NCBI RefSeq assembly: GCF_014645315.1
Contig: NZ_BMLQ01000003.1
Coordinates: 185,804-249,803, forward strand
Length of the DNA: 64,000 bases
Direction: 5' to 3'
Origin: Citricoccus zhacaiensis
GTDB taxonomy: Bacteria; Actinomycetota; Actinomycetes; Actinomycetales; Micrococcaceae
Below the pieces are notes generated by a model. That model did not search any database, was not told where the DNA came from, and was given only the letters and a program-made list of their open reading frames with translations. Below are positions 1-64,000 of the stretch, piece by piece; position 1 is the first letter of the stretch; each line of letters opens with the position of its first letter. The translations under genes and the position numbers were made by a program.

Positions 1-156
1 CGCCGCCGTCGTTCCCCCTCGTGGTGGGGGACCGGTTGCGGGGAACGGAACCCCGGGCCACAGTGGTATGTGGGGTGACGGGGCATAGTAGGGCCCGCAC
101 CCGTGTGGTGAGAACCACCGAAACCGCGCAGAACACCGAAGGATAGGAGAAGACCG
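1..156. other. Left-edge leader region upstream of ectD
   Basis: No coding sequence was recognised here. Two GC-rich hairpins lie near 10-32 and 38-53, and a small perfect inverted repeat GTGGT-GAGA-ACCAC sits at 105-118. The ectD ribosome binding site AGGAG is at about 146-150. ectA, ectB and ectC, usually directly upstream of ectD, would lie off the left edge. I cannot recognise an ectC 3' end in any frame. Confidence 0.4.
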
Positions 157-1065
157 ATGACTGCAACGGCAACGCAGCACAGAATCGACACCTACCCCAC
201 CCGGAACAATGGTGAGGTCAAGGTCATGCCCCGCGAGGATGCGGTGGTGTGGGGGTCCGCGTCAGACGGCCCGCTGGACCAGGCGACCCTGGACGGCTAC
301 GACGCCAAGGGGTACCTGTCGATCGACCGGCTGGTCAGCGACGACGAGGTGGCGGAGTTCCACCGAGAACTCGAACGCCTCTCGAAGGACCCGGAGGTCC
401 GGGCCGATGAGCGCTGCGTGATCGAGGCCAGCAGCCAGGAGGTGCGGTCGGTCTTCGACGTGCACCGCATCAGCCCGGTGTTCAAGAGGATCGCCAACGA
501 CCCGCGGGTGGTGGATCGGGCCCGCCAGCTGCTGGGCTCGGACGTCTACATCCATCAGTCCCGCGTGAACTTCAAGCCCGGCTTCGAGGGCAAGGAGTTC
601 ATGTGGCACTCGGACTTCGAGACGTGGCACGCGGAGGACGGCATGCCCGCCCCCCGGGCCGTCAGCATCTCGATCTCGATGACGGACAACTACTCGTACA
701 ACGGGCCCCTGATGATCATGCCCGGCTCGCACCGCGAGTACGTCTCCTGTGACGGGGCGACCCCGGAGGACAATTACCTCAAGTCCCTGGTCATGCAGGG
801 CGCGGGGACCCCGAGCAAGCAGATCCTGACGGAGTTCTACGATCGCTACGGGATCGACGTGCTGGAGGGCCAGGCCGGTGGTGCCGTCATGTTCGACAGC
901 AACTGCATGCATGCGTCCAACGGCAACGTCACCCCGTTCCCGCGCTCCAACGTGTTCATCGTGTTCAACTCGGTGGAGAACACCATCGAGGAGCCGTACG
1001 CGGCGGCCAAACCGCGGCCCGAGTTCGCCGGCTCGACCGACTTCACTCCAGCCGGGCAGCCGTAA
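157..1065 (+). CDS. ectD: Ectoine hydroxylase EctD
   Basis: This 302-residue protein is a non-haem Fe(II)/2-oxoglutarate dioxygenase that converts ectoine to 5-hydroxyectoine, a compatible solute for salt, heat and desiccation stress, in the cytoplasm. The diagnostic EctD segment is visible at about residues 147-165 (FMWHSDFETWHAEDGMP), which includes the His and Asp iron ligands. The distal His lies in the MHASNGN segment near residue 250, and the length matches the family (about 300). A clean AGGAG site precedes the ATG. It stands alone here, is followed by a strong terminator, and is probably the last gene of an ectABCD-type locus to the left. Confidence 0.95.
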   Translation: MTATATQHRIDTYPTRNNGEVKVMPREDAVVWGSASDGPLDQATLDGYDAKGYLSIDRLVSDDEVAEFHRELERLSKDPEVRADERCVIEASSQEVRSVFDVHRISPVFKRIANDPRVVDRARQLLGSDVYIHQSRVNFKPGFEGKEFMWHSDFETWHAEDGMPAPRAVSISISMTDNYSYNGPLMIMPGSHREYVSCDGATPEDNYLKSLVMQGAGTPSKQILTEFYDRYGIDVLEGQAGGAVMFDSNCMHASNGNVTPFPRSNVFIVFNSVENTIEEPYAAAKPRPEFAGSTDFTPAGQP

Positions 1066-1114
1066 CCGCCCCGCTGGCCCCCCGTTGCCCGGAACTCCCG
1101 ACGGCGGCGCACCG

Positions 1115-1165
1115 CGGCCCGGGTGCCCATCGAGAGTTCGGTGGGCACCCGGGCCGGGTTTTTTT
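1115..1165 (+). terminator. Rho-independent terminator after ectD
   Basis: A 15-bp perfect stem (arms 1115-1129 and 1142-1156) with a 12-nt loop is followed by a run of seven T at 1159-1165. It lies 50 bp after the ectD stop and also separates ectD from the convergent transporter gene. Confidence 0.9.
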
Positions 1166-1226
1166 CGCCGCTGCCGCCCCGCGTCGTCGCGGCGGCGGGA
1201 TGGGGAATTGAGGTGTTGGGGCGCTC

Positions 1227-2633
1227 CTAGCGGGATCCGTCGGGGCGGACCGCCTTCTCGACCAGGGGGGCGTCCTCCGGGTGTGCGGCCAGGTGTTCCC
1301 GGTGTGCCTCGTCCACGTGCAGGTCGGATCCCTCCACGGACTTCGGGACCAGGGACACGGCCACGAAGGAGACGATGGCCAGCGCGGCGATGTAGACACC
1401 GATGGTCCAGCTGGCACCGGTACGGTTCAGCAGCAGCTGGGCGATCATGGGGGCGAAGGCGCCGCCGATGATCGAGCCGAAGGCGTAGCCGATGGACACG
1501 CCGGAATAGCGGACGTTGGCAGGGAACATCTCGGCATAGAGCGCGGACTGGGGGCCGTATGAGGGGCCGAGGCCGATGGTGAGGATGACGATGGCCAGGG
1601 TGAACAGCGGCAGAGAGGCGGTGTCCAGCAGAAACCACATGGGGATCGCCCACAGGATGATGATGCCGTAACCGATCTGGAAGGAGCGGATCTTGCCGAT
1701 GCGGTCACCGAGCCTGCCGCCGAGCATGGTGAACGCCAACCAGCCGAGGCCGCCGATGAAGGAGGCCACGAGCGTGGACTCCCGGCTCATGCCCAGCACA
1801 TTGGCGCCGTAGGAGGCGAAGAACGCGATGACCAGGTAGCCGGCCGCGTTGTTGGCGGCGAAGATCAGGGCGGCCAGGATGACGTTCTTCTTGTGGCTCT
1901 TCAGGAGCACGCCCAGGGGAGCGGCGGACTCCTTCTTGCGCAGCTGCATCTCCTTGAACACCGGGGACTCGTCCACAGCGCGCCGGATGAGGTACCCCAC
2001 GAGGATCAGCACCACGGAGGACAGGAAGGGAATGCGCCAGCCCCAGGCCATGAAGGCCTCCTCGGACATGGAGCTGGTCAGTAGCGTCATGAAGGCGGTG
2101 GCCAGCAGCATGCCGATCGGGACACCGATCTGCGGGTAGGAGCCGAAGGTGCTGCGCAGGTTGCGCGGGGCGTGCTCGACCGACATCAGGGCGGCTCCGC
2201 CCCATTCGCCACCGGCGGAGAAACCCTGGACGATGCGCAGGAAGATCAGGAGGATCGGAGCCCAGACGCCGATCACGGCGTGGGTGGGCAGCATGCCGAT
2301 CAGGGCCGTGGCCCCGCCCATGCCGACCAGGGTGAGCACCAGGATCATCTTGCGTCCGTACTTGTCCCCCAGGTGGCCGGCGATGATGGCGCCGAGGGGG
2401 CGGAACAGGAAGCTGATGCCCAGGGAGGCCCAGGAGACCACCTGGGCCAGGGGTGCGTTCTCCGCGGCCAGCGGCGCGAAGAACAGGGGCGCCAGCACGA
2501 AGGCCGCGGCCTGGGCATAGATGAAGAAGTCGTACCACTCGATGGTGGTGCCGACGAGGGTGCCGGCGAGGACCTTGCGCTCCTCGGCGCTGCGCCGCGG
2601 GCGGGCTGCCGCTGCGGTCTGTGAATCTGCCAT
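1227..2633 (-). CDS. MHS-family MFS transporter, probable phenylacetate/aromatic acid importer
   Basis: This 468-residue protein has about twelve predicted membrane segments and belongs to the metabolite:H+ symporter branch (ProP/shikimate/benzoate carriers) of the major facilitator superfamily. The N-terminal signature TTIEWYDFFIYAQAAAF, the loop motif GDKYGRKM near residue 90 and FLRIVQGFSAGGEWGG around residue 140 are typical. It is transcribed away from paaJ, and the shared intergenic region carries two copies of the operator found before the other paa units, one of them close to this start. I infer that it imports phenylacetate or a related aromatic acid. The substrate cannot be read from the sequence. 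Confidence 0.85.
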   Translation of the reverse strand: MADSQTAAAARPRRSAEERKVLAGTLVGTTIEWYDFFIYAQAAAFVLAPLFFAPLAAENAPLAQVVSWASLGISFLFRPLGAIIAGHLGDKYGRKMILVLTLVGMGGATALIGMLPTHAVIGVWAPILLIFLRIVQGFSAGGEWGGAALMSVEHAPRNLRSTFGSYPQIGVPIGMLLATAFMTLLTSSMSEEAFMAWGWRIPFLSSVVLILVGYLIRRAVDESPVFKEMQLRKKESAAPLGVLLKSHKKNVILAALIFAANNAAGYLVIAFFASYGANVLGMSRESTLVASFIGGLGWLAFTMLGGRLGDRIGKIRSFQIGYGIIILWAIPMWFLLDTASLPLFTLAIVILTIGLGPSYGPQSALYAEMFPANVRYSGVSIGYAFGSIIGGAFAPMIAQLLLNRTGASWTIGVYIAALAIVSFVAVSLVPKSVEGSDLHVDEAHREHLAAHPEDAPLVEKAVRPDGSR

Positions 2634-2681
2634 GGTGAGCTCCAGACGAGGGTGGGATGCTGAGGACGGTGCGGATTAGTG

Positions 2682-2698
2682 ACTGACCGTTCGGTCAC
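2682..2698. promoter_or_regulatory. Putative PaaR (TetR-type) operator, site A
   Basis: The sequence ACTGACCGTTCGGTCAC contains the perfect inverted repeat TGACCG-TTCGGTCA. It matches site C before paaZ at 14 of 17 positions. It lies about 50 bp before the transporter start and would control that promoter. Assignment to PaaR is inference from shared occurrence. Confidence 0.7.
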
Positions 2699-2792
2699 CG
2701 CACGATGATAATCCACTCCTGTGAGTCACGCCACATTCGCCCTGGGGTGACTCGCCTGGTTGACCCTTCCCGCCGGGGGTGCGAATCTAATA

Positions 2793-2809
2793 GTGAACGA
2801 TTGGTCGGT
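2793..2809. promoter_or_regulatory. Putative PaaR operator, site B, before paaJ
   Basis: The sequence GTGAACGATTGGTCGGT matches the paa operator on the reverse strand at 14 of 17 positions. A possible -35 TTGACC lies at 2760-2765 with an AT-rich -10 candidate at 2783-2793, so the operator would cover the transcription start of the paaJFH operon. Confidence 0.7.
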
Positions 2810-2862
2810 AATTGCCTGCCGTCCATCAGTGAGACCCAGCATCCCCGTTGAACGGAGCCGAA

Positions 2863-4083
2863 GTGAGCGAAGCATTCCTGATCGGAGGTGCCCGCACGCC
2901 GGTCGGCCGGTACGGGGGTGCCCTCTCCTCGGTCCGGCCGGACGACCTGGCCGCCGTCGCCATCCGCGCCGCCGTCGAGCGGGCCGGACTGGACCCGGCC
3001 TCGGTCGATGAGGTCATCTACGGCAATGCCAATGGCGCGGGCGAGGAGAATCGCAATGTCGCCCGGATGGCCTGGTTGCTGGGCGGCTACCCGGACCACG
3101 TCCCCGGCATCACCGTCAACCGCCTCTGTGCCTCGGGCATGAGTGCCATCCAGATGGCCACCCACATGATCCAGGCCGGTGCGGCCGAGATCGTGGTGGC
3201 CGGCGGCGTCGAGTCCATGTCCCGCGCCCCCTGGGTCATGGAGAAGCCGGCCACGCCGTTCGCCAAGCCGGGCGAGGTCGTGGACACCTCCATCGGCTGG
3301 CGCTTCACCAACCCGGCCTTTCTGTCCGGGGAGTACTCCCGCGGTGGTAAGACCACCTACTCCATGCCGGAGACGGCCGAGGAGGTGGCCCGGGTCTACA
3401 ACACCTCGCGCGAGGACTGCGACGCCTTCGCCGTCCGGTCCCACGAACGTGCCCTCGCCGCCATCGAGGCCGGGCGCTTTGCCGACGAGATCGTCCCCGT
3501 GACTGTCAAGGGACGCAAGGGCGCCGAGACGGTGGTGGACACCGATGAGGGGCCGCGACCGGGAACCTCGGCCGACGTCCTCGCCGGGCTGCGCCCCGTG
3601 GTGAAGGGCGGCAGCGTGGTCACCGCCGGCAATGCCTCCACCCTGAATGACGGGGCGTCCGCGATCGTCGTCGCCTCCGAGGCCGCCGTGGAGAGGTACG
3701 GGCTCACGCCTCGCGCGCGGGTGCTGGCGGGTGCCTCGGCCGGACTGGCGCCGGAGATCATGGGCATGGGCCCGGTCCCCTCCTCCCGCAAGGTGCTGGA
3801 ACGCACGGGCACCGCAGTCGGTGACCTGGCCGCCGTCGAACTCAACGAGGCCTTCGCCTCGCAGTCCCTGGCTAGCCTGCGTGAGCTGGGCCTGGATGCG
3901 GGAACGGTGAACAACGACGGCGGCGCGATCGCCCTCGGGCATCCGCTCGGCTCCTCCGGGTCCCGGATCGTGATCACCCTGCTCGGCCGGCTCGAGCGTG
4001 AGGCGTCCCCGGGCGCGCGGGGCCTGGCCACGATGTGCGTCGGCGTCGGCCAGGGTGCGGCGCTGCTGGTGGAGGCGGTCTGA
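2863..4083 (+). CDS. paaJ: Thiolase, probable 3-oxoadipyl-CoA thiolase (PaaJ/PcaF type)
   Basis: This acetyl-CoA C-acyltransferase probably cleaves 3-oxoadipyl-CoA to succinyl-CoA and acetyl-CoA, the last step of phenylacetate breakdown. The nucleophilic Cys is in NRLCASGMS (about residue 90), and the C-terminal GHPLGSSGSR and CVGVGQGAALL hold the His and second Cys. The N-terminal IGWRF and SMPETAEEVA segments resemble known PaaJ proteins. I chose the GTG at 2863 because GGAG lies 5 nt before it; an in-frame TTG at 2848 has no such site. The stop overlaps the paaF start (TGATG), so the genes are translationally coupled. A general degradative thiolase is the alternative. Confidence 0.85.
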   Translation: MSEAFLIGGARTPVGRYGGALSSVRPDDLAAVAIRAAVERAGLDPASVDEVIYGNANGAGEENRNVARMAWLLGGYPDHVPGITVNRLCASGMSAIQMATHMIQAGAAEIVVAGGVESMSRAPWVMEKPATPFAKPGEVVDTSIGWRFTNPAFLSGEYSRGGKTTYSMPETAEEVARVYNTSREDCDAFAVRSHERALAAIEAGRFADEIVPVTVKGRKGAETVVDTDEGPRPGTSADVLAGLRPVVKGGSVVTAGNASTLNDGASAIVVASEAAVERYGLTPRARVLAGASAGLAPEIMGMGPVPSSRKVLERTGTAVGDLAAVELNEAFASQSLASLRELGLDAGTVNNDGGAIALGHPLGSSGSRIVITLLGRLEREASPGARGLATMCVGVGQGAALLVEAV

Positions 4084-4901
4084 TGGCACCGCTGGACGCT
4101 TTGGACCTTGACGGCTTCACGACGCTGGTGGTCCAGGAGCGCGAGGACCGACTCGTGGTGCGGTTGCACCGGCCCGAGGTGCGCAACGCGATTGACCAGG
4201 TGATGGTCGATGAGCTGCACGCGGTCTGCGCCCACCTGGAGCGGACGCCGAAGGTCTTGATTCTCACGGGGGCGCCCTCGGATGCCGAGGCCGGGACCAA
4301 GGGCGTCTTCGCCTCGGGAGCGGACATCGGCCAGTTGCGCCAGCGGCGCCGGGACGATGCGTTGGCCGGGATCAACTCCACGATCTTCGATCGGCTTTCT
4401 CGGTTGCCCCTGCCGGTGATCGCCGCCCTGGAGGGTTATGCCCTGGGCGGGGGTGCAGAGTTGGCGTATGCCGCGGACTTCCGGATCGGGACGGCGGCGC
4501 TGCGGATGGGCAACCCGGAGACGAACCTGGGCATCATGGCCGCCGCGGGGGCGACCTGGCGGCTGAAGGAACTCGTCGGTGAGCCGCTGGCCAAGCAGAT
4601 CCTGCTGGCCGGCCGAGTCCTGACCGGGGCCGAGTGCCTGGCAGCCGGACTGATCAGCGAACTGGTCGAGCCGGAACAGCTCCTCGACGCCGCGCACTCG
4701 TTGGCGGATCGGATCTGTGCGCAGGACCCGCTGGCGGTGCGGATCACCAAGTCGGTGTTCCATGCCCCGCGGGAGGCCCATCCGGTGATCGACACCCTGG
4801 CCCAGGGCATGCTCTTCGAGTCCGAGGCGAAGTTCGACCGCATGCAGGCCTTCCTCGACCGCAAAGCCAGCAAGACCAACACCAGCCGGGAGCAGTCATG
4901 A
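4083..4901 (+). CDS. paaF: Enoyl-CoA hydratase, probable 2,3-dehydroadipyl-CoA hydratase (PaaF-like)
   Basis: This is a 272-residue crotonase-fold protein. The oxyanion-hole segments ASGADIGQL and GYALGGGAELA are present. Both hydratase glutamates appear conserved: one in GGGAELA, the other in the NPETNLG segment. That favours hydration over isomerisation and so the PaaF role, giving 3-hydroxyadipyl-CoA. The ATG overlaps the paaJ stop by one base and the stop overlaps the paaH start, so paaJ-paaF-paaH form a coupled operon. A longer reading from 4035 has an unlikely arginine-rich N-terminus and would overlap paaJ. Confidence 0.82.
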   Translation: MAPLDALDLDGFTTLVVQEREDRLVVRLHRPEVRNAIDQVMVDELHAVCAHLERTPKVLILTGAPSDAEAGTKGVFASGADIGQLRQRRRDDALAGINSTIFDRLSRLPLPVIAALEGYALGGGAELAYAADFRIGTAALRMGNPETNLGIMAAAGATWRLKELVGEPLAKQILLAGRVLTGAECLAAGLISELVEPEQLLDAAHSLADRICAQDPLAVRITKSVFHAPREAHPVIDTLAQGMLFESEAKFDRMQAFLDRKASKTNTSREQS

Positions 4902-5764
4902 GTAGTGCAGAGTCCGCAATGGTTCCGGCCCGGGTCGGCGTGCTCGGTGGTGGGCGGATGGGTGCCGGGATCGCCCACGCATTCCTGATCAAGGGCGCCG
5001 AGGTGGTCGTGGTGGAGAGGGACGAAGCTGCTGCGGCTGCGGCCCGTGCACGGGTGAGCGCGTCGGCCGCGGCGTCAATCGAGCGCGGCGTGCTGGAGGG
5101 CCCGCTGGAGCAGGTCCTGGACCGCCTGACCGTATCCCTGGACCGAGGAGACTTCGCCGACCGGGAGCTGGTGATCGAGGCGGTCCCGGAGGACTGGGAG
5201 CTGAAGGTCTCATCCCTCAAGGACGTCGAGCGGCATCTGAACGACGGGGCGGTGCTGGCCTCGAACACCTCGAGCCTGTCCGTCACCGGGCTCTCGGCCG
5301 AACTGGTGCACCCGGAGAACTTCCTCGGCCTGCATTTCTTCAACCCGGTCCCGGCCTCGGCCCTGATCGAGGTCGTGGTCGGGGCCCAGACCGCCCCCGA
5401 ATGGGTGGCAGCGGCCCGGGCGTGGACTGCGGGACTGGGCAAGACCGCCGTCGTGGTCAATGACGCCCCGGGCTTCGCCTCTTCCCGCCTCGGGGTCGCG
5501 ATCGCGCTGGAGGCCATGCGCATGGTCGAGGAAGGGGTGGCCACGGCCGAGGACATCGACAACGCCATGGTCCTGGGCTACAAGCACCCCACCGGGCCCC
5601 TCAAGACCACGGACATCGTCGGGCTGGACGTGCGCTTGGGTATCGCCGAGTATCTGGCCTCCACCCTCGGTGAGCGCTTCGACCCGCCCCAGATCCTGCG
5701 GGACAAGGTCGCCGCCGGCGACCTCGGCCGCAAGACCGGCCAGGGCTTCTTCACCTGGACCTGA
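4898..5764 (+). CDS. paaH: 3-hydroxyacyl-CoA dehydrogenase, probable 3-hydroxyadipyl-CoA dehydrogenase
   Basis: This 288-residue NAD-dependent dehydrogenase has a Rossmann motif at residues 13-25 (GVLGGGRMGAGIA) and the catalytic His in LGLHFFNPVP near residue 145. It is the short single-domain form (FadB2/Hbd size), about 290 residues, rather than the roughly 475-residue E. coli PaaH. In the pathway it would oxidise 3-hydroxyadipyl-CoA to 3-oxoadipyl-CoA, the substrate of the upstream thiolase. The ATG overlaps the paaF stop (ATGA). It is the last gene of the operon and ends 19 bp before the convergent siderophore synthetase gene. Confidence 0.85.
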   Translation: MSSAESAMVPARVGVLGGGRMGAGIAHAFLIKGAEVVVVERDEAAAAAARARVSASAAASIERGVLEGPLEQVLDRLTVSLDRGDFADRELVIEAVPEDWELKVSSLKDVERHLNDGAVLASNTSSLSVTGLSAELVHPENFLGLHFFNPVPASALIEVVVGAQTAPEWVAAARAWTAGLGKTAVVVNDAPGFASSRLGVAIALEAMRMVEEGVATAEDIDNAMVLGYKHPTGPLKTTDIVGLDVRLGIAEYLASTLGERFDPPQILRDKVAAGDLGRKTGQGFFTWT

Positions 5765-5783
5765 CCCTCCACGCCCCTTGCGC

Positions 5784-8315
5784 TCAGGCTCCGTGGCCCG
5801 CCAGCGGATTGTCGAGGTCCCCGGCGTAGGCCAGGGATCCGGCGGGGTCCGTCAGATCGACCATCTGGCGGTTGTTCCGCAGCTGCAGTCGGTTCAGGCA
5901 GGACAGCCGGAAGGTCGGCTCCAGCAGGCGCAACGCATCGAAGCGTTCGGCCGTCTCCGGGTGCCGGGACCGGTAGTCCGTCAGGCGTCCGGCCACCACA
6001 ACCCAGAACTGCTCCTCGGTGACCAGACCCTCGCGGTCGAGCAGCGGGGCCAGGAAGCGCAGGAAGCAGTCCACGATATCCGTCAGGATGGAGAGTCCAT
6101 GGTCCTCCGGGGCCACGTCGCCCCGGAGGCGTTCGACGCCCGGGGGCAGGTCCGTCCGGTCCCCGAGCACCGCGACCTCCTCCGCCAGGTCCTTGAGCAG
6201 CACCCGCTCGGGGGCGCCGTCCCGCAGCACCAGGATCACGTTCTCCCCGTGCGGCATGAAGACCAGGTCATGGCGGACCAGGCAGTGCACGATCGGCACC
6301 AGGTAGGCGTCCAGGTACCGTTCCAGCCACTCGGTGGTCCCCAATCCGGAGCGGCGGATATAAGCAGCGGCCAGGGAGGCGCCGTCGGCATCCGTGTGCA
6401 GTAGCGAGGCCATGGTGGCGAGCTGCTCGCCCGGGCCGATCCGCGTGGCCGGTGACTCCCGCCAGAGGGCCGCGAGCATCTTCCGATAGGCCGAGTCCCG
6501 CTCCGTGGCCGCATGGAACAGCGGGTTGGCATACCCGACGGCGGCGACCTCGCGCAGCAGCTGGACCCGCCCCGGGTCCAGCTCGGGGTCCGCGGCGAAC
6601 AGCCCCTGCAGCCAGTCGTTGATCGCCGGCGTCGCGTCCATGTACTCAGCGGACAGCCCGCGCAGGAACCCCATGTTGAGGACGGACAGGGCCGTCTTGA
6701 CGTAGTGCCGCTCCGGGGCCGAGCGGTTGAAGAACGTCCGGATGGACTGCTGCGGCTGGTAGAGGTCCTCCGTGGCCCCCAGGTGCACCAGGTGCCCCGT
6801 GGCCACGTCCGCGGCAAAGGTCACCGACAGGCGGTGACGCCACTGCCAGGGGTGCACCGGCAGCGGCAGGAAGTCCGCGGCGTCCAGCCCCGTCTCCCGG
6901 CAGGCTTGCTCCACCCGGGCGCGGAACGCGGACCGCAGTTCGGGGCCGAGCTCAGCCTCGAGCAGTCCGTCCAGGGCCAGCCCGTCCACCGCGGTGAACC
7001 GGGTCCGGGACACATGGGCTGCCACCCACTCCAGGGGCAGGGCCGATCCGGTCTCCGGGGCCAGATCCAGGTAGTCGTCCGAGCCCAGCCCGAGACGGCC
7101 GTTGTTGGCCACGAAACAGGGGTGGCCCTCGGTCATGGCGGCCTCGATCCGTTGGAAGTCGGCCACGGCGTCGCCTGTGCCGGCGGCGAGCTGCGCCGAG
7201 GTGGCCACCGAGTGCAGCTGCTTGTAGCAGTGGGAGGCCAGCGTGCTGCCGATCTCCTCCAGGTACACCGGCAGTTGCGCCGCGGACAGGCCCAGCACGT
7301 CGCGGAAGGCCGTGACGAACCGCTGGACGTCGGGCACCGCCGGCACCCAGCCGGCGTCGGGAATGGTCTCGGGATCACCCGGCGTCCCGACGCCGGCCCC
7401 CTCGCCGCCCTCACGAGCCTCGCCCGGGTGCACGGTCTGCTCCTCGCAGCGCAGGGAAGCGGCGTCGATGTCCCAGTGGTCCAGTGCGTAGCGCCGGGCC
7501 TGGAACCGGTAGCGCACACCGGGCCCGTCCACGTGCCACGCGTCTGACTGGAGCACGGGTTCGAGGAGCCGCTCATGGGTGAATTCGGCGAGGGCCTTGG
7601 CCAGCAGATGGCGGTTGGCGGTGGCCCAGCGTGCCGGAGACAGGTGGGCGACGGTCTCCGAGGGGCGGCCGGTGGCGGTGGCGAAGTCGGACCGGGTGCA
7701 GAAGGAGAGCTGGGCCGTCTTCGCGGGGGCCCCGTCCGCCGCGGGCAGGTCCAGCCGCTCGACGGGACGGAAGCCACACCGTGCATTGAGCGCCTGGATC
7801 GCGGAGTTCCGCGCATCCGGTTCGACCACGACGCGCAATACCGCCGGATCCGCGAACAGATGCGCCAGCGACGCCTCCATCGCGGCGGCGCTGTAGCCGG
7901 ACTCGGGACCGCCGGTGGTGGCCGGGCTGCCGAGAACCGCGGTGGCCGGGCCCGGCAGCAGCAGGTGCAGTCCGGCGTCGCCGTGCCGCCAGGCGTAGCG
8001 GCCGGCCAGCACGGACTGGGCCGGATCATAGGTCTCGAGCAGGAAGGCCGGTGCCCCGCCGCTGTGTTCGTCCAGGGCGATGAGCGCGTGGTGGTGCGGG
8101 TCGGCGGCGATCCGCCCGTGCTCGGCACGGACCTGCTCGACGCTCGATCCGGTCAGGCCCCAGTAGTGGGCCCGTTCCGTGCTGACCCAGGAGTGGAGCA
8201 GCTCGGCATCGGCTGCCGGGTCGACGGGGCGGAAGGAGAACCGGGGTGTGGCCCGGGCGGTGCCAGCGGTGCGGCGCGCGGGCGCCGGGGTGGGGAGGGT
8301 GGTCTGGTCGATCAT
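5784..8315 (-). CDS. Fused siderophore acyltransferase and IucA/IucC-family (NIS) synthetase, DesC-DesD type
   Basis: This 843-residue protein fuses two enzymes of desferrioxamine-type synthesis. Residues about 25-225 form a GNAT-fold acyltransferase (IucB/DesC family), which acylates N-hydroxycadaverine. Residues about 250-840 form an NRPS-independent siderophore synthetase with the ATP- and substrate-binding segments HPCFVANNGRLG, LPVHPWQW, FNRSAPERHYVKTAL and PHGENV, plus a C-terminal FhuF-like part. In Streptomyces DesC and DesD are separate proteins. I chose the ATG at 8315 because the desB stop overlaps it by 4 nt (ATGA); the longer upstream reading is a shadow of desB. It is third in the desA-desB-desCD operon. 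Confidence 0.88.
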   Translation of the reverse strand: MIDQTTLPTPAPARRTAGTARATPRFSFRPVDPAADAELLHSWVSTERAHYWGLTGSSVEQVRAEHGRIAADPHHHALIALDEHSGGAPAFLLETYDPAQSVLAGRYAWRHGDAGLHLLLPGPATAVLGSPATTGGPESGYSAAAMEASLAHLFADPAVLRVVVEPDARNSAIQALNARCGFRPVERLDLPAADGAPAKTAQLSFCTRSDFATATGRPSETVAHLSPARWATANRHLLAKALAEFTHERLLEPVLQSDAWHVDGPGVRYRFQARRYALDHWDIDAASLRCEEQTVHPGEAREGGEGAGVGTPGDPETIPDAGWVPAVPDVQRFVTAFRDVLGLSAAQLPVYLEEIGSTLASHCYKQLHSVATSAQLAAGTGDAVADFQRIEAAMTEGHPCFVANNGRLGLGSDDYLDLAPETGSALPLEWVAAHVSRTRFTAVDGLALDGLLEAELGPELRSAFRARVEQACRETGLDAADFLPLPVHPWQWRHRLSVTFAADVATGHLVHLGATEDLYQPQQSIRTFFNRSAPERHYVKTALSVLNMGFLRGLSAEYMDATPAINDWLQGLFAADPELDPGRVQLLREVAAVGYANPLFHAATERDSAYRKMLAALWRESPATRIGPGEQLATMASLLHTDADGASLAAAYIRRSGLGTTEWLERYLDAYLVPIVHCLVRHDLVFMPHGENVILVLRDGAPERVLLKDLAEEVAVLGDRTDLPPGVERLRGDVAPEDHGLSILTDIVDCFLRFLAPLLDREGLVTEEQFWVVVAGRLTDYRSRHPETAERFDALRLLEPTFRLSCLNRLQLRNNRQMVDLTDPAGSLAYAGDLDNPLAGHGA

Positions 8316-9676
8316 CGAAGGGCCTCCTGGAGGTCTGCGGACGGGGTCGTCTGTGCTGGGGTGCCGGCGGCAGCATCGGCGGCGGGGTCGAAGGTCGCGT
8401 GGCTGCCGGGCGTCCCGAATTCCTGGAAGGCGATCCGGCGCTCCACCACGTAGTGCTCGCGACCGCACAGGCGGTTGACGAGCACGGAATTGCGGTAGGC
8501 GCCCATCCCCAGGTCCGGCGCCGTGAACCCGTGGGTGTGCAGTTCGGCATTCTGGACGAACACGTCGCCGTGCCGGCTGATCCCGTAGCCACGGTCCACG
8601 TCCCAGCGCCCGTCCGGGAGGCGGGACAACCGTTCCTCGACACCGGCCATGAAGTCCGGCTGACGGTAGCCATAGCCGGTGGCCAGGACGACGGCGTCGA
8701 CCTCGGCCTCCTGGAGCCCGCCGTCCTCGCCGTGGCGCAGGGACAACACCAACCGGCCGGTGCTCTCGCGGATGCCTTCGAGCGCGGTGGCCGTCCGTAG
8801 GGTGGCCGGGGAGGGGCCGTCCACGCTGGCCGCGTAGAGGCGGTCGTAGATGCTGTTCAGCAGGTCCGCGTTGACACCCTTGTACAGGCCATGATGCTCC
8901 GCGCCGAGGCGGTCCCGGACGGATTGCGGCAGGGCGGTGAAATGGTCGATGTAGTCCGGGGACGTCATCTCCAGGGTCGGCTTGGTGTACTCGAGCGGGA
9001 AGAACCGGGGGGACCGGGTCAGCCACTCCACGTGTCGGTGTTCGCCGGCTCCGGCCAGCAGGTCGTCGAAGACCTCGGCGGCGCTCTGCCCGCTGCCCAC
9101 GACCGCGATCCGCTCGGCCGCCAGCAGTCGTTCCCGGGCGGGCAGATAGCTGGAGGAATGGACAACGCGCGGGTCGGAGCGCAAGGTGCCGGGGACGGCG
9201 TCGGGCATCCGGGGTTCGGTGCCGGTGCCCAGGACGAGGTTTCGTGCGGCCAGGGTGCGCGGGCCGTCCGGGGTGTGGGCGGTGACGCGGTAGGCCGTGC
9301 CGTCATGGCGGATGTCCGTCACCCGGTGCCCGTACCGGACCGGCAGCTGCTCGGCGGCCCAGGCGAGGTACTTCGCGTACTCGGCGCGCAGGGCGTAGAA
9401 GTCCTCGCGGATGTAGAAGGGATAGATGCGTCCGGCGTCCTTGAGGAAGGCCAGGAAGGAGAGGGGATGGGTGGGGTCGGCCAGGGTGACCAGGTCGGCG
9501 AGGAACGGCACCTGCAGGTGTGTGCCCGCCAGCATCATCCCGGGGTGCCATTGGGGTGCGTCCCGCCCCTCGAGGACCACGACGTCCAGACCGGCAGGGC
9601 CGGCCAGGGCGGCGAAACCCAGGTTGAACGGTCCGGCGCCGATCGCGATGGCGTCGTGGACGATGGTCGCGCTCAT
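8312..9676 (-). CDS. desB: Lysine/cadaverine N-monooxygenase (DesB-type)
   Basis: This 454-residue flavin-dependent N-hydroxylating monooxygenase probably hydroxylates the cadaverine made by the preceding decarboxylase. The FAD motif AIGAGPFNLG is at about residues 11-20, an NADPH-binding VVGSGQSAAEV near residue 195, and the C-terminal ATGYGYRQPDF is typical of the family (IucD, PvdA, DesB). It overlaps its neighbours by 4 nt at both ends, showing a tightly coupled operon under the iron box before desA. Direct action on lysine (aerobactin route) is possible, but the adjacent decarboxylase favours cadaverine. Confidence 0.9.
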   Translation of the reverse strand: MSATIVHDAIAIGAGPFNLGFAALAGPAGLDVVVLEGRDAPQWHPGMMLAGTHLQVPFLADLVTLADPTHPLSFLAFLKDAGRIYPFYIREDFYALRAEYAKYLAWAAEQLPVRYGHRVTDIRHDGTAYRVTAHTPDGPRTLAARNLVLGTGTEPRMPDAVPGTLRSDPRVVHSSSYLPARERLLAAERIAVVGSGQSAAEVFDDLLAGAGEHRHVEWLTRSPRFFPLEYTKPTLEMTSPDYIDHFTALPQSVRDRLGAEHHGLYKGVNADLLNSIYDRLYAASVDGPSPATLRTATALEGIRESTGRLVLSLRHGEDGGLQEAEVDAVVLATGYGYRQPDFMAGVEERLSRLPDGRWDVDRGYGISRHGDVFVQNAELHTHGFTAPDLGMGAYRNSVLVNRLCGREHYVVERRIAFQEFGTPGSHATFDPAADAAAGTPAQTTPSADLQEALR

Positions 9677-11250
9677 GCGGCCACCTCCGATCCGGCCACG
9701 GCACGCCCATGCCGGACCACAGCCTCCAGAATGGCCCGGACGTCGGCCACGGTGGTGCGCGGGTTGAGCAGGGTCAGCTTCAGGTGACGCCGGCCGGCGA
9801 CGGTGGTGGCGGCGACCATGGTCTCGCCGGAGCGGTACAGCGAGCGCCGGAGGGCATCCTGCAGCCGGTCCACGGCCACGCCGTCCGCCCCAGGTCCCCA
9901 TCCCGGATCGAACCGGAACACCACGGTTCCGAGCTGGACCGGGGCGGCGAGCGCGAGCTGCTCGGTGTCTTCCACCAGCCGGCCCGCCTCGGCGGCCAGT
10001 TCCAGGGTGGCGTCGAAGAGCCGGCCGAGGACGTCGGAGCCCAGGGACCGCAGGGTCACCCACAGTTTCAGGGCATCGAAGCGCCGGGTGGTCTGCAGCG
10101 ACTTGTCCACCTGGTTGGGGCTGTCCGGATCCTGGTCCGGGTTGAGGTAGTCGGCGTGGTGCGTGATGTGGGCGAACCGGTTGCCCTCGGCCACCAGCAG
10201 CGCACTCGAGCCGATGGGCTGGAAGAACGACTTGTGGAAGTCCACGGTCACGGAGTCGGCCTGTTCGATCCCCGCGAGCCAGTGCCGGCGGGTGGGGGAG
10301 GCGAGCAGTCCGCAGCCGTAGGCGGCGTCAACGTGGAACCAGGCACCGTTCCTCCGGGCCGTCGAGGCGAGATCGTCCAGGGGGTCGATGGACCCGAAGT
10401 CCGTGGTGCCGGCCGTGGCGACGACGGCCAGGGCGCGCAGTCCCCGCGCCGCGTCCTCGCCCATGGCCCGTTCCAGGGCCACCTGGTCCATGCGGTGGTT
10501 CCGGTCCACGGGGATCGGGACGACTGCCTCCTCACCCAGACCGAGGTGGACGGCGGACCGTACGATGCTGAAGTGGCTGTCCTGGGAGGCGTAGATCCGC
10601 CAGCCGGTCAGTCGCTCCGGGAGGGAGCCGGTGCCGGGCGAGACGGCACGGTTGCGGGCCATCAGCAGGGCTTGCAGGTTCGACTGGGTGCCGCCGCTGG
10701 TGAAGATCCCGTCCGCGGCCGGCCCCAGTCCGGCCAGGTCGGCGGCCCACCGCACCAGTCGCCGCTCGATCAGGGTGGCGCCGGCCGACTGGTCCCAAGT
10801 GTCCATGGAGGTGTTGATGCTCGTGACCAGCGCCTCCGCGGCCACAGCCGGCAGTGCCACCGGGCAGTTCAGGTGGGCGGCGTACCGGGGATGGTGGAAG
10901 TACACCGCGTCGTCCAGGTAGAGCGAGGACGCCTCGGCCAACGCGGCCTCGGTCGAGCCGAGTGGTGCCGCGAGGTCGATGGCCGAGACGGACTCCTGCA
11001 GGTCAGCCGGGTCCGGTCCCGTCGTCGGCGACTGCGCCCGGACGATTGCCGCGGCGGCCAGCAGGGCCGCGGTCCCGGTGTCCTGCACGAAGCGGTGCGC
11101 GTTGTCGGCGGAGAGGAGGGCGGAGGCCGCCGCCGGGTGCCGTAGGGCGAGGCTGTCCGGGGCCTGCATCGGGCTGGTGCGGCTGTTCGGGCCGGTCTGA
11201 CCGGTCGGATCCGCCAGAGCCATCTGCTCGGTGGAGCTGGGGGCTGTCAT
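9673..11250 (-). CDS. desA: PLP-dependent lysine decarboxylase (DesA-type), first siderophore gene
   Basis: This 525-residue group II pyridoxal-phosphate decarboxylase probably makes cadaverine from lysine. The PLP lysine is in DFHKSFFQP near residue 330, with the upstream cofactor-binding segments SGGTQSNLQ and HVDAAYG. The length fits DesA-type and diaminobutyrate decarboxylases (about 480-530). The ATG at 11250 has AAGGGA upstream, and a DtxR/IdeR box sits 17-35 bp before it, so expression is expected only when iron is scarce. The stop overlaps desB. Decarboxylation of diaminobutyrate or ornithine cannot be excluded from sequence alone. Confidence 0.88.
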   Translation of the reverse strand: MTAPSSTEQMALADPTGQTGPNSRTSPMQAPDSLALRHPAAASALLSADNAHRFVQDTGTAALLAAAAIVRAQSPTTGPDPADLQESVSAIDLAAPLGSTEAALAEASSLYLDDAVYFHHPRYAAHLNCPVALPAVAAEALVTSINTSMDTWDQSAGATLIERRLVRWAADLAGLGPAADGIFTSGGTQSNLQALLMARNRAVSPGTGSLPERLTGWRIYASQDSHFSIVRSAVHLGLGEEAVVPIPVDRNHRMDQVALERAMGEDAARGLRALAVVATAGTTDFGSIDPLDDLASTARRNGAWFHVDAAYGCGLLASPTRRHWLAGIEQADSVTVDFHKSFFQPIGSSALLVAEGNRFAHITHHADYLNPDQDPDSPNQVDKSLQTTRRFDALKLWVTLRSLGSDVLGRLFDATLELAAEAGRLVEDTEQLALAAPVQLGTVVFRFDPGWGPGADGVAVDRLQDALRRSLYRSGETMVAATTVAGRRHLKLTLLNPRTTVADVRAILEAVVRHGRAVAGSEVAA

Positions 11251-11266
11251 ACTGTCCCTTCGTTGA

Positions 11267-11285
11267 TGAGGTTAGCCTTACCTAA
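11267..11285. promoter_or_regulatory. DtxR/IdeR iron box before desA
   Basis: The 19-bp sequence TGAGGTTAGCCTTACCTAA agrees at 16 of 19 positions with the DtxR/IdeR consensus TTAGGTTAGCCTAACCTAA or one or two more depending on how the ends are aligned. It ends 17 bp before the desA start, where a bound repressor would block initiation or early elongation. Confidence 0.85.
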
Positions 11286-11410
11286 CCGGCGTCCATTAAA
11301 CGCACAGGGATGGGTCGTAATTCAACTGGACCTTTGGTCAATGGCGAGTCCAACAACTCCGCCACGGAGGGTGTGTGCTGGGCCACCGTCCTGTTAGGGT
11401 GGAGATGATT

Positions 11411-11427
11411 ACTGACCGATCGTTCAG
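11411..11427. promoter_or_regulatory. Putative PaaR operator, site C, before paaZ
   Basis: The sequence ACTGACCGATCGTTCAG lies 15 bp before the paaZ ATG and is the best reference copy of the shared paa motif. It probably covers the transcription start. Confidence 0.75.
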
Positions 11428-11442
11428 AAAGGCCTCTGCCGG

Positions 11443-13572
11443 ATGAGCACGCACACCATCACCGCCACAGTCCCCAGTTATGTCCTCGACCAGTGGTGGA
11501 CCCCCGCGGAGGGCTCCCGCACCGCGGAGGTCCGGGACGCCAACACCGGCGAGGCCATGCTCCGTTTCGGGGCCGAGGGCCTGGACCTCGGCGAGGTACT
11601 GGCGCACGCCCGCACCATCGGCCAGCGCGAGCTCGGGGCGTTGACCCTGCACGAGCGGGCGCTGAAGCTCAAGGAGCTCGCGCTGTTCCTCAACAGCAGG
11701 CGTGATGAGCTGTACGCCCTGTCCCACCGCACGGGGGCCACCCAGGTGGACAACATGGTGGACATCGACGGCGGTATCGGCGTGCTGTTCACCTACTCGT
11801 CCAAGGGGCGGCGTGAACTGCCCAACGCCAACGTCATCCAGGACGGGGGAGTGGAGCCGCTGTCCAAGGACGGTTCCTTCATCGGCACCCACATCTACAC
11901 CCGGATCCCCGGGGCTGCCGTGCAGGTCAACGCCTTCAACTTCCCGGTCTGGGGCATGCTCGAGAAGTTCGCGCCGGCCTTCATCGCCGGCGTGCCGACC
12001 ATCGTCAAGCCGGCCACCCCCACCGGCTATGTCACCGAGGCCGCCGTTCGGATCATGATCGAGTCCGGGATCCTGCCGCCCGGCTCGCTGCAGTTGATCT
12101 CCGGATCCGCCCGCGGGCTGCTGGACGTCATGGACTACCGGGACCTGCTGGCCTTCACCGGCTCGGCCTCCACAGCGCAGTCGCTCAAGGCCCATCCGAA
12201 CGTGGTGACCGGCGGCGTCCGCTTCACCGCCGAGACCGACTCGCTCAACGCCGCCATCCTCGGCCCTGACGCCGTCGAGGGCACCCCGGAGTTCGACGCC
12301 TTCGTCAAGGCTGTCGTCACCGAGATGATCGTCAAGGCCGGGCAGAAGTGCACCGCCATCCGGCGCACCATCGTCCCCGAGGGTCAGCGGGAAGCCGTGG
12401 GCCGGGCCGTCTCCGCGCGGCTGGACTCACGCGTGGTCCTCGGCGATCCGCACGCCGAGGGCGTCACCATGGGTGCCCTGGCCTCCCTGGACCAGTTGCG
12501 GGACGTGCGTGGTGCCGTCGAGGAGTTGCTCGCCGCCGGCGGTGAACTCGCCTATGGAACCCTGGACGCCCCCACGGTGCGCACCGCCTCAGGCGAGGAG
12601 GCCGTCGTCGAGCAGGGTGCCTTCATGTCCCCGGTGCTGCTGTCCTGGGCGGACGGGGATGCCGAGGCCGTGCACTCTCGCGAGGCCTTCGGTCCCGTGA
12701 CCTCCCTGCTGGGCTACACCGACGTGGCCGACGCCGTCCGCCTAGCCGCCCGCGGTTCCGGTTCCCTCGTGGCCACGGTGTGCACGAACGATCCGGAGGT
12801 CGCGCGCGAACTGACTGCCGGGATCGCCGGCCACCACGGCCGCGTTCACCTGCTCAACCGGGAGACCGCCCGGTCCAGCACCGGACACGGCTCGCCGATG
12901 CCCCAGTTGGTCCACGGCGGGCCGGGCCGGGCCGGGGGCGGCGAGGAGCTCGGCGGCATCCGCGCCGTCCTGCACCACATGCAGCGCACCGCCCTGCAGG
13001 GCTCGCCCAACCAGGTCACGGCCGTCACCGGCGTGTGGCAGACCGGGGCGGACCGCCGCATCGCGGGCTCCCCGGCCTACGGGGCCGAGGCCGGCCAGAA
13101 GCACCCGTTCCGCAAGTCGCTCACCGAATTGCGGGTCGGCGACGCCCTGGCCTCGGACCTGCGCCAGGTCACCCAGGAGGACATCACCGCGTTCGCCCGC
13201 ACCACGGGGGACACCTTCTACGCCCACACGAACCCGGAAGCGGCCGCCGCCAACCCCTTCTTCCCGGGCACCGTGGCGCACGGCTACCTGCTGGTGGCCT
13301 GGGCCGCCGGACTCTTCGTGGAGCCGGCTCCCGGTCCGGTGCTGGCCAACTACGGCCTGGAGAACCTGCGGTTCGTCACGCCGGTGGCCGCCGGTGACTC
13401 CATCCGCATCACCCTGACCGCCAAGAGGATCACCCCGCGGGTGACGGACGAGTACGGCGAGGTGGTCTGGGACGCCGTGATCCACAACCAGGACGACGAG
13501 ATCGTGGCGACCTACGACGTCCTGACCCTGGTCGAGAAGGAGGACACCCTCTACCGGAACTGGACTGACTGA
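11443..13572 (+). CDS. paaZ: Bifunctional oxepin-CoA hydrolase / 3-oxo-5,6-dehydrosuberyl-CoA semialdehyde dehydrogenase
   Basis: This 709-residue fusion opens the oxepin ring and oxidises the resulting aldehyde in aerobic phenylacetate catabolism. Residues about 1-520 are an aldehyde dehydrogenase with the catalytic Glu in FTAETDSLN and Cys in AGQKCTAIRR (near residue 300). Residues about 550-700 are an R-specific (MaoC-type) hydratase domain with FARTTGD and HTNPEAA, then PFFPGTVAHGYL. The length is close to that of E. coli PaaZ (681). It is a single-gene unit with its own operator, and it converges on paaR through a shared terminator. Confidence 0.94.
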   Translation: MSTHTITATVPSYVLDQWWTPAEGSRTAEVRDANTGEAMLRFGAEGLDLGEVLAHARTIGQRELGALTLHERALKLKELALFLNSRRDELYALSHRTGATQVDNMVDIDGGIGVLFTYSSKGRRELPNANVIQDGGVEPLSKDGSFIGTHIYTRIPGAAVQVNAFNFPVWGMLEKFAPAFIAGVPTIVKPATPTGYVTEAAVRIMIESGILPPGSLQLISGSARGLLDVMDYRDLLAFTGSASTAQSLKAHPNVVTGGVRFTAETDSLNAAILGPDAVEGTPEFDAFVKAVVTEMIVKAGQKCTAIRRTIVPEGQREAVGRAVSARLDSRVVLGDPHAEGVTMGALASLDQLRDVRGAVEELLAAGGELAYGTLDAPTVRTASGEEAVVEQGAFMSPVLLSWADGDAEAVHSREAFGPVTSLLGYTDVADAVRLAARGSGSLVATVCTNDPEVARELTAGIAGHHGRVHLLNRETARSSTGHGSPMPQLVHGGPGRAGGGEELGGIRAVLHHMQRTALQGSPNQVTAVTGVWQTGADRRIAGSPAYGAEAGQKHPFRKSLTELRVGDALASDLRQVTQEDITAFARTTGDTFYAHTNPEAAAANPFFPGTVAHGYLLVAWAAGLFVEPAPGPVLANYGLENLRFVTPVAAGDSIRITLTAKRITPRVTDEYGEVVWDAVIHNQDDEIVATYDVLTLVEKEDTLYRNWTD

Positions 13573-13591
13573 GGTCCGCCTATCGAACCTG

Positions 13592-13646
13592 AGCACGACG
13601 GCGGCCGGTCACCTTCTCGCGGAGGGTGACCGGCCGCCGTCGTGCT
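13592..13646. terminator. Bidirectional terminator hairpin between paaZ and paaR
   Basis: A perfect 22-bp stem (13592-13613 with 13625-13646) with an 11-nt loop lies between the convergent stops. It lacks a long T-run, so it may act in both directions with factor help. Confidence 0.75.
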
Positions 13647-13657
13647 GGGGCGTTGGG

Positions 13658-14272
13658 TCAGGGGCGGGCGCGCAGCCCGTCCACGATCATGGCGATCGCG
13701 TTCTCCTCGACCTGCGCGGGCGAGACGGGCCCGTCCGGGCGGTACCACTCCACCAGGGAGTTGATCATGCCGAACATCAACCGGGTGGTGGTGCGCGGCT
13801 CCACGTCGCTGCGCACCTTTCCCTCCGCCTGGGCCGCTACTACGAGGTCCACGATCTTGTGGTCCACCGTTCGGCGGCGCTGCAGGGCGTCACGCTCGAT
13901 CTCGGTGTTGCCGCGCAGGCGCAGCAGCAGGGTCACGTAGGGCTGGCGGTCGATGAGGACGCGGATGGTGGAGCGCAAGATGAACTCGAGGCGCTCGATG
14001 GTGCCGCCCTTCTGGGCACGCTCGTCCTCACCGATGGCCTCCAGGGGGACCAGGGCCTCGTCCAGGGCCAGCCGCAGCAGGTCACCCTTCGAGGGCACGT
14101 GGTGGTAGATCGCCGACTTGCTGACCCCGAGCTCCACGGCGAGCATCCCCATGGAGGTGGCGTCATAGCCATGGCGGTTGAACACCTGGACGGCGATCTC
14201 CAGCACCGAGTCCTGGTCATAGCCGGGCCGTCCCCGCCGGGGGGACTTCGGCACGGCGGAAGCGGTCGTCAT
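13658..14272 (-). CDS. paaR: TetR-family repressor, probable phenylacetate regulator PaaR
   Basis: This 204-residue TetR/AcrR regulator has an N-terminal helix-turn-helix at about residues 15-60 (VLEIAVQVFNRHGYDATSM, then GVSKSAIYHHVPSKGDLL) and an all-helical effector domain. TetR-type PaaR proteins in other bacteria respond to phenylacetyl-CoA. It is the last gene of the paaI-paaK-paaR operon, 14 bp after paaK. Five matching operators precede the transporter, paaJ, paaZ, paaI and paaA, including the promoter of its own operon, which implies autoregulation. Its link to the operators is inference. Confidence 0.82.
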   Translation of the reverse strand: MTTASAVPKSPRRGRPGYDQDSVLEIAVQVFNRHGYDATSMGMLAVELGVSKSAIYHHVPSKGDLLRLALDEALVPLEAIGEDERAQKGGTIERLEFILRSTIRVLIDRQPYVTLLLRLRGNTEIERDALQRRRTVDHKIVDLVVAAQAEGKVRSDVEPRTTTRLMFGMINSLVEWYRPDGPVSPAQVEENAIAMIVDGLRARP

Positions 14273-14286
14273 GTCAGGTCTCCTGA

Positions 14287-15660
14287 TCAGCGCGGGCGAG
14301 TGGTCCTGCGGTCCTGCGGTCCTGCGGTCCTGCGGACTCGGGGCGTGCGCAGGTCGTGGATCCGCTTCAGCTTACCCACGGACCGGGGCAGGGCCTCCGG
14401 GTCCACCACGTCGATGCGGCAGCTCGAGCCCACATGGATCTTGATGAGCTTCTGCAGCTCTGCTGCGGCGGCCAGCGCCCGATCCGTGGTGCAGTCATCC
14501 CGGCGCTCGATCCTCACCGCCAGTTCGTCCATCCGGCCTGGTCGGGTGATCTCCAGCTGGAAGTGCGGGGACAGGCCGGCGACGGTGAGGGCGAGTTCCT
14601 CGATCTGGCTGGGGAACAGGTTCACCCCGCGCAGGATGATCATGTCGTCCGAGCGCCCGGTGATCCGGCCCATCCGCCGGTGGCCCGGGCGGGCGGTGCC
14701 GGGCAGCAGTCGGGTCAGGTCGTGGGTGCGATAGCGGATGATGGGCAGGGCCTGCTTGGTCAGTGCCGTGAACACGATCTCGCCGTGCTCGCCGTCCCCG
14801 AGGACCTTGGTGTCGTCGAAGGCGTCCACGATCTCCGGGCGGAAATGGTCCTCCCAGATGTGGCATCCGTCCTTCGTCTGCCCGGACTCGCCGGCGACCC
14901 CGGGGCCCATGACCTCGGAGAGGCCGTAGATGTCGCAGGCGTCGATGGCGAACATCTCCTCCAGCTCGTGGCGCATCTCCTCGGTCCACGGTTCGGCGCC
15001 GAGCACGCCGACTTTCAGCGACGTCTTGCGTGGGTCGAGGCCGGCGCGCTGCATGGCATCGCCGATCGTCAGCAGGTAGGTGGGGGTGCACAGGATGGCA
15101 TCCGGTTGGAAGTCCTGGATCAGGGTGATCTGCTTCTCCGTCTGCCCGCCGGACATCGGAATGACCGTGGTGCCGAGGCGTTCAGCGGCCCCGTGGGCCC
15201 CCAGGCCGCCGGTGAAGAGCCCGTAGCCGTAGGCGTTGTGGACCTTCATGCCCGGGGTGACGCCCGCGATCCGGAGGCAGCGAGCCCCCAGTTTGGCCCA
15301 GTCATCCAGGTCCTGCTGCGTGTAACCGACCACGGTGGCGCGGCCGGTGGTGCCGGAGGAGGCGTGGATGCGAGCCACCTGCTCCTGCGGAACGGCGAAC
15401 ATGCCGAAGGGGTAGGAGCGGCGCAGGTCCTCCTTGTCCGTGAAGGGGAACTTTGCCAGGTCGGACAGATCCTTCAGGTCGCTGGGGTGGACCCCGGTGG
15501 AGTCGTACTTCTCGCGGTAGAGCGGGACGCGCTCATAGGCGTAGGCAACCGTGTCCTGGAGACGCTTGAGCTGCAGTGCCTCGATCTGATCGCGGCTCAT
15601 CGTCTCCTCAGGGTCCAGCCCGAGGGTCGCGTCGGTCGTGGAAAGGGTCTCGGTCATCAT
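14287..15660 (-). CDS. paaK: Phenylacetate-CoA ligase
   Basis: This 457-residue adenylate-forming ligase activates phenylacetate to phenylacetyl-CoA, the entry step of the pathway. The P-loop-like SSGTTGRATVVGYT lies at about residues 103-116, YGLSEVMGPG near 245 and YRTHDLTRLLPG near 315, followed by GRITGRSDDMIILRG. Two adjacent ATGs begin the reading frame and the first has AAGG 6 nt upstream. The last 20 or so residues are basic, of low complexity, and encoded by four tandem copies of an 8-bp repeat. They extend beyond the usual PaaK end and are probably dispensable. Confidence 0.93.
   Translation of the reverse strand: MMTETLSTTDATLGLDPEETMSRDQIEALQLKRLQDTVAYAYERVPLYREKYDSTGVHPSDLKDLSDLAKFPFTDKEDLRRSYPFGMFAVPQEQVARIHASSGTTGRATVVGYTQQDLDDWAKLGARCLRIAGVTPGMKVHNAYGYGLFTGGLGAHGAAERLGTTVIPMSGGQTEKQITLIQDFQPDAILCTPTYLLTIGDAMQRAGLDPRKTSLKVGVLGAEPWTEEMRHELEEMFAIDACDIYGLSEVMGPGVAGESGQTKDGCHIWEDHFRPEIVDAFDDTKVLGDGEHGEIVFTALTKQALPIIRYRTHDLTRLLPGTARPGHRRMGRITGRSDDMIILRGVNLFPSQIEELALTVAGLSPHFQLEITRPGRMDELAVRIERRDDCTTDRALAAAAELQKLIKIHVGSSCRIDVVDPEALPRSVGKLKRIHDLRTPRVRRTAGPQDRRTTRPR
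14302..14333. repeat. Four tandem copies of an 8-bp repeat in the 3' end of paaK
   Basis: The unit GGTCCTGC occurs four times head to tail with two further matching bases. Because 8 is not a multiple of 3, gain or loss of a unit would shift the frame of the PaaK tail and change where it stops relative to paaR, 14 bp downstream. Confidence 0.9.
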
Positions 15661-15738
15661 CGGAAGCCTTAATGTGTGCGGTGGTGCTGGGGACGTGCGG
15701 AGGAGCGTTGAGGACGGAGGGGGACGGCGCGCTCCGGG

Positions 15739-16194
15739 TCAGCGCTTGGGGATGGTGCGGGAACGCCCGCGGAACTCCGCGATGACCTCGGTGCCACCCT
15801 CCGGCAGGGACTGGCGGACCTGGATGTCGTAGAGGCCGCTGCGGCCGTTCTGGTGGCGCCGGTCAGCCACTGCCGTCAGCAGCCGCCCTGGGATGCCGGG
15901 CTTCAGGAAGTTCATGTCCACGCCCGAGGCTACGGTGACCGTCTCATCCGATCCCTCGGCCGGATTGCACGCCAGTGCGAAGGCCGAGTCGGCGAGGGCG
16001 AACACCATGCCCCCGTGGGCGATGCCGAAGCCGTTCAGCATCTCCTGGCGCAGCGTCATGGTGATGACGGCGTGCCCATCGGCGATCGCCTCGACCTCGA
16101 TGCCCATCCACTCACTGGCCGGGTCGTCCCTGAGGATGGCGTGCCAGTCGCCGAGCCGTGACGGTACTGGCGATGCCTTCTCCGTGGTGGTCAT
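15739..16194 (-). CDS. paaI: PaaI-type hotdog-fold thioesterase
   Basis: This 151-residue acyl-CoA thioesterase has the hotdog motif LNGFGIAHGGMVFALADSAF at about residues 53-72. In phenylacetate catabolism PaaI hydrolyses dead-end or ring-hydroxylated CoA esters to release trapped CoA. I chose the ATG at 16194 because GGAG precedes it at 5 nt; an upstream in-frame extension runs through the divergent promoter region and the operators. It is the first gene of the paaI-paaK-paaR operon. A 78-bp gap to paaK holds no clear terminator. Confidence 0.88.
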   Translation of the reverse strand: MTTTEKASPVPSRLGDWHAILRDDPASEWMGIEVEAIADGHAVITMTLRQEMLNGFGIAHGGMVFALADSAFALACNPAEGSDETVTVASGVDMNFLKPGIPGRLLTAVADRRHQNGRSGLYDIQVRQSLPEGGTEVIAEFRGRSRTIPKR

Positions 16195-16213
16195 GCCGCT
16201 CCAATCATTCTTT

Positions 16214-16230
16214 ACTGAACGATCATTAGG
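16214..16230. promoter_or_regulatory. Putative PaaR operator, site D, before paaI
   Basis: The sequence ACTGAACGATCATTAGG matches site C at 13 of 17 positions on either strand. It ends 20 bp upstream of the paaI start and would serve the paaIKR promoter, closing an autoregulatory loop. Confidence 0.6.
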
Positions 16231-16287
16231 TAATCTCAATCTGTGACCTGGGTCAAGTTCCGGGTCGCGGTCAGCGGAGGCCGCGTG

Positions 16288-16316
16288 TTGACGACCGGCG
16301 ACTCGATGCCTATATA
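16288..16316 (+). promoter_or_regulatory. Promoter of the paaABCDE operon
   Basis: A near-consensus -35 TTGACG (16288-16293) and -10 TATATA (16311-16316) are separated by exactly 17 bp. The following operator E begins at the last -10 base, so a bound repressor would cover the transcription start. Confidence 0.75.
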
Positions 16317-16332
16317 CTGAACGAACGGTCGG
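16316..16332. promoter_or_regulatory. Putative PaaR operator, site E, before paaA
   Basis: The sequence ACTGAACGAACGGTCGG matches site C at 15 of 17 positions on the reverse strand. It overlaps the -10 end and start site of the paaA promoter. Confidence 0.75.
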
Positions 16333-16424
16333 TAAATACGCGGCTCCCGACCGTGCCCCTGTGGCACTGATGAGACGACATCCGCCGAACCGCACACGGC
16401 GAATCCGAGAATGAGGTGGTCACC

Positions 16425-17435
16425 ATGGCCGAACAGAAGAGCTCCGGCGGGCACCTGGCTGCCGTCCGGACACCGGAGGACATCGCGGGCCAGCGCCGGT
16501 TCGAGGCGATCATCGCCGATGACTCCCGCATCGAGCCCCGGGACTGGATGCCCGAGGCCTACCGCAAGTCCTTGACCCGGCAGATGTCCCAGCACGCCCA
16601 CTCCGAGATCATTGGGATGCAGCCGGAAGCCAACTGGATCACCCGTGCCCCCAGCCTCAAGCGCAAGGCCATCCTCATGGCCAAGGTGCAGGACGAGGCG
16701 GGCCATGGTCTCTACCTGTACTCGGCCACCGAGACCCTGGGAACCGACCGGGACACCCTGAACAACCAGCTGCTGACCGGACGCGCCAAGTACTCCTCGA
16801 TCTTCAACTATCCCGCCCGCACGTGGGCGGACATGGGCGCCATCGGCTGGCTCGTCGACGGCGCGGCCATCGCCAACCAGGTGCCGCTGTGCCGTGCCTC
16901 CTACGGCCCCTACGGCCGGGCCATGGTGCGCATCTGTAAGGAGGAGTCGTTCCACCAGCGGCAGGGATTCGAGATCCTGCTGGAACTGTCCCGCGGCACC
17001 GAGGCCCAGCGGAAGATGGCCCAGGACGCCATTAACCGTTTCTACGCTCCGGCGCTGATGATGTTCGGGCCCTCGGACCAGGACTCGCCGAACTCGCAGC
17101 AGTCCATGGCGTGGAACATCAAGCGCTTCTCCAACGACGACCTGCGTCAGCGGTTCGTCGGCATGATCGTCGAACAGGTCAAGGTCCTCGGCCTGAGCCT
17201 GCCGGACCCGGACCTGCGCTATGACGAGGAATCCGGTCAGTGGCTGCACATGGACCTGGACTGGGACGAGTTCAAGCGGGTGGTCTCCGGGGGTGGCCCG
17301 TGTAACTCCCAGCGCTTGGCCCGTCGCCGGGAAGCCCATGAGGACGGGGCCTGGGTCCGTGAGGCCGCAGCAGCCTTCGCCCGGAAGCAACAGAACGAGA
17401 AGAACCAGCATGACCAGAAGGCAGAGGTGGCCTGA
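16425..17435 (+). CDS. paaA: 1,2-phenylacetyl-CoA epoxidase, catalytic subunit A
   Basis: This 336-residue ferritin-like di-iron protein is the oxygenase subunit that epoxidises the ring of phenylacetyl-CoA. The conserved [19 protein letters not shown] lies near residues 60-78, and the iron-ligand segment [14 protein letters not shown] follows near 86-99. A second ligand set is in [14 protein letters not shown] near residue 173. The ATG at 16425 is preceded by GAGG at 8 nt; an in-frame GTG three codons earlier overlaps that site. It heads paaABCDE-paaG, and paaB follows after 2 bp. Confidence 0.96.
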
Positions 17436-17437
17436 CC

Positions 17438-17800
17438 ATGAGTAGCGCCGTGATCGGCCAGGACAGCCAGAACCACCAGAGCAACCAGCCCAGTCAGGGT
17501 GCCCAGAAGCCCCCGACGTCGGCCGGCTGGCCGCTCTGGGAGGTATTCGTGCGCTCGTCGCGGGGCCTGTCCCATGTGCACGCCGGTTCGCTCCACGCGC
17601 CGGACGCGGAGATGGCCGTCCGCAACGCTCGGGATCTCTACACCCGGCGCAACGAGGGCGTCTCCCTCTGGGTGGTCCGCTCCACGGACATCACCACCTC
17701 GGACCCGGATGCCAAGGACATGATGTTCGAATCGCCCCAGGGCAAGGACTACCGCCACGCCACCTACTACAAGGAAAGCGAAGGGGTGAAGCACCTGTGA
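17438..17800 (+). CDS. paaB: 1,2-phenylacetyl-CoA epoxidase subunit B
   Basis: This 120-residue protein is the small structural subunit of the epoxidase complex. The family core WEVFVRSSRGLSHVHAGSLH begins near residue 31, followed by ALHAPD-like and LYTRRNEGVSLWVV segments. The first 25 or so residues are a Gln/Asn/Ser-rich extension not typical of PaaB. It overlaps paaC by 4 nt (GTGA), which indicates coupled translation. Confidence 0.93.
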   Translation: MSSAVIGQDSQNHQSNQPSQGAQKPPTSAGWPLWEVFVRSSRGLSHVHAGSLHAPDAEMAVRNARDLYTRRNEGVSLWVVRSTDITTSDPDAKDMMFESPQGKDYRHATYYKESEGVKHL

Positions 17801-18672
17801 GCGGCACCTCCACCGGCCAACTGCCGGACCATAGCCTCGACAGCTTTGGCGACGCCGCGGCGTCGGCCACGCGGGTCACCCCCGGCAACGCCCTGCGTCC
17901 CGAGGACATCGCCCTGCAGCAGACAGCACCCGCTGATGACGCCGTCGCCCGGTATGCCCTCCACCTGGGCGACGACGCCCTGATCCTCGCCCAACGGCTC
18001 TCCCACTGGATCTCCCGCGGGCCGGAGCTCGAGGAGGACGTCGCCCTGGGCAACATCGCCCTCGACCAGCTGGGCCACGCCCGCTCCTTCCTCAGCTACG
18101 CCGGCAAGGCCTGGGGACAGACGGAGGACGACCTGGCCTACTTCCGCGAGGAGGAGGACTTCACCTCGCTGCACCTGGTGGAGCAGCCCAACGGTGATTT
18201 CGCCGAGACGATGGTGCGCGGCCTGTTCATGGCCCTCTACCAGCACCAGCTCTACACCCGGCTGGTGCACTCGGCTGACGAGACCATCGCCGCCATCTCC
18301 GCCAAGGCGCTCAAGGAGGTCGACTACCACCTGGAGCACGCCGAGCTGTGGACTCTGCGCCTCGGACGGGGGACCGAGGAGTCGGCCCACCGGATGCGCC
18401 GCGCCCTGGACAAGCTCTGGCCCTACACCGCAGAGCTGTTCCAGGACGAACCATTGCACGATGAGCTTGAGGGCGTCGCGGTGCGCCCCTCCACGTTGCG
18501 TGCGGAGTGGGACGAGCAGCTGCTGGACATCCTCGACCGGTCCGAACTGGCCGTCCCGGAGGTTCCCGCTGCCCTGTGCTGGGGCCGCCGCGGCGAGCAC
18601 TCCGAACACCTGGGATACATCCTCGCCGAGATGCAGGTGCTCGCCCGCAAGCATCCCGGCGCCACCTGGTAG
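17797..18672 (+). CDS. paaC: 1,2-phenylacetyl-CoA epoxidase subunit C
   Basis: This 291-residue ferritin-like subunit forms the structural heterodimer with PaaA. Visible family segments are LGDDALILAQRLSHWISRGP (about 57-76), EEDVALGNIALDQLGHAR (about 80-97) and KEVDYHLEHAELWTLRLG near residue 175. The GTG start overlaps the paaB stop. The N-terminal 30-40 residues are longer than in E. coli PaaC (248 residues). Confidence 0.94.
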   Translation: MSGTSTGQLPDHSLDSFGDAAASATRVTPGNALRPEDIALQQTAPADDAVARYALHLGDDALILAQRLSHWISRGPELEEDVALGNIALDQLGHARSFLSYAGKAWGQTEDDLAYFREEEDFTSLHLVEQPNGDFAETMVRGLFMALYQHQLYTRLVHSADETIAAISAKALKEVDYHLEHAELWTLRLGRGTEESAHRMRRALDKLWPYTAELFQDEPLHDELEGVAVRPSTLRAEWDEQLLDILDRSELAVPEVPAALCWGRRGEHSEHLGYILAEMQVLARKHPGATW

Positions 18673-18689
18673 AGGGCAGGAGGACCACC

Positions 18690-19184
18690 ATGGCACCCGC
18701 CACCACCATCGAATCCCTGCACGAGATCGCCGCCCGCGTCACCGACCCCGAGATCCCGGTGCTGACCATCGCCGACCTGGGCATCCTGCGGGAGGTCGAG
18801 CAGGACGGTGACGGCGCCGTCGTCGTGACCATCACCCCGACCTATTCGGGGTGCCCGGCCATGGATGCCATCCGGCAGGACCTTGAGCACGAGTTCTCCG
18901 CGGCCGGCTACGAGAGGGTCCGCGTGGACCTGGTGCTGTCCCCGGCCTGGTCCACCGACTGGATGACGGACGCAGGCAAGGCCAAGCTCGAGGAGTACGG
19001 CATCGCCCCGCCCACCGGGACCGGCCACCGCGGCACCGTGACCCTCGGCCTGGCCGTGAAGTGCCCGCACTGCCATTCGCTGAACACCCGCGAACTCGCC
19101 CGCTTCGGTTCCACCTCCTGCAAGGCCCTGTACTCCTGCCGGGACTGCCTGGAACCCTTCGACTACTTCAAGGTGCTCTCATGA
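18690..19184 (+). CDS. paaD: PaaD, metal-cluster assembly factor for the epoxidase
   Basis: This 164-residue protein has an N-terminal DUF59/MIP18 domain (DPEIPVLTIADLGILR at about 19-34, then PTYSGCPAM) and a C-terminal zinc-ribbon-like part with cysteines in VKCPHCHSLN and SCKALYSCRDCLEPFDYFK. It is thought to help mature the iron centres of the epoxidase system. AGGAGG lies 6 nt before the ATG. The stop overlaps the paaE start by 4 nt. Confidence 0.93.
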   Translation: MAPATTIESLHEIAARVTDPEIPVLTIADLGILREVEQDGDGAVVVTITPTYSGCPAMDAIRQDLEHEFSAAGYERVRVDLVLSPAWSTDWMTDAGKAKLEEYGIAPPTGTGHRGTVTLGLAVKCPHCHSLNTRELARFGSTSCKALYSCRDCLEPFDYFKVLS

Positions 19185-20356
19185 CCGCAACCGCCACTGA
19201 AACCGCCCCCGCACGCCGCCGCGCCACCTTCCACCCCCTCGAGGTGGCCGGTGTCCGCCGGCTGACCGCCGACGCCGTGGAGGTCACCTTCGCGGTGCCC
19301 GAGGAGCTGGTGGACGACTACGACTACGCGCCCGGTCAGTACGTGGCCCTGCGCAAGGAGTTGCCGGGCGAAGACGGCACGCTGCACGAGGTGCGCCGCA
19401 GCTACTCGATCTGCGCCGAGCCGCGGCCCGGAGAGGTCCGGGTGGCCATCAAGCGGGACCTCGGCGGGCTCTTCTCCAGCTGGGCCAACGAGCACCTGGT
19501 GGCGGGGGACACCATCGACGTGATGAGCCCGGCCGGGGCGTTCATCTCCCAGCACCGGATGACCGAGCTGAATGATCCGGAGTCGATCGACACGGACACC
19601 GAGCACTCCTTCGTCGCGGTGGCCGCCGGATCCGGCATCACCCCGGTCATCGCGATCGCCCGCACCGTGCTGGCGTCCAATGACCAGGTCCGCTTCGACC
19701 TGGTGTACTCCAACCGGGCCGCCATGGACGTGATGTTCCTCGAGGAGCTGGCCGACCTCAAGGACCGCTACCCCTCCCGCTTCGCCCTGCACCACGTGCT
19801 GACCCGGGAACAGCGGATCTCACCCCTGCTCTCCGGCCGGATCGACCACGAGAAGCTCTCTACCCTGTTGTCCACCGTGATGCGTCCGGAGACCGTGGAC
19901 GAGTGGTTCCTCTGCGGCCCGTTCGAACTGGTCCAGCTGGTCCGGGACGAGCTGACCGCCCTGGACGTGGACGCGGGCAAGGTCCGCTACGAGCTGTTCA
20001 CCACGGGTGACCCGAAGCAGGGCCGCCCGGAGGGCAACATCGGCCGTCCCGTGGAGGTGGACGAGGCGGGGGAGAACTTCCAGATCTCCTTCACCTTGGA
20101 CGGGCTGCAGGGGGAGGTGAAGTCCCCCAAGGGGCAGCGCGAGTCAGTGCTCAACGCCGCTCTTCGGGTTCGCCAGGATGTGCCCTTCGCCTGCGCCGGC
20201 GGCGTGTGCGGTACGTGCCGGGCCAAGGTGGTCGAGGGCACCGTGGAGATGGATGAGAACTACGCACTCGAGCCGGACGAGGTCGAGAAGGGCTACGTGC
20301 TGACCTGTCAGTCCCACCCGACCTCGGACACCCTCGTCCTCAACTACGACGCCTAG
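19181..20356 (+). CDS. paaE: 1,2-phenylacetyl-CoA epoxidase reductase subunit E
   Basis: This 391-residue reductase passes electrons from NADPH to PaaA. In order it has an FAD-binding domain (RRSYSICAEP near residue 70), an NAD(P)-binding domain (AAGSGITPVIAIARTV near residue 150) and a C-terminal plant-type [2Fe-2S] ferredoxin domain with cysteines in CAGGVCGTCRAK and a fourth in LTCQSHP. The length is a little above E. coli PaaE (356). It is 10 bp from paaG. Confidence 0.96.
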   Translation: MTATATETAPARRRATFHPLEVAGVRRLTADAVEVTFAVPEELVDDYDYAPGQYVALRKELPGEDGTLHEVRRSYSICAEPRPGEVRVAIKRDLGGLFSSWANEHLVAGDTIDVMSPAGAFISQHRMTELNDPESIDTDTEHSFVAVAAGSGITPVIAIARTVLASNDQVRFDLVYSNRAAMDVMFLEELADLKDRYPSRFALHHVLTREQRISPLLSGRIDHEKLSTLLSTVMRPETVDEWFLCGPFELVQLVRDELTALDVDAGKVRYELFTTGDPKQGRPEGNIGRPVEVDEAGENFQISFTLDGLQGEVKSPKGQRESVLNAALRVRQDVPFACAGGVCGTCRAKVVEGTVEMDENYALEPDEVEKGYVLTCQSHPTSDTLVLNYDA

Positions 20357-20366
20357 GAGAGAACAC

Positions 20367-21197
20367 ATGATCGAACTGAACCTGGCCGATGGGATCGCCG
20401 AGGTCGTCCTCAACGCCCCGGAGAAGATGAACGCCCTCGATGCGGAGGCGCTCGCCGAACTCGAGAAGGCCTACGACGCCGCCGCTGCCGCCGCCTCGCG
20501 CGGTGAGGTGCGCGCATTGCTGCTGCGCGGCGAGGGCCGCGGGTTCTGCGCCGGACGGGACATCTCCGGGGTCACCCCGGCCGACGATGACGTCCTGGGC
20601 TACCTCGGGGGGAAGGTGACCCCGCTGCTGCAGACGATGAGCGCCTTCCCGGCGCCGACCTTCGCAGCGGTGCAGGGCGCGTGCCTCGGCGTTGGCTTGG
20701 GGCTGGCGATCGCCACGGACGTGGTCTACGTGGCCGAGAACGCCAAGATCGGCTCGCCCTTCGCGAACCTGGGGGCCACGCTGGACTCCGGCGGGCACTG
20801 GCTGTTCACCGAGCGGCTGGGCGCCCACCGCACCCTGGACCTGATCTACACCGCGGAGCTGATCAGCGGTGCCGAGGCGGTGGCCTCCGGGCTCTTTTCC
20901 CGGGCACTGCCCGCCGAGAGCCTGCTGGAGGACACCCGCGGCATCGTGGCGAAGGTCGCCACCGGTGCCACCGGGGCCTTCCTGGCCTCCAAGGAGCTCG
21001 TGGCCCAGGTGCGGGACCAGCGGCTGGGCCTGTGGGAGTCCGTGGCCCGGGAGAATCAGGCGCAGGCGGACCTGTGCGGCACGGCCGACTACGCCGAGGG
21101 GTTCGCCGCATTCCAGGAGAAGCGCAAGCCGGAGTTCACCGGGGCGGGTATCCGAGATAGCCGGTCATCAGGGCCTGGAGGTCCTGCGGGTCCATGA
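20367..21197 (+). CDS. paaG: 1,2-epoxyphenylacetyl-CoA isomerase (PaaG-type crotonase)
   Basis: This 276-residue crotonase-family protein probably rearranges the epoxide to oxepin-CoA. Oxyanion-hole segments are CAGRDISGV (about 55-63) and GACLGVGLGLA. The usual hydratase glutamates are absent (LGLAIATD, NLGATLDSGG), which fits an isomerase. AGGAGAG precedes the ATG. The typical family end is near KRKPEFTG; about 18 further Ser/Gly/Pro residues follow, and this tail overlaps the 3' end of the convergent membrane-protein gene by 62 bp. Confidence 0.88.
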   Translation: MIELNLADGIAEVVLNAPEKMNALDAEALAELEKAYDAAAAAASRGEVRALLLRGEGRGFCAGRDISGVTPADDDVLGYLGGKVTPLLQTMSAFPAPTFAAVQGACLGVGLGLAIATDVVYVAENAKIGSPFANLGATLDSGGHWLFTERLGAHRTLDLIYTAELISGAEAVASGLFSRALPAESLLEDTRGIVAKVATGATGAFLASKELVAQVRDQRLGLWESVARENQAQADLCGTADYAEGFAAFQEKRKPEFTGAGIRDSRSSGPGGPAGP

Positions 21198-21501
21198 ACG
21201 TGGCCGCGAACCACACCATCGCGCCCAGGGCCACTGCCGAGATGAGGAGCCAGGCCACGGAAAGCCGTGCCAGGAACCGCAGTTCCCGCCGGGATTCCGC
21301 GTGGTGGTCGGAGGCTAAGGCGACCAACTGCCGGCCGGTGCGGTCCGCCGGACTGAGGTGGCTCGCGCCGCCGTCGAGGTGGTTGGGGGCGGCATCGGAA
21401 CTGCCGTCGCGCAGGGTGGCGACGGTCTGGCCGGCGCGCGCGTCCTGACGGAGGCGGATGATGTGGTCCCCGTGGCGTGCCAGGAGGATGTCCTCGCCCA
21501 T
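21136..21501 (-). CDS. Small hypothetical membrane protein overlapping paaG
   Basis: This reading frame gives 121 residues from the ATG at 21501. The first 75 or so are polar and the C-terminus holds one hydrophobic helix (VAWLLISAVALGAMVWFAA) followed by a short tail. I recognise no family. The frame extends upstream to 21657, but that N-terminus is Arg/Pro-rich and less likely. The start is uncertain because no good ribosome site is seen. It runs against paaG and their 3' ends overlap by 62 bp. Confidence 0.45.
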   Translation of the reverse strand: MGEDILLARHGDHIIRLRQDARAGQTVATLRDGSSDAAPNHLDGGASHLSPADRTGRQLVALASDHHAESRRELRFLARLSVAWLLISAVALGAMVWFAATFMDPQDLQALMTGYLGYPPR

Positions 21502-21602
21502 CGACCCAGAATGGGCCGCGGTGACGGTCCGACGGCCTCGGTGCGGGGCGCTGCGGCGCGTGACGGGACGGGAGGCTTCGGACGGTTTCACTCCTCGAGA
21601 GT

Positions 21603-21642
21603 AAGCCCGCCGACGGCGCCCGTTCCCCGGAATGGCGGGCTT
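21603..21642. terminator. Possible terminator hairpin between paaG and the lrp-like gene
   Basis: Arms AAGCCCGCC (21603-21611) and GGCGGGCTT (21634-21642) flank a 22-nt loop. Only two or three T follow on either strand, so function as a terminator is uncertain. Confidence 0.35.
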
Positions 21643-21698
21643 TGTCGGCAACTTCACCCCGTGCTGTGAGCCAGGGGACAGGGTGCTGAGACGGCTCT

Positions 21699-22148
21699 CT
21701 ACCGGGTGTCCGCGTCCTCGAAGATCACGAAGGTCTGGGTGTCCAGCACCGCGGGCAGCGGCTGGATGTGATCGAAGACCACCCGGCGCAGGTCCAGGTT
21801 GTCCCGCGCCCGGACCAGCAGCAGCACATCGAAGTTCCCGCCCACGAGGCTGACGTGGTAGACCTCCGGGATCCTCGCGAGGGTCTCCCTGACCTCCCGC
21901 CAGCCGTGCTGGCGCAGCTTCAGCGTGACGTAGGCCGAGGAGCGCAGGCCCGCCCGGACCGGGTCCACCACCGCGCTGTAGCGGGTGATGACGCCGTCCT
22001 GCTGCAGTCGGTTGATCCTGGCGTAGGCGTGCGCGCGGGAGATGTGCACTCTCTGGGCCAGGGCGGTCACCGATTGCCGGCCGTCCCTCGTCAGTTCGGC
22101 CAGGATCTGCTCATCCACGGAGTCGATCGGTGCGGGTACGGGGCCCAT
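21699..22148 (-). CDS. Lrp/AsnC-family regulator, probable control of the bkd operon
   Basis: This 149-residue protein has an N-terminal helix-turn-helix (IDSVDEQILAELTRDGRQSV, then ALAQRVHISRAHAYARINRL) and a C-terminal RAM/AsnC effector domain (YHVSLVGGNFDVLLLV). I chose the ATG at 22148 because GAGGG is 5 nt upstream; a GTG four codons earlier overlaps that site. It is divergent from the branched-chain 2-oxoacid dehydrogenase operon, the usual arrangement of bkdR, so it probably senses branched-chain amino acids or their 2-oxoacids. Confidence 0.85.
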   Translation of the reverse strand: MGPVPAPIDSVDEQILAELTRDGRQSVTALAQRVHISRAHAYARINRLQQDGVITRYSAVVDPVRAGLRSSAYVTLKLRQHGWREVRETLARIPEVYHVSLVGGNFDVLLLVRARDNLDLRRVVFDHIQPLPAVLDTQTFVIFEDADTR

Positions 22149-22336
22149 GGATTCCCTCACTCAAAGTAGCGGTGCGCTGTTGCAGAACATCCACCAGAAT
22201 AGGCAATTCTCTCCATTCGTCCACAGTCTCACCCTGTAGCGGCGACGAACCCTCGGCTGGATCCACACTGGTGGGTACAAAGTGACTACAGCAGTGACGT
22301 GGACCACGGTCGGCACTCGACGACCCAGGAGGAACG

Positions 22337-23497
22337 ATGAGCGAGGACACCCGCACCGGCATCACCGATGCCGCCCGCAGCTTCGGCATCACGCCGGAGG
22401 ACTACATGCTGCCGGCCCGCGACCTGATCCAGATGGTGGACCCGGAGGGCCGGCTCCTCGGTGCCGGCCCGGGCCCGGAACCGGGACACGACTACCCTGT
22501 CCCGGCTGACGAGGACCTGCTGGAGGCGTACCGCCGCCTCGTGGTGGGCCGGCGCATCAATGATCAGAACTCCGCACTGGTGCGTCAGGGCCGGATGGCT
22601 GTCTACCCCTCCAGCCACGGGCAGGAGGCCTGCCAGGTCGCCGTCGCGGCCTGCCTGGAGGAGGGCGATTGGCTGTTCCCCACCTACCGGGACACCGTGG
22701 CCGTGATCTCCCGTGGGGTCCCACCCGTGGAGGCCATGACGGTCTTCCGCGGCGACTGGCACGGTGGCTACCATCCGGGGAAACACAAGGTCGGCATCCA
22801 GTCCACCCCGTTGACCACCCAGTTGCTGCACGCGGTCGGGGCCGCACATGCCGCGAGACTGCGCGGCGAGGACACCGTGGTGGTGGCCCTGTGCGGGGAT
22901 GGGGCCACGAGTGAGGGCGACTTCCATGAGGCGCTGAACTTCGCGGCCGTCTTCCACCTGCCGGTGATCTTCTTCGTCCAGAACAACCAGTACGCCATCT
23001 CCGTGCCACTGGCCCGCCAGACGGTGGCGCCGTCGCTGGCGCACAAAGCTGTTGGTTACGGCATGGCCGGGGAGCGCGTGGACGGCAATGACCTCGTCGC
23101 CCTGCTCGCCGTCCTCGAGCGCGGAGTGCGACTCGTGCGCGGGGGTGCGGGCCCCCTGCTGGTCGAGGCACAGACCTACCGGATCCAGGCCCACACCAAC
23201 GCCGACGACGCCACGCGGTACCGCGAGGACGCGGAGGTGCAGGAATGGCTGGCCAAGGACCCGGTGAAGCGGATGCGGTCCTACCTGACCGGCCGCGGCC
23301 TCCTGGCTGACGAGCTGCAGGCCCGCTTCGAGCAGGAGGCAGAGCAGGTCGCCGCCGAGCTTCGGAACGGCCTCAACCAGGAGATCACCCCGGACCCGCA
23401 GGATCTCTTCGCCCACGTCTACACCGTCCCCACCCCGCAGCTGGACGAGCAGTCCGCCCAATTGGCCGAGGAACTCATCCGTGAGGAGGCATCATGA
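22337..23497 (+). CDS. bkdA: Branched-chain 2-oxoacid dehydrogenase E1 component, alpha subunit
   Basis: This 386-residue thiamine-diphosphate enzyme subunit decarboxylates 2-oxoacids from valine, leucine and isoleucine. The ThDP motif runs from CGDGATSEGDFHEALNF (about residue 188) to QNNQYAIS. Phosphorylation-loop-like YRIQAHTNADDATRYR follows near residue 280. AGGAGG lies before the ATG. The stop overlaps the next start (ATGA). Pyruvate dehydrogenase E1 is the alternative, but the divergent Lrp regulator and the E2 type favour branched-chain substrates, which also prime branched fatty acid synthesis. Confidence 0.85.
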   Translation: MSEDTRTGITDAARSFGITPEDYMLPARDLIQMVDPEGRLLGAGPGPEPGHDYPVPADEDLLEAYRRLVVGRRINDQNSALVRQGRMAVYPSSHGQEACQVAVAACLEEGDWLFPTYRDTVAVISRGVPPVEAMTVFRGDWHGGYHPGKHKVGIQSTPLTTQLLHAVGAAHAARLRGEDTVVVALCGDGATSEGDFHEALNFAAVFHLPVIFFVQNNQYAISVPLARQTVAPSLAHKAVGYGMAGERVDGNDLVALLAVLERGVRLVRGGAGPLLVEAQTYRIQAHTNADDATRYREDAEVQEWLAKDPVKRMRSYLTGRGLLADELQARFEQEAEQVAAELRNGLNQEITPDPQDLFAHVYTVPTPQLDEQSAQLAEELIREEAS

Positions 23498-24654
23498 GCA
23501 CCCGCCAGACCACCAGCCCTGACGCCGGTTCAGTCGACGCCGTGGAAACCGCGGTGGACGCGGCCCGTGAGTCCACCACCCGGGCCGGCGGGGCGGGCAT
23601 TCCGGGCCCGCGCCCCGAATCACCGGTAGCCCCGGTCCCGCCGGGGCCGGTGACGATGGCCAAAGCCCTCAACGCGGCCCTGGCCGATGCGCTGGCTGCC
23701 GATGCCGGCGTCGTGGTGTTCGGCGAGGACGTGGGCACCCTCGGCGGGGTCTTCCGCATCACGGACGGACTGGCCGCCCGTTTCGGGACGGAGCGGTGCT
23801 TCGACACCCCGTTGGCCGAGTCCGGGATCGCGGGCATGTCCGTGGGCATGGCGATCAACGGGATGCGGCCGGTGATCGAGATGCAGTTCGACGCCTTCGC
23901 CTACCCGGCCTTCGAGCAGATCGCCTCGCACGTGGCGAAGATGCGCAACCGCACCCGGGGAGCCGTGGCCATGCCGATCGTCATCCGCATCCCGTATGCC
24001 GGGGGCATCGGCGGCGTGGAGCACCACTGCGATTCCTCGGAGGCCTATTACGCGCACACCCCCGGGCTCAAGGTCGTCACCCCGGCCACCGTGACGGACG
24101 CCTACCTGCTGCTGCGGGCGGCCATCGACTCGGACGACCCGGTCATCTTCATGGAGCCCAAGAAACTGTACTTCGCCAAGGACCGGGTCGACCTGGACGC
24201 TCTGAAGGAGCAGTACGAGTCCGGTGACGGACCGCGGGCCGCGCTGGAATCCGGCGGGGCCGCCGTCGCGCGGACCGGGACCGACGCGACGCTGATCGCC
24301 TACGGGCCGTCCCTGCCCACCGCGATGGCCGCGGCGGCCGCCGCCCAGGAGGAGGGGCGCTCGCTGGAGGTGGTGGACGTGCGCACGATCGTCCCCTTCG
24401 ACGACGCCACTGTGGCCGCGTCCGTGGCCAAGACCAGCAGGGCCGTGGTCATCACCGAGGAGACGGGCTTCGCCTCCGTGGCCGCGGAGATCACCGCCCG
24501 GGTGCAGCAGCGCTGCTTCCACTCCCTGGCCGCGCCGGTGCTGCGGGTGACCGGTTTTGACATCCCCTATCCGGCGCCGAAGCTGGAGCACCATTTCCTG
24601 CCCTCGGTGGACCGCATCCTGGACGCCGTGGACGACCTGCAGTGGGAGGACTGA
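23494..24654 (+). CDS. bkdB: Branched-chain 2-oxoacid dehydrogenase E1 component, beta subunit
   Basis: This 386-residue protein pairs with the alpha subunit to form the E1 heterotetramer. The transketolase-type core begins at about residue 53 (VTMAKALNAALADAL) with VVFGEDVGTLGGVFRIT and FDTPLAESGIAGMSVGMA; the C-terminal domain contains IVPFDDATVAASVAKT and ITEETGFASVAAEI. An Ala/Pro-rich 50-residue N-terminal extension is unusual, since family members are about 325-340 residues. It is followed after 1 bp by the E2 gene. Confidence 0.87.
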   Translation: MSTRQTTSPDAGSVDAVETAVDAARESTTRAGGAGIPGPRPESPVAPVPPGPVTMAKALNAALADALAADAGVVVFGEDVGTLGGVFRITDGLAARFGTERCFDTPLAESGIAGMSVGMAINGMRPVIEMQFDAFAYPAFEQIASHVAKMRNRTRGAVAMPIVIRIPYAGGIGGVEHHCDSSEAYYAHTPGLKVVTPATVTDAYLLLRAAIDSDDPVIFMEPKKLYFAKDRVDLDALKEQYESGDGPRAALESGGAAVARTGTDATLIAYGPSLPTAMAAAAAAQEEGRSLEVVDVRTIVPFDDATVAASVAKTSRAVVITEETGFASVAAEITARVQQRCFHSLAAPVLRVTGFDIPYPAPKLEHHFLPSVDRILDAVDDLQWED

Positions 24655-24655
24655 C

Positions 24656-26245
24656 ATGACCATCCGCACCTTCCTGCTCCCAGATCTGGGAGAGGGCCTG
24701 ACCGAGGCCGACATCATCCGGTGGCTGGTGGCCGCCGGGGACACCGTGGCCGTGGACCAGCCAATCGTCGAGGTCGAGACCGCCAAGTCGCTCGTCGAGG
24801 TGCCCAGCCCCTTCAGCGGCACCGTGGCAACCCTGCACGCCGAGGCCGGCACCACCCTGGACGTGGGCAGGCCTCTGGTCTCCGTCGAGGACGGTGTGGT
24901 GTCTGGCGACACCGGATCCAACGACGACGGCTCCGATAGTTCCGCCGGATCCGCTGGTGCCCCGGCTCTGGCCGAGGGCGCCCAGTCCTACCGGGATGAG
25001 GAGCATGCCGGAGTGCGGCCCGAGGCTGCGGCCGCCTCGAGGCAGGCCCCCGGCGTGGAGGACACAGTGCGGCCTGTGGCACGGGGTGCGTCGGATGGCG
25101 CGGCGGAGGCGGACTCGGAGGACGACGCCGGCTCCGGCAACGTCCTGATCGGCTACGGCACCCCCGGTGGCGCCGCGACCGGCCGGACTCGGCGGCGCAA
25201 GGCTGCCGCGCCTTCTCCAGTCGTGGAGTCTAAGACCCATGCGTCGCCGGCCGCAGGGCCGCCGACGGAGTCGCCCGACCCGTCTCGCCCGGCCCCACGG
25301 GTGGTCAACCCCCTCGTGCGCCGGCTGGCCCGCGAGCACGGGGTGGACCTCACCGCCGTGCAGGGAACCGGGCCTGGCGGGCTGATCATGCGCGCCGATG
25401 TGCTGGCTGGCACCGGCGCGGAGACGGCCGCCTCTGCCTTCTCGGCGTCCACGGAGACGACGGGTGCCGAGCCGGCTGCGGCAGGTGAGGGATCATGGGC
25501 CCCGGAGCCCACGGATGAACTGGACCCGCGCACGGGACTGGGCGTGGCCGGCGTCGAGCAGGTCTCCGGGGTGCGCAAGGTGACTGCCGCGGCCATGACC
25601 CGATCGCGCCGCGAGATCCCCGAGGCCACGATCTGGGTGGACGTGGACGTCACCCCGCTGCTGGAGCTGCGGGCGTCACTGAAGGCGCGCGGGGACCAGG
25701 AGGTGCCGGGGCTGCTGGCCTTCGCCTCCCGGTTTGCGCTCGCGGGCCTGGCCCGGTACCCCGAGCTGGCGCAGCGCTTCGAGGAGGACGGCGCGGGCGG
25801 GCATCGGATCGTGTCCTTCGACGGCATCAACCTCGGGTTCGCGGTGCAGACGGAGCGCGGTCTGGTGGTGCCGGCCATCCGGGGGGCCCACGCGATGACC
25901 GCCCGGCAGCTGAATGCCGAGCTGCGCCGGCTGACCGAGTTGGCCCGCTCCGGCAGGGGGACCCCGAAGGACCTGTCCGGCGGGACGTTCACCATCAACA
26001 ACTACGGGGTGTTCGGCACCGACGGTTCCGCGGCGATCATCAACCATCCGGAGGTCGCGATCCTCGGAATGGGCCGCATCATCGACCGGGCCTGGGTGGT
26101 GGACGGCGAGCTGGCCGTGCGCAAGGTCATGCAGCTCTCGCTGGTCTTCGACCACCGGATCTGCGACGGCGGGACGGCCGGGGGATTCCTGCGGTTCGTC
26201 GCGGACTGCTTCGAGAACCCCGTGGGGGTGCTGGCGGACCTCTGA
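24656..26245 (+). CDS. bkdC: Dihydrolipoamide acyltransferase (E2) of the 2-oxoacid dehydrogenase complex
   Basis: This 529-residue core protein has, in order, one lipoyl domain (about 1-80, lipoyl Lys in EVETAKSLVEVPSPF), a long Ala/Gly/Ser/Asp-rich linker, a peripheral-subunit-binding domain (VNPLVRRLAREHGVDLTAVQ near residue 220), a second linker and the catalytic acyltransferase domain ending in FDHRICDGGTAGGFLRF with the active-site His and Asp. No E3 (lipoamide dehydrogenase) gene follows; it must be encoded elsewhere. Only one bp separates it from the E1 beta stop. Confidence 0.9.
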   Translation: MTIRTFLLPDLGEGLTEADIIRWLVAAGDTVAVDQPIVEVETAKSLVEVPSPFSGTVATLHAEAGTTLDVGRPLVSVEDGVVSGDTGSNDDGSDSSAGSAGAPALAEGAQSYRDEEHAGVRPEAAAASRQAPGVEDTVRPVARGASDGAAEADSEDDAGSGNVLIGYGTPGGAATGRTRRRKAAAPSPVVESKTHASPAAGPPTESPDPSRPAPRVVNPLVRRLAREHGVDLTAVQGTGPGGLIMRADVLAGTGAETAASAFSASTETTGAEPAAAGEGSWAPEPTDELDPRTGLGVAGVEQVSGVRKVTAAAMTRSRREIPEATIWVDVDVTPLLELRASLKARGDQEVPGLLAFASRFALAGLARYPELAQRFEEDGAGGHRIVSFDGINLGFAVQTERGLVVPAIRGAHAMTARQLNAELRRLTELARSGRGTPKDLSGGTFTINNYGVFGTDGSAAIINHPEVAILGMGRIIDRAWVVDGELAVRKVMQLSLVFDHRICDGGTAGGFLRFVADCFENPVGVLADL

Positions 26246-26356
26246 ACGGACCGGCGCCGACGCCGTTGACCGTGCGGAGAGGGTGTGGCCCCTGGCTTGG
26301 TGATCGTCAAGATGTATCGCTTGGTTGCGAATCGCGGCGCGAGTTCCTCGGCCGTG

Positions 26357-26395
26357 AGTCAAAAAGCACGTTGAATTGACTATCATGGCGTGATG
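26357..26395 (+). promoter_or_regulatory. Likely leaderless promoter and candidate autoregulatory repeat of the RamB-like gene
   Basis: A -10 element TATCAT at 26381-26386 ends only 6 bp before the ATG at 26393, with a GTG one codon earlier, and no ribosome binding site is seen, so the transcript is probably leaderless. The inverted repeat AGTCAA-N13-TTGACT (26357-26381) overlaps the -10 and is a candidate operator. Confidence 0.5.
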
Positions 26396-27898
26396 GCGCT
26401 CACCTCTTCCGCTACCTCAGCTATCTCCGTTGCCTCTGCGGCTACGTCCGCCGGTGCCCACACCGTCACCCCCGATCTCGACCCGGTCGTGCTCGGCCGG
26501 CGCCTGCGCCACCTGCGCAAGGAGGCCGGGCTGACCTTGGACCAGGCCGCCGAGGCCGTGGGGGCCACTGGATCCCACTTGTCCCTCGTGGAGAACGGCA
26601 AGCGCGAACCCCGGCTGTCCCTGCTGTCCCGGCTGGCCGGTCTGCACGGCGCCACGGTGGAGGAACTGCTCGCGTCCGAGGCCCCGAGCCGCCGGGCCGC
26701 CCTGGAGATCGTGGTGGAGAAGGCCCAGCGTACTGACCACTATGCGAGCCTGGGGTTGCCACAGATCAAGATCTCCCCGCGCACCCCCACGGAGGTGCTT
26801 GAGGTCATCGCGGGGCTGGAGGCGGAGCTGAACCGGCGCATGGAGGAGCAGGCCGCCACCCCGGAGGAGGCCCGGCGGGCGAACTCCGAACTGCGCCAGG
26901 AGATGAAGGAGCACAACAACCACTACCCGGAACTGGAACGGAAGGCGCAGGACCTGCTGGACGCCGTCGGGCACTCCGGTGGGCCGCTCAGCCACCATGC
27001 GGCCGCTGACCTCGCAGACCACCTGGGGTTCTCGGTGCACTCCGTCTCCAACCTGCCGCACTCCACGCGCTCGGTCACGGACCTGAAGAACCGGCGGTTC
27101 TACCTCTCCCGGGCCCGCAACCCGGACCATGACCCCCGGTCGGTGCTGTTGCAGGCCATCGCCGCCTATGTCCTCGGGCACGGGGAGCCCGCCGACTACT
27201 CGGACTTCCTGCGCCAGCGCGTCTACACCAACTACTTCGCGGCCGCCCTGATGATGCCGCAGAAGGAGACGGTGAAGTTCCTGAAGAACGCCAAGGCCCA
27301 ACGGGACCTGGCCATCGAGGACGTGCGGGACGCCTTCGGGGTGTCCTACGAGTCCGCCGCGCACCGGTTCACCAACCTGGCGACGGAGCACCTCGGTATC
27401 ACGTGCCACTTCCAGAAGGTCCACGAGTCCGGCATCATCCACAAGGCCTACGAGAACGACGGCGTCTCCTTCCCCGCCGACCACACCGGGGCCATCGAAG
27501 GGCAGCAGGTGTGCCGGAACTGGACCTCACGCGAGGTGTTCGGCGTGGCCGACCGGTTCCGGGCCTTCAACCAGTACACGGACACCCCCGCCGGAACGTA
27601 CTGGTGCACCGCCGTGGTGGAGGCGCACTCCTCCGGGTTCTACTCCCTGTCCATCGGCGTGCCCTTCGACCATGCCCGCTGGTTCCGGGGCGCGGACACC
27701 ACCTCGCGCTCGGTGTCCCGGTGCCCGGATCCGACCTGCTGCCGGCTGCCGACCCCGGACCTGGAGGCCGATTGGGGAGGCCATGCGTGGCCGGCGGCCC
27801 GGGCCAACGCCCACCTGCTCGCCGCCATGCCGTCCGGGGCCTTTCCCGGGGTGGACGAGGTGGAGGTCTTCGAATTCTTGCGCTCTCAGGAGCTGTAG
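26393..27898 (+). CDS. RamB/ScfR-type regulator (XRE helix-turn-helix, degenerate IrrE-like domain, ScfR C-terminal domain)
   Basis: This 501-residue transcription factor starts with a Ser/Ala-rich segment, then an XRE-type helix-turn-helix at about residues 33-90 (LGRRLRHLRKEAGLTLDQAA). A central ImmA/IrrE-like domain follows, in which the metallopeptidase motif is degenerate (AYVLGHGEPADY rather than HExxH). The C-terminal short-chain acyl-CoA regulator domain has a Cys-rich segment (SRCPDPTCCRLPTP). Relatives such as RamB and PrpR control acetate, glyoxylate-cycle or propionate genes in Actinobacteria. It follows the bkd operon, whose products include propionyl-CoA, so a link is plausible but unproven. 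Confidence 0.75.
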   Translation: MALTSSATSAISVASAATSAGAHTVTPDLDPVVLGRRLRHLRKEAGLTLDQAAEAVGATGSHLSLVENGKREPRLSLLSRLAGLHGATVEELLASEAPSRRAALEIVVEKAQRTDHYASLGLPQIKISPRTPTEVLEVIAGLEAELNRRMEEQAATPEEARRANSELRQEMKEHNNHYPELERKAQDLLDAVGHSGGPLSHHAAADLADHLGFSVHSVSNLPHSTRSVTDLKNRRFYLSRARNPDHDPRSVLLQAIAAYVLGHGEPADYSDFLRQRVYTNYFAAALMMPQKETVKFLKNAKAQRDLAIEDVRDAFGVSYESAAHRFTNLATEHLGITCHFQKVHESGIIHKAYENDGVSFPADHTGAIEGQQVCRNWTSREVFGVADRFRAFNQYTDTPAGTYWCTAVVEAHSSGFYSLSIGVPFDHARWFRGADTTSRSVSRCPDPTCCRLPTPDLEADWGGHAWPAARANAHLLAAMPSGAFPGVDEVEVFEFLRSQEL

Positions 27899-27992
27899 GC
27901 GGTGCGGTGCTGTCAAGGGGGAGAAGCCTAGGGCATAGGGCGGCAACTGTCCCGTATTTGTGAGAAAATGGAGTCCAGCCAAACTCACGGAA

Positions 27993-28022
27993 AGCGCCCG
28001 GCCCGTGGACGGGCCAGGCGCT
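27993..28022 (+). promoter_or_regulatory. Hairpin in the carD leader
   Basis: The arms AGCGCC-C-GGCCCGT and ACGGGCC-A-GGCGCT form a 14-position stem with one mismatch and a 2-nt apex, 37 bp before the carD ATG. It could stabilise or regulate the leader mRNA. It has no T-run, so it is an unlikely terminator. Confidence 0.4.
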
Positions 28023-28059
28023 GGGGGAGGCCTTCGCACCGAAGGAAAGTGACATATAC

Positions 28060-28602
28060 ATGCAGTTGAGCCCCGGCAAGCTTGTTGTTCACCCCCACCA
28101 CGGTCCCGCGGCGGTCACGAACCGTACGCAGCGCACCGTCAAGGGAACGGAGGTGACCTACATTGAGCTCACCATCCGGAGCAACAACCTGGTGGTGTCC
28201 ATCCCGGAGTCCAAGGTGGAGGAGATCGGCGTCCGCGAGGTCTACGGCCGGGCCCACCTGCGCACCCTCCTCGAGGTCGTGCAGGAGCCGTCCGGTGTGG
28301 AGGAGAAGCAGTGGTCCCGCCGGATGAAGGCCAACCAGGAGCGGGTGGCCTCCGGTCTGCTCGAGCAAATCGCCGAAGTGGTCCGGGACCTGGGCCGCCG
28401 CCGCGACACCAAGGGCCTGTCCATGGCCGAGAAGGATCTCTTCCGCGCTGCCCAGGCACCGCTGGCCGCTGAGGTCGCCCTGGCCCTGGAGATCTCGGAG
28501 GACGAGGCCGTGGAGGTCATCGACGCCGTGGCCAACGGCGCCTCCCTGGACGAGCTGGGCTTCGCCGCCGACGCGTCTGGCGCCGAACCGGCCATGGCCT
28601 GA
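28060..28602 (+). CDS. carD: CarD-family RNA polymerase-binding regulator
   Basis: This 180-residue protein has an N-terminal RNA polymerase-interacting domain (PGKLVVHPHHGPAAVTNR, then YIELTIRSNNLVVSIPESK) and a C-terminal helical DNA-binding domain containing KQWSRRMKANQERVASGLL. CarD stabilises open promoter complexes, including at rRNA promoters, and is generally essential in Actinobacteria. The length is slightly above the mycobacterial protein (162) because of an acidic/Ala-rich tail. It is monocistronic, with a long terminator behind it. Confidence 0.93.
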   Translation: MQLSPGKLVVHPHHGPAAVTNRTQRTVKGTEVTYIELTIRSNNLVVSIPESKVEEIGVREVYGRAHLRTLLEVVQEPSGVEEKQWSRRMKANQERVASGLLEQIAEVVRDLGRRRDTKGLSMAEKDLFRAAQAPLAAEVALALEISEDEAVEVIDAVANGASLDELGFAADASGAEPAMA

Positions 28603-28621
28603 CAGCTTCCGCCCTCTAAAT

Positions 28622-28689
28622 CACCGTGTGGTGGCACCTTGGGGACTGATGGACCTCCATCACCCCCATAGGTGTCACCACACGTGTTT
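28622..28689. terminator. Long hairpin terminator between carD and the LmbE-type gene
   Basis: Outer arms near 28623-28639 and 28670-28686 pair over about 16 bp with a G-U or mismatch, and a nested stem (GGGG..TGATGG with CCATCA..CCCC) fills the interior. It ends in TGTTTC on the plus strand and probably serves both convergent genes. Confidence 0.7.
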
Positions 28690-28691
28690 CC

Positions 28692-29450
28692 TCAGCCTTC
28701 CGAACCGCCGCCGAGCCCGCCCAGGTCGAACACCCGGAAGGTCACGGCGTGGTCCGAGCCCGCCTGCGCGCCCCCGGCCCGGAGGATCTCCGGGATGAAC
28801 TCCTCCGGCTTCGGGTGGCCGGTGACGTGCTTCAGGTAGGCCTCGTGGCGGTTCAGGGAGGCGACGGCGGCCGTCACCGCCGCGTCATCCACCGGCGAGG
28901 CGTGGGTGGGGCGCTCGTGGCCGGCCACCAGCAGGGCGGAGGCATGCCACGGCTCCAGGCCCTCGGCCTCGGCCAGGTCGCGGAAGACCCAGGGGTTGTC
29001 CGCATCCCGCACACCGTCCACCACGGCCAGCCCGGCGGCGCGGTGATCGGCCTGGTTCAGCCCGCCGTAGGCCTCGACGTCGAAGTTGGCGGTGACCACG
29101 GCATCCGGGCGCACGGTCCGCACCGCGCGGGCGATGTCCCGGCGCAGCGCCAGCCCGTACTCGAGCATCCCGTCCGGATGGTCCAGGATCAGCAGGTTCT
29201 CCACGCCCACCTCCGAACAGGCGCGCCGCTGTTCCGCGGCTCGCAGGGGCCTGACGACGTCCGGTGGTTCGGCCATGCCGGCCTCGCCCGCCGTGAGCAA
29301 CAGATAGGTGACCTCGATGCCACGCGCTGTCCACGTGGCCACGGCAGCCGAGGTGCCGTACTCCATGTCATCCGGGTGGGCGACGATGCAGAGTACCCGG
29401 GACCAGCCGTCGTCGGGAACGGGGAGCAGGGAGGGGATGGTGTCAGTCAT
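28692..29450 (-). CDS. PIG-L/LmbE-family deacetylase
   Basis: This 252-residue protein has the zinc-binding motif AHPDDMEYG at about residues 26-34 and a later His in NQADHRAAGLAVVD. The family removes N-acetyl groups from sugars and includes MshB and Mca of mycothiol metabolism. This protein cannot be assigned to either from motifs alone. I chose the ATG at 29450 because AGGAAGG lies upstream; a longer frame continues into the divergent promoter region. It is divergent from the SDR gene, with 80 bp between starts. Confidence 0.82.
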   Translation of the reverse strand: MTDTIPSLLPVPDDGWSRVLCIVAHPDDMEYGTSAAVATWTARGIEVTYLLLTAGEAGMAEPPDVVRPLRAAEQRRACSEVGVENLLILDHPDGMLEYGLALRRDIARAVRTVRPDAVVTANFDVEAYGGLNQADHRAAGLAVVDGVRDADNPWVFRDLAEAEGLEPWHASALLVAGHERPTHASPVDDAAVTAAVASLNRHEAYLKHVTGHPKPEEFIPEILRAGGAQAGSDHAVTFRVFDLGGLGGGSEG

Positions 29451-29530
29451 GGGCTCAGACCTTCCTGCCGTGTCAGTGTTGCTCCTAGGGTGGCATAGCG
29501 AAGGCCCGGCCAACATATGAGGGGGACACC

Positions 29531-30442
29531 ATGAAGGACGATGACCTGACGGAGACCGGACGCCACGCGCGGTCCATGGCGGGATCCGACGGCACCATGC
29601 CGGCCCAGCAGCAGGAGCCCCCGGGACTCACCGCGCCCATGGATCCGGTGCCGGACCACGGCGAGTCCAGCTGGGTCGGCCGCGGACGGCTGGAGGGGCT
29701 GAAGGCGCTCATCACCGGTGGCGATTCGGGCATCGGCCGGGCCGTGGCCATCGCGTTCGCCCGGGAGGGCGCGGACGTGGCCATCAACTACCTCCCGGAG
29801 GAGGCCGAGGACGCGCAGGACACCATCGGATGGATCGACAAGGCCGGCCGGAACGCCGTCGCGGTCCCCGGTGACCTGCGGGACGAGGCGGAGTGCCAGC
29901 GGATCGCCGAGGAGGCCGTGGACGGGCTGGGCGGACTGAACATCCTGGTCAACAACGCCGGGTACCACTGGGCGCGCGGTGAGCCGGGACTTGGTGGCCT
30001 GCGCACGGAGGACCTGGACCGCGCGGTGAAGACCAACCTCTACGGGACGCTCTGGCTGAGCCGGGCCTGCCTGCCCCACCTGGGTGAGGGGGACAGCATC
30101 ATCATCACGACGTCGGTGCAGGCCTACCAGCCCTCGGAGACGATGATCGACTACGCCGCCACCAAGGCGGCCCTGAACAATGTCACGGCGAACCTCGCCG
30201 GTGAGTTGGGTGCTCAGGGCATCCGCGTGAATGCCGTGGCCCCGGGCCCGGTGTGGACGCCGCTCCAGCCGGCCACCAAGGAGCCTGAGGCGGTCTCCCA
30301 TATGGGCGCGGACACCCCACTGGGCCGGATCGGCCAGCCTGCCGAACTGGCCGGGGCCTACGTGTTCCTGGCCAGTCCGGCGGAGGCCAGCTTCGTCTCC
30401 GGATCCGTGGTGGGCGTGACCGGAGGGCTGCCGGTGTTCTGA
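29531..30442 (+). CDS. SDR-family oxidoreductase (YghA/general-stress type)
   Basis: This 303-residue short-chain dehydrogenase has the NAD(P)-binding motif ITGGDSGIGRAVAIAFA (about 58-74), the NNAG motif near residue 140 and the catalytic YxxxK in DYAATKAALNN near residue 205. The extra N-terminal 50 residues (Met/Pro-rich) are typical of the YghA/YdaD stress-related group. The substrate is unknown. It converges on the TIGR01777 gene with only 8 bp between stops. Confidence 0.85.
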   Translation: MKDDDLTETGRHARSMAGSDGTMPAQQQEPPGLTAPMDPVPDHGESSWVGRGRLEGLKALITGGDSGIGRAVAIAFAREGADVAINYLPEEAEDAQDTIGWIDKAGRNAVAVPGDLRDEAECQRIAEEAVDGLGGLNILVNNAGYHWARGEPGLGGLRTEDLDRAVKTNLYGTLWLSRACLPHLGEGDSIIITTSVQAYQPSETMIDYAATKAALNNVTANLAGELGAQGIRVNAVAPGPVWTPLQPATKEPEAVSHMGADTPLGRIGQPAELAGAYVFLASPAEASFVSGSVVGVTGGLPVF

Positions 30443-30450
30443 GCCGGAGG

Positions 30451-32046
30451 TCAGCGTCCCAGCACGTGCCGCAGAGCCGATTCCAGGTCCGGGTGGCGGT
30501 AGGCGTAGCCGGAGCCCTGAGCCCGGTCCGCCCGGGCCCGCTGGTCCGCCTCGACCAGCAGCCGGTTGCCCTCGGAGCCCAGCAGGGCCGTGGGGGCGGC
30601 CGCCGGCAGGGGCACGGCCGAGGGGCGGTGGAGCACCCGTCCGAGGGTGGCGGCGAAGTCCCGGGCCTGGACGGGCTCCGGGGCGGTGCCGTTGATCGGT
30701 CCCTCCACGGTGTCCGTGAGGGCGGCGTGGGCGAAGAGTCCCACGATGTCGTCGATCGAGATCCAGCTCTGCCACGGGTTCCGGTCCTTGCCGGTGCCCA
30801 GGGGGCCACCCGCGCCGAGGAGGAACAGCGGCAGCAGCTGCTGCAGGACACCTCCGGCCGGGGTCAGCACCAGGCCGGTGCGGATCATCGCCGTCCGGAC
30901 TCCGGCCCGGGAAGCGGGCGCGGTGGCGCGCTCCCACTGCTGGCAGACCTCGGCCAGGAAGTCGTCCCCGGGCGGATCGGTCTCCCGCAGACCCTCGCCG
31001 CGGGGGCCGGTGCCGGCCGCGGCTCCGTAGTAGCCGACCGCGGACGCGTTCACGAGCGCCCGGGGACGGCCGTCGTCGGCCAGCTCCGCGAGCGTCCGGG
31101 CGAGCAGGCCGGTGGCCGCCAGCCGGGATTGCAGCACTGCGGAGCGGTGGGCCTCGGACAGTCGCCCGCCGATGGTCTCACCGGACAGGTTCACCACGAC
31201 GTCGGCGCTCCGGAGCGCTTCGGCGTCCAGAATCCCGGAGGCCGGGTCCCACATGATCGTCTCGTCCGCAGGGGTGTGGTGGCCGCCGCGGACCAGGCGC
31301 AGGACCCGGTGTCCGCCACCGGTCAGCAGTGCGCACAGTTGGGTGCCGATCAGGCCGCTGGCCCCGGAGACGGCGATGGTCAGCGGGCGTGGATTGCCTG
31401 ATTCGTCGGACTCGCCGGATTCGCCCGACTCGGTCGACGGCACGGATGGCACGGGGTGGGCGGCGTGGAAGGCCAGGTCGTCGCGGAGCTGGGTGGCCCG
31501 GTAGGCGAACTGCCGGTCCAGCTCGGACTCGAGACGCTCCTCCGTCCACCGCCCAGCCCGGGACCACACCGAGCCCTTGCGCCGCAGGACCGCTCCGGCC
31601 GGGAGCTCGTACTCGATGTGGTCGAGGACCACGCACCCGGGGTGACCGTCCGCGGTGTCCGCCTCCCCGGGGGCAGCGTCCTCGAAGGTGTGCGTGTGGA
31701 CCCAGGACGTCAGCGGACCAGAGGCCAGCTCGTCCCGGAACATGCGGTCCGGCTCCAGGGCGGTGTGCCGAGCCGTCCAGGGGGCCTCGGGGGCGAACCA
31801 CTGCGGCAGCCGGAAGGGCAGGATGGTCCGGGCCAGGCCGGTGGCCGACTCCAGGCCCAGGCCCAACGATCCCGGGGCGCCGATGCCCAACCGGGCGACC
31901 GAGCCGACGTCGAGCCCCTCCGGTTCACGCCGCACGGAACCGGCGAACGGCGGCGTGAGGCGGACGAGCGCACCCCGCCGCGAGAACCAGGCGAACACGG
32001 TGGACCGGTCATGGGGGACCAGGGAGCGGCGCTCAAAGACGGGCAT
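30451..32046 (-). CDS. TIGR01777-family NAD-dependent epimerase-like protein with N-terminal SRPBCC-like domain
   Basis: In this 531-residue protein, residues 1-170 or so resemble a cyclase/START-like (SRPBCC) ligand-binding domain. A Ser/Glu/Asp-rich linker follows, then a Rossmann-fold TIGR01777 domain (AVSGASGLIGTQLCALL near residue 215, VVNLSGETIGG and VNASAVGYYG). A DUF1731-like C-terminus follows, with ARDFAATLGRVLHRP. Two-domain proteins of this kind are common in Actinobacteria and their reaction is unknown. No partner gene is evident. Confidence 0.82.
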   Translation of the reverse strand: MPVFERRSLVPHDRSTVFAWFSRRGALVRLTPPFAGSVRREPEGLDVGSVARLGIGAPGSLGLGLESATGLARTILPFRLPQWFAPEAPWTARHTALEPDRMFRDELASGPLTSWVHTHTFEDAAPGEADTADGHPGCVVLDHIEYELPAGAVLRRKGSVWSRAGRWTEERLESELDRQFAYRATQLRDDLAFHAAHPVPSVPSTESGESGESDESGNPRPLTIAVSGASGLIGTQLCALLTGGGHRVLRLVRGGHHTPADETIMWDPASGILDAEALRSADVVVNLSGETIGGRLSEAHRSAVLQSRLAATGLLARTLAELADDGRPRALVNASAVGYYGAAAGTGPRGEGLRETDPPGDDFLAEVCQQWERATAPASRAGVRTAMIRTGLVLTPAGGVLQQLLPLFLLGAGGPLGTGKDRNPWQSWISIDDIVGLFAHAALTDTVEGPINGTAPEPVQARDFAATLGRVLHRPSAVPLPAAAPTALLGSEGNRLLVEADQRARADRAQGSGYAYRHPDLESALRHVLGR

Positions 32047-32174
32047 AGGCCAACTCTTCCACAGGAAGGCCCAGCCGGGACCTCAGCGTCGTCACGAGAA
32101 GGGGGTGCCGACCGGCGTGGTCGGCACCCCCATTCTGGCTTTCTGCTCTTGACTCCTGCAGTGGAGCGGCGGCG

Positions 32175-34679
32175 CTACTCCGTGGCAGCCGTGTCGACGT
32201 GGTTGAGCACGGTGGCGACCTCGGCGCGGTGGATCGGCTGATGCGGACGGAACGTGCCGTCCTCGTAGCCGTTGACGACGTCCCGGGAGGCGGCCCAGGC
32301 GATGGCCTCGGCATGCGCGCTGTCCGCGTCCACGTCCGGGAAGTCCAGCTCCTCGGGAGCGGTGGCCTCCGCTCCGGAGGCCCGGTAGAGGAAGGACACG
32401 AACTCGCCGCGGGTCACGTCCTCGGTGGTGCGGAAGGTGCCGTCGGTGTATCCGGTGGCGATGCCCTCGGCCGTGGCCCAGCTGATCTCGTCGTAGAACG
32501 AGGACTGGTCCGTCACGTCCGAGAAGTCCTCATCCGCACCGGCGGTGCCGTCCAGGTAGCGGTACAGGAAAGCCACCGACTCGCCACGGGAGATGTCGTC
32601 GAACTTGCGGTAGCTGCCGTCGGCGTAGCCGGTGGAGATGCCCTCCAACTGCAGCCAGCGCACCGGGGCGTAGAACTGCGAGCCCGGCGCATTGTCCGTG
32701 AAGTCCGCCGGCTGTTCGGGGGTGGCCGTTTCATCAGTGCCATCTCGGTCCACGGTGAACGTGGTGACGTCGTCATACACGCGGCGCTCGGTCCCGATCA
32801 GGTTGTACTCGCTGTCCAGCTGCGGGAAGACGTAGACGGGGGACAGGGTGACCTCGGTGCTCTCGCCGACGTGCTTGAGGTCGATCTGCAGGTGGCCGTA
32901 GTGCAGTCCGCCGTCCTCGAGCTGCAGCACGCCGTCACGTTCCGTCCACGTCTCCGGGGCGTCCGCGGCGGCCATCCACTCGGAGGAGGTGTTGAAGCGG
33001 ATCGGCTCGTAGTCGCCCTCCTCGTTCTGGGCCAGTTGTTCGCCGCGTAGGCCGTCCGCTGCCACGCCCACGTCGAAGGAGTGGAACCCCTTCCCATCGC
33101 CGTCGGAGTCCACCCAGGAGCGTTCGAACATCTCGTCATGCCCCGAGATCACGGCGGAGACACCGTACTCCTCGAACATCGGGGTGTAGGCGCGCATGGC
33201 CACGCCGGACTGGTTGTCGGCATGCTCATGGTTCGGCGGCGTCCCGTGGACGCCGTTGGAGTAGGCGGCGTGGTGGAACTGCACGAGGACGACCTGGTCC
33301 TTCTCCTGCGCGTCCTTCAATTGCTCCTGGGCCCACGCCCACTGGGCCGTGCCCTCGTTGAAGTTGGGCAGGTCCACGTCCGCGTCGGTGGTGCCGGGGA
33401 AGACGTCTTTGAATGCCTTCGTGTAGCTCTCGGCCGTGAACTCGCCCTGGGTGTCGGTGGAGAGGTTCTCCTCGGTCAGGTTCGAGTCATCGCCGGAGAA
33501 GACCTCTCCGGACAGCTCTCCGGTGCCGGTGTCCTCGTCGGGGATGCCGTTGGTCGAATCCAGGGTCAGGATGGTGACCGGACCGTGGTCGGTGCGGTAG
33601 TAGGACCCGCGGTACTGCTGGTTGTCCTGGTCCGTGCCGTCGCCGGTCCGTACGAAGTAGGAGTGGTACTTGTTCCTCGAGATCACGGCCGGGGACTGGT
33701 CCTCGGCCGTGCCGTAGCCGCCGTTGATGGCGGCGAACGTCTCCCAGTTGCCCAGGGCGGTGAGCACCGGGACCCGGGAGGCGAGATCGCCGTTCTCCCC
33801 GGCGAAGTAGCCGAAGAACTCGTCCCAGGCGGGCTGGTAGCCAGACCCCTGGGCCAGGTCGCCGGCGATCATCATCAGGTCCGGGTCGGCGGCCTCGATG
33901 TGCTTGAGGTTCTCCTTCAGGGCGGTGTCCTGGTCCAGCGGGTAGTTGAGGGTGAAGGAGCCGTAACGGGTGGCATGCCCGAACTTCTCGGCCCAGGCGG
34001 AGCCCTCGCCGGGGCGTTCCAGCAAGTCCTCGGTGTAACCGTTGACCGGAGACTGCTCCCACTCGCGGTGTTCGGTGCGGCCGTAGGGCTCGGTCTCCGT
34101 GTCCGAGAACGCCACGATGCGCAGTTCGTCCCAGTCGGATCCGGGCCCGGCGGTGAAGGTCGACTCGTGGGTCTCTGCGCCCTGGGTGACGGTGTACTGA
34201 ATCTCGGCACCGGGGCTCAATCCGGGGATGGTCACCCGGTGCTTGTAGTTCTCGGCGCCCTTCAACCAGGACCCCTTCTCGAGACCCTCGATCTCCTGGG
34301 ACAGCTCGGCATCGGTGTATCCCAGCAGCGGCTGGTGTTCGGGAGTGGAAACCAGGGTCACCGGGCCGGCCCCCTCACCGGGGTAGTCGACCACCACGGT
34401 GCCAGGCTCATCGGTCTCCGAGAACCAGACCAGGTCGACGGACTCGGCGGACGGCTCCATCAGGTAGGGCAGGACGCGGAATCCGTCCCCGGCCGGTGCC
34501 GGGGCCGAGAGGGCGGAGGGGGTGGTCGAGGCGGCCGTGGCGAGGATGCCAGTCGGTGCCGTCCCGACGGCGGCGGCCGGGGTGGCGGCGACGGTGCCGA
34601 TGAGGACGGCGGCGGCCAGGAGGCCGAGGCCGGCCCGGCGCACCGGTTGGGAGGGGGAGACGGTGAGACGGTGGTGCAT
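32175..34679 (-). CDS. Secreted purple-acid-phosphatase-like metallophosphoesterase with three SLH domains
   Basis: In this 834-residue protein, a signal peptide (about 1-38, ending TPAAA) is followed by an Ala/Thr/Pro stretch, an N-terminal fibronectin-like PAP domain and a calcineurin-like phosphoesterase domain (about 185-560). Three S-layer homology repeats follow at about 665-834 (FYAPVRWLQLEGISTGYADG; FYDEISWATAEGIATGYTDG; AIAWAASRDVVNGYEDG), so it should be anchored to the cell wall. Several usual active-site positions differ: GNWE replaces GNHE near residue 311, and GHDE replaces GHxH near 513. It may be a divergent or altered-specificity enzyme. Confidence 0.8.
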   Translation of the reverse strand: MHHRLTVSPSQPVRRAGLGLLAAAVLIGTVAATPAAAVGTAPTGILATAASTTPSALSAPAPAGDGFRVLPYLMEPSAESVDLVWFSETDEPGTVVVDYPGEGAGPVTLVSTPEHQPLLGYTDAELSQEIEGLEKGSWLKGAENYKHRVTIPGLSPGAEIQYTVTQGAETHESTFTAGPGSDWDELRIVAFSDTETEPYGRTEHREWEQSPVNGYTEDLLERPGEGSAWAEKFGHATRYGSFTLNYPLDQDTALKENLKHIEAADPDLMMIAGDLAQGSGYQPAWDEFFGYFAGENGDLASRVPVLTALGNWETFAAINGGYGTAEDQSPAVISRNKYHSYFVRTGDGTDQDNQQYRGSYYRTDHGPVTILTLDSTNGIPDEDTGTGELSGEVFSGDDSNLTEENLSTDTQGEFTAESYTKAFKDVFPGTTDADVDLPNFNEGTAQWAWAQEQLKDAQEKDQVVLVQFHHAAYSNGVHGTPPNHEHADNQSGVAMRAYTPMFEEYGVSAVISGHDEMFERSWVDSDGDGKGFHSFDVGVAADGLRGEQLAQNEEGDYEPIRFNTSSEWMAAADAPETWTERDGVLQLEDGGLHYGHLQIDLKHVGESTEVTLSPVYVFPQLDSEYNLIGTERRVYDDVTTFTVDRDGTDETATPEQPADFTDNAPGSQFYAPVRWLQLEGISTGYADGSYRKFDDISRGESVAFLYRYLDGTAGADEDFSDVTDQSSFYDEISWATAEGIATGYTDGTFRTTEDVTRGEFVSFLYRASGAEATAPEELDFPDVDADSAHAEAIAWAASRDVVNGYEDGTFRPHQPIHRAEVATVLNHVDTAATE

Positions 34680-34878
34680 GGGATCCTTCGGGTGGGGACC
34701 ACGGCGGCGGCATGGGAGTTCCCGGCGGCTGCCCCGCGGTGCGAGTGGACGAGCGTGGGCTCAGTGTTGCCACCGCAAGCGACGCATTCATGGCCAGGAG
34801 GTGGCCGGCGGGCGTCCGGGTGACGACCGGACGGGCTGCTCTCGCCAGCAGCTCCGACGACCCACCTAAGGTGAGTGG

Positions 34879-36132
34879 GTGACCACTCCATCTCCCTCCG
34901 CTCGAGGGCCCTCGGGCCTGTTGGGATTGCTGTGGATCGCGATCTGGGGCTTCTCCGGCTTCTTCCTCAGTTACTCGACCATGGTGCCCATCGCCCTGGA
35001 CCGAGGACTGTCCTCCGTCACCGGCGGGACCCTGTTGACGGTCATGATGGTCAGCGTCATCGCGGTCCAGCCCTTTGCCCCCGCCCTCCGGCAGCGCTGG
35101 GGCCCGCGGCGGGCGATCGGCGGGGCGCTGCTGCTGATGGCGGCCGGGCACGGATCCGCCTTGGTCATCAGCCATCCCATGGCGTCCCTGATCGTGACCG
35201 GGCTGGCCGTCGGTGGCGGTTTCGGGATCCTCGTGGTCTTGGCGACGGCGGCCGTCCCGGCGGTCTCCCGTCCCGGCCGGGCTGGCCGGGCCCTCGGGCA
35301 GTTCGGGGCCACCACGTCAGCGGCCGCCGCCGTCGGAGCACCGCTGGGGCTGTGGTTCAGCGGCGTGGTCCCGCTGGAGACGTTTCGGCTCGTCGTCACA
35401 GCCCTGGTCCTGCTGGCCTTGTTGACGTTGCCCCGGGTTCCAGGTCATGTCAGTCCACGTCCCGACCGGATGCCGCCGGCGGCCGCCGTTGACGGTGCCG
35501 TGGTGGAGCTGCCCGGTTCCGCGCCCCCTGCGGAACCGGCCGCCGCGCACTCGGGGGCGGCCCGCGCGTCGGGCCGGGTCTGGTCCGGACTGCTCCCGGT
35601 ACTGTTGCCGTTCCTGGTCGGCATGGCGGCCTACGGACTGGTCATCGCCTTCGGCCCGGGCGGGGCAACGGCGAATCCCGCCCTGTTCATCGCCACCATG
35701 CAGGGCTCCTCGGTGGTGGGCCGATGGCTGGCCGGTTCCCTCACGGACCGGAGAAACCCCGCGGCGGTGTACTCAGCCGGGATCGCCATGACGATGGCCG
35801 GACTGGCGGCCACCACCCTCGCCCCGCCGGGCTGGCTGCTGGCCGGGGGCCTGGCCGTGATGGGGCTGGGGATCGGGACCGTGCAATCGGCGAGTCTCGT
35901 CATGGCCTTCGCCCGGGCCAGCAGCCACGGTGCGGCCAGTGTCGGATGGAACATGAGCTTCGACATCGGCCTGGGCCTGGCCGGGGTGTTCGGCGGGCTC
36001 GGGTTCACCTACCTCGGGCCGGGTGCCACCTTCGCCGGGGTGGCGGGGCTGCTACTGCTCGCCTCGATCCCGCTCTGGCTGCACGGCAACCACAGCCGTC
36101 ATGGCAGTTCCAACCGCCGCCAGGACGGCTAG
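34879..36132 (+). CDS. MFS transporter
   Basis: This 417-residue membrane protein has about twelve predicted helices. The first begins near residue 14 (LLGLLWIAIWGFSGFFLS), and a large hydrophilic loop in the middle (about 193-235) is rich in Pro/Ala. The motif-A region is weakly conserved (RQRWGPRRAIGG). Drug or metabolite export is likely for this type, but no substrate can be read. The GTG start has AAGGTG upstream. It is divergent from the phosphoesterase gene. Its TAG shares the palindrome CTAG with the stop of the next gene. Confidence 0.75.
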   Translation: MTTPSPSARGPSGLLGLLWIAIWGFSGFFLSYSTMVPIALDRGLSSVTGGTLLTVMMVSVIAVQPFAPALRQRWGPRRAIGGALLLMAAGHGSALVISHPMASLIVTGLAVGGGFGILVVLATAAVPAVSRPGRAGRALGQFGATTSAAAAVGAPLGLWFSGVVPLETFRLVVTALVLLALLTLPRVPGHVSPRPDRMPPAAAVDGAVVELPGSAPPAEPAAAHSGAARASGRVWSGLLPVLLPFLVGMAAYGLVIAFGPGGATANPALFIATMQGSSVVGRWLAGSLTDRRNPAAVYSAGIAMTMAGLAATTLAPPGWLLAGGLAVMGLGIGTVQSASLVMAFARASSHGAASVGWNMSFDIGLGLAGVFGGLGFTYLGPGATFAGVAGLLLLASIPLWLHGNHSRHGSSNRRQDG

Positions 36133-36641
36133 CCGGAGACCCCGAGCGAGACGCCCAGGATCACGGCGAGGACCGTGAACCCGGCGCCCATCCAGATCAG
36201 GAGTGGCGCGGCGACGGAACCGTGGTCCCGGACGGCGAAGTTCTCGCGTGGATCGGCGGGGTTGTAGTGGACCTCGAGGGCCGAACCCAGCGGGAAGATC
36301 TCGGGGATCCGGGTCCGGGAGCCGCGGCTGTTCTCCCGGATCTTCAAGGTCTTGGCGAGCGGATCGCTGGTGACCTCGGACCCCCTGATGAAGCTGCCGC
36401 TGATGCGGACCACGGCCCGGTACTTCAGCTTGGCCTGGAAGACCTCGCTGCCGAGCACGAAGTCCACCACCGGGTGGACGCGTCCCTCGCCCAGGAAGTC
36501 GTACCCGCTGACGGTGCCCGTGGTGCGGGCGGTGATCCGCCGGAGCCGGGCTGTGCGCCGCCGGCCGAGGACGAGGCCGATCACCAGCTGGATCACTCCG
36601 AAAGCCGCCAAGGGTGCTGCCACCACAAGACCTATCCCCAC
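36129..36641 (-). CDS. DUF3592-like membrane protein
   Basis: This 170-residue protein has two hydrophobic helices, one at the N-terminus (LVVAAPLAAFGVIQLVIGLVL) and one at the C-terminus (LLIWMGAGFTVLAVILGV), flanking a soluble beta-rich domain with RTTGTVSGYDF and LEVHYNPADPREN, the latter typical of DUF3592 proteins. Function is unknown. I chose the GTG at 36641 with GAGG at 9 nt; the longer frame crosses the next promoter region. It converges with the transporter gene and the two stops share CTAG. Confidence 0.72.
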   Translation of the reverse strand: MGIGLVVAAPLAAFGVIQLVIGLVLGRRRTARLRRITARTTGTVSGYDFLGEGRVHPVVDFVLGSEVFQAKLKYRAVVRISGSFIRGSEVTSDPLAKTLKIRENSRGSRTRIPEIFPLGSALEVHYNPADPRENFAVRDHGSVAAPLLIWMGAGFTVLAVILGVSLGVSG

Positions 36642-36774
36642 GTCACACGCCTCTTCTCTGTTCTGATGCCGGCGTCCACCGCCGGCCCCCGTTACCCTAG
36701 CCGTCACCGAAGGCGTCGAACTGCGCCAGGGGCGGGCCGTCTGTGGAAGACTGGTCGGCACGTCACGCACCCAG

Positions 36775-37008
36775 CGCGGGAGAGTGCCGCAACCCCACCA
36801 CCGGAGGTCCCCTGGATCGAACGGACAACGGGGGAGTGGCCGCCGAAGGAGCAATTTCTCCCCGAGAATCTCTCAGGCACCGGTACCGCGCAGGGCATGG
36901 CGACTCTGGAAAGCTCCGGGGGCCGAAGCGCCCTCGGACACCGACGGTGCAAGGACGTATCCTCCAGATACGGGCGGAATCTCTCAGGTTGATGACAGAG
37001 CGGGGAGG
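36775..37008 (+). promoter_or_regulatory. Tandem glycine riboswitch before gcvP
   Basis: Two consecutive glycine aptamers are recognisable. The first has GGGAGAG at 36778-36784, CGCCGAAGGAGCAA at 36841-36854 and AATCTCTCAGGCA. The second has ACTCTGGAAAG at 36903-36913, CACCGACGGTGCAA at 36939-36952, GGAATCTCTCAGGT and GACAGAG. The arrangement matches cooperative gcv riboswitches of Actinobacteria. Glycine binding should turn on gcvPT. The gcvP ribosome site lies about 25 nt downstream, so control may be at translation or transcription; no obvious intrinsic terminator is seen. It accounts for most of the 403-bp gap. Confidence 0.93.
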
Positions 37009-37044
37009 TACCGTTCCGTGCCCACAGCGCCCTGGAGGACCACC

Positions 37045-40092
<3,048 letters not shown>

Positions 40093-40103
40093 CAGGACCC
40101 ACC

Positions 40104-41321
40104 ATGAGCGAGAGCACGAGCAACAGCACCACGCCGCTGCACGGCGTCCACGTGGAGGCCGGCGCCTCCTTCACCGACTTCGGCGGCTGGCAGATGCCCC
40201 TGAAGTACGGCTCGGAGCTGGCCGAGCACCAGGCCGTCCGCACCTCCGCCGGCCTGTTCGACCTGTCCCACATGGGTGAGGTCCGAATCACCGGCCCGCA
40301 GTCGGCCGAGGCGCTGGACTACGCCCTGACGGCCCGGGTGTCCGCGGTGGCCCCGGGCCGCGCCAAGTACTCGCTGATCTGCACCGAGTCCGGGACCATC
40401 CTGGACGACCTGATCGTCTACCGGCTGGACGACGGCGGTGACGGCGCGGTCGAACAGGAGGCGCGTGAGTTCCTCGTGGTGCCCAATGCCGGCAACGCCG
40501 CGGCCGTGGCGGCCGCGCTGACGGAGCGCTCCGCCCGCTTTGATGCCACGGTCCGCAACGAGTCCTCACAGACGGCACTGGTCGCCGTGCAGGGCCCGGA
40601 GGCCGCCCGGATCCTCGCCGCCGTCCTTCCCGAGGCAGAAGCCGCCGAGCTGGACGGGATGGGGTACTACTCCGCCCGTCCGGCCACCATCCGGGCCGGT
40701 GGGGAGACCGGTGACGTGACCGTCCTGGCCGCCCGCACCGGGTATACCGGGGAGGACGGCTTCGAGCTGATCATCGGCCCCGTGGCGGACCGTGGGGTGT
40801 TGTCCACCGCGGCCACCGCGGTCTGGCACACGCTCCTCGGAGCCGCGGAGGGCCTCGGCGTCGACCTGCTCCCGTGCGGGCTGGCCAGCCGCGATTCCCT
40901 GCGCCTGGAGGCCGGCATGCCGCTCTACGGCAACGAGCTCGACCTCGGCCATCTGCCCAGCGAGTCGGGGGCCGGCAACGCGGTACCGCTCAAGAGCAAG
41001 GAAAGCGACTTCATCGGCCGAGACGCCCTGCTGGCCGCCCGCGAGGCCGGCACCGGCATCACCACCGGTCAGACGATCGTCGCGTTGAAGGGCACCGGCC
41101 GGCGGGCGGCGCGGACCGGGTACCCCGTGCTGGACGGCGGCGGCCACCGGATCGGCGAGGTCACCTCCGGGGTCCCCAGCCCCACGCTGGGTCACCCGAT
41201 CGCCCTGGCCCGCATCGACGTGGCGTTCAAGGACATCGGCACCGAGCTCTCCGTGGACCTGCGCGGCAAGGCCGAGCCGTTCACCGTGGTGGAACCGCCG
41301 TTCTACCGCCGCGCCCAGTAG
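40104..41321 (+). CDS. gcvT: Aminomethyltransferase, T protein of the glycine cleavage system
   Basis: This 405-residue folate-dependent enzyme transfers the methylene group to tetrahydrofolate and releases ammonia. Diagnostic segments are FGGWQMPLKYGSELAEHQAV near residue 25, LFDLSHMGEVRITGP, YTGEDGFELII near 215 and GLASRDSLRLEAGMPLYGNEL near 260. It follows gcvP by 11 bp. No gcvH lies in the window, so the H protein must be encoded elsewhere. Sarcosine and glycine made by the creatinine module at the right end could feed this system. Confidence 0.95.
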   Translation: MSESTSNSTTPLHGVHVEAGASFTDFGGWQMPLKYGSELAEHQAVRTSAGLFDLSHMGEVRITGPQSAEALDYALTARVSAVAPGRAKYSLICTESGTILDDLIVYRLDDGGDGAVEQEAREFLVVPNAGNAAAVAAALTERSARFDATVRNESSQTALVAVQGPEAARILAAVLPEAEAAELDGMGYYSARPATIRAGGETGDVTVLAARTGYTGEDGFELIIGPVADRGVLSTAATAVWHTLLGAAEGLGVDLLPCGLASRDSLRLEAGMPLYGNELDLGHLPSESGAGNAVPLKSKESDFIGRDALLAAREAGTGITTGQTIVALKGTGRRAARTGYPVLDGGGHRIGEVTSGVPSPTLGHPIALARIDVAFKDIGTELSVDLRGKAEPFTVVEPPFYRRAQ

Positions 41322-41496
41322 TGCGGCCGCGGCCGCTGCGTCAGCCGACGGGCCGGCGTCGTCCAGCCTCTGGATTCCGGGAGGGGAGGGCCCACTTGGT
41401 AGACTTCCCTGAGCTTGCGGGCCCTCAGCGCCACTGTGGTTCTCCTCATTTGCCCGAGCTTCAGTGCCACCGCGATCACCCCACTGCAGGAAGACC

Positions 41497-42618
41497 ATGA
41501 CAGAACAGCGAACAGCCCGGCGGGTCCCCGTACTGGGCATCATCGCGTTCGTCCTGCTCGCGGCGCTGCTGCTGACCCTGGCCGTGTTGAGCGCCATCAA
41601 GGGTGTGCGCACCGCCGCATCCAACGGCAACGTGGTGCGCGTGGAGGACGGCCGGACCTTCGTGGTGAACATGGATGGAACCGAGGAGACCGTGACGTTG
41701 GCCGGCGTGCTGGTTCCCCGACCTGTGGGCGAAGGGCAGGAGCCCACGGCGGAGAACTGCCTCGCGGACGAGGCCATGGCGAACCTGGCGGCCCTTCTCG
41801 AGCCGGGAGACTCTGTCCAGTTGGAGTATCCGGAGGAGTCGGACGGCCCCGAGGGCACCCGGCTGGCCCTGGTCCACCACGGGGGCGAGGTCGTCAACCT
41901 CCAGCAGGCCGAGGCCGGGTTCGCCGTGCCGCTGCCCGAGCAGCCGAGGGAAGGGTTCGGCAGCGAATTGCGGGAGGCCCAGGAGACGGCGCGCAGCGAG
42001 GAGTCCGGACTGTACTCCTCGGCCGCGCCGTGCACCCTGGCCGGCCGGATCGGCCCCGCGCTGACTGCCTTGGAGGACCTGCCGGAGGACCGTCCCGCGA
42101 CCTCTGCCGAGGCCGAGACCCAGATCGAGACGATCTCGGCCGCCGTCGAGCAGGGCGTGGCCGCGGAGAAGGCCTTCGCCACCATCGATCCCGAGGAGAC
42201 CTCCCTGGCCTCGCTCGCCTGGGCCGCGGACGTGCCCCGGCTGCAGGAGAAGCTGACGGGCGCCCTGTCCGCCGCGCAGGCCGAACTGAAAGCACTGGAC
42301 GGCACACGCAACGTGCTGGAGACCCGTGAGCGGGAGGAACTCGAACGCCAGGCCGAGGAGAAACGGCAGGCTGAGGCGAAGCGCCAGCGCGAGGCGGCTG
42401 AACGTCAGGCGGAGGCGCAGCGCGAGAAGGCCCAGCGTGAGGAGGCTGAGCGCGAGGAGGCCCAACGTCAAGCCAAGGAAGAACAGCGCCAGGCCGAGGA
42501 GTCGGCATCCGCTTCTGCGTCTGCCTCTGCTTCCCCGTCTCCGTCGTCGTCACCGTCGCCGACTTCCAGTTCGGCCTCTCCGTCCTCCACGGACACCGAC
42601 GCCGGCGGAGACGACTAG
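41497..42618 (+). CDS. Membrane-anchored protein with SNase-like domain and long coiled-coil tail
   Basis: In this 373-residue protein, one N-terminal membrane helix (about 10-35, GIIAFVLLAALLLTLAVLSA) is followed by a domain with the outline of staphylococcal nuclease/thermonuclease (VRVEDGRTFVVNMDG, TLAGVLVPRP, LLEPGDSVQLEYPEE, EVVNLQQAEAGFA). The usual catalytic Arg and Asp positions are not evident, so it is probably inactive. A charged coiled coil of Glu/Arg/Gln/Ala (about 280-335) and a Ser/Pro/Ala-rich tail follow. AGGAAG precedes the ATG at 41497. It ends 18 bp before umuD and may be cotranscribed with it. Confidence 0.6.
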   Translation: MTEQRTARRVPVLGIIAFVLLAALLLTLAVLSAIKGVRTAASNGNVVRVEDGRTFVVNMDGTEETVTLAGVLVPRPVGEGQEPTAENCLADEAMANLAALLEPGDSVQLEYPEESDGPEGTRLALVHHGGEVVNLQQAEAGFAVPLPEQPREGFGSELREAQETARSEESGLYSSAAPCTLAGRIGPALTALEDLPEDRPATSAEAETQIETISAAVEQGVAAEKAFATIDPEETSLASLAWAADVPRLQEKLTGALSAAQAELKALDGTRNVLETREREELERQAEEKRQAEAKRQREAAERQAEAQREKAQREEAEREEAQRQAKEEQRQAEESASASASASASPSPSSSPSPTSSSASPSSTDTDAGGDD

Positions 42619-42636
42619 GGTCTGCGCGGCGACCCT

Positions 42637-43065
42637 ATGACCATCACGCCCCCACCCGCGGACGGGCCGGAGCCGACGTCGGCCGCTGGGCAGGCGCCCC
42701 GCGCCCACGGTTTTCCCTCTCCCGCGCGGGACTATCTGGACGGCGGGATCGACCTGAACCGGGAGCTCGTCCGGGACCGAACCTCGACGTTCCTGATGCG
42801 GGTGTCCGGGCAGGCCATGGTGGGTTCCGGCATCGGAGACGGGGACGAGCTGGTCGTGGACCGGGCGGCCACGCCGCAGGACGGCTCGGTGGTGGTGGCC
42901 GTGGTCAACGGAGAACTCCTGGTGCGGCGGCTGGTCCTCGGGACCGCAGGGGGCCGGCGTACCGTGACCCTGCAGACCGACGACGGGGCGGCGCCCCTCA
43001 CGGTGGAGGATGTGGATGCCCTGGAGATCTGGGGCGTGGCCACCTACTGCCTGCACCGCCTGTGA
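42637..43065 (+). CDS. umuD: UmuD-like protein lacking both catalytic residues
   Basis: This 142-residue protein is a homologue of UmuD, the SOS-induced partner of the UmuC polymerase, which normally cleaves itself with a Ser/Lys dyad. It aligns with E. coli UmuD without gaps through the first 97 residues: GFPSPARDYLDGGIDLN, SGQAM and GDGDELVVD are clear. But position 60 is Ala (GCC at 42814-42816) where catalytic Ser is expected, and position 97 is Arg (CGG at 42925-42927) instead of Lys. The cleavage-site Cys24 is His, with Gly25 kept. It lies 39 bp before umuC. No LexA box was seen upstream. Confidence 0.85.
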   Translation: MTITPPPADGPEPTSAAGQAPRAHGFPSPARDYLDGGIDLNRELVRDRTSTFLMRVSGQAMVGSGIGDGDELVVDRAATPQDGSVVVAVVNGELLVRRLVLGTAGGRRTVTLQTDDGAAPLTVEDVDALEIWGVATYCLHRL

Positions 43066-43104
43066 GCGTACGGTGAGGCCCACGGTTGAAACAGGAAGGG
43101 CGAT

Positions 43105-44415
43105 GTGGTGACTGATCACCTGGCTTTGGTGGACGTCAACAACTTCTACGTCTCCTGCGAACGGGCCTTCGATCCCGGGTTGGAGAACCGGCCGGTGGTG
43201 GTGCTGTCCAACAACGACGGCTGCGTGGTGGCGCGGTCTCCGGAGGCGAAGGCCCTGGGACTCAAGACCGGGATGCCGTGGTTCCAGCTCGCCCCGCAGG
43301 CCGCCTCCTGGGGACTCGTGGCGCGTTCCTCCAACTACGAGCTCTACGGGGACATGTCCGCCCGTGTGATGGAGCTGCTGGGCCGTTGGGGCACCAGGCA
43401 GCAGGTGTACTCGATCGACGAGTGCTTCATCGGGTTGACCGGCACCCCGCAGCAGGCTCTGCAGGCCGGGCGAGAGGCCCGGGCGGCGGTGGCCCGGCAC
43501 CTCGGGCTCCCGGTGTGCGTGGGGATCGCCGCGACCAAGACTCTGGCAAAGTTCGCCAACCACGTGGCCAAGAACAACCCGGACGACGCCAGAATCGGAG
43601 GAGTCTTCTCCATGGACGCGGCCCGGACCACCTTTGTCGACCGGTTGATGGAGCGGCTCCCGGCCACCGAGGTTTGGGGTGTGGGCCGCAAATCAGGGGA
43701 GAAGCTGGAACGCCTGGGGATCCGGAGCATCGCTGACCTGCGTTCCGCCGACCCCGCGTGGATCCGGTCCCGGTTCTCCGTGGTGCTGGAACGGACTGTC
43801 CTGGAACTGGGCGGGGTGCCGTGCGTTCCGGACGTGGACGAGCAGGCGGGCCCGGCCCAGGTCATCTTCTCGCGCTCCTTCTCCAGGCCGGTGACGACCG
43901 GCGCGGACATGGACGATGTCATGAACCTCTACGCCCAGCGCGCCGCAGCCCGCTTGGCAGTGCAGGGTCAGCAGGCCAGGACCGTGCTGGTCACGGCCGG
44001 GACCTCCCGGTTCTCCGGGCCCGATGGATCGGTCTCCAGGTCAGTGGCCCTTCCGCGTGCCACTGCCGACCCGATTGCCATCACCCGGGCCGCTGTGGCG
44101 GCGATGCGGTCCGTGCTGCGCGAGGGAGTGCCCTACACCCGCGCCGGCGTCATGCTGTCGGGTTTGGGACCGGCGGGAACGGGGCAGGAGATGCTGACCG
44201 GGTTCGAGGACATCGAGGGGCCAGACGGATCCGACGGCGGCCCCGACCGGCATCTGGAGGACGTCCTGGAGCGTGTCCGCGGGCGGTTCGGCGGAACCTC
44301 GATCGGCCTCGGGCCTGGAGGTCTGGCCGAGCAGGGGACGTGGACCATGCGCCGTGAGTTCGCCTCGCCGCAGTACACCACGAGGTTCTCGGAGCTGCCC
44401 GTGGTCCGGGCCTGA
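43105..44415 (+). CDS. umuC: Y-family DNA polymerase UmuC
   Basis: This 436-residue protein is the catalytic subunit of a pol V-type translesion polymerase. The palm motifs [13 protein letters not shown] (residues 8-20) and [12 protein letters not shown] (near residue 101) carry the metal-binding acidic residues. [17 protein letters not shown] lies near residue 140, and a helix-hairpin-helix segment ([17 protein letters not shown]) near 190. A little-finger domain and C-terminal UmuD-binding tail follow. Two consecutive GTG codons begin the frame after AGGAAGG. All catalytic residues look intact, unlike its UmuD partner. It converges on a response regulator, with 7 bp between stops. Confidence 0.94.
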
Positions 44416-44422
44416 GGCGGAG

Positions 44423-45118
44423 TCAGCCCAGGGAGAGGGTGACGAGCCCCAGCTGGGCGGCGCGGATGATCACCTGGACGCGGTCCCGGACCTCGAGCTT
44501 GTCCATGATCCTGGACAGGTTGGCCTTCACCGTGGATTCGGAGATATGCAACTCCTCGGCGATCTCCGGATTGGAGCGGCCCCGGGCCAGCAGTCGCAGC
44601 ACATCGAGTTCGCGAGGCGTCAGGTCTGATCCGTCCGGGTCTCCGGGAGCCGCCGTGGCCGTCCCGACGCCGGGGCGGTCGTCCTCGATGGAGGAGAGCA
44701 GCTTGCGGGTTACAGCGGGGGAGAGGACGGACTCCCCGCGGTGCACGCTCCAGATGGCGCTGATGATCGTCTCCGGGTCGGCGTCCTTGAGCAGGTAACC
44801 GGCCGCGCCCGCCTTCAACGCCGGCACCAGGTAGGGCTCCGACGTGAACGTGGTGATCGCCAGGACGCTGGTGTCCGGGAATTCCGCGGTAATGCGCTCC
44901 GTGGCCTCGACGCCGCCCATGACGGGCATCTGCATGTCCATGAGGACCACATTCGGCCGAGCGGCGCGAACGGATTCCAGTGCCTCCTCGCCGTTGGCGG
45001 CGATGCCCACGCACCTCATGTCGGCGGTGTTCTCAACCAGCAACTTGAGTGCTCCGCTCATCAACGGTTGGTCGTCGACGATCAACACGGACAGGGGAGA
45101 GGAAGAGGAATCCGGCAT
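44423..45118 (-). CDS. NarL/FixJ-type response regulator
   Basis: This 231-residue regulator has a receiver domain (LIVDDQPLMSGALK at about 12-25, phospho-acceptor Asp in VVLMDMQMPVMGG, conserved Lys in YLLKDADPETI) and a C-terminal LuxR-type helix-turn-helix (LTPRELDVLRLLARGRSNPE, EELHISESTVKANLSRIMDK). It is divergent from the peptide and histidine kinase genes across 155 bp, so it is the likely partner of that kinase. It probably binds the shared intergenic region. Confidence 0.9.
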   Translation of the reverse strand: MPDSSSSPLSVLIVDDQPLMSGALKLLVENTADMRCVGIAANGEEALESVRAARPNVVLMDMQMPVMGGVEATERITAEFPDTSVLAITTFTSEPYLVPALKAGAAGYLLKDADPETIISAIWSVHRGESVLSPAVTRKLLSSIEDDRPGVGTATAAPGDPDGSDLTPRELDVLRLLARGRSNPEIAEELHISESTVKANLSRIMDKLEVRDRVQVIIRAAQLGLVTLSLG

Positions 45119-45152
45119 GGGTTCAGCGTAGTCGTGAAAACGGCAGAAGGGC

Positions 45153-45185
45153 TTGACCTGTTCAAACCGGCGTTGACCCCTGTTG
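45153..45185. promoter_or_regulatory. Paired direct repeat in the response regulator/peptide intergenic region
   Basis: TTGACCTGTT (45153-45162) and TTGACCCCTGTT (45173-45184) start exactly 20 bp apart, two helical turns, in the divergent region. This spacing suits a dimeric regulator and makes the repeat a candidate binding site for the adjacent response regulator. Either TTGACC could also be a -35 element. Confidence 0.4.
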
Positions 45186-45273
45186 CGGTGCCACGCCGTG
45201 CTCCAACCTAGGAATACGCTGTAAAAGTCCTCTTAATGTGGAGAACGCCTCATCGGACGGTGATAATGAAGTC

Positions 45274-45495
45274 ATGAAACGCACCCTCATGGCCTCAGCG
45301 GCCGCTGTGCTCGTCTCCTCCGCCCTCCTCGTTTCCCCGGCTGCGGCCGCGGAAGCCCCGACCCCGTCATCAGCGTTGTCCCCCACGCTCCAGACCCAGC
45401 CCCTCTCCAAGGGTTCCTCCGGTGGCATGTCCACCATGGGCGCCGGGGCAGGTTCTCAGACCTTTTGGTGCGTGACGTTCGGATTCTTCTGCTAA
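45274..45495 (+). CDS. Small secreted peptide precursor with C-terminal Cys-loop
   Basis: This 73-residue product has a clear signal peptide (MKRTLM, then an Ala/Val/Leu-rich core, with a likely cleavage after SPAAAA near residue 26). A Pro/Ser/Thr- and Gly/Ser-rich spacer follows, ending in an aromatic tail SQTFWCVTFGFFC. The two cysteines (66 and the C-terminal 73) enclose six residues and could form a disulfide or thioester ring. It ends 10 bp before a sensor kinase gene, so it may be a secreted signal or a sensed peptide. An in-frame GTG at 45238 is an alternative start without a good N-terminus. I recognise no family. Confidence 0.65.
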   Translation: MKRTLMASAAAVLVSSALLVSPAAAAEAPTPSSALSPTLQTQPLSKGSSGGMSTMGAGAGSQTFWCVTFGFFC

Positions 45496-45505
45496 CGAGA
45501 AATTC

Positions 45506-46702
45506 ATGACCCCAGATATGCCGGTCGGATCCACTGCGGAGCCGACCGGCTTTTGGCATTCTCGGCCTCTCAGTCGAATCCTGCTCGTGTTGGTGTCCGT
45601 TTTCATCACGATTTCCCTCGTTTCGGATGTCGTGACAGCGCTGGGTGGTGAGGCCCGTCTCTCTCCTGGCATCACGCTCGTCAATATCCTGACAAGCCTG
45701 TCCTTCTATGTCTTGTGGATGAGGACGACGTACGCTTTCGTCGGGCTCATCCCAGCTTTGTTGGCAAGCCACCTGGTGGGAGAGAGCGGCTCTGTCGCTT
45801 TTCTGATGCTGGTTTTACCGCTCATGCTTGCGGTGGTGGCGGCTACGACGACGAACTTGTTCGGCTACATGGCGCTCACAGTCGCCGTAGTCTGGGTCTT
45901 GTTCATTCCCTTGACCTCTCCGTCCATCCGGGACATTATCTGGATCGCCCTTCCATTGATCCTGGCAGCCTGGGGAATCGGCTTCTTCATCGGTTGGTCC
46001 CTCGACCGTCGTGCGCAGGATCGACGGCGGTTGGCTGAAGCGACCCGCCGTGCAGCGATGGCCGCTCAGGAAGAGCGTCGTTCCCTGGCCCGGGACCTCC
46101 ATGACATCGTGGCCCACAATCTGACCATCATCTCGATGCAGGCACGCGCCGCCACCTACGCCGGCACGGACGAGGCGGCCAGGACGGCGGTGGACGTCAT
46201 CGGCAACTCGGCCGGTGAAGCTCTGATCGACCTGCGGCGGATGTTGTCCCTGCTGCAGGCTGAGGGCCTGGTGGCAGGGGACCAGGAATCAGCGCAGCGG
46301 GACCTCGGTGAAGGGGCCTCCGCGCTGGACCTCGAGTATGGCGCCGTGAAGTTCGGACGGATGTTGGAGGGCCTGGGGATCTACACGACCGTTGACACCG
46401 GCGAGCTGGAGCAGGATATCCCCCAGAGTGTCGAGACCGCCCTGTACCGCGTCCTCCAGGAGGCCGTCACCAACGTGGCCAAGCATTCCGGGGAGGGCGG
46501 CGAATGCCACATCGCCGTGCACGTCCGCGAGGGACAACTGGAGCTCGCCGTGGACAACACTTTGCCCCTGAGTGGATCGTCCACGCGTGCCGGGTGGAAT
46601 TCCTCCGGCAGCGGTCTGATCGGGATGCGGGACCGGGTGGACGCCTTCGGGGGGGACCATGTCCTCGGCGCGAGATGGTCAGTGGTGGAAGGTTCGCGCT
46701 GA
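45506..46702 (+). CDS. Sensor histidine kinase (NarL-partner HisKA_3 type)
   Basis: In this 398-residue membrane kinase, about six hydrophobic helices occupy residues 24-165 with short loops and no large extracellular domain. The dimerisation/phosphorylation helix EERRSLARDLHDIVAHNLTI carries the phospho-His near residue 203, and the ATPase N-box is ALYRVLQEAVTNVAKHS, followed by a G-box (GLIGMRDRV). Such few-loop sensors often detect membrane-active or small hydrophobic ligands. The first 500 bp are visibly less GC-rich than the surroundings. It is cotranscribed with the peptide gene and divergent from its likely regulator. Confidence 0.88.
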   Translation: MTPDMPVGSTAEPTGFWHSRPLSRILLVLVSVFITISLVSDVVTALGGEARLSPGITLVNILTSLSFYVLWMRTTYAFVGLIPALLASHLVGESGSVAFLMLVLPLMLAVVAATTTNLFGYMALTVAVVWVLFIPLTSPSIRDIIWIALPLILAAWGIGFFIGWSLDRRAQDRRRLAEATRRAAMAAQEERRSLARDLHDIVAHNLTIISMQARAATYAGTDEAARTAVDVIGNSAGEALIDLRRMLSLLQAEGLVAGDQESAQRDLGEGASALDLEYGAVKFGRMLEGLGIYTTVDTGELEQDIPQSVETALYRVLQEAVTNVAKHSGEGGECHIAVHVREGQLELAVDNTLPLSGSSTRAGWNSSGSGLIGMRDRVDAFGGDHVLGARWSVVEGSR

Positions 46703-46742
46703 GGTCCCACTGCGCGGAGCCAATGCCTAGTCAGGCCATCGA

Positions 46743-46758
46743 TGTGATTTAGGTCACA
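46743..46758. promoter_or_regulatory. Perfect CRP/GlxR-type binding site
   Basis: TGTGATTTAGGTCACA matches the actinobacterial GlxR/CRP consensus TGTGANNTANNTCACA at every defined position. It lies 40 bp after the kinase stop and about 270 bp before the MFS gene, within a 309-bp gap. What it controls is unclear, because a terminator hairpin stands between it and the MFS gene. Confidence 0.7.
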
Positions 46759-46901
46759 TATATGGTCCTAAGACTAGCCAAAGGTCCAATGGCAGCCCAG
46801 TCACAACACGGGTTAACCTGAAAGAGCCCCATGAGACGGTGCACACGGATCGGACGGTGGAATAAGCCCGGGGGGATACGGGCCCACCAATCCAATATCC
46901 G

Positions 46902-46934
46902 CTGAGAGGCGGTGGCTTAGCCACCGCCTCTCAG
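46902..46934 (+). terminator. Strong perfect hairpin before the MFS gene
   Basis: A perfect 15-bp stem (CTGAGAGGCGGTGGC with its complement) and TTA loop is followed by GTGTTT. It probably terminates transcripts from the kinase operon, or from a transcript starting near the CRP-type site. Confidence 0.75.
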
Positions 46935-46957
46935 GTGTTTAAAGGGACATGTTCTCG

Positions 46958-47011
46958 GTGAGGCACGTCTCACAGTCGGTGCCGTCTGGCCCTCACATTA
47001 GGGTGTCAAGA
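46958..47011 (+). promoter_or_regulatory. Inverted repeat and probable leaderless promoter of the MFS gene
   Basis: The inverted repeat GTGAG-N6-CTCAC (46958-46973) lies upstream of a -10-like TAGGGT (46999-47004) that ends 7 bp before the ATG at 47012. No ribosome binding site is visible, so the transcript probably starts at or near the A of the ATG. Confidence 0.45.
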
Positions 47012-48256
47012 ATGAACGCCCCGTCTGGCGTGGACGCTGCACAGCCAGCACGCACGCGCTTTTCCTGGATCCCCATCGTCATCGCCGGTGTGGCTGCCGC
47101 CATGCATATCTGGAAACTCCCTGAGGCCTTGTCGTTCGTCCAGGACGACCTGGGGATGACCCTCATCGAATCCGGAGTGCTGCTGGGCATCGTCCAGGTC
47201 GGATCGATGGCCCTGGGCCTCGCGATCTCCCTCTTCTCGGAAGTCCTTGGGCTGCGGCGCACGCTGCTCATCGGGCTGACCCTGCTGACCGTGGGCTCGC
47301 TGGCTGGAGCCTTCGCGGAGACCACCGGTTTCCTGATGGCCACCCGCGCCTTGGAGGGTGTCGGCTTCCTGATGGCCACCGTGGTGGCGCCGCCCCTGAT
47401 CCGCCTGATCACGCCGCCCGCCAGGACGAACATCGCCATGGGATGGTGGGGATCCTTCCAAGGGCTGGCCACCTTCGTGGCGGTCCTGGCCTCCACCCTG
47501 CTGCTCACGAGCGTCAGCTGGCAGGTGTGGTGGGTTGTGATGGCGGTGGTCACCGCAGCAACCATCCCGCTGATCGTGGTGTTCGTGCCTCCACCGCCGT
47601 CGGATCGTGACTCCAATGTGCGGCTGGCGGCACGGCGCGTGGGCGCCACCGTGAAGACTCTGACCCCGTGGATGGCCGGCATCGTCTTCGCCTGCTACAC
47701 CCTGCAATGGGGTTCGGTCATCGGCTTCCTGCCGACGATCTTCGACGAGGCCGGAGTCGGCGGGCTCTGGCCGGGCATCTTCACCGCGATCGTCGGCGGG
47801 GTGAACGGGGTCGGGAACATCGTCACCGGACGGCTGCACCAACGGGGCATCCCCATGCGGCGGCTGGTGCTGATCGGCTTGGGCACCATGGGTGTTGCCT
47901 CGATCATCACCTTCGCGCCGGATTGGTCGGGTGTGCCGGGTGGGCTGGTGGTGCAGATCCTCGCCGTCACGCTGTTCTCCGGAGTCGGCGCCCTGGTTCC
48001 CGCCAGCCTGAACCGGATTGCCGTGGACATCGCCCCGCCCAACGGCTCTGGTGCGGCGGCGATGGGGTTGATGGTCCAGATCTACAACGGGGCCAATTTC
48101 GTCGGACCCATCATCCTGGCCGCCATCGCCACCGCTGTGGGCAGCTGGCACTTCTCCTGGGTCATGACCGTCTCGGCGACGCTGTTGGGCATCCTGCTGG
48201 CCTGGCGGTTCCTCTCCGCACGCCGACTGGGCATCGACTTCCAGCATCGCGTCTGA
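47012..48256 (+). CDS. MFS transporter (CynX/NimT-like)
   Basis: This 414-residue protein has about twelve helices. The N-terminal half begins IVIAGVAAAMHIWKLPEALS, and the segment RALEGVGFLMATVVAPPLIRL lies near residue 115. The long central loop is short of charged clusters. It resembles cyanate/nitroimidazole-type (CynX/NimT) carriers in outline, but the substrate is not readable. I chose the ATG at 47012; the frame can be extended to 46949, but only through the putative promoter. It ends 42 bp before the convergent DsbA-family gene. Confidence 0.75.
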   Translation: MNAPSGVDAAQPARTRFSWIPIVIAGVAAAMHIWKLPEALSFVQDDLGMTLIESGVLLGIVQVGSMALGLAISLFSEVLGLRRTLLIGLTLLTVGSLAGAFAETTGFLMATRALEGVGFLMATVVAPPLIRLITPPARTNIAMGWWGSFQGLATFVAVLASTLLLTSVSWQVWWVVMAVVTAATIPLIVVFVPPPPSDRDSNVRLAARRVGATVKTLTPWMAGIVFACYTLQWGSVIGFLPTIFDEAGVGGLWPGIFTAIVGGVNGVGNIVTGRLHQRGIPMRRLVLIGLGTMGVASIITFAPDWSGVPGGLVVQILAVTLFSGVGALVPASLNRIAVDIAPPNGSGAAAMGLMVQIYNGANFVGPIILAAIATAVGSWHFSWVMTVSATLLGILLAWRFLSARRLGIDFQHRV

Positions 48257-48298
48257 CGCGGCACCGGAGAGACCGGGGAGACCGAAGCGGAGGGGGTG

Positions 48299-49048
48299 TC
48301 AGTCGCAGCCCTGTGGGCCGCAGGCCTGTCCGTTGAGCCCGCCCGGCCCACCGGCGCCCGCCGGGTTGCCGGCCGCCGGCTGCACCATCTGCAGCGGCTG
48401 GAACTCGGCCCAGGACTGCTCGAGGGCCTGGGTGAAGACCTCGGCGGGCTGGGCGCCGGAGATGCCGTACTTGCGTCCGAGTACGAAGAACGGAACCCCG
48501 GTGACACCCAGGGCTTGCGCGGTGGCCAGGTCCTGCTTGACGGCCGTCTCCCAGCGGTCCTCGGACAAGGCCTCGTGGACCTGCTCGGCGGTGAGTCCGG
48601 CAGCGGTGCCGAGCTCCACCAGCACCTCCTCGTCACCGATGTTCCTGCCGCCCTCGAAGTGGGCGCGGAACAGCTGTTCCTCAAGGTGCTCGGCCGTCTG
48701 CAGTGAGACCGCCTTGGCACGTTGGATGACCCGGTGGGCCTTCCAGGAGTTCGCCACCACGAGACGGTCGAAGTCGTAGTCCAAGCCCTCGGCGGCGGCC
48801 TGCTCGGTCACGTGCGCCAGCATCGCGGTCACTTGCTCGCGGGGCATGCCCTTGGCCTCGGAGAGGTAGTCGATCTCCTGCCGGTGATCGTGCTCAGGCA
48901 GCGTGGGATCGAGCTGGAAGCTCTTCCACTCCACCTCGACCCGGTCGCGGTGCTCGAACGATTCCAGGGCCCTCTCGAACCGGCGCTTGCCGATGAAGCA
49001 CCACGGGCAGCCGACGTCGGAAAAAATTTCGATCTTCACCTCAGCCAC
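48299..49048 (-). CDS. DsbA-family oxidoreductase (FrnE-like)
   Basis: This 249-residue thioredoxin-fold protein has the redox motif DVGCPWCFIGKRRF at about residues 12-25, a helical insert (LSEAKGMPREQVTAMLAHV) and GVTGVPFFVLGRKYGISGAQP near residue 180, typical of cytoplasmic FrnE/YwbO proteins. There is no signal peptide. The C-terminus is Gly/Pro-rich and ends in a second Cys pair (ACGPQGC), which could bind metal. The GTG at 49048 is the best start; the site upstream is weak. Relatives are linked to polyketide tailoring and oxidative-stress tolerance. Confidence 0.85.
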   Translation of the reverse strand: MAEVKIEIFSDVGCPWCFIGKRRFERALESFEHRDRVEVEWKSFQLDPTLPEHDHRQEIDYLSEAKGMPREQVTAMLAHVTEQAAAEGLDYDFDRLVVANSWKAHRVIQRAKAVSLQTAEHLEEQLFRAHFEGGRNIGDEEVLVELGTAAGLTAEQVHEALSEDRWETAVKQDLATAQALGVTGVPFFVLGRKYGISGAQPAEVFTQALEQSWAEFQPLQMVQPAAGNPAGAGGPGGLNGQACGPQGCD

Positions 49049-49119
49049 AACCCGGGGTGAGGCGGGGGTATTCCTGGCCGGCCGGCGTCGGGCTCGGGGG
49101 ACGACGCCGGCCGCGCGCC

Positions 49120-49965
49120 TCAGGCGCGGCGCAGACCGCCCTGCCACAGGGCGTCGAACGGGGTGTTGCCGGTGACGCGCTGGCGGATGCCCTCGGTGAC
49201 GAACTCCTTGGCGCGGCGGGCCGCCTCCAGCGGCGTGGCACCCTTGGCGAGTTCCGCGGTGACGGCGGCGGCCAGGGAACAGCCGGCGCCGGAGACCCCG
49301 TGGTCGCCGATCTTGGGCGCGGAGAGAACCTCGAGGGTCTCGCCGTCGTAGAACACGTCCAGGGCGTCCGGACCGTCGAGCTTCATGCCGCCCTTGGCGA
49401 GGACGGCCGCGCCGGAGACCTCGTGGATGCGCTTCGCCGCTTCCTTCAGGTCCTCCAGGGTGCTGACGGTAATCCCGGACAGCTGCTCGGACTCGAAGTG
49501 GTTCGGGGTGGTGAAGGTGGCGAGGGGCAACAGTTCGGCCTTGAGGGCGCGGTCCGTGTCCAGGGCGTGGCCGGGCTCCTGGCCCTTGCAGATCAGCACG
49601 GGATCGAGGACCACGTGGTCCCACTCCTGATTCCTCAGGGCGGTGGCCACCGTGGAGATGGTCTCCGGGGAGCCCATCATGCCGAGCTTGGTGGTCTTCA
49701 AGGCTCCGGCGTAGTCGGCCTGGATGGCCTCCAGCTGGTTGGCGATCACGTCTGCCTGGACCGGGACGAAGCGGTGGTTCCAATCGTCCTTCGGGTCGAA
49801 GGCGACGATGCAGGTCAACGCCACGATTCCGAAGGTGCCCAGTTCCTGGAAGGTCTTCAGGTCGGCCTGGGCACCGGCACCGCCGGTTGCTTCGGAACCG
49901 GCGATGGTCAAGGAGAGGGCTGGGGTGTGCACGTCGTACTGATCAGTGGAAGGCATGCGCACCAT
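49120..49965 (-). CDS. pdxK: Pyridoxine/pyridoxal/pyridoxamine kinase (ThiD-like PdxK)
   Basis: This 281-residue ribokinase-fold kinase closely resembles the Bacillus-type PdxK: LTIAGSEATGGAGAQADLKTF at about 16-36, VLDPVLICKGQ near 128, TTPNHFESEQLSGI near 158 and the active-site GDHGVSGAGCSLAAAVTAEL near 235. It phosphorylates B6 vitamers to supply PLP, and some relatives also phosphorylate hydroxymethylpyrimidine. I chose the ATG at 49965 because AAGGGG lies 7 nt upstream. It is 71 bp upstream of the DsbA-family gene on the same strand. Confidence 0.85.
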   Translation of the reverse strand: MVRMPSTDQYDVHTPALSLTIAGSEATGGAGAQADLKTFQELGTFGIVALTCIVAFDPKDDWNHRFVPVQADVIANQLEAIQADYAGALKTTKLGMMGSPETISTVATALRNQEWDHVVLDPVLICKGQEPGHALDTDRALKAELLPLATFTTPNHFESEQLSGITVSTLEDLKEAAKRIHEVSGAAVLAKGGMKLDGPDALDVFYDGETLEVLSAPKIGDHGVSGAGCSLAAAVTAELAKGATPLEAARRAKEFVTEGIRQRVTGNTPFDALWQGGLRRA

Positions 49966-49991
49966 GTTAATCCCCTTCGGCCGGCGGCGGC

Positions 49992-50465
49992 TCAGACTGC
50001 GGCGGAGGTCGCTTCGGGCCGGACGACCTTCACCAGCGGCTGGGCCACGGCGCGGCCCAGGGCCATCAGGATGGCGGCTGGGAAGCCGATGATGGGAATG
50101 AGCATGGGCACCAGGCCGCCGACGCCGGAGAACAGCACCGCCAGGCCGTAGAGCATGCCGACCAGCGCATACCCGATCACATGGATCCACTGGTTGGTCT
50201 TGTGGCGGAAGAGCCAGTTCACCAGCAGGCACAGCGGCAGGCCGATGATCAGACCGGCCAGGCCGACGGTGGTCAGCAGCGGAGTCAGGGACCCATAGGC
50301 CTGCAGCGCCGGGACGAAGTTCAATACCAGCACGATCGCGGCCATGAGCAGGTTCGGCGCCAGCCAGGCCACGAGGAAGCCGTAGAGCGACATCTTCAGG
50401 CGGGGGCGGGGTCCGGCGGCGGTCCGCTTGCGGCGGCTCGGCTTGACCGGAATGGGGGTGGTCAT
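49992..50465 (-). CDS. Hypothetical four-helix membrane protein
   Basis: This 157-residue protein has a basic, Pro/Arg-rich N-terminus (about 25 residues) and about four hydrophobic helices (LYGFLVAWLAPNLLMAAIVLV; LTTVGLAGLIIGLPLCLLVNW; IHVIGYALVGMLYGLAVLF; VPMLIPIIGFPAAILMAL). I recognise no family. It lies 26 bp upstream of pdxK on the same strand and may be cotranscribed. Confidence 0.7.
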   Translation of the reverse strand: MTTPIPVKPSRRKRTAAGPRPRLKMSLYGFLVAWLAPNLLMAAIVLVLNFVPALQAYGSLTPLLTTVGLAGLIIGLPLCLLVNWLFRHKTNQWIHVIGYALVGMLYGLAVLFSGVGGLVPMLIPIIGFPAAILMALGRAVAQPLVKVVRPEATSAAV

Positions 50466-50532
50466 GGGCGTGCTCCAGTAGTGGCGGTGGCGGAGGGGCC
50501 GTGCCAGTCTACCGGCGGGGGCGTCCGCCCGC

Positions 50533-51681
50533 TCAGGCGAACGCGATGCCGTCCATCAGCTTGCGGGCCGTGCGCACGCTGCCGGTGACGAGGACGGTGG
50601 GTTCGCCGGCTGCGGAAGACGGGGCTGCCTCCGGGACATCCCCGGAGTCGACCTCCACCACCAGGTCCGTGTGGCCCGTGGGATGCTCCACCCGGGTCTC
50701 GGCCGCATCATGGTCTCCGCTCAGACCCGCCACCACCGTGCCGGGCACCTGCCAGGCCACCGCCACCGAGGCCCCGGCGAACACTCCGATGGCCTCATGG
50801 ACGCGCTTCGGGATGAAACACCGCGTGTTGAACGTCCCCCCGCTCCGGGCGGGTGCCACCAGGCAGACCTTCGGCACCGTGGTCTCGCTGACGTCTCCCA
50901 ACCCCATGGCGACGCCGGCCTCGAGCCGCACGGCCTCGATCGCCGCGCACAGCTCGGCATCGGCCTCCAGCGCGGCGGGTTCCTCGGTCCCCTCCACGCC
51001 CAGTGCCGCGGCATCGATCACGACGACGGGCATCCCGTTGTCCACGCACGTCACCTTGACCCCGGCGAAGGTATCGACGCGGTTCCCCGTGGGGAACAGG
51101 GCTCCGCAACTGGACCCGGCGGTGCCCTGATAGTCCAGGACCACCGGGGCCGCGGTCCCCGGCACCCCCGCGATCTCCGCGTCGCCCTCGTACGCGACAC
51201 GACCGGCCGGCGTCGTGACCCGGGCGCGGGCCACGGAACCGGTGTTGACCATGTGGATGACCACCTCGGTGGTGCCGTCCTGGGCGGGGACGAGGCCGCG
51301 TTCGACCGCGAAGGGGCCGATGCCGGCGAGGATGTTGCCGCAGTTCTGCCGGTCTGAGACGGTCGCCTCGTCGACGGAGACCTGGAGGAACAGGTAGTCG
51401 ACTCCGCCGTCGGAGCGCGGAGAGACGACTGCGACCTTGCTGGTCAGCGGGTGCGCTCCACCCAGCCCGTCGATCTGCCGTGCGTCCGGGGACCCCATCA
51501 GCCGGAGCAGCAGGGCATCCCTGGCGGCCGGATCGGCGGGCAGGTCCTCGGCCAGGAAGTACAGTCCCTTGGAGGTTCCTCCGCGCATGATCATGCACCG
51601 GACGTCGGTGGTGGTGCCGCTCTGGACGGCCCCATGGTTGTGGTGAGCGGGTGTGGTGGACGGGGCGTGGTCTGGGCTCAC
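50533..51681 (-). CDS. PrpF-family isomerase, probable 4-oxalomesaconate tautomerase (GalD/LigU type)
   Basis: In this 382-residue protein of the diaminopimelate-epimerase fold, family segments include CMIMRGGTSKGLYFLAEDLP (about 28-47), DRQNCGNILAGIGPFAVERG near residue 113 and GTAGSSCGALFPTGN near 188, each with a conserved Cys. GalD tautomerises 4-oxalomesaconate in gallate and protocatechuate meta-cleavage; PrpF isomerises aconitate. The sequence alone does not decide. The GTG at 51681 has GAAGGA at 7 nt. It is divergent from a GntR regulator, with an MHS carrier beyond, as in tricarboxylate or aromatic acid loci. Confidence 0.75.
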   Translation of the reverse strand: MSPDHAPSTTPAHHNHGAVQSGTTTDVRCMIMRGGTSKGLYFLAEDLPADPAARDALLLRLMGSPDARQIDGLGGAHPLTSKVAVVSPRSDGGVDYLFLQVSVDEATVSDRQNCGNILAGIGPFAVERGLVPAQDGTTEVVIHMVNTGSVARARVTTPAGRVAYEGDAEIAGVPGTAAPVVLDYQGTAGSSCGALFPTGNRVDTFAGVKVTCVDNGMPVVVIDAAALGVEGTEEPAALEADAELCAAIEAVRLEAGVAMGLGDVSETTVPKVCLVAPARSGGTFNTRCFIPKRVHEAIGVFAGASVAVAWQVPGTVVAGLSGDHDAAETRVEHPTGHTDLVVEVDSGDVPEAAPSSAAGEPTVLVTGSVRTARKLMDGIAFA

Positions 51682-51730
51682 GGTGTATTCCTTCGCGAAA
51701 TCTGCTGCGGCCTGCATTATCTGTGACAAA

Positions 51731-51742
51731 ATTGTTTACAAT
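51731..51742. promoter_or_regulatory. Candidate GntR operator
   Basis: The perfect inverted repeat ATTGT-TT-ACAAT lies between the divergent PrpF-type and GntR genes. It fits the TNGT-N-ACNA pattern bound by FadR-subfamily GntR proteins. Assignment to the adjacent regulator is inference. Confidence 0.55.
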
Positions 51743-51778
51743 CAGTTCCATCATGGCTGACGAGCGGGGGAGATTCCA

Positions 51779-52444
51779 GTGGCAACAGCGACGCGGGCCA
51801 GTGCTGCGGTGAACGCGACCGACGTGGCCGACCAGATCCGAGCGGCCATCTTCGCCGGCGAGCTCGTGCCGAACCAGCGGCTCGTGGAGGCTGACCTGGC
51901 GGAGATGTACGGGGCCAGCCGCGGCCACGTGCGCACCGCCCTGTCCGAGCTGACGGTCGAGGGCCTCGTCGAGCGGATCCAGAACCGGGGTGCCCGCGTC
52001 CGGTCCGTCCCCGTGGAAGAGGCGCTCGAGATCGTGGAGGTCCGCTCTGCCCTGGAAGCGCTGTGTGCCGCACGGGCGGCCACGCGCATCACCGATACCG
52101 AGGCCGAGGAGCTGCGGCAGATCGGCCGGAGCATGGAAACCGCCGTCGAGACCGGGGACCAGGCAGCCTACGCCCAGGGCAACACGGATCTGCACTCCAC
52201 CCTGATCCGCCTGTCCGGACAGAAGACGGCCGCCGCGACCATCGACCGGCTCCGCGCCCAGGCCGTGCGCTTCCAGTACCGCCTGTTCGCCAAGCCGGGA
52301 CGCTCGCAGCAGTCCCTGCCCGAGCATCTGGCCATCATCGACGCCGTCTGCGCGCGCGAGCCGGAGGAGGCGGCCCGGGCCATGCGCGAGCACCTGATGT
52401 CCGTGGGTGCGGCTATCGAGGAATCGGTGCGGTCCGGCGCCTGA
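51779..52444 (+). CDS. GntR-family (FadR/FCD type) regulator
   Basis: This 221-residue protein has a winged helix-turn-helix (VADQIRAAIFAGELVPNQRL, ADLAEMYGASRGHVRTALSEL) at about residues 17-75 and a C-terminal all-helical FCD ligand domain with metal-binding-type Asp/His positions (TDLHSTLIRLSG; LPEHLAIIDAV). It is divergent from the PrpF-type gene and 48 bp from the convergent MHS carrier gene. It probably senses a small organic acid and controls both. Confidence 0.85.
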   Translation: MATATRASAAVNATDVADQIRAAIFAGELVPNQRLVEADLAEMYGASRGHVRTALSELTVEGLVERIQNRGARVRSVPVEEALEIVEVRSALEALCAARAATRITDTEAEELRQIGRSMETAVETGDQAAYAQGNTDLHSTLIRLSGQKTAAATIDRLRAQAVRFQYRLFAKPGRSQQSLPEHLAIIDAVCAREPEEAARAMREHLMSVGAAIEESVRSGA

Positions 52445-52491
52445 AGGACTGGAGCATCCGACGACTGACCTTTCCGGTGATTTGCCGGTGG

Positions 52492-53817
52492 TCAATCCAT
52501 GTTCAACGGCTGCCTGCTGGTCTCCTTGGCCAGGGCGACGGCGATCAGCGACACGGCGGCAGCGGCCATCAGGTACCAGCCGGGAGCTATGGTGCTGCCG
52601 CTGGTGGCGATCAGCCAGGTGGCCACCAGGGGGGCTGTCCCGCCGAAGAGCGCGTTGGAGAGGTTGAAGCTCACGGCGAACCCCGAGTAGCGGACCTTGG
52701 TGGGAAACATCTCGGCCAGAAAGCTCGGCAGGGTGCCGTCGTTGAGGGTGAGCATCCCGCCGAGCAGGATCTGCACCAGGAGGACCACGAGGAAACTGTC
52801 CGTGTCCAAGAGGTGGAACGCCGGGATGGTGAAGAGCAGGAAGGCCACGGAAGCGCTCATCAGCACCCGTTTGCGGCCGAAGCGGTCCGAGAGTGAGCCC
52901 GTGACGAAGATGAAGCCGATGTAGGTCATCAGAGCGACCGTGGTGGCGAAGTAGGACGAGGTCTGATCGAGGCCGAGCTCCTCGGACAGGTAGGTCGGCA
53001 TGTAGCTGAGGATGACGTAGAAGCCCACGGCGTTCAGCAGCACGGCACCGGCCGCTTGCACGAGGCTGGTCCAGTGGTCGCGGAACAGGGAGCTCACGGG
53101 GGCCTTGACGGCCTCGTCCTTGACGGCCATCTCGCGGAAGGCCGGGGTGTCCTCCAGCTTGCTGCGGATGTATCGACCGATCAGGCCCATGGGTGCGGCG
53201 AGCAGGAAGGGCAGTCGCCAGCCCCAATCGGTCATCTGCTGGCTGTCCAGCGTTGCCGTCAGGATCGTGGCGATGAGTGACCCGAGCAGCAGGCCGGTCG
53301 CCGTGCTGGCGGGGACCACTGCGGCATAGACGCCGCGCTTCCCTGGTGGGGCGTATTCCACGAGGAAGGCCGAGGCCCCGGCGTATTCGCCGGAGGCCGA
53401 GAAGCCCTGGATGAGGCGGAGCAGGAGCAGCAGGAGCGGCGCCCAGATGCCGATGGTGACGTAGCCGGGGATGAGGGCGATGAGGAAGGTGGCCAGGGAC
53501 ATCAGCAGGATGGACCAGGACAGGGCGACCCGGCGTCCGAAGCGGTCGCCGATGTGCCCCCAGAAGAAGCCACCGAGGGGCCGCACCAGGAAGGAGACGG
53601 CGAACAGCGAGAAGGTGAGCATGAGGCCCGTGGCCGGGTCCGAGTCGGGGAAGAACACCGCTGTGATGGTGACGGCGAGGTAGCCGTACATGGCGTAGTC
53701 GAACCACTCGACGAAGTTGCCGATGAAGCTGGCTGTGGCCACCCTCCGGCGCGTGGCGGTGTCCACCGGAGTATGGGTTTGCCCGCTGAGGGTGGGCCTG
53801 GTCGTCGAGCTGGTCAT
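52492..53817 (-). CDS. MHS-family MFS transporter, organic acid type
   Basis: This 441-residue, twelve-helix protein has the MHS signatures FIGNFVEWFDYAMYGYLAV near residue 30, HIGDRFGRRVALS near 90 and LRLIQGFSASGEYAGA near 130, as in citrate, tricarballylate and alpha-ketoglutarate carriers. I chose the ATG at 53817; the longer frame covers the operator repeats. Those upstream repeats match the IclR-type pattern seen before the hydantoin genes, so it may belong to that regulon rather than to the adjacent GntR gene. Confidence 0.83.
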   Translation of the reverse strand: MTSSTTRPTLSGQTHTPVDTATRRRVATASFIGNFVEWFDYAMYGYLAVTITAVFFPDSDPATGLMLTFSLFAVSFLVRPLGGFFWGHIGDRFGRRVALSWSILLMSLATFLIALIPGYVTIGIWAPLLLLLLRLIQGFSASGEYAGASAFLVEYAPPGKRGVYAAVVPASTATGLLLGSLIATILTATLDSQQMTDWGWRLPFLLAAPMGLIGRYIRSKLEDTPAFREMAVKDEAVKAPVSSLFRDHWTSLVQAAGAVLLNAVGFYVILSYMPTYLSEELGLDQTSSYFATTVALMTYIGFIFVTGSLSDRFGRKRVLMSASVAFLLFTIPAFHLLDTDSFLVVLLVQILLGGMLTLNDGTLPSFLAEMFPTKVRYSGFAVSFNLSNALFGGTAPLVATWLIATSGSTIAPGWYLMAAAAVSLIAVALAKETSRQPLNMD

Positions 53818-53835
53818 GGTTCCTCGTCTCAGATG

Positions 53836-53860
53836 TTGCAATGAATGCAATTGAGTTGCA
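53836..53860. promoter_or_regulatory. Three-element 10-bp-phased repeat (IclR-type operator candidate)
   Basis: TTGCA (53836-53840), TGCAA (53846-53850) and TTGCA (53856-53860) recur at exact 10-bp intervals: a palindrome plus an extra direct repeat. This is the arrangement described for the IclR-family PobR and PcaU operators. It lies 19 bp before the carrier start. Confidence 0.6.
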
Positions 53861-53930
53861 TCAAATCGACACCGCAACAGTGTGACCATGTGATGCGCAT
53901 CACGTCAAGAGCTGGAGGGTTGAGGCCGGC

Positions 53931-55280
53931 TCAGCCGGCCACAGGTACGTCGTGGAAGCGGCGCAGGGGATGACCGGCGGTCTCGCGGACGAATACGGAG
54001 ACGACCACCAGGGCGATGACCGCCACGATCGTTACGTAGATGGCTGGGGCTAGCGTGTTGCCGGTGGTCGCTACCAGCCAGGTCGCCAGGTACGGGGCGG
54101 TGCCGCCGAAGAGCGCATAGGTGATGTTGTAGCTCAGGCCGGAGGCCGTGTACCGCACGTCCGTGGAGAACATCTCGGAGATCAGCACCGATGTCACCAC
54201 ATTGGCAGAAACCGCGCCCAGGGCAATCAGCAGCTGACTGGCCATGGCGCTGCCGAGGGTGCCGAGCTCGGCCAGCATGTACGCGGGGATGGTCAGCACC
54301 GTCAGCAGTACGGCTGATATCTGCATGATCCGGCGCCGGCCGATCCGGTCGGAGAGCCGCCCCATGACCGGAGAGAGCCCGGTGGCGAACAGGAGCGCGA
54401 CCAGGCTGGAGAGCAGCGCCTGGCCTTGGTCCAGCCCAACCACTTGGGTGAGGAAGGTGGACATGTAGGTGGAGAAGATGTAGAAGGACAGGGCCGTCAG
54501 CATGACGAAGCCACCGAGCTTGAGCATCTGCGCCCACTGGCTGCTGATGACCTCGCGGAGTCTCAGCGTCGGACGGTTCGCCGAGTCCTTCACCATGGCC
54601 TCGAACTCGGGAGACTCGTGCAGCTTGGAACGGATGTAGAACGCGACGAGACCCATGGGGATGGACAGCAGGAACAGCGCGCGCCATCCCCACTCACCCA
54701 TGGACTCAGGCGGCAGGGCGAGACTGAGCAGGGCCCCGAGGCCAGCGGCCAGGGCGAAGGAGACGAACGTGGCCGCGGACATCGCGCTGGAGTAGCGGTT
54801 CCGCTGATCGTCCGGGCTGTGCTCGACGGTGTAGATGGTGGCGCCGGCATACTCACCGCCGGCGGACAAACCCTGAACGCACCGGGCGACGGCCAGCAGG
54901 AGTGCGGCCCAGATGCCGATGGATTCCTGGCTGGGGATCAGGCCAATGGCCGCCGTAGATCCGGACATGAGTAGGACCGTGACGATCAGGATCTTCTTGC
55001 GGCCGAGCCGGTCGCCCAACCGGCCGAAGATGATCCCGCCCAGCGGACGCAGTGCGAAGGCGACGGCGAAGATCGCGAAGGTCTCCAGTAGTCCCGTCAC
55101 CGGGTCACCAGAGGCGAAGAAGGTGGCGGCGATATGGGTGGCCATGAAGCCGTAGATCGCAAAGTCGAACCATTCAACGACGGTGCCGGCGAAGGACGCC
55201 CCGACCACCTTCCGGAGGTGCTGGGGACTGACCTTCTGTAGGCCGGGCGTCTGGGTGGTCGAAGTGGTCGTGCTGCTCAT
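53931..55280 (-). CDS. MHS-family MFS transporter
   Basis: This 449-residue, twelve-helix protein has MHS signatures FAGTVVEWFDFAIYGFMATH near residue 34, RLGDRLGRKKILI near 92 and ARCVQGLSAGGEYAGATIY near 135. It is related to but distinct from the preceding carrier. I chose the ATG at 55280, which has AAGGA upstream. It is the middle of three carrier genes in a row on the minus strand. The substrate is unknown; creatinine, hydantoins or an aromatic acid are candidates from context. Confidence 0.82.
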   Translation of the reverse strand: MSSTTTSTTQTPGLQKVSPQHLRKVVGASFAGTVVEWFDFAIYGFMATHIAATFFASGDPVTGLLETFAIFAVAFALRPLGGIIFGRLGDRLGRKKILIVTVLLMSGSTAAIGLIPSQESIGIWAALLLAVARCVQGLSAGGEYAGATIYTVEHSPDDQRNRYSSAMSAATFVSFALAAGLGALLSLALPPESMGEWGWRALFLLSIPMGLVAFYIRSKLHESPEFEAMVKDSANRPTLRLREVISSQWAQMLKLGGFVMLTALSFYIFSTYMSTFLTQVVGLDQGQALLSSLVALLFATGLSPVMGRLSDRIGRRRIMQISAVLLTVLTIPAYMLAELGTLGSAMASQLLIALGAVSANVVTSVLISEMFSTDVRYTASGLSYNITYALFGGTAPYLATWLVATTGNTLAPAIYVTIVAVIALVVVSVFVRETAGHPLRRFHDVPVAG

Positions 55281-55340
55281 GTGGAGTCCTTGGTGCTGCA
55301 TCGGTTTTGCCTCGGTTGGTCTGTCAGGTGCGGTGGTCGG

Positions 55341-56771
55341 TCAGTCGGTGCGGACGGTGCGGGGGTCTACATTCGGCGCGGCGAAAACCAGCAGGCCGGC
55401 CGCCAGGATGGGAAGGCAGCCCCACCACAGGGTGGCGGTCTCCCAGCTCTGCCCGGCGGACAGGGTAGCGGTGATGAGCACGCCGCCGATGATGGCGCCG
55501 ACCTGGCCGGAGGCGTTGATGAGTGAGCTGCCGGTGGCACGGGTGTGCACCGGGAAGGACTCTCCTGTGAAGAAAAGCAGGGCGGAGAACGGACCGATCA
55601 GGAAGAACAGGCCGGCACTGTACAGGGCAACGATCAGCGGATAGTTGCCGTCCGGGGCTTGCAGCATGGCGAAGAAGCACATGCTGCAGACGATCCAGGC
55701 CAGGCCGATCGTGTTGCGTCGCCCGATCCGGTCCCCGAGCCATCCGTGGAACAGGTAGCCGAGAAAGGCTGTGGCATTGGAGACGATCAAGATGGTGAGG
55801 GCGTTGTCGAAGCTGATGTTCTTGCCGGACTCGGCCGTCAGCAGCGAGGTGCCCAGGATCGAGAAGGCGAGGACGCCAACCCAGTTCAGCAGGAACGCGG
55901 AGCCAATGACGAGCGTGGGACGCAGGGACTTGCCGCGGAACACAGCAGTGATGGGCGAGGACTGCTTCTCGGACGAGATGCCGTAGGCCACAGCGCGCTC
56001 GCGGGCCTCGTCCGCGTGCCCGGCCCTGCGCAGCTCGTCCACCTCCTGGCGACGGCGGAACTGGGGGCTCTCCTTGAGCCAGCGGCCGGCCCAGAGGATG
56101 AAGACGGCGGGCAGCGCAGCGACGGCGAAGCACAACTCCCAACCGCCGATCGGAAACAGCAGGTAGACCGAGGAGGCGGCGAGGACCGAACCCACTGGCC
56201 AGCCGGACTGGACCAGGGAGTAGATCAACCCGCGACGTCTGGCTTTGGCCGGGTCTGAGTAGCGGTGGGCGAACATCTCATTGAGATAGGCGGCGTTGAT
56301 GGCCTGCTCGGCGTAGCCCAGGCCGGCGATCGAGCGGACCACCACGAGGAAGACGAGGCCCAGACCCGCGGCGATCCCGTAGACCCAGCCGACGGTGGCG
56401 GTCAGGAGCGAGGCGAGGGCCGCGCCGGCGACGGCTACCAGGATCCCCTTGCGGCGACCGATCTTGTCCGTCAATGGGCCTATGGCGAAGGCCATCAGCG
56501 CGGTGCCGGCGGTGACCCAGGTGTTGACCTCCGTGGAGTGTGCCTCCGACCAGCCCAGGGAAGCGGCCAACTGTGGCAGGAGGTTTCCGAAAAGGACGAA
56601 GTCGTAGACGGCGAAGGTCCAGGCGAAGAAGCAGATCCACGAGGCGATCTTCACATCCCGGGACGTGACGTCGTGGGCCGTGGACGGTTTCGAGTCCGCG
56701 GCCGCAGTGGAGGTATCCGTCCCGCCCTGCGGCGGAGTTGTCTTGTTCTCGAAGTGTTCCGAGGTGCTCAT
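55341..56771 (-). CDS. MFS transporter downstream of the hydantoinase gene
   Basis: This 476-residue protein has a 40-residue polar N-terminus and about twelve helices (first FFAWTFAVYDFVLFGNLLP). Motif A is GPLTDKIGRRKGIL near residue 100, and the repeat in the second half is HGWLGDRIGRRNTIG. It differs clearly from the two MHS carriers beside it. It follows the hydantoinase gene by 195 bp on the same strand, so it is the best candidate for importing creatinine or N-methylhydantoin. That assignment is inference. Confidence 0.78.
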   Translation of the reverse strand: MSTSEHFENKTTPPQGGTDTSTAAADSKPSTAHDVTSRDVKIASWICFFAWTFAVYDFVLFGNLLPQLAASLGWSEAHSTEVNTWVTAGTALMAFAIGPLTDKIGRRKGILVAVAGAALASLLTATVGWVYGIAAGLGLVFLVVVRSIAGLGYAEQAINAAYLNEMFAHRYSDPAKARRRGLIYSLVQSGWPVGSVLAASSVYLLFPIGGWELCFAVAALPAVFILWAGRWLKESPQFRRRQEVDELRRAGHADEARERAVAYGISSEKQSSPITAVFRGKSLRPTLVIGSAFLLNWVGVLAFSILGTSLLTAESGKNISFDNALTILIVSNATAFLGYLFHGWLGDRIGRRNTIGLAWIVCSMCFFAMLQAPDGNYPLIVALYSAGLFFLIGPFSALLFFTGESFPVHTRATGSSLINASGQVGAIIGGVLITATLSAGQSWETATLWWGCLPILAAGLLVFAAPNVDPRTVRTD

Positions 56772-56792
56772 GGCGGTTCCTGTCGGTTCAGG

Positions 56793-56820
56793 GTGATGCG
56801 GAGTGATGCGGAGTGATGCA
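56793..56820. repeat. Tandem 10-bp repeat in the MFS leader
   Basis: The unit GTGATGCGGA occurs twice in tandem with a third partial copy (GTGATGCA), ending about 50 bp before the start of the minus-strand carrier gene. The 10-bp phase matches one helical turn, so it may be a repeated protein-binding site. Confidence 0.5.
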
Positions 56821-56966
56821 TGGGGGCGGAAGGAGAGGCCGGACCGTCATCCCGGCTGTGGGGCGGGGGAGGTCGGTCCGCCCTCCTGATGCCGGTTCTG
56901 CCTCGCGGTGGACGAGACGGAACCGGGGCGCGGATCGGGGGGCGGCTAAACCGCCATCAGTCGGGA

Positions 56967-59900
56967 TCAGGCAAGGGCATTCTGACGCTGTGCGGACCGC
57001 AGCGCGGCCCGTGCCGTCTCGGTGGCGGCCAGGTCTAAGACGGGTTCACCGTCCTTGCCGGTGATGATCACGCCGTAGTCCCGCTCGGCCGCCTCGCGGG
57101 TGGTGAAGCCGTCACGGATGTCCTCCAGCACCTTGGTCGGATCCCGCTTGATCGGGTCGCCGAAGGCGCCGCCGCTCGGAACGGTGATGGCGATCGAGTC
57201 GCCGGCCTTAAGCTGCCAGCCGGTGACCTTGGAGGGCCAGGACTCCTCGCCTTCGCGGCCGGGGTTCTTCACGAGGGAGGCATTCAGGCCGTCGTGGCCC
57301 CCGTCGAAGCCCCAGGGGACGTCCGAGTCGTGGCGCTCTCCCTCACACGTGATGATCGTGTCCGTGAGGAAGGTGTTCTCCCGCACGATTCCGATCCCTC
57401 CGCGGAACTGACCGGCTGCCGCCGGATCATCCCGGAGCTCGTAGCGGTCGGTCCGCATCGGGAACCGCCATTCCAACTCCTCGATCGGGTTGTTCCGGGT
57501 GTTGGCGATGAGGTTGTCCACCGAGTCCGGGCCGTCACTGCTGGAGCGGGCACCGTAGGATCCCTCGTTCACCTCGAGGTAGACCCAGTACTCGCCGGCA
57601 TTCTCGTCCCATCCCGAGTAGGACATGAAGTGGATGTGCGCCGAGTTGCCGGCCGTCACCCGCTCCGGGATCACCGGGGCCAGGGCTCGAAGGGCCAGGT
57701 CCACGGCACGCTGGACCTGCGAGAAGCGGGAGAACGTGGCGGCAGGGTAGGTCGGGTTGAAGATCGTGCCCTCGGGGGCGATGACCTTCAACGGCTTGAG
57801 CATCCCTTCGTTCTGCGGAACGAAGACGGGGAAGGCAACCTCGTCCAGGAACATCATGCGGGTGATGAACGTGAAAGCGGAGACCGTGGTGCCCTCGAAG
57901 GCGCAGTTGTAGGCGGTGGGAACCTGCTGGGAGGAGCCGGTGAGGTCATAGGTGATCTCGTCGCCCTCCACGATGACCTTGACCGCGATCGGCAGCTTCG
58001 TCCCGTAATTGCGGCCGTCGTCGTCCAGATAGCCGACCTCGGTCTCGTAGACGCCGTCCGGGATCTTGGCGATCTCCTGGCGTAGCATCCGCTCGGAGTA
58101 GTCGATCCAGGACTGGCCGGAATCCCGTACCGCGCCGATCCCGTACCGGTCCACGAGGGCCAGGTACCGGGACTTGGCGAGTTCGCAGGCGGCGATCATG
58201 GCCTGGAAGTCGCCCTCGTTCGAGGTCGGTGTGCGGGTGTTGTTGAGGATGTGGCGGATCAGGGACTCCTGGCGCACGCCTTTCTCGTAGATCTTCACGG
58301 CGCGGAAGATGGTCCCCTCGGACTGGACGTCCTGGATGTCCACCATGAGGCCGGAGAACGCGCCGCCGTTGTCGATCAGTTGCCCGGAGGCCCCGGCGAA
58401 GCCGACGAGCTCGCCGGAGTGGAAGATCGGCTCGATGATCGCCACGTCTGGTGAGTGGGTGGCTCCGAGGTACGGATCGTTGTGCAGGATGACGTCCCCC
58501 TCGTGGATGTCCCCGCCCAGCACGGACATCACGCCCTTGACGATCTTGGGCATGGAGCCCATGAACATGGGAGTGGAATCCGACTCGGCCAGGACGTTGC
58601 CGTCCTTGTCGAACAGGCCGGCACCGAGGTCCTCGGACTCGCGGATGATCGAGGAGTAGGACATCCGGAACAGGACGGAGGCCATCTCCTTGGCGGCGGA
58701 ATTCAGAGCGCCGCCGATCACGCGCATGAGGATCGGGGTGGCCAGCTTCTCCGCGGATTCCACGGCGGACGGGCAGGTGATGACGATGTTGCCGGCCTCG
58801 TCCACCACACCGGAGAATCCCGGGGGGACCACGGTGGTGGTGTCGTACTGCTCGATGACTGCCGGGCCTTCGAAGGCGGTGCCCACGCCCATCCTGCCCC
58901 GGTCGTAGAAGCGGGTGTCCACCGAGGTGGGCTTGCCGTCCACGTCGAAGACGACCTTGCGGGTCTCGAGCAGCGCCTCGGCAATATCCGCGCCCCGGAC
59001 GGGTGCCGGTGTCGGGAGCTCATCCATGAGGCCGGAGGCCTCCACGCGGATATTGACGATCTCCACCGTGCCATCCTTGAACCGGTGGCCATACTCCTCG
59101 AAGTGCGCTTCGTGGAAGGCCTCCTCGGCCCGGACCAGCCAGGCGGCGTCCACGGGGCCCTCCGGGACGTCGAAGCGGATCTCGTACCCCTGACCCTCGT
59201 ATCGGGCATCGGCGAGCCAGCCGATCTTGCGGCGGTCCGCCGCGAACCCCTCGGAATCCAGTTGCTCGACGGCCAGGTCCTCGAGGCCCTCATAGGACCT
59301 CTGGATGGCGGCCGGATCGGCCTCGGCGAAGCGGAAGCGCTGGGTGGCCACGAACTCGTACTGCTCGTCGGTGGCCAGCAGGCCGGTGGCGGCGATGATG
59401 CCCGGGTGGGCTGGGACCAGCACGTGAGGGACCTCGAGCTCGGCGGCGATCTCGCAGGCGAATAGGGCACCGGCGCCACCGGCGGCCACCAGGGTGAAGT
59501 CGCGCGGATCGTAGCCGCGGCGCACCGAGTTCTGCTCGATCGCCTGGGTCATGCCGAATTTCTGGATCTGCAGGGCACCGAGGGCCGCCTCTTCCACGGA
59601 CATCTTGAGCTGATCCGCGAGCATGCCCATGGCCGCATGCGCTGCCTTGAAGTCCAAGTCGATCCCGGAGCCGGCCAGCAGCCGGTCCGGACGCATACGC
59701 CCGAGCAGGGCCTGGGCATCCGTGGAGGTCGGCTCGGTGCCGCCCTTGCCATAGCAGACGGGCCCCGGGGTGGCACCGGCCGACTGGGGGCCCACCCGGA
59801 AGACGCCGCCGGCATCCACGTAAGCGATGGATCCGCCGCCGGCGCCGATGGTGTCCACATCCACCATGGGGACCATGGCCTGGTAGTCGCCGATCTTGGT

Positions 59901-60839
59901 GTCCAGCAGGTGCCGCATCCTCAGCTCGCCCTGGTGGGCCACCCCGATATCGGCGGAGGTGCCGCCGATGTCCAGGGTGATCACGTTCTCATAGCCGGAC
60001 TGCCGGCCGGCCCAGACGCCACCGATCAGCCCGCCCACGGGCCCGGACATCATCAGCGTCACGGGGCGCTTGGCGGCCTCCTTGATGGGCACCATGCCAC
60101 CGGAGGACTGCATCAACAGGATCTGCCGGCTGTAACCCATGGCCTCGGCCTCCGTCTGCAGCCGGTCCAGGTAGCGGGAGACGCGCGGTCCGACGAAGGC
60201 ATTGAGCGCCGTGGTGGAGAACCGCTCGTACTCGCGGTACAGGGGGACGATCTCGCTGGAGAGGGAGAGGAAGGCCTCGGGGAACTCCTCGGTGACGATC
60301 TCGCCGATCCTCCGCTCGTGCGCCGGGTTCAGGTAGGAGTGCAGCAGGCAGACGGCGACGGACTGGACGCCGGCCGCCTTGAGCTCGCGGACGCGCTCGC
60401 GGACCTCATCCTCGTCCAGGGGCACCAGCACCTCGCCGTGCGGGGCGGTCACGCGCTCCTTGACCGTCAACCGGTGGCGACGCTTGACCAGCGGATGGGT
60501 CTGCCAGGGCAGCTCCTGTTGGAGGGAGAAGTTGTGGGGCTTCTTGTGCCGGGCGATGTGCAGAATGTCCCGGAACCCCTCGGTGGTGATCATGCCGACC
60601 TCGGCACCCGTGTGGGTCAGGGCCGTGTTGGTGGCCACCGTGGTGCCGTGGACGATCTGCTCGACCTCGGACAGGTGGACACCGGCTTTCGCGCTGAGTC
60701 GGCGCAGACCGTCGAGCACGGCCTCGGAGGGGTCGTGGGGGGTCGAGGGGACCTTCTCCACGACGGCGGTCTTCTGCTCGTCGTCGGAGAAGTACAAGTC
60801 AGTGAAGGTTCCGCCGACGTCTACGCCGATGCGTTTCAT
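56967..60839 (-). CDS. Fused HyuA-HyuB hydantoinase, probable ATP-dependent N-methylhydantoin amidohydrolase
   Basis: This 1290-residue protein joins HyuA (about 1-690) and HyuB (about 699-1260). HyuA begins with the ATP-binding GVDVGGTFTDLYF and has ITLDIGGTSADIGV near residue 290 and DTIGAGGGSIAYVDAGG near 325. HyuB begins TPILMRVIGGALNSAAKEMA. Two-subunit N-methylhydantoinases and fused 5-oxoprolinases (about 1288 residues in eukaryotes) share this architecture. The divergent N-carbamoylsarcosine amidohydrolase gene supplies the next step of creatinine breakdown, so N-methylhydantoin is the likely substrate; 5-oxoproline is the alternative. Confidence 0.85.
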   Translation of the reverse strand: MKRIGVDVGGTFTDLYFSDDEQKTAVVEKVPSTPHDPSEAVLDGLRRLSAKAGVHLSEVEQIVHGTTVATNTALTHTGAEVGMITTEGFRDILHIARHKKPHNFSLQQELPWQTHPLVKRRHRLTVKERVTAPHGEVLVPLDEDEVRERVRELKAAGVQSVAVCLLHSYLNPAHERRIGEIVTEEFPEAFLSLSSEIVPLYREYERFSTTALNAFVGPRVSRYLDRLQTEAEAMGYSRQILLMQSSGGMVPIKEAAKRPVTLMMSGPVGGLIGGVWAGRQSGYENVITLDIGGTSADIGVAHQGELRMRHLLDTKIGDYQAMVPMVDVDTIGAGGGSIAYVDAGGVFRVGPQSAGATPGPVCYGKGGTEPTSTDAQALLGRMRPDRLLAGSGIDLDFKAAHAAMGMLADQLKMSVEEAALGALQIQKFGMTQAIEQNSVRRGYDPRDFTLVAAGGAGALFACEIAAELEVPHVLVPAHPGIIAATGLLATDEQYEFVATQRFRFAEADPAAIQRSYEGLEDLAVEQLDSEGFAADRRKIGWLADARYEGQGYEIRFDVPEGPVDAAWLVRAEEAFHEAHFEEYGHRFKDGTVEIVNIRVEASGLMDELPTPAPVRGADIAEALLETRKVVFDVDGKPTSVDTRFYDRGRMGVGTAFEGPAVIEQYDTTTVVPPGFSGVVDEAGNIVITCPSAVESAEKLATPILMRVIGGALNSAAKEMASVLFRMSYSSIIRESEDLGAGLFDKDGNVLAESDSTPMFMGSMPKIVKGVMSVLGGDIHEGDVILHNDPYLGATHSPDVAIIEPIFHSGELVGFAGASGQLIDNGGAFSGLMVDIQDVQSEGTIFRAVKIYEKGVRQESLIRHILNNTRTPTSNEGDFQAMIAACELAKSRYLALVDRYGIGAVRDSGQSWIDYSERMLRQEIAKIPDGVYETEVGYLDDDGRNYGTKLPIAVKVIVEGDEITYDLTGSSQQVPTAYNCAFEGTTVSAFTFITRMMFLDEVAFPVFVPQNEGMLKPLKVIAPEGTIFNPTYPAATFSRFSQVQRAVDLALRALAPVIPERVTAGNSAHIHFMSYSGWDENAGEYWVYLEVNEGSYGARSSSDGPDSVDNLIANTRNNPIEELEWRFPMRTDRYELRDDPAAAGQFRGGIGIVRENTFLTDTIITCEGERHDSDVPWGFDGGHDGLNASLVKNPGREGEESWPSKVTGWQLKAGDSIAITVPSGGAFGDPIKRDPTKVLEDIRDGFTTREAAERDYGVIITGKDGEPVLDLAATETARAALRSAQRQNALA

Positions 60840-60895
60840 GGGTCTGTCCTTTCGGGGCGGGAAGAGAAAGCAACGTGATCAGCATCACTAGCTGG

Positions 60896-60930
60896 TTGCT
60901 TGGATAGCAATGTAGTTACCGCTAAAGCAA
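60896..60930. promoter_or_regulatory. 10-bp-phased repeat before the hydantoinase gene (IclR-type operator candidate)
   Basis: TTGCT (60896-60900), AGCAA (60906-60910) and AGCAA (60926-60930) sit on a 10-bp grid, with a degenerate element GTTAC at the missing 60916 position. It lies about 60-90 bp before the hydantoinase start and matches the motif on the other side of this divergent region. Confidence 0.6.
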
Positions 60931-61072
60931 CCCGCAAGGGGTGGATGGCCACCAGGGTTCAGCTGCCCGCCCGGTCGGCGGGGTGGCGTTGCTCAGGTGA
61001 CCATCCGCTGACCTCTAGAGAAACAGCAAGATGTTGAGCCGGTGTGGCGGGGATGTTTCCGGCGTGAGAACT

Positions 61073-61094
61073 CCCGAGACCGTCAGGTCTCGGG
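61073..61094. terminator. Perfect hairpin in the hydantoinase/amidohydrolase gap
   Basis: CCCGAGACC and GGTCTCGGG form a perfect 9-bp stem with a GTCA loop, followed by only two T. It sits in the middle of a 390-bp divergent region and may insulate the two promoters. Apart from this hairpin and the two flanking operators, I see no gene in the gap. Confidence 0.4.
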
Positions 61095-61177
61095 TTGGAG
61101 GGCAGGCAGGGGGCTTGTCAGGCCAGGGCGGGGAGGCTCTGGTGCTGGGGCGAGGTGTGCGCTACAGTCTTCAGCAC

Positions 61178-61202
61178 AGCAACCGCATTGCTACTTCAGC
61201 AA
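61178..61202. promoter_or_regulatory. 10-bp-phased repeat before the amidohydrolase gene (IclR-type operator candidate)
   Basis: AGCAA (61178-61182), TTGCT (61188-61192) and AGCAA (61198-61202) recur at exact 10-bp intervals, ending 27 bp before the start. The element is the complement-phase version of the site at 60896 and differs by one base from the carrier site at 53836. Confidence 0.65.
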
Positions 61203-61229
61203 CACATGAATCCGAGAATGGAGAGAGCC

Positions 61230-62000
61230 ATGACCGTGACATCCAATGACATCGAGGCCCGTCTTGCAGCAGTGCTGGAGGAGGCGTTCGAGGCCGGCAG
61301 GGGGATCTACGACGAGCGCGGCTTCACGCGCCGGGTCGGCTACGGCAACCGTCCCGCCGTCATCCACATCGACCTCGCCAACGCCTGGACCCGTCCGGGC
61401 CACCCGTTCAGCTGCCCGGGCATGGAGGAGATCATCCCCAACGTCCAGCGGATCAACGAGGCGGCGCGCGCCCAGGGGGTCCCGGTCTTCTACACCACGA
61501 ACGTGTACCGCAACCGGGATGCCACCTCCGGGACGAACGACATGGGCCTGTGGTACTCGAAGATCCCCACGGAGACCCTTCCGGCGGATTCCTACTGGGC
61601 GCAGATCGACGACCGCATCGCGCCCGCTGAGGGTGAGGTGGTGATCGAGAAGAAGCGCGCCTCGGCGTTCCCGGGGACCAACCTGGAGCTCTTCCTGACC
61701 TCCAACCGCATCGACACCCTGATCGTGACCGGTGCGACGGCGGCCGGGTGCGTGCGCCACACGGTCGAGGACGCCATTGCGAAGGGATTCCGCCCGATCA
61801 TCCCCCGGGAGACCATCGGCGATCGCGTCCCGGGGGTCGTGCAGTGGAACCTCTACGACATCGACAACAAGTTCGGTGACGTGGAGTCCACCGATGCGGT
61901 GGTGGAGTACCTGAACGGCCTGGGCCCGTTCGAGGACACGGTCCCGAAGACCCTCGCCGATCTGCAGCCCGAGGTGGCCGCGCCTGCGGATCCGGCCTGA
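61230..62000 (+). CDS. N-carbamoylsarcosine amidohydrolase (isochorismatase family)
   Basis: This 256-residue cysteine hydrolase cleaves N-carbamoylsarcosine to sarcosine, CO2 and ammonia. The catalytic Asp is in VIHIDLANAWTRPGHPF (near residue 50), Lys in IEKKRASAFPGT (near 145) and nucleophilic Cys in TGATAAGCVRHTVEDA (near 176). The region from that Cys to the C-terminus closely resembles, as I recall it, the crystallised Arthrobacter enzyme of 264 residues. I chose the ATG at 61230 because GGAGAG lies just upstream. It is divergent from the hydantoinase and followed by a hairpin and an IclR gene. Confidence 0.92.
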   Translation: MTVTSNDIEARLAAVLEEAFEAGRGIYDERGFTRRVGYGNRPAVIHIDLANAWTRPGHPFSCPGMEEIIPNVQRINEAARAQGVPVFYTTNVYRNRDATSGTNDMGLWYSKIPTETLPADSYWAQIDDRIAPAEGEVVIEKKRASAFPGTNLELFLTSNRIDTLIVTGATAAGCVRHTVEDAIAKGFRPIIPRETIGDRVPGVVQWNLYDIDNKFGDVESTDAVVEYLNGLGPFEDTVPKTLADLQPEVAAPADPA

Positions 62001-62033
62001 TCCGGGGGCCGGGTCACGCCCGCCGTTAGCATG

Positions 62034-62080
62034 GGGTCACGCCCGCCGGTGGCACGCACGCCACCCGGCGGGCGTGACCC
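62034..62080 (+). terminator. Hairpin between the amidohydrolase and IclR genes
   Basis: A 20-bp stem with one bulged base and a short loop spans 62034-62080. A partial direct copy of its left arm lies at 62012-62025. No T-run follows, and it ends 22 bp before the IclR start, so it may also act in the leader. Confidence 0.6.
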
Positions 62081-62102
62081 ATCAGCTGCCGAGAGGAATG
62101 AC

Positions 62103-62930
62103 ATGCCGGACACCGCACCGGACCCCGCGCCGGCCGCGGAGAAGCCGCAGGGCGCCGCCGCCTCACTGCTCAACGGCCTCTCCGTGCTGGAGGCGTTCTC
62201 CGCCACCACCCGGCCCCTGCTGGGCGTCACGGAGATCTCCGAGATCGTCGGACTGCACAAGAGCACCGTGTCCCGCATGCTGGCCGGGCTCACCGAGGCA
62301 GGGTACGTCCAACGCGACCTGGACTCGGGAAGGTACCGGCTGGGTCTAGGGATGATCGGCCTCGCCGGTCCGTTGCTGGCCGAGCTGGACGTCCGCCGGG
62401 CGGCGTTGCCCCACCTCGAGGACCTGACGCAGTCCACCGGGGAGACCGCTGCCCTGGCCGTCTGGAACGGCTCCGCGGCCATCGTGGTGGAACAGGTGGC
62501 CAGTCCGCACCAGGTCAAGCACAGTGCGAGCATCGGCACCCGGTACGCCAGGTTCGCGAGCTCATCGGTACGGGTCTTCCTGGCGGAGCTGCCGGCGTCT
62601 GAGGTGGACCGGCTGCTGCGCAGCGGATCCGTGGAGCGCGAGGGCTACTCCGGGCCCGAGGACGATCCGGTCTTCCGCCACCTCGACGTCGTCCGCGAGG
62701 CGGGTGAGGCGGTCAACGACGGCGAGACCACCTTCGAGGAGTACGGTGTCTCCGTCCCCGTGCGGGACTACCGCGGCAAGGTGGTCGGCTGCATCACCGT
62801 CAGCGCCCCGCGGTCCCGGGTCCAGTACCGGGGCAACCAGGCGGACCTGGCCGCAGCGGTACGGCGGGCGGCCGCCGCCGTGTGCGCCCGCCTCGGTGGT
62901 GCTCCCGAGGCGGAGGCCCTGGAGTCGTAG
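62103..62930 (+). CDS. IclR-family regulator 1
   Basis: This 275-residue protein has a winged helix-turn-helix at about residues 20-80 (LLNGLSVLEAFSATTRPLLG, ISEIVGLHKSTVSRMLAGL) and an IclR effector domain (ETAALAVWNGSAAIVVEQV; FEEYGVSVPVRDYRGKVVG). AGAGGAA precedes the ATG. It follows the amidohydrolase gene and converges with a second, clearly related IclR gene. It probably controls the creatinine/hydantoin genes through the 10-bp-phased repeats. Confidence 0.88.
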   Translation: MPDTAPDPAPAAEKPQGAAASLLNGLSVLEAFSATTRPLLGVTEISEIVGLHKSTVSRMLAGLTEAGYVQRDLDSGRYRLGLGMIGLAGPLLAELDVRRAALPHLEDLTQSTGETAALAVWNGSAAIVVEQVASPHQVKHSASIGTRYARFASSSVRVFLAELPASEVDRLLRSGSVEREGYSGPEDDPVFRHLDVVREAGEAVNDGETTFEEYGVSVPVRDYRGKVVGCITVSAPRSRVQYRGNQADLAAAVRRAAAAVCARLGGAPEAEALES

Positions 62931-62954
62931 GGGGAGCGGGTGCCCGCGCTCCCC
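62931..62954. terminator. Hairpin between the convergent IclR genes
   Basis: GGGGAGCGGG pairs with CCCGCGCTCCCC around a very short loop directly after the first IclR stop. No T-run is present. It probably serves both convergent genes. Confidence 0.5.
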
Positions 62955-62969
62955 GACGTGCCTGAGGGA

Positions 62970-63848
62970 TCAGGTCCTGCGCGCGGCCGCGGCAGGGGAT
63001 CCTTCCGGGCCCATGCTCGCGGCCCCCAGTCGCTGGGAGACTCGGCGCGCGGCCTCGCGGCAGTGGGCGGCCAGCTCGGGGGTCCGTTCGGCGGGGACGC
63101 GGTACCGGGGGGCCGCCAGCAGGACGGTGGCTACCACCTCGCCGCGATGGTCCAGCACGGGCGCCGCGATGCCCACCTCGTCCTGCTGGGTCTCGCCGTG
63201 GTTCACGGCGTGGCCGTCGCGGAGGACCGCCGCGAGCCGCTCGAGGTAGGCGGCCGGATCGGCGGGGGAGTCGAAGGTGATCCGCCCGGCGTCCACCAGT
63301 CCGCGCACGCGCTCCGGATCCTCGTGGGCCAGCAGGACCTGGACGCTCGCGCTCAGGCCGGTGGCGTAGCGGCTGCCCAGCACGGAGGTGTGCTTGACCT
63401 GCTGGCGGCTGGGCACCTGCTCCACCGTGACGGCGGCGGTGCCGTCCCAGATGTTCAGCGCCGCCGTCTCGCCGGTGGTCTCCGAGAGCTCGCGCAGGCA
63501 GTCCATGGCGATACGGCGGACGTCCAGGCCGGCCAGCAGGGGCCCGGCCACCGCGATCAGTCCCAGGCCCAGCCGGTACTTGCGCGAGGCCTCGTCCCGC
63601 GCGACGACCTGTTCCTGCTCCAGGGTGGCCAGGATGCGGGAGACGCTGGACTTGTGCAGGCCGACCTGGGCGGCGATCTCGGTGACCCCGAGGACCGGCT
63701 CCTCCACCGTGAAGCACCGGATGACCTGCAGCACGTTGACGATCACGGAGGCGCCGCGCGCCCCGTTGCCGGACTCGGCCCCAGCGCCACCGGACGCGGC
63801 GGCGGGGCCGGTGCGGCCGTCGTCGGGCCCGGTGCTGGTGGTGCTCAT
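62970..63848 (-). CDS. IclR-family regulator 2
   Basis: This 292-residue protein has a Gly/Ala/Ser-rich N-terminus (about 33 residues), a helix-turn-helix (VNVLQVIRCFTVEEPVLG, IAAQVGLHKSSVSRILATL) and an effector domain (ETAALNIWDGTAAVTVEQV; GIAAPVLDHRGEVVATVL). It is collinear with the neighbouring IclR protein in both domains, so the pair looks like an ancient duplication in convergent orientation. It probably regulates either the hydantoin genes or the minus-strand gene entering from the right edge. Confidence 0.88.
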   Translation of the reverse strand: MSTTSTGPDDGRTGPAAASGGAGAESGNGARGASVIVNVLQVIRCFTVEEPVLGVTEIAAQVGLHKSSVSRILATLEQEQVVARDEASRKYRLGLGLIAVAGPLLAGLDVRRIAMDCLRELSETTGETAALNIWDGTAAVTVEQVPSRQQVKHTSVLGSRYATGLSASVQVLLAHEDPERVRGLVDAGRITFDSPADPAAYLERLAAVLRDGHAVNHGETQQDEVGIAAPVLDHRGEVVATVLLAAPRYRVPAERTPELAAHCREAARRVSQRLGAASMGPEGSPAAAARRT

Positions 63849-63878
63849 GGTGGTCCTCCCGGGACTCGGTGCTGGGGT

Positions 63879-63896
63879 GGTCTCGGTCTCAGTCTC
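63879..63896. repeat. Short triple repeat before IclR regulator 2
   Basis: GGTCTC, GGTCTC and AGTCTC follow each other in tandem about 30-50 bp before the start of the second IclR gene. Its meaning is unknown; it does not match the 10-bp-phased operators. Confidence 0.35.
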
Positions 63897-63905
63897 AGAA
63901 TGCCA

Positions 63906-63934
63906 TGGCCCGGGTCCCCCGAGGGGCCCGGGCC
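63906..63934 (-). terminator. Hairpin terminator after the right-edge gene
   Basis: TGGCCCGGGTCCCC pairs with GGGGCCCGGGCCA with one bulged base. It lies just beyond the stop of the partial minus-strand gene and before the IclR promoter, so it probably ends that transcript. Confidence 0.55.
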
Positions 63935-63961
63935 ACGCAGTGATGGGTGCGGCGGCGCTGG

Positions 63962-64000
63962 TCAGGCGTCGATGATGTTGTGCTCCGGGCCGAAGCCGAA
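63962..64000 (-). CDS. C-terminal end of an unidentified gene at the right edge (partial)
   Basis: The last 13 codons (ending FGFGPEHNIIDA and a TGA) of a minus-strand frame enter from the right edge, upstream of the hairpin. Twelve residues are too few to name a family. By position it could belong to the creatinine/hydantoin module. The call rests on frame, stop and terminator only. Confidence 0.4.
   Translation of the reverse strand, partial: FGFGPEHNIIDA

What the first reader, a model, noticed from the sequence alone, without database searches (positions are those of the whole stretch)
42637..44415. UmuD homologue that has lost both self-cleavage residues, paired with an intact UmuC
The protein aligns without gaps to E. 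coli UmuD over its first 97 residues. The catalytic Ser60 is Ala (codon GCC at 42814) and the catalytic Lys97 is Arg (CGG at 42925); Cys24 at the cleavage site is His. UmuC keeps its acidic palm residues. In E. coli, pol V needs the cleaved form UmuD'. A dead UmuD would have to work uncleaved, be cleaved in trans, or act as a permanent inhibitor. Loss of both residues makes a sequencing error unlikely. No LexA box was seen, so control may also differ.
Basis: partly seen in the sequence, partly recalled or inferred. Interest (0 to 1): 0.8.

Follow-up and report, generated by a model that had tools for sequence, protein, structure and literature searches.

The report
UmuD that lost its self-cleavage dyad
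In a soil bacterium (Citricoccus) the helper protein of a mutation-making DNA polymerase lacks the two residues with which such helpers normally cut and switch themselves on, and its relatives show that this switch was dismantled repeatedly, which suggests that the polymerase works there without it.

Summary
The window's UmuD (42637-43065) has Ala60, Arg97, His at the cleavage position and no lysine at all, beside a UmuC with intact acidic residues. It is no sequencing error: 7 of 8 Citricoccus genomes share the triple change, the core is under purifying selection, and the eighth genome lacks both genes cleanly. Nor is it isolated. Of 180 distinct UmuD sequences (140 from this family), 86 have Arg97 and 94 Lys97. 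Arg97 proteins have lost the cleavage signature (Ala/Cys at P1 in 12 of 86, against 92 of 94), and 31 of 86 have also lost Ser60 (1 of 94 with Lys97). Trees give at least 4-5 changes at 97 and 7-10 at 60. Of other Arg97 relatives, 52 of 77 keep a LexA-box-like site before umuD; Citricoccus 0 of 7. Best reading: a recurrently evolved, non-self-cleaving UmuD that serves UmuC uncleaved, as a ready-made UmuD'. Lack of cleavage and polymerase activity are inferred, not measured. This genome has two more umuDC pairs with intact dyads, but such copies were found in only 3 of the 7 Citricoccus, so cleavage in trans cannot be the general answer.

The parts
42637..43065 (+). umuD-like gene, 142 aa, H24|G25, A60, R97, no lysine
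42637..42708 (+). N-terminal arm (residues 1-24), proline-rich, faster-evolving than the core, low model confidence (pLDDT mostly under 50), no cleavage signature
42706..42708 (+). codon CAC, His24 at the P1 position of the would-be cleavage site
   Evidence: alignments
42709..42759 (+). GFPSPARDYLDGGIDLN segment, conserved also in relatives without the dyad; corresponds to the free arm of UmuD'
   Evidence: role of that arm in E. coli pol V from PMC12926913, passages
42814..42816 (+). codon GCC, Ala60 in place of the catalytic Ser
42925..42927 (+). codon CGG, Arg97 in place of the catalytic Lys
43105..44415 (+). umuC, 436 aa, acidic palm residues D, DE present, C-terminal DUF4113 present
41497..42618 (+). 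upstream gene (one hydrophobic segment near its start and a charged, Ser-rich tail, both by eye), stop 18 nt before umuD; next to umuD in all 7 Citricoccus that carry umuDC; function unknown, may supply the promoter

Best explanation
This UmuD is a pseudo-protease: it cannot cut itself and acts as a permanent, structural UmuD'-like subunit of UmuC (pol V), in its full-length form with a loose tail in front of the conserved GFPSP arm. Shown: both catalytic residues and the cleavage signature are gone, in all 7 Citricoccus that have the gene and recurrently in the family; the core and UmuC remain under purifying selection while the tail is freer; one species lacks the pair as a unit. Inferred: no cleavage occurs, UmuC is active with the uncleaved protein, and control has shifted from cleavage to transcription (LexA in most relatives, an upstream operon in Citricoccus) and perhaps to protein turnover. 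Likely order, inferred from the state counts: Lys97 to Arg first, decay of the cleavage site, then Ser60 to Ala or Gly.
For: State counts in 180 distinct sequences: S60/K97 93, S60/R97 55, A60/R97 26, G60/R97 5, A60/K97 1. P1 is Ala/Cys in 92 of 94 K97 and 12 of 86 R97; P3 is Val/Ile/Leu in 91 of 94 and 11 of 86. Arm residues -8 to -1 share on average 37 and 46% identity between K97 proteins at 55-65 and 65-75% core identity, but 16 and 17% between R97 proteins. Fewest changes at position 97: 4 on the UmuD tree, 5 on the UmuC tree; one clade of the 62 R97 partners is rejected on the UmuC tree, p-AU 0.00025. Ser60 loss: at least 10 and 7 changes. Among UmuC found adjacent, D, DE are kept in 20 of 21 A60/R97 (the other has a gap at the first), 38 of 38 S60/R97 and 4 of 4 G60/R97. 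Citricoccus dN/dS over 21 pairs (ratios taken): core 0.05-0.40, UmuC 0.07-0.29, arm 0.14-1.14 with one pair undefined. R97 UmuD is the only UmuD match at E 1e-20 in 58 of 78 genomes, S60-less R97 in 20 of 26 (using match numbers copied by hand, where at most 10 candidates a genome were scored). One relative (Arthrobacter sp. GMC3, L090/L212) starts MFGLDNPARDYF, nearly without tail. G003 lacks both umuD and umuC between the same neighbours.
Against: In E. coli, UmuD K97A blocks pol V mutagenesis and keeps UmuC at the membrane (PMC4552617, passages), and S60A lowers UV mutagenesis (PMC3901139, passages); so 'works uncleaved' needs a changed relation of tail and UmuC that was not tested. A tail is still there in all 7 Citricoccus (14-26 residues by possible start codons); if useless it should be lost more often, and only one near-tailless relative was noticed. 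Fifty-five of 86 R97 proteins keep Ser60, so some may retain a slow Ser-Arg activity. Two R97 proteins of Bacteroidales keep a VHA|G site (L127, L143). One K97 protein lost Ser60 (L124). The independent-pairs test of Ser60 loss against Arg97 on the UmuC tree has too few pairs (5 on starred branches, median p 0.5). The state counts are of related sequences. No expression or biochemical data.
Confidence: 0.6

Rival explanations
1. The dead UmuD is processed by something else: by an active UmuD in trans in strains that have one, or by a housekeeping protease, so that UmuD' is still made.
For: Own genome has two S60/K97 UmuDs with A|G sites and LexA-box-like sites, 11 of 12. UmuD can cleave between subunits in E. 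coli (PMC5342242, passages). RAHGFPSP is identical in all 7 Citricoccus, so something keeps this stretch.
Against: Four of 7 Citricoccus with the dead UmuD show no other UmuD; P3/P1 signature lost in most R97 proteins; tail freer than the core.
Confidence: 0.15
2. UmuD and UmuC now form only the UmuD2C-type complex: a damage checkpoint or brake on replication, not a mutagenic polymerase.
For: In E. coli, full-length UmuD with UmuC inhibits replication and prevents mutagenesis (review PMC3901139, passages).
Against: In E. coli the full-length arm holds recognition sites for partner proteins (PMC5342242, passages), and the arm is the part that is least conserved here; UmuC keeps its acidic residues.
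Confidence: 0.14
3. Decay on the way to loss: the system is little used in this family and its regulation is eroding.
For: G003 has neither gene; a LexA-box-like site within 250 nt is found in 0 of 7 Citricoccus; UmuC of G115 is in pieces, one with a TGA.
Against: Low dN/dS of core and UmuC over all 21 Citricoccus pairs; polymerase residues kept in partners; only Lys to Arg and Ser to Ala or Gly were seen.
Confidence: 0.09
4. Arg97 with Ser60 is still a slow self-cleaving enzyme in relatives, and only the A60/G60 members, such as the window's, are truly dead. (This concerns the relatives and can hold together with the best explanation.)
For: 55 of 86 R97 proteins keep Ser60; two Bacteroidales R97 proteins keep P1 Ala and P3 Val. 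Recalled, from no call: LexA Lys-to-Arg variants keep a trace of activity at high pH.
Against: Of 55 S60/R97 proteins only 6 have Ala or Cys at P1, two of them the Bacteroidales ones (counts).
Confidence: 0.2

Closest known systems
E. coli UmuD / UmuD' (pol V, UmuD'2C)
   Same: Sequence, fold (TM-score 0.76-0.83 by target length, 0.59 by query length, to 1ay9, 1umu, 8gmt), gene order umuD-umuC, UmuC with DUF4113 tail
   Different: Ser60, Lys97 and the cleavage signature are absent; arm residues 1-24 unrelated; no LexA-box-like site within 250 nt of umuD in Citricoccus
HumD of phage P1 (made directly in the short UmuD' form; recalled)
   Same: Would work as a ready-made UmuD' without self-cleavage
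   Different: The window protein scores 70 against the HumD cut-off of 120 and keeps a 24-residue tail
UmuDAb of Acinetobacter
   Same: A UmuD relative with a changed role (titles and abstract starts in listings)
   Different: UmuDAb needs its N-terminal domain to repress genes (title); the window protein has only a short tail
Pseudo-proteases such as iRhom; SipA of the signal-peptidase fold
   Same: Protease folds kept after loss of catalytic residues (iRhom: abstract starts; SipA: weak fold match, its lost catalytic residues are recalled)
   Different: Other families and functions

Membership tests
UmuD, pol V subunit (NF007621 / Peptidase_S24) | Family model above curated cut-off | tested here: met
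   118.8 bits against 110; PF00717 58.8 against 23.3
UmuD, pol V subunit (NF007621 / Peptidase_S24) | UmuD' fold | tested here: met
   AlphaFold model (mean pLDDT 74; residues 51-140, 85-94 by blocks of ten) best matches UmuD' in the PDB
UmuD, pol V subunit (NF007621 / Peptidase_S24) | Gene pair with umuC | tested here: met
   UmuC beside it in all 7 Citricoccus with the gene, in G004 cut by the contig end
UmuD, pol V subunit (NF007621 / Peptidase_S24) | Ser60-Lys97 dyad | tested here: not met
   Ala60, Arg97
UmuD, pol V subunit (NF007621 / Peptidase_S24) | Cleavage site with Ala or Cys at P1 and Val, Ile or Leu at P3 | tested here: not met
   R-A-H|G; 92 of 94 (P1) and 91 of 94 (P3) K97 proteins have these
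UmuD, pol V subunit (NF007621 / Peptidase_S24) | LexA control | tested here: inconclusive
   0 of 7 Citricoccus reach 10 of 12 within 250 nt of the umuD arm; control from a promoter before the upstream gene is not excluded
UmuD, pol V subunit (NF007621 / Peptidase_S24) | Activation of UmuC for translesion synthesis | not testable with these tools
   needs experiment
HumD | NF051876 cut-off | tested here: not met
   70 against 120 bits
HumD | Absence of the 24-residue arm (recalled feature) | tested here: not met
   arm present, no in-frame start between 42640 and residue 25
UmuDAb repressor | Extra N-terminal domain | tested here: not met
   about 30 codons between the upstream in-frame stop and residue 25 (open frame 148 aa)

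The most novel reading that the evidence does not exclude
In the Micrococcaceae the proteolytic switch of DNA polymerase V has been dismantled several times independently (Lys97 to Arg, decay of the site, Ser60 to Ala or Gly), giving a natural pol V that is active with uncleaved UmuD and controlled by transcription alone, in Citricoccus not even by a LexA box of its own.
Probability: 0.5. Interest if true: 0.77.

Novelty: new variant of a known kind. Interest (0 to 1): 0.64.

Why it matters
UmuD self-cleavage is the textbook switch from error-avoiding to mutagenic repair. A bacterial family in which the switch was lost repeatedly, while polymerase and subunit stay under selection, is a natural experiment on what the switch is for. 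It predicts mutagenic polymerases that need no RecA-driven cleavage, and it offers uncleaved UmuD-UmuC pairs for study of the assembly. It would also mean that the name 'autoproteolytic subunit' is wrong for many genomes.

Tried and rejected
Sequencing error: rejected, 7 genomes share the changes. General base moved to another lysine: rejected, the protein has none (of the other six Citricoccus proteins five have none and one has a single Lys). Misalignment: rejected, gap-free to 8gmt_B from residue 25, and LexA of the same genome reads Ser/Lys. Wrong start codon hiding the arm: no in-frame ATG/GTG/TTG between 42640 and residue 25. LexA-box-like site at 41290 (TGGAACCGCCGTTCTA): it lies in the end of gcvT (VEPPFY); GAACCGCCGTTC is kept in the window, G006 and G001; in G002, G005 and G007 a GAGCTGCCGTTC with one mismatch was found (whether at the same place was not checked) and in G004 none; taken as coding coincidence, not proven. 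A single origin of Arg97: rejected on the UmuC tree, though exchange between umuD and umuC, or reversal, would look alike.

Limits: the 180 sequences come from hits to the window protein or to an alignment of its relatives, so they are biased to near kin (140 of 180 from the window's family, by code or by name). One search kept the best 80 of 523, and one search listed part of its matches; 115 family genomes with a handle are represented, against 224 that match. Six rows were dropped before counting: three LexA, one truncated (L176), one with an internal stop (L164), one odd second copy (L084). Identical trimmed sequences were counted once; three pairs left differ only before the last 115 residues. 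still held the six rows, so its K97 counts differ; those are used. Only 137 of 186 rows had UmuC adjacent in the stretch held. The LexA-box null used simple, not dinucleotide-keeping, shuffles, 20 per stretch. Both trees are quick ones; the UmuD tree has few columns and many open forks. A two-mismatch scan of the whole window for LexA boxes finds 47 sites against 36 expected, so weak matches mean little.

Papers: nine searches cover open-licence PubMed Central only and several listings were cut (20 of 107, 25 of 67, 15 of 123, 10 of 1,692; the last gave nothing on umuDC). None of the titles and abstract starts seen tells of a UmuD lineage without the dyad. PMC12926913, PMC6511836, PMC4552617, PMC3901139 and PMC5342242 were read in passages only; the others were seen in listings.

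Full report
Observation. The ORF at 42637-43065 encodes a UmuD with His24, Ala60 and Arg97; the E. coli residues are Cys24, Ser60 and Lys97. The alignment with E. coli UmuD begins at residue 25 and is gap-free past 97; the first 24 residues are unrelated and proline-rich. The adjacent UmuC has its acidic residues. The AlphaFold model has low confidence over residues 1-28 (disorder is inferred) and a core whose best PDB matches are UmuD' structures.

Genus. The window lies in a genome of 3.69 Mb in 23 contigs. The genus is taken as Citricoccus: the named contig of Citricoccus sp. CH26A (L067) has the length, 68,721 bases, of the contig of the unnamed same-genus genome G002. Seven of 8 genomes of the genus carry the H24/A60/R97 UmuD. 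The eighth, G003, has neither UmuD nor UmuC at the thresholds used (its only match is LexA); the upstream gene and the response regulator that flank umuDC elsewhere end about 84 nt apart there. Core dN/dS is 0.05-0.40 over all 21 pairs, UmuC 0.07-0.29; the arm is freer, 0.14-1.14 with one pair undefined (ratios). The arm has only 11-24 codons a pair, and distant pairs are near saturation at silent sites.

Second copies. Two further umuDC pairs with A|G cleavage sites, Ser60 and Lys97 lie 35 kb apart on contig C10 and at the same spacing on the 3.74-Mb contig of G006. G001 has one, at a contig end. G002, G004, G005 and G007 show none at E 1e-6: their further rows are the second half of the same gene, or LexA. 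So cleavage in trans is possible in this strain but not general.

Family. Of 395 genomes of the family, 224 match at E 1e-20. From part of these, from 80 named loci and from further stretches, 186 distinct trimmed sequences were collected; after removal of six rows 180 remain: S60/K97 93, S60/R97 55, A60/R97 26, G60/R97 5, A60/K97 1. Of the 86 R97 sequences 83 are from the window's family, two from Bacteroidales and one from Pseudoclavibacter. K97 proteins have Ala or Cys at P1 (92 of 94) and Val, Ile or Leu at P3 (91 of 94); R97 proteins do so in 12 and 11 of 86. At equal core divergence (55-75%) the last eight arm residues are far less alike among R97 proteins. So where Lys97 is Arg, the cleavage site is mostly no longer kept, as expected if the protein does not cut itself. 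Ser60 is lost in 31 of 86 R97 rows and 1 of 94 K97 rows. These rows are related, so the counts are not independent. Trees give at least 4 (UmuD) or 5 (UmuC) changes at 97 and 10 or 7 at 60; one clade of R97 is rejected on the UmuC tree. The formal independent-pairs test has too few pairs to decide.

Control. A LexA-box-like site (at least 10 of 12 positions, within 250 nt) stands before umuD in 51 of 92 S60/K97, 37 of 53 S60/R97, 10 of 26 A60/R97 and 5 of 5 G60/R97; shuffled stretches reach this in under 1%. Of R97 outside Citricoccus it is 52 of 77. So most relatives in the sample seem to stay under SOS transcription control after loss of the cleavage switch. None of the 7 Citricoccus has such a site there (scores 7-9). 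Their umuD starts 18 nt behind another gene in the window, G001 and G006, 9 nt in G002, G004 and G005, and 7 nt (or overlapping) in G007, by the possible start codons. A 10 of 12 match about 300 nt before umuD, inside that gene, has one good half only and is thought chance.

Mechanism. [quoted passage not shown] This segment, GFPSPxxDYxxGGIDLN, is what stays conserved in relatives without the dyad, whereas the part before it drifts. One relative starts nearly at this segment (L090/L212). I therefore infer that the uncleaved protein takes the place of UmuD'. In E. coli the opposite holds: UmuD K97A keeps UmuC at the membrane and inhibits mutagenesis (PMC4552617, passages), and S60A lowers UV mutagenesis (PMC3901139, passages). 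The relation of tail and UmuC must then differ here; a tail without docking residues may simply not mask the arm. The tail might still serve turnover, as the E. coli arm carries the ClpX site (PMC5342242, passages).

Novelty. Nine searches of the open library (listings partly cut) brought up no paper that, by title or abstract start, describes a UmuD lineage without the dyad; subscription journals were not covered. The parts are of known kinds; the repeated dismantling of the switch is the new point. Verdict: real, well supported as sequence evolution, untested as biochemistry.

Noticed in passing
G000 contig C10: L053 (about 8744-10667) and L054 (about 9569-11297): Two more umuDC pairs with intact dyad, 35 kb apart, each with a LexA-box-like site (11 of 12); same spacing in G006, one copy in G001. 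Whether the region is mobile was not tested.
   Followed up: partly
L090 2992-3354; L212 1598-1960 (Arthrobacter sp. GMC3): S60/R97 UmuD that starts MFGLDNPARDYF: the tail before the UmuD' arm is nearly all gone; a UmuC match lies about 24 kb away on the same contig.
   Followed up: partly
genus code g24 (for example G030, G254, G230, G297; L059, L060, L066): R97 umuD and a umuC match are several kb apart on the same contig, or another reading frame (NUDIX-like by eye) stands between them (L060), instead of being neighbours.
   Followed up: partly
L127, L143 (Bacteroidales MAGs): Arg97 with Ser60 and a VHA|G cleavage site: a place to test whether a Ser-Arg dyad still cleaves.
   Followed up: no
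L124 2887-3348 (Propionibacteriaceae MAG): The only K97 UmuD of the sample without Ser60 (Ala60), with Thr at P1: a loss in the other order.
   Followed up: no
L073 / G210 (record named Sporosarcina beigongshangi): A record named as a Bacillota species carries an Arthrobacter-type UmuD; its contig length, 11,643, is that of a contig in a genome of the window's family, so the name looks wrong.
   Followed up: no
window 41497-42618: Upstream gene with a hydrophobic segment and a long charged, Ser-rich tail; no Pfam family above cut-off; next to umuDC in the 7 Citricoccus, with a weaker second match in G003, G004 and G007.
   Followed up: partly
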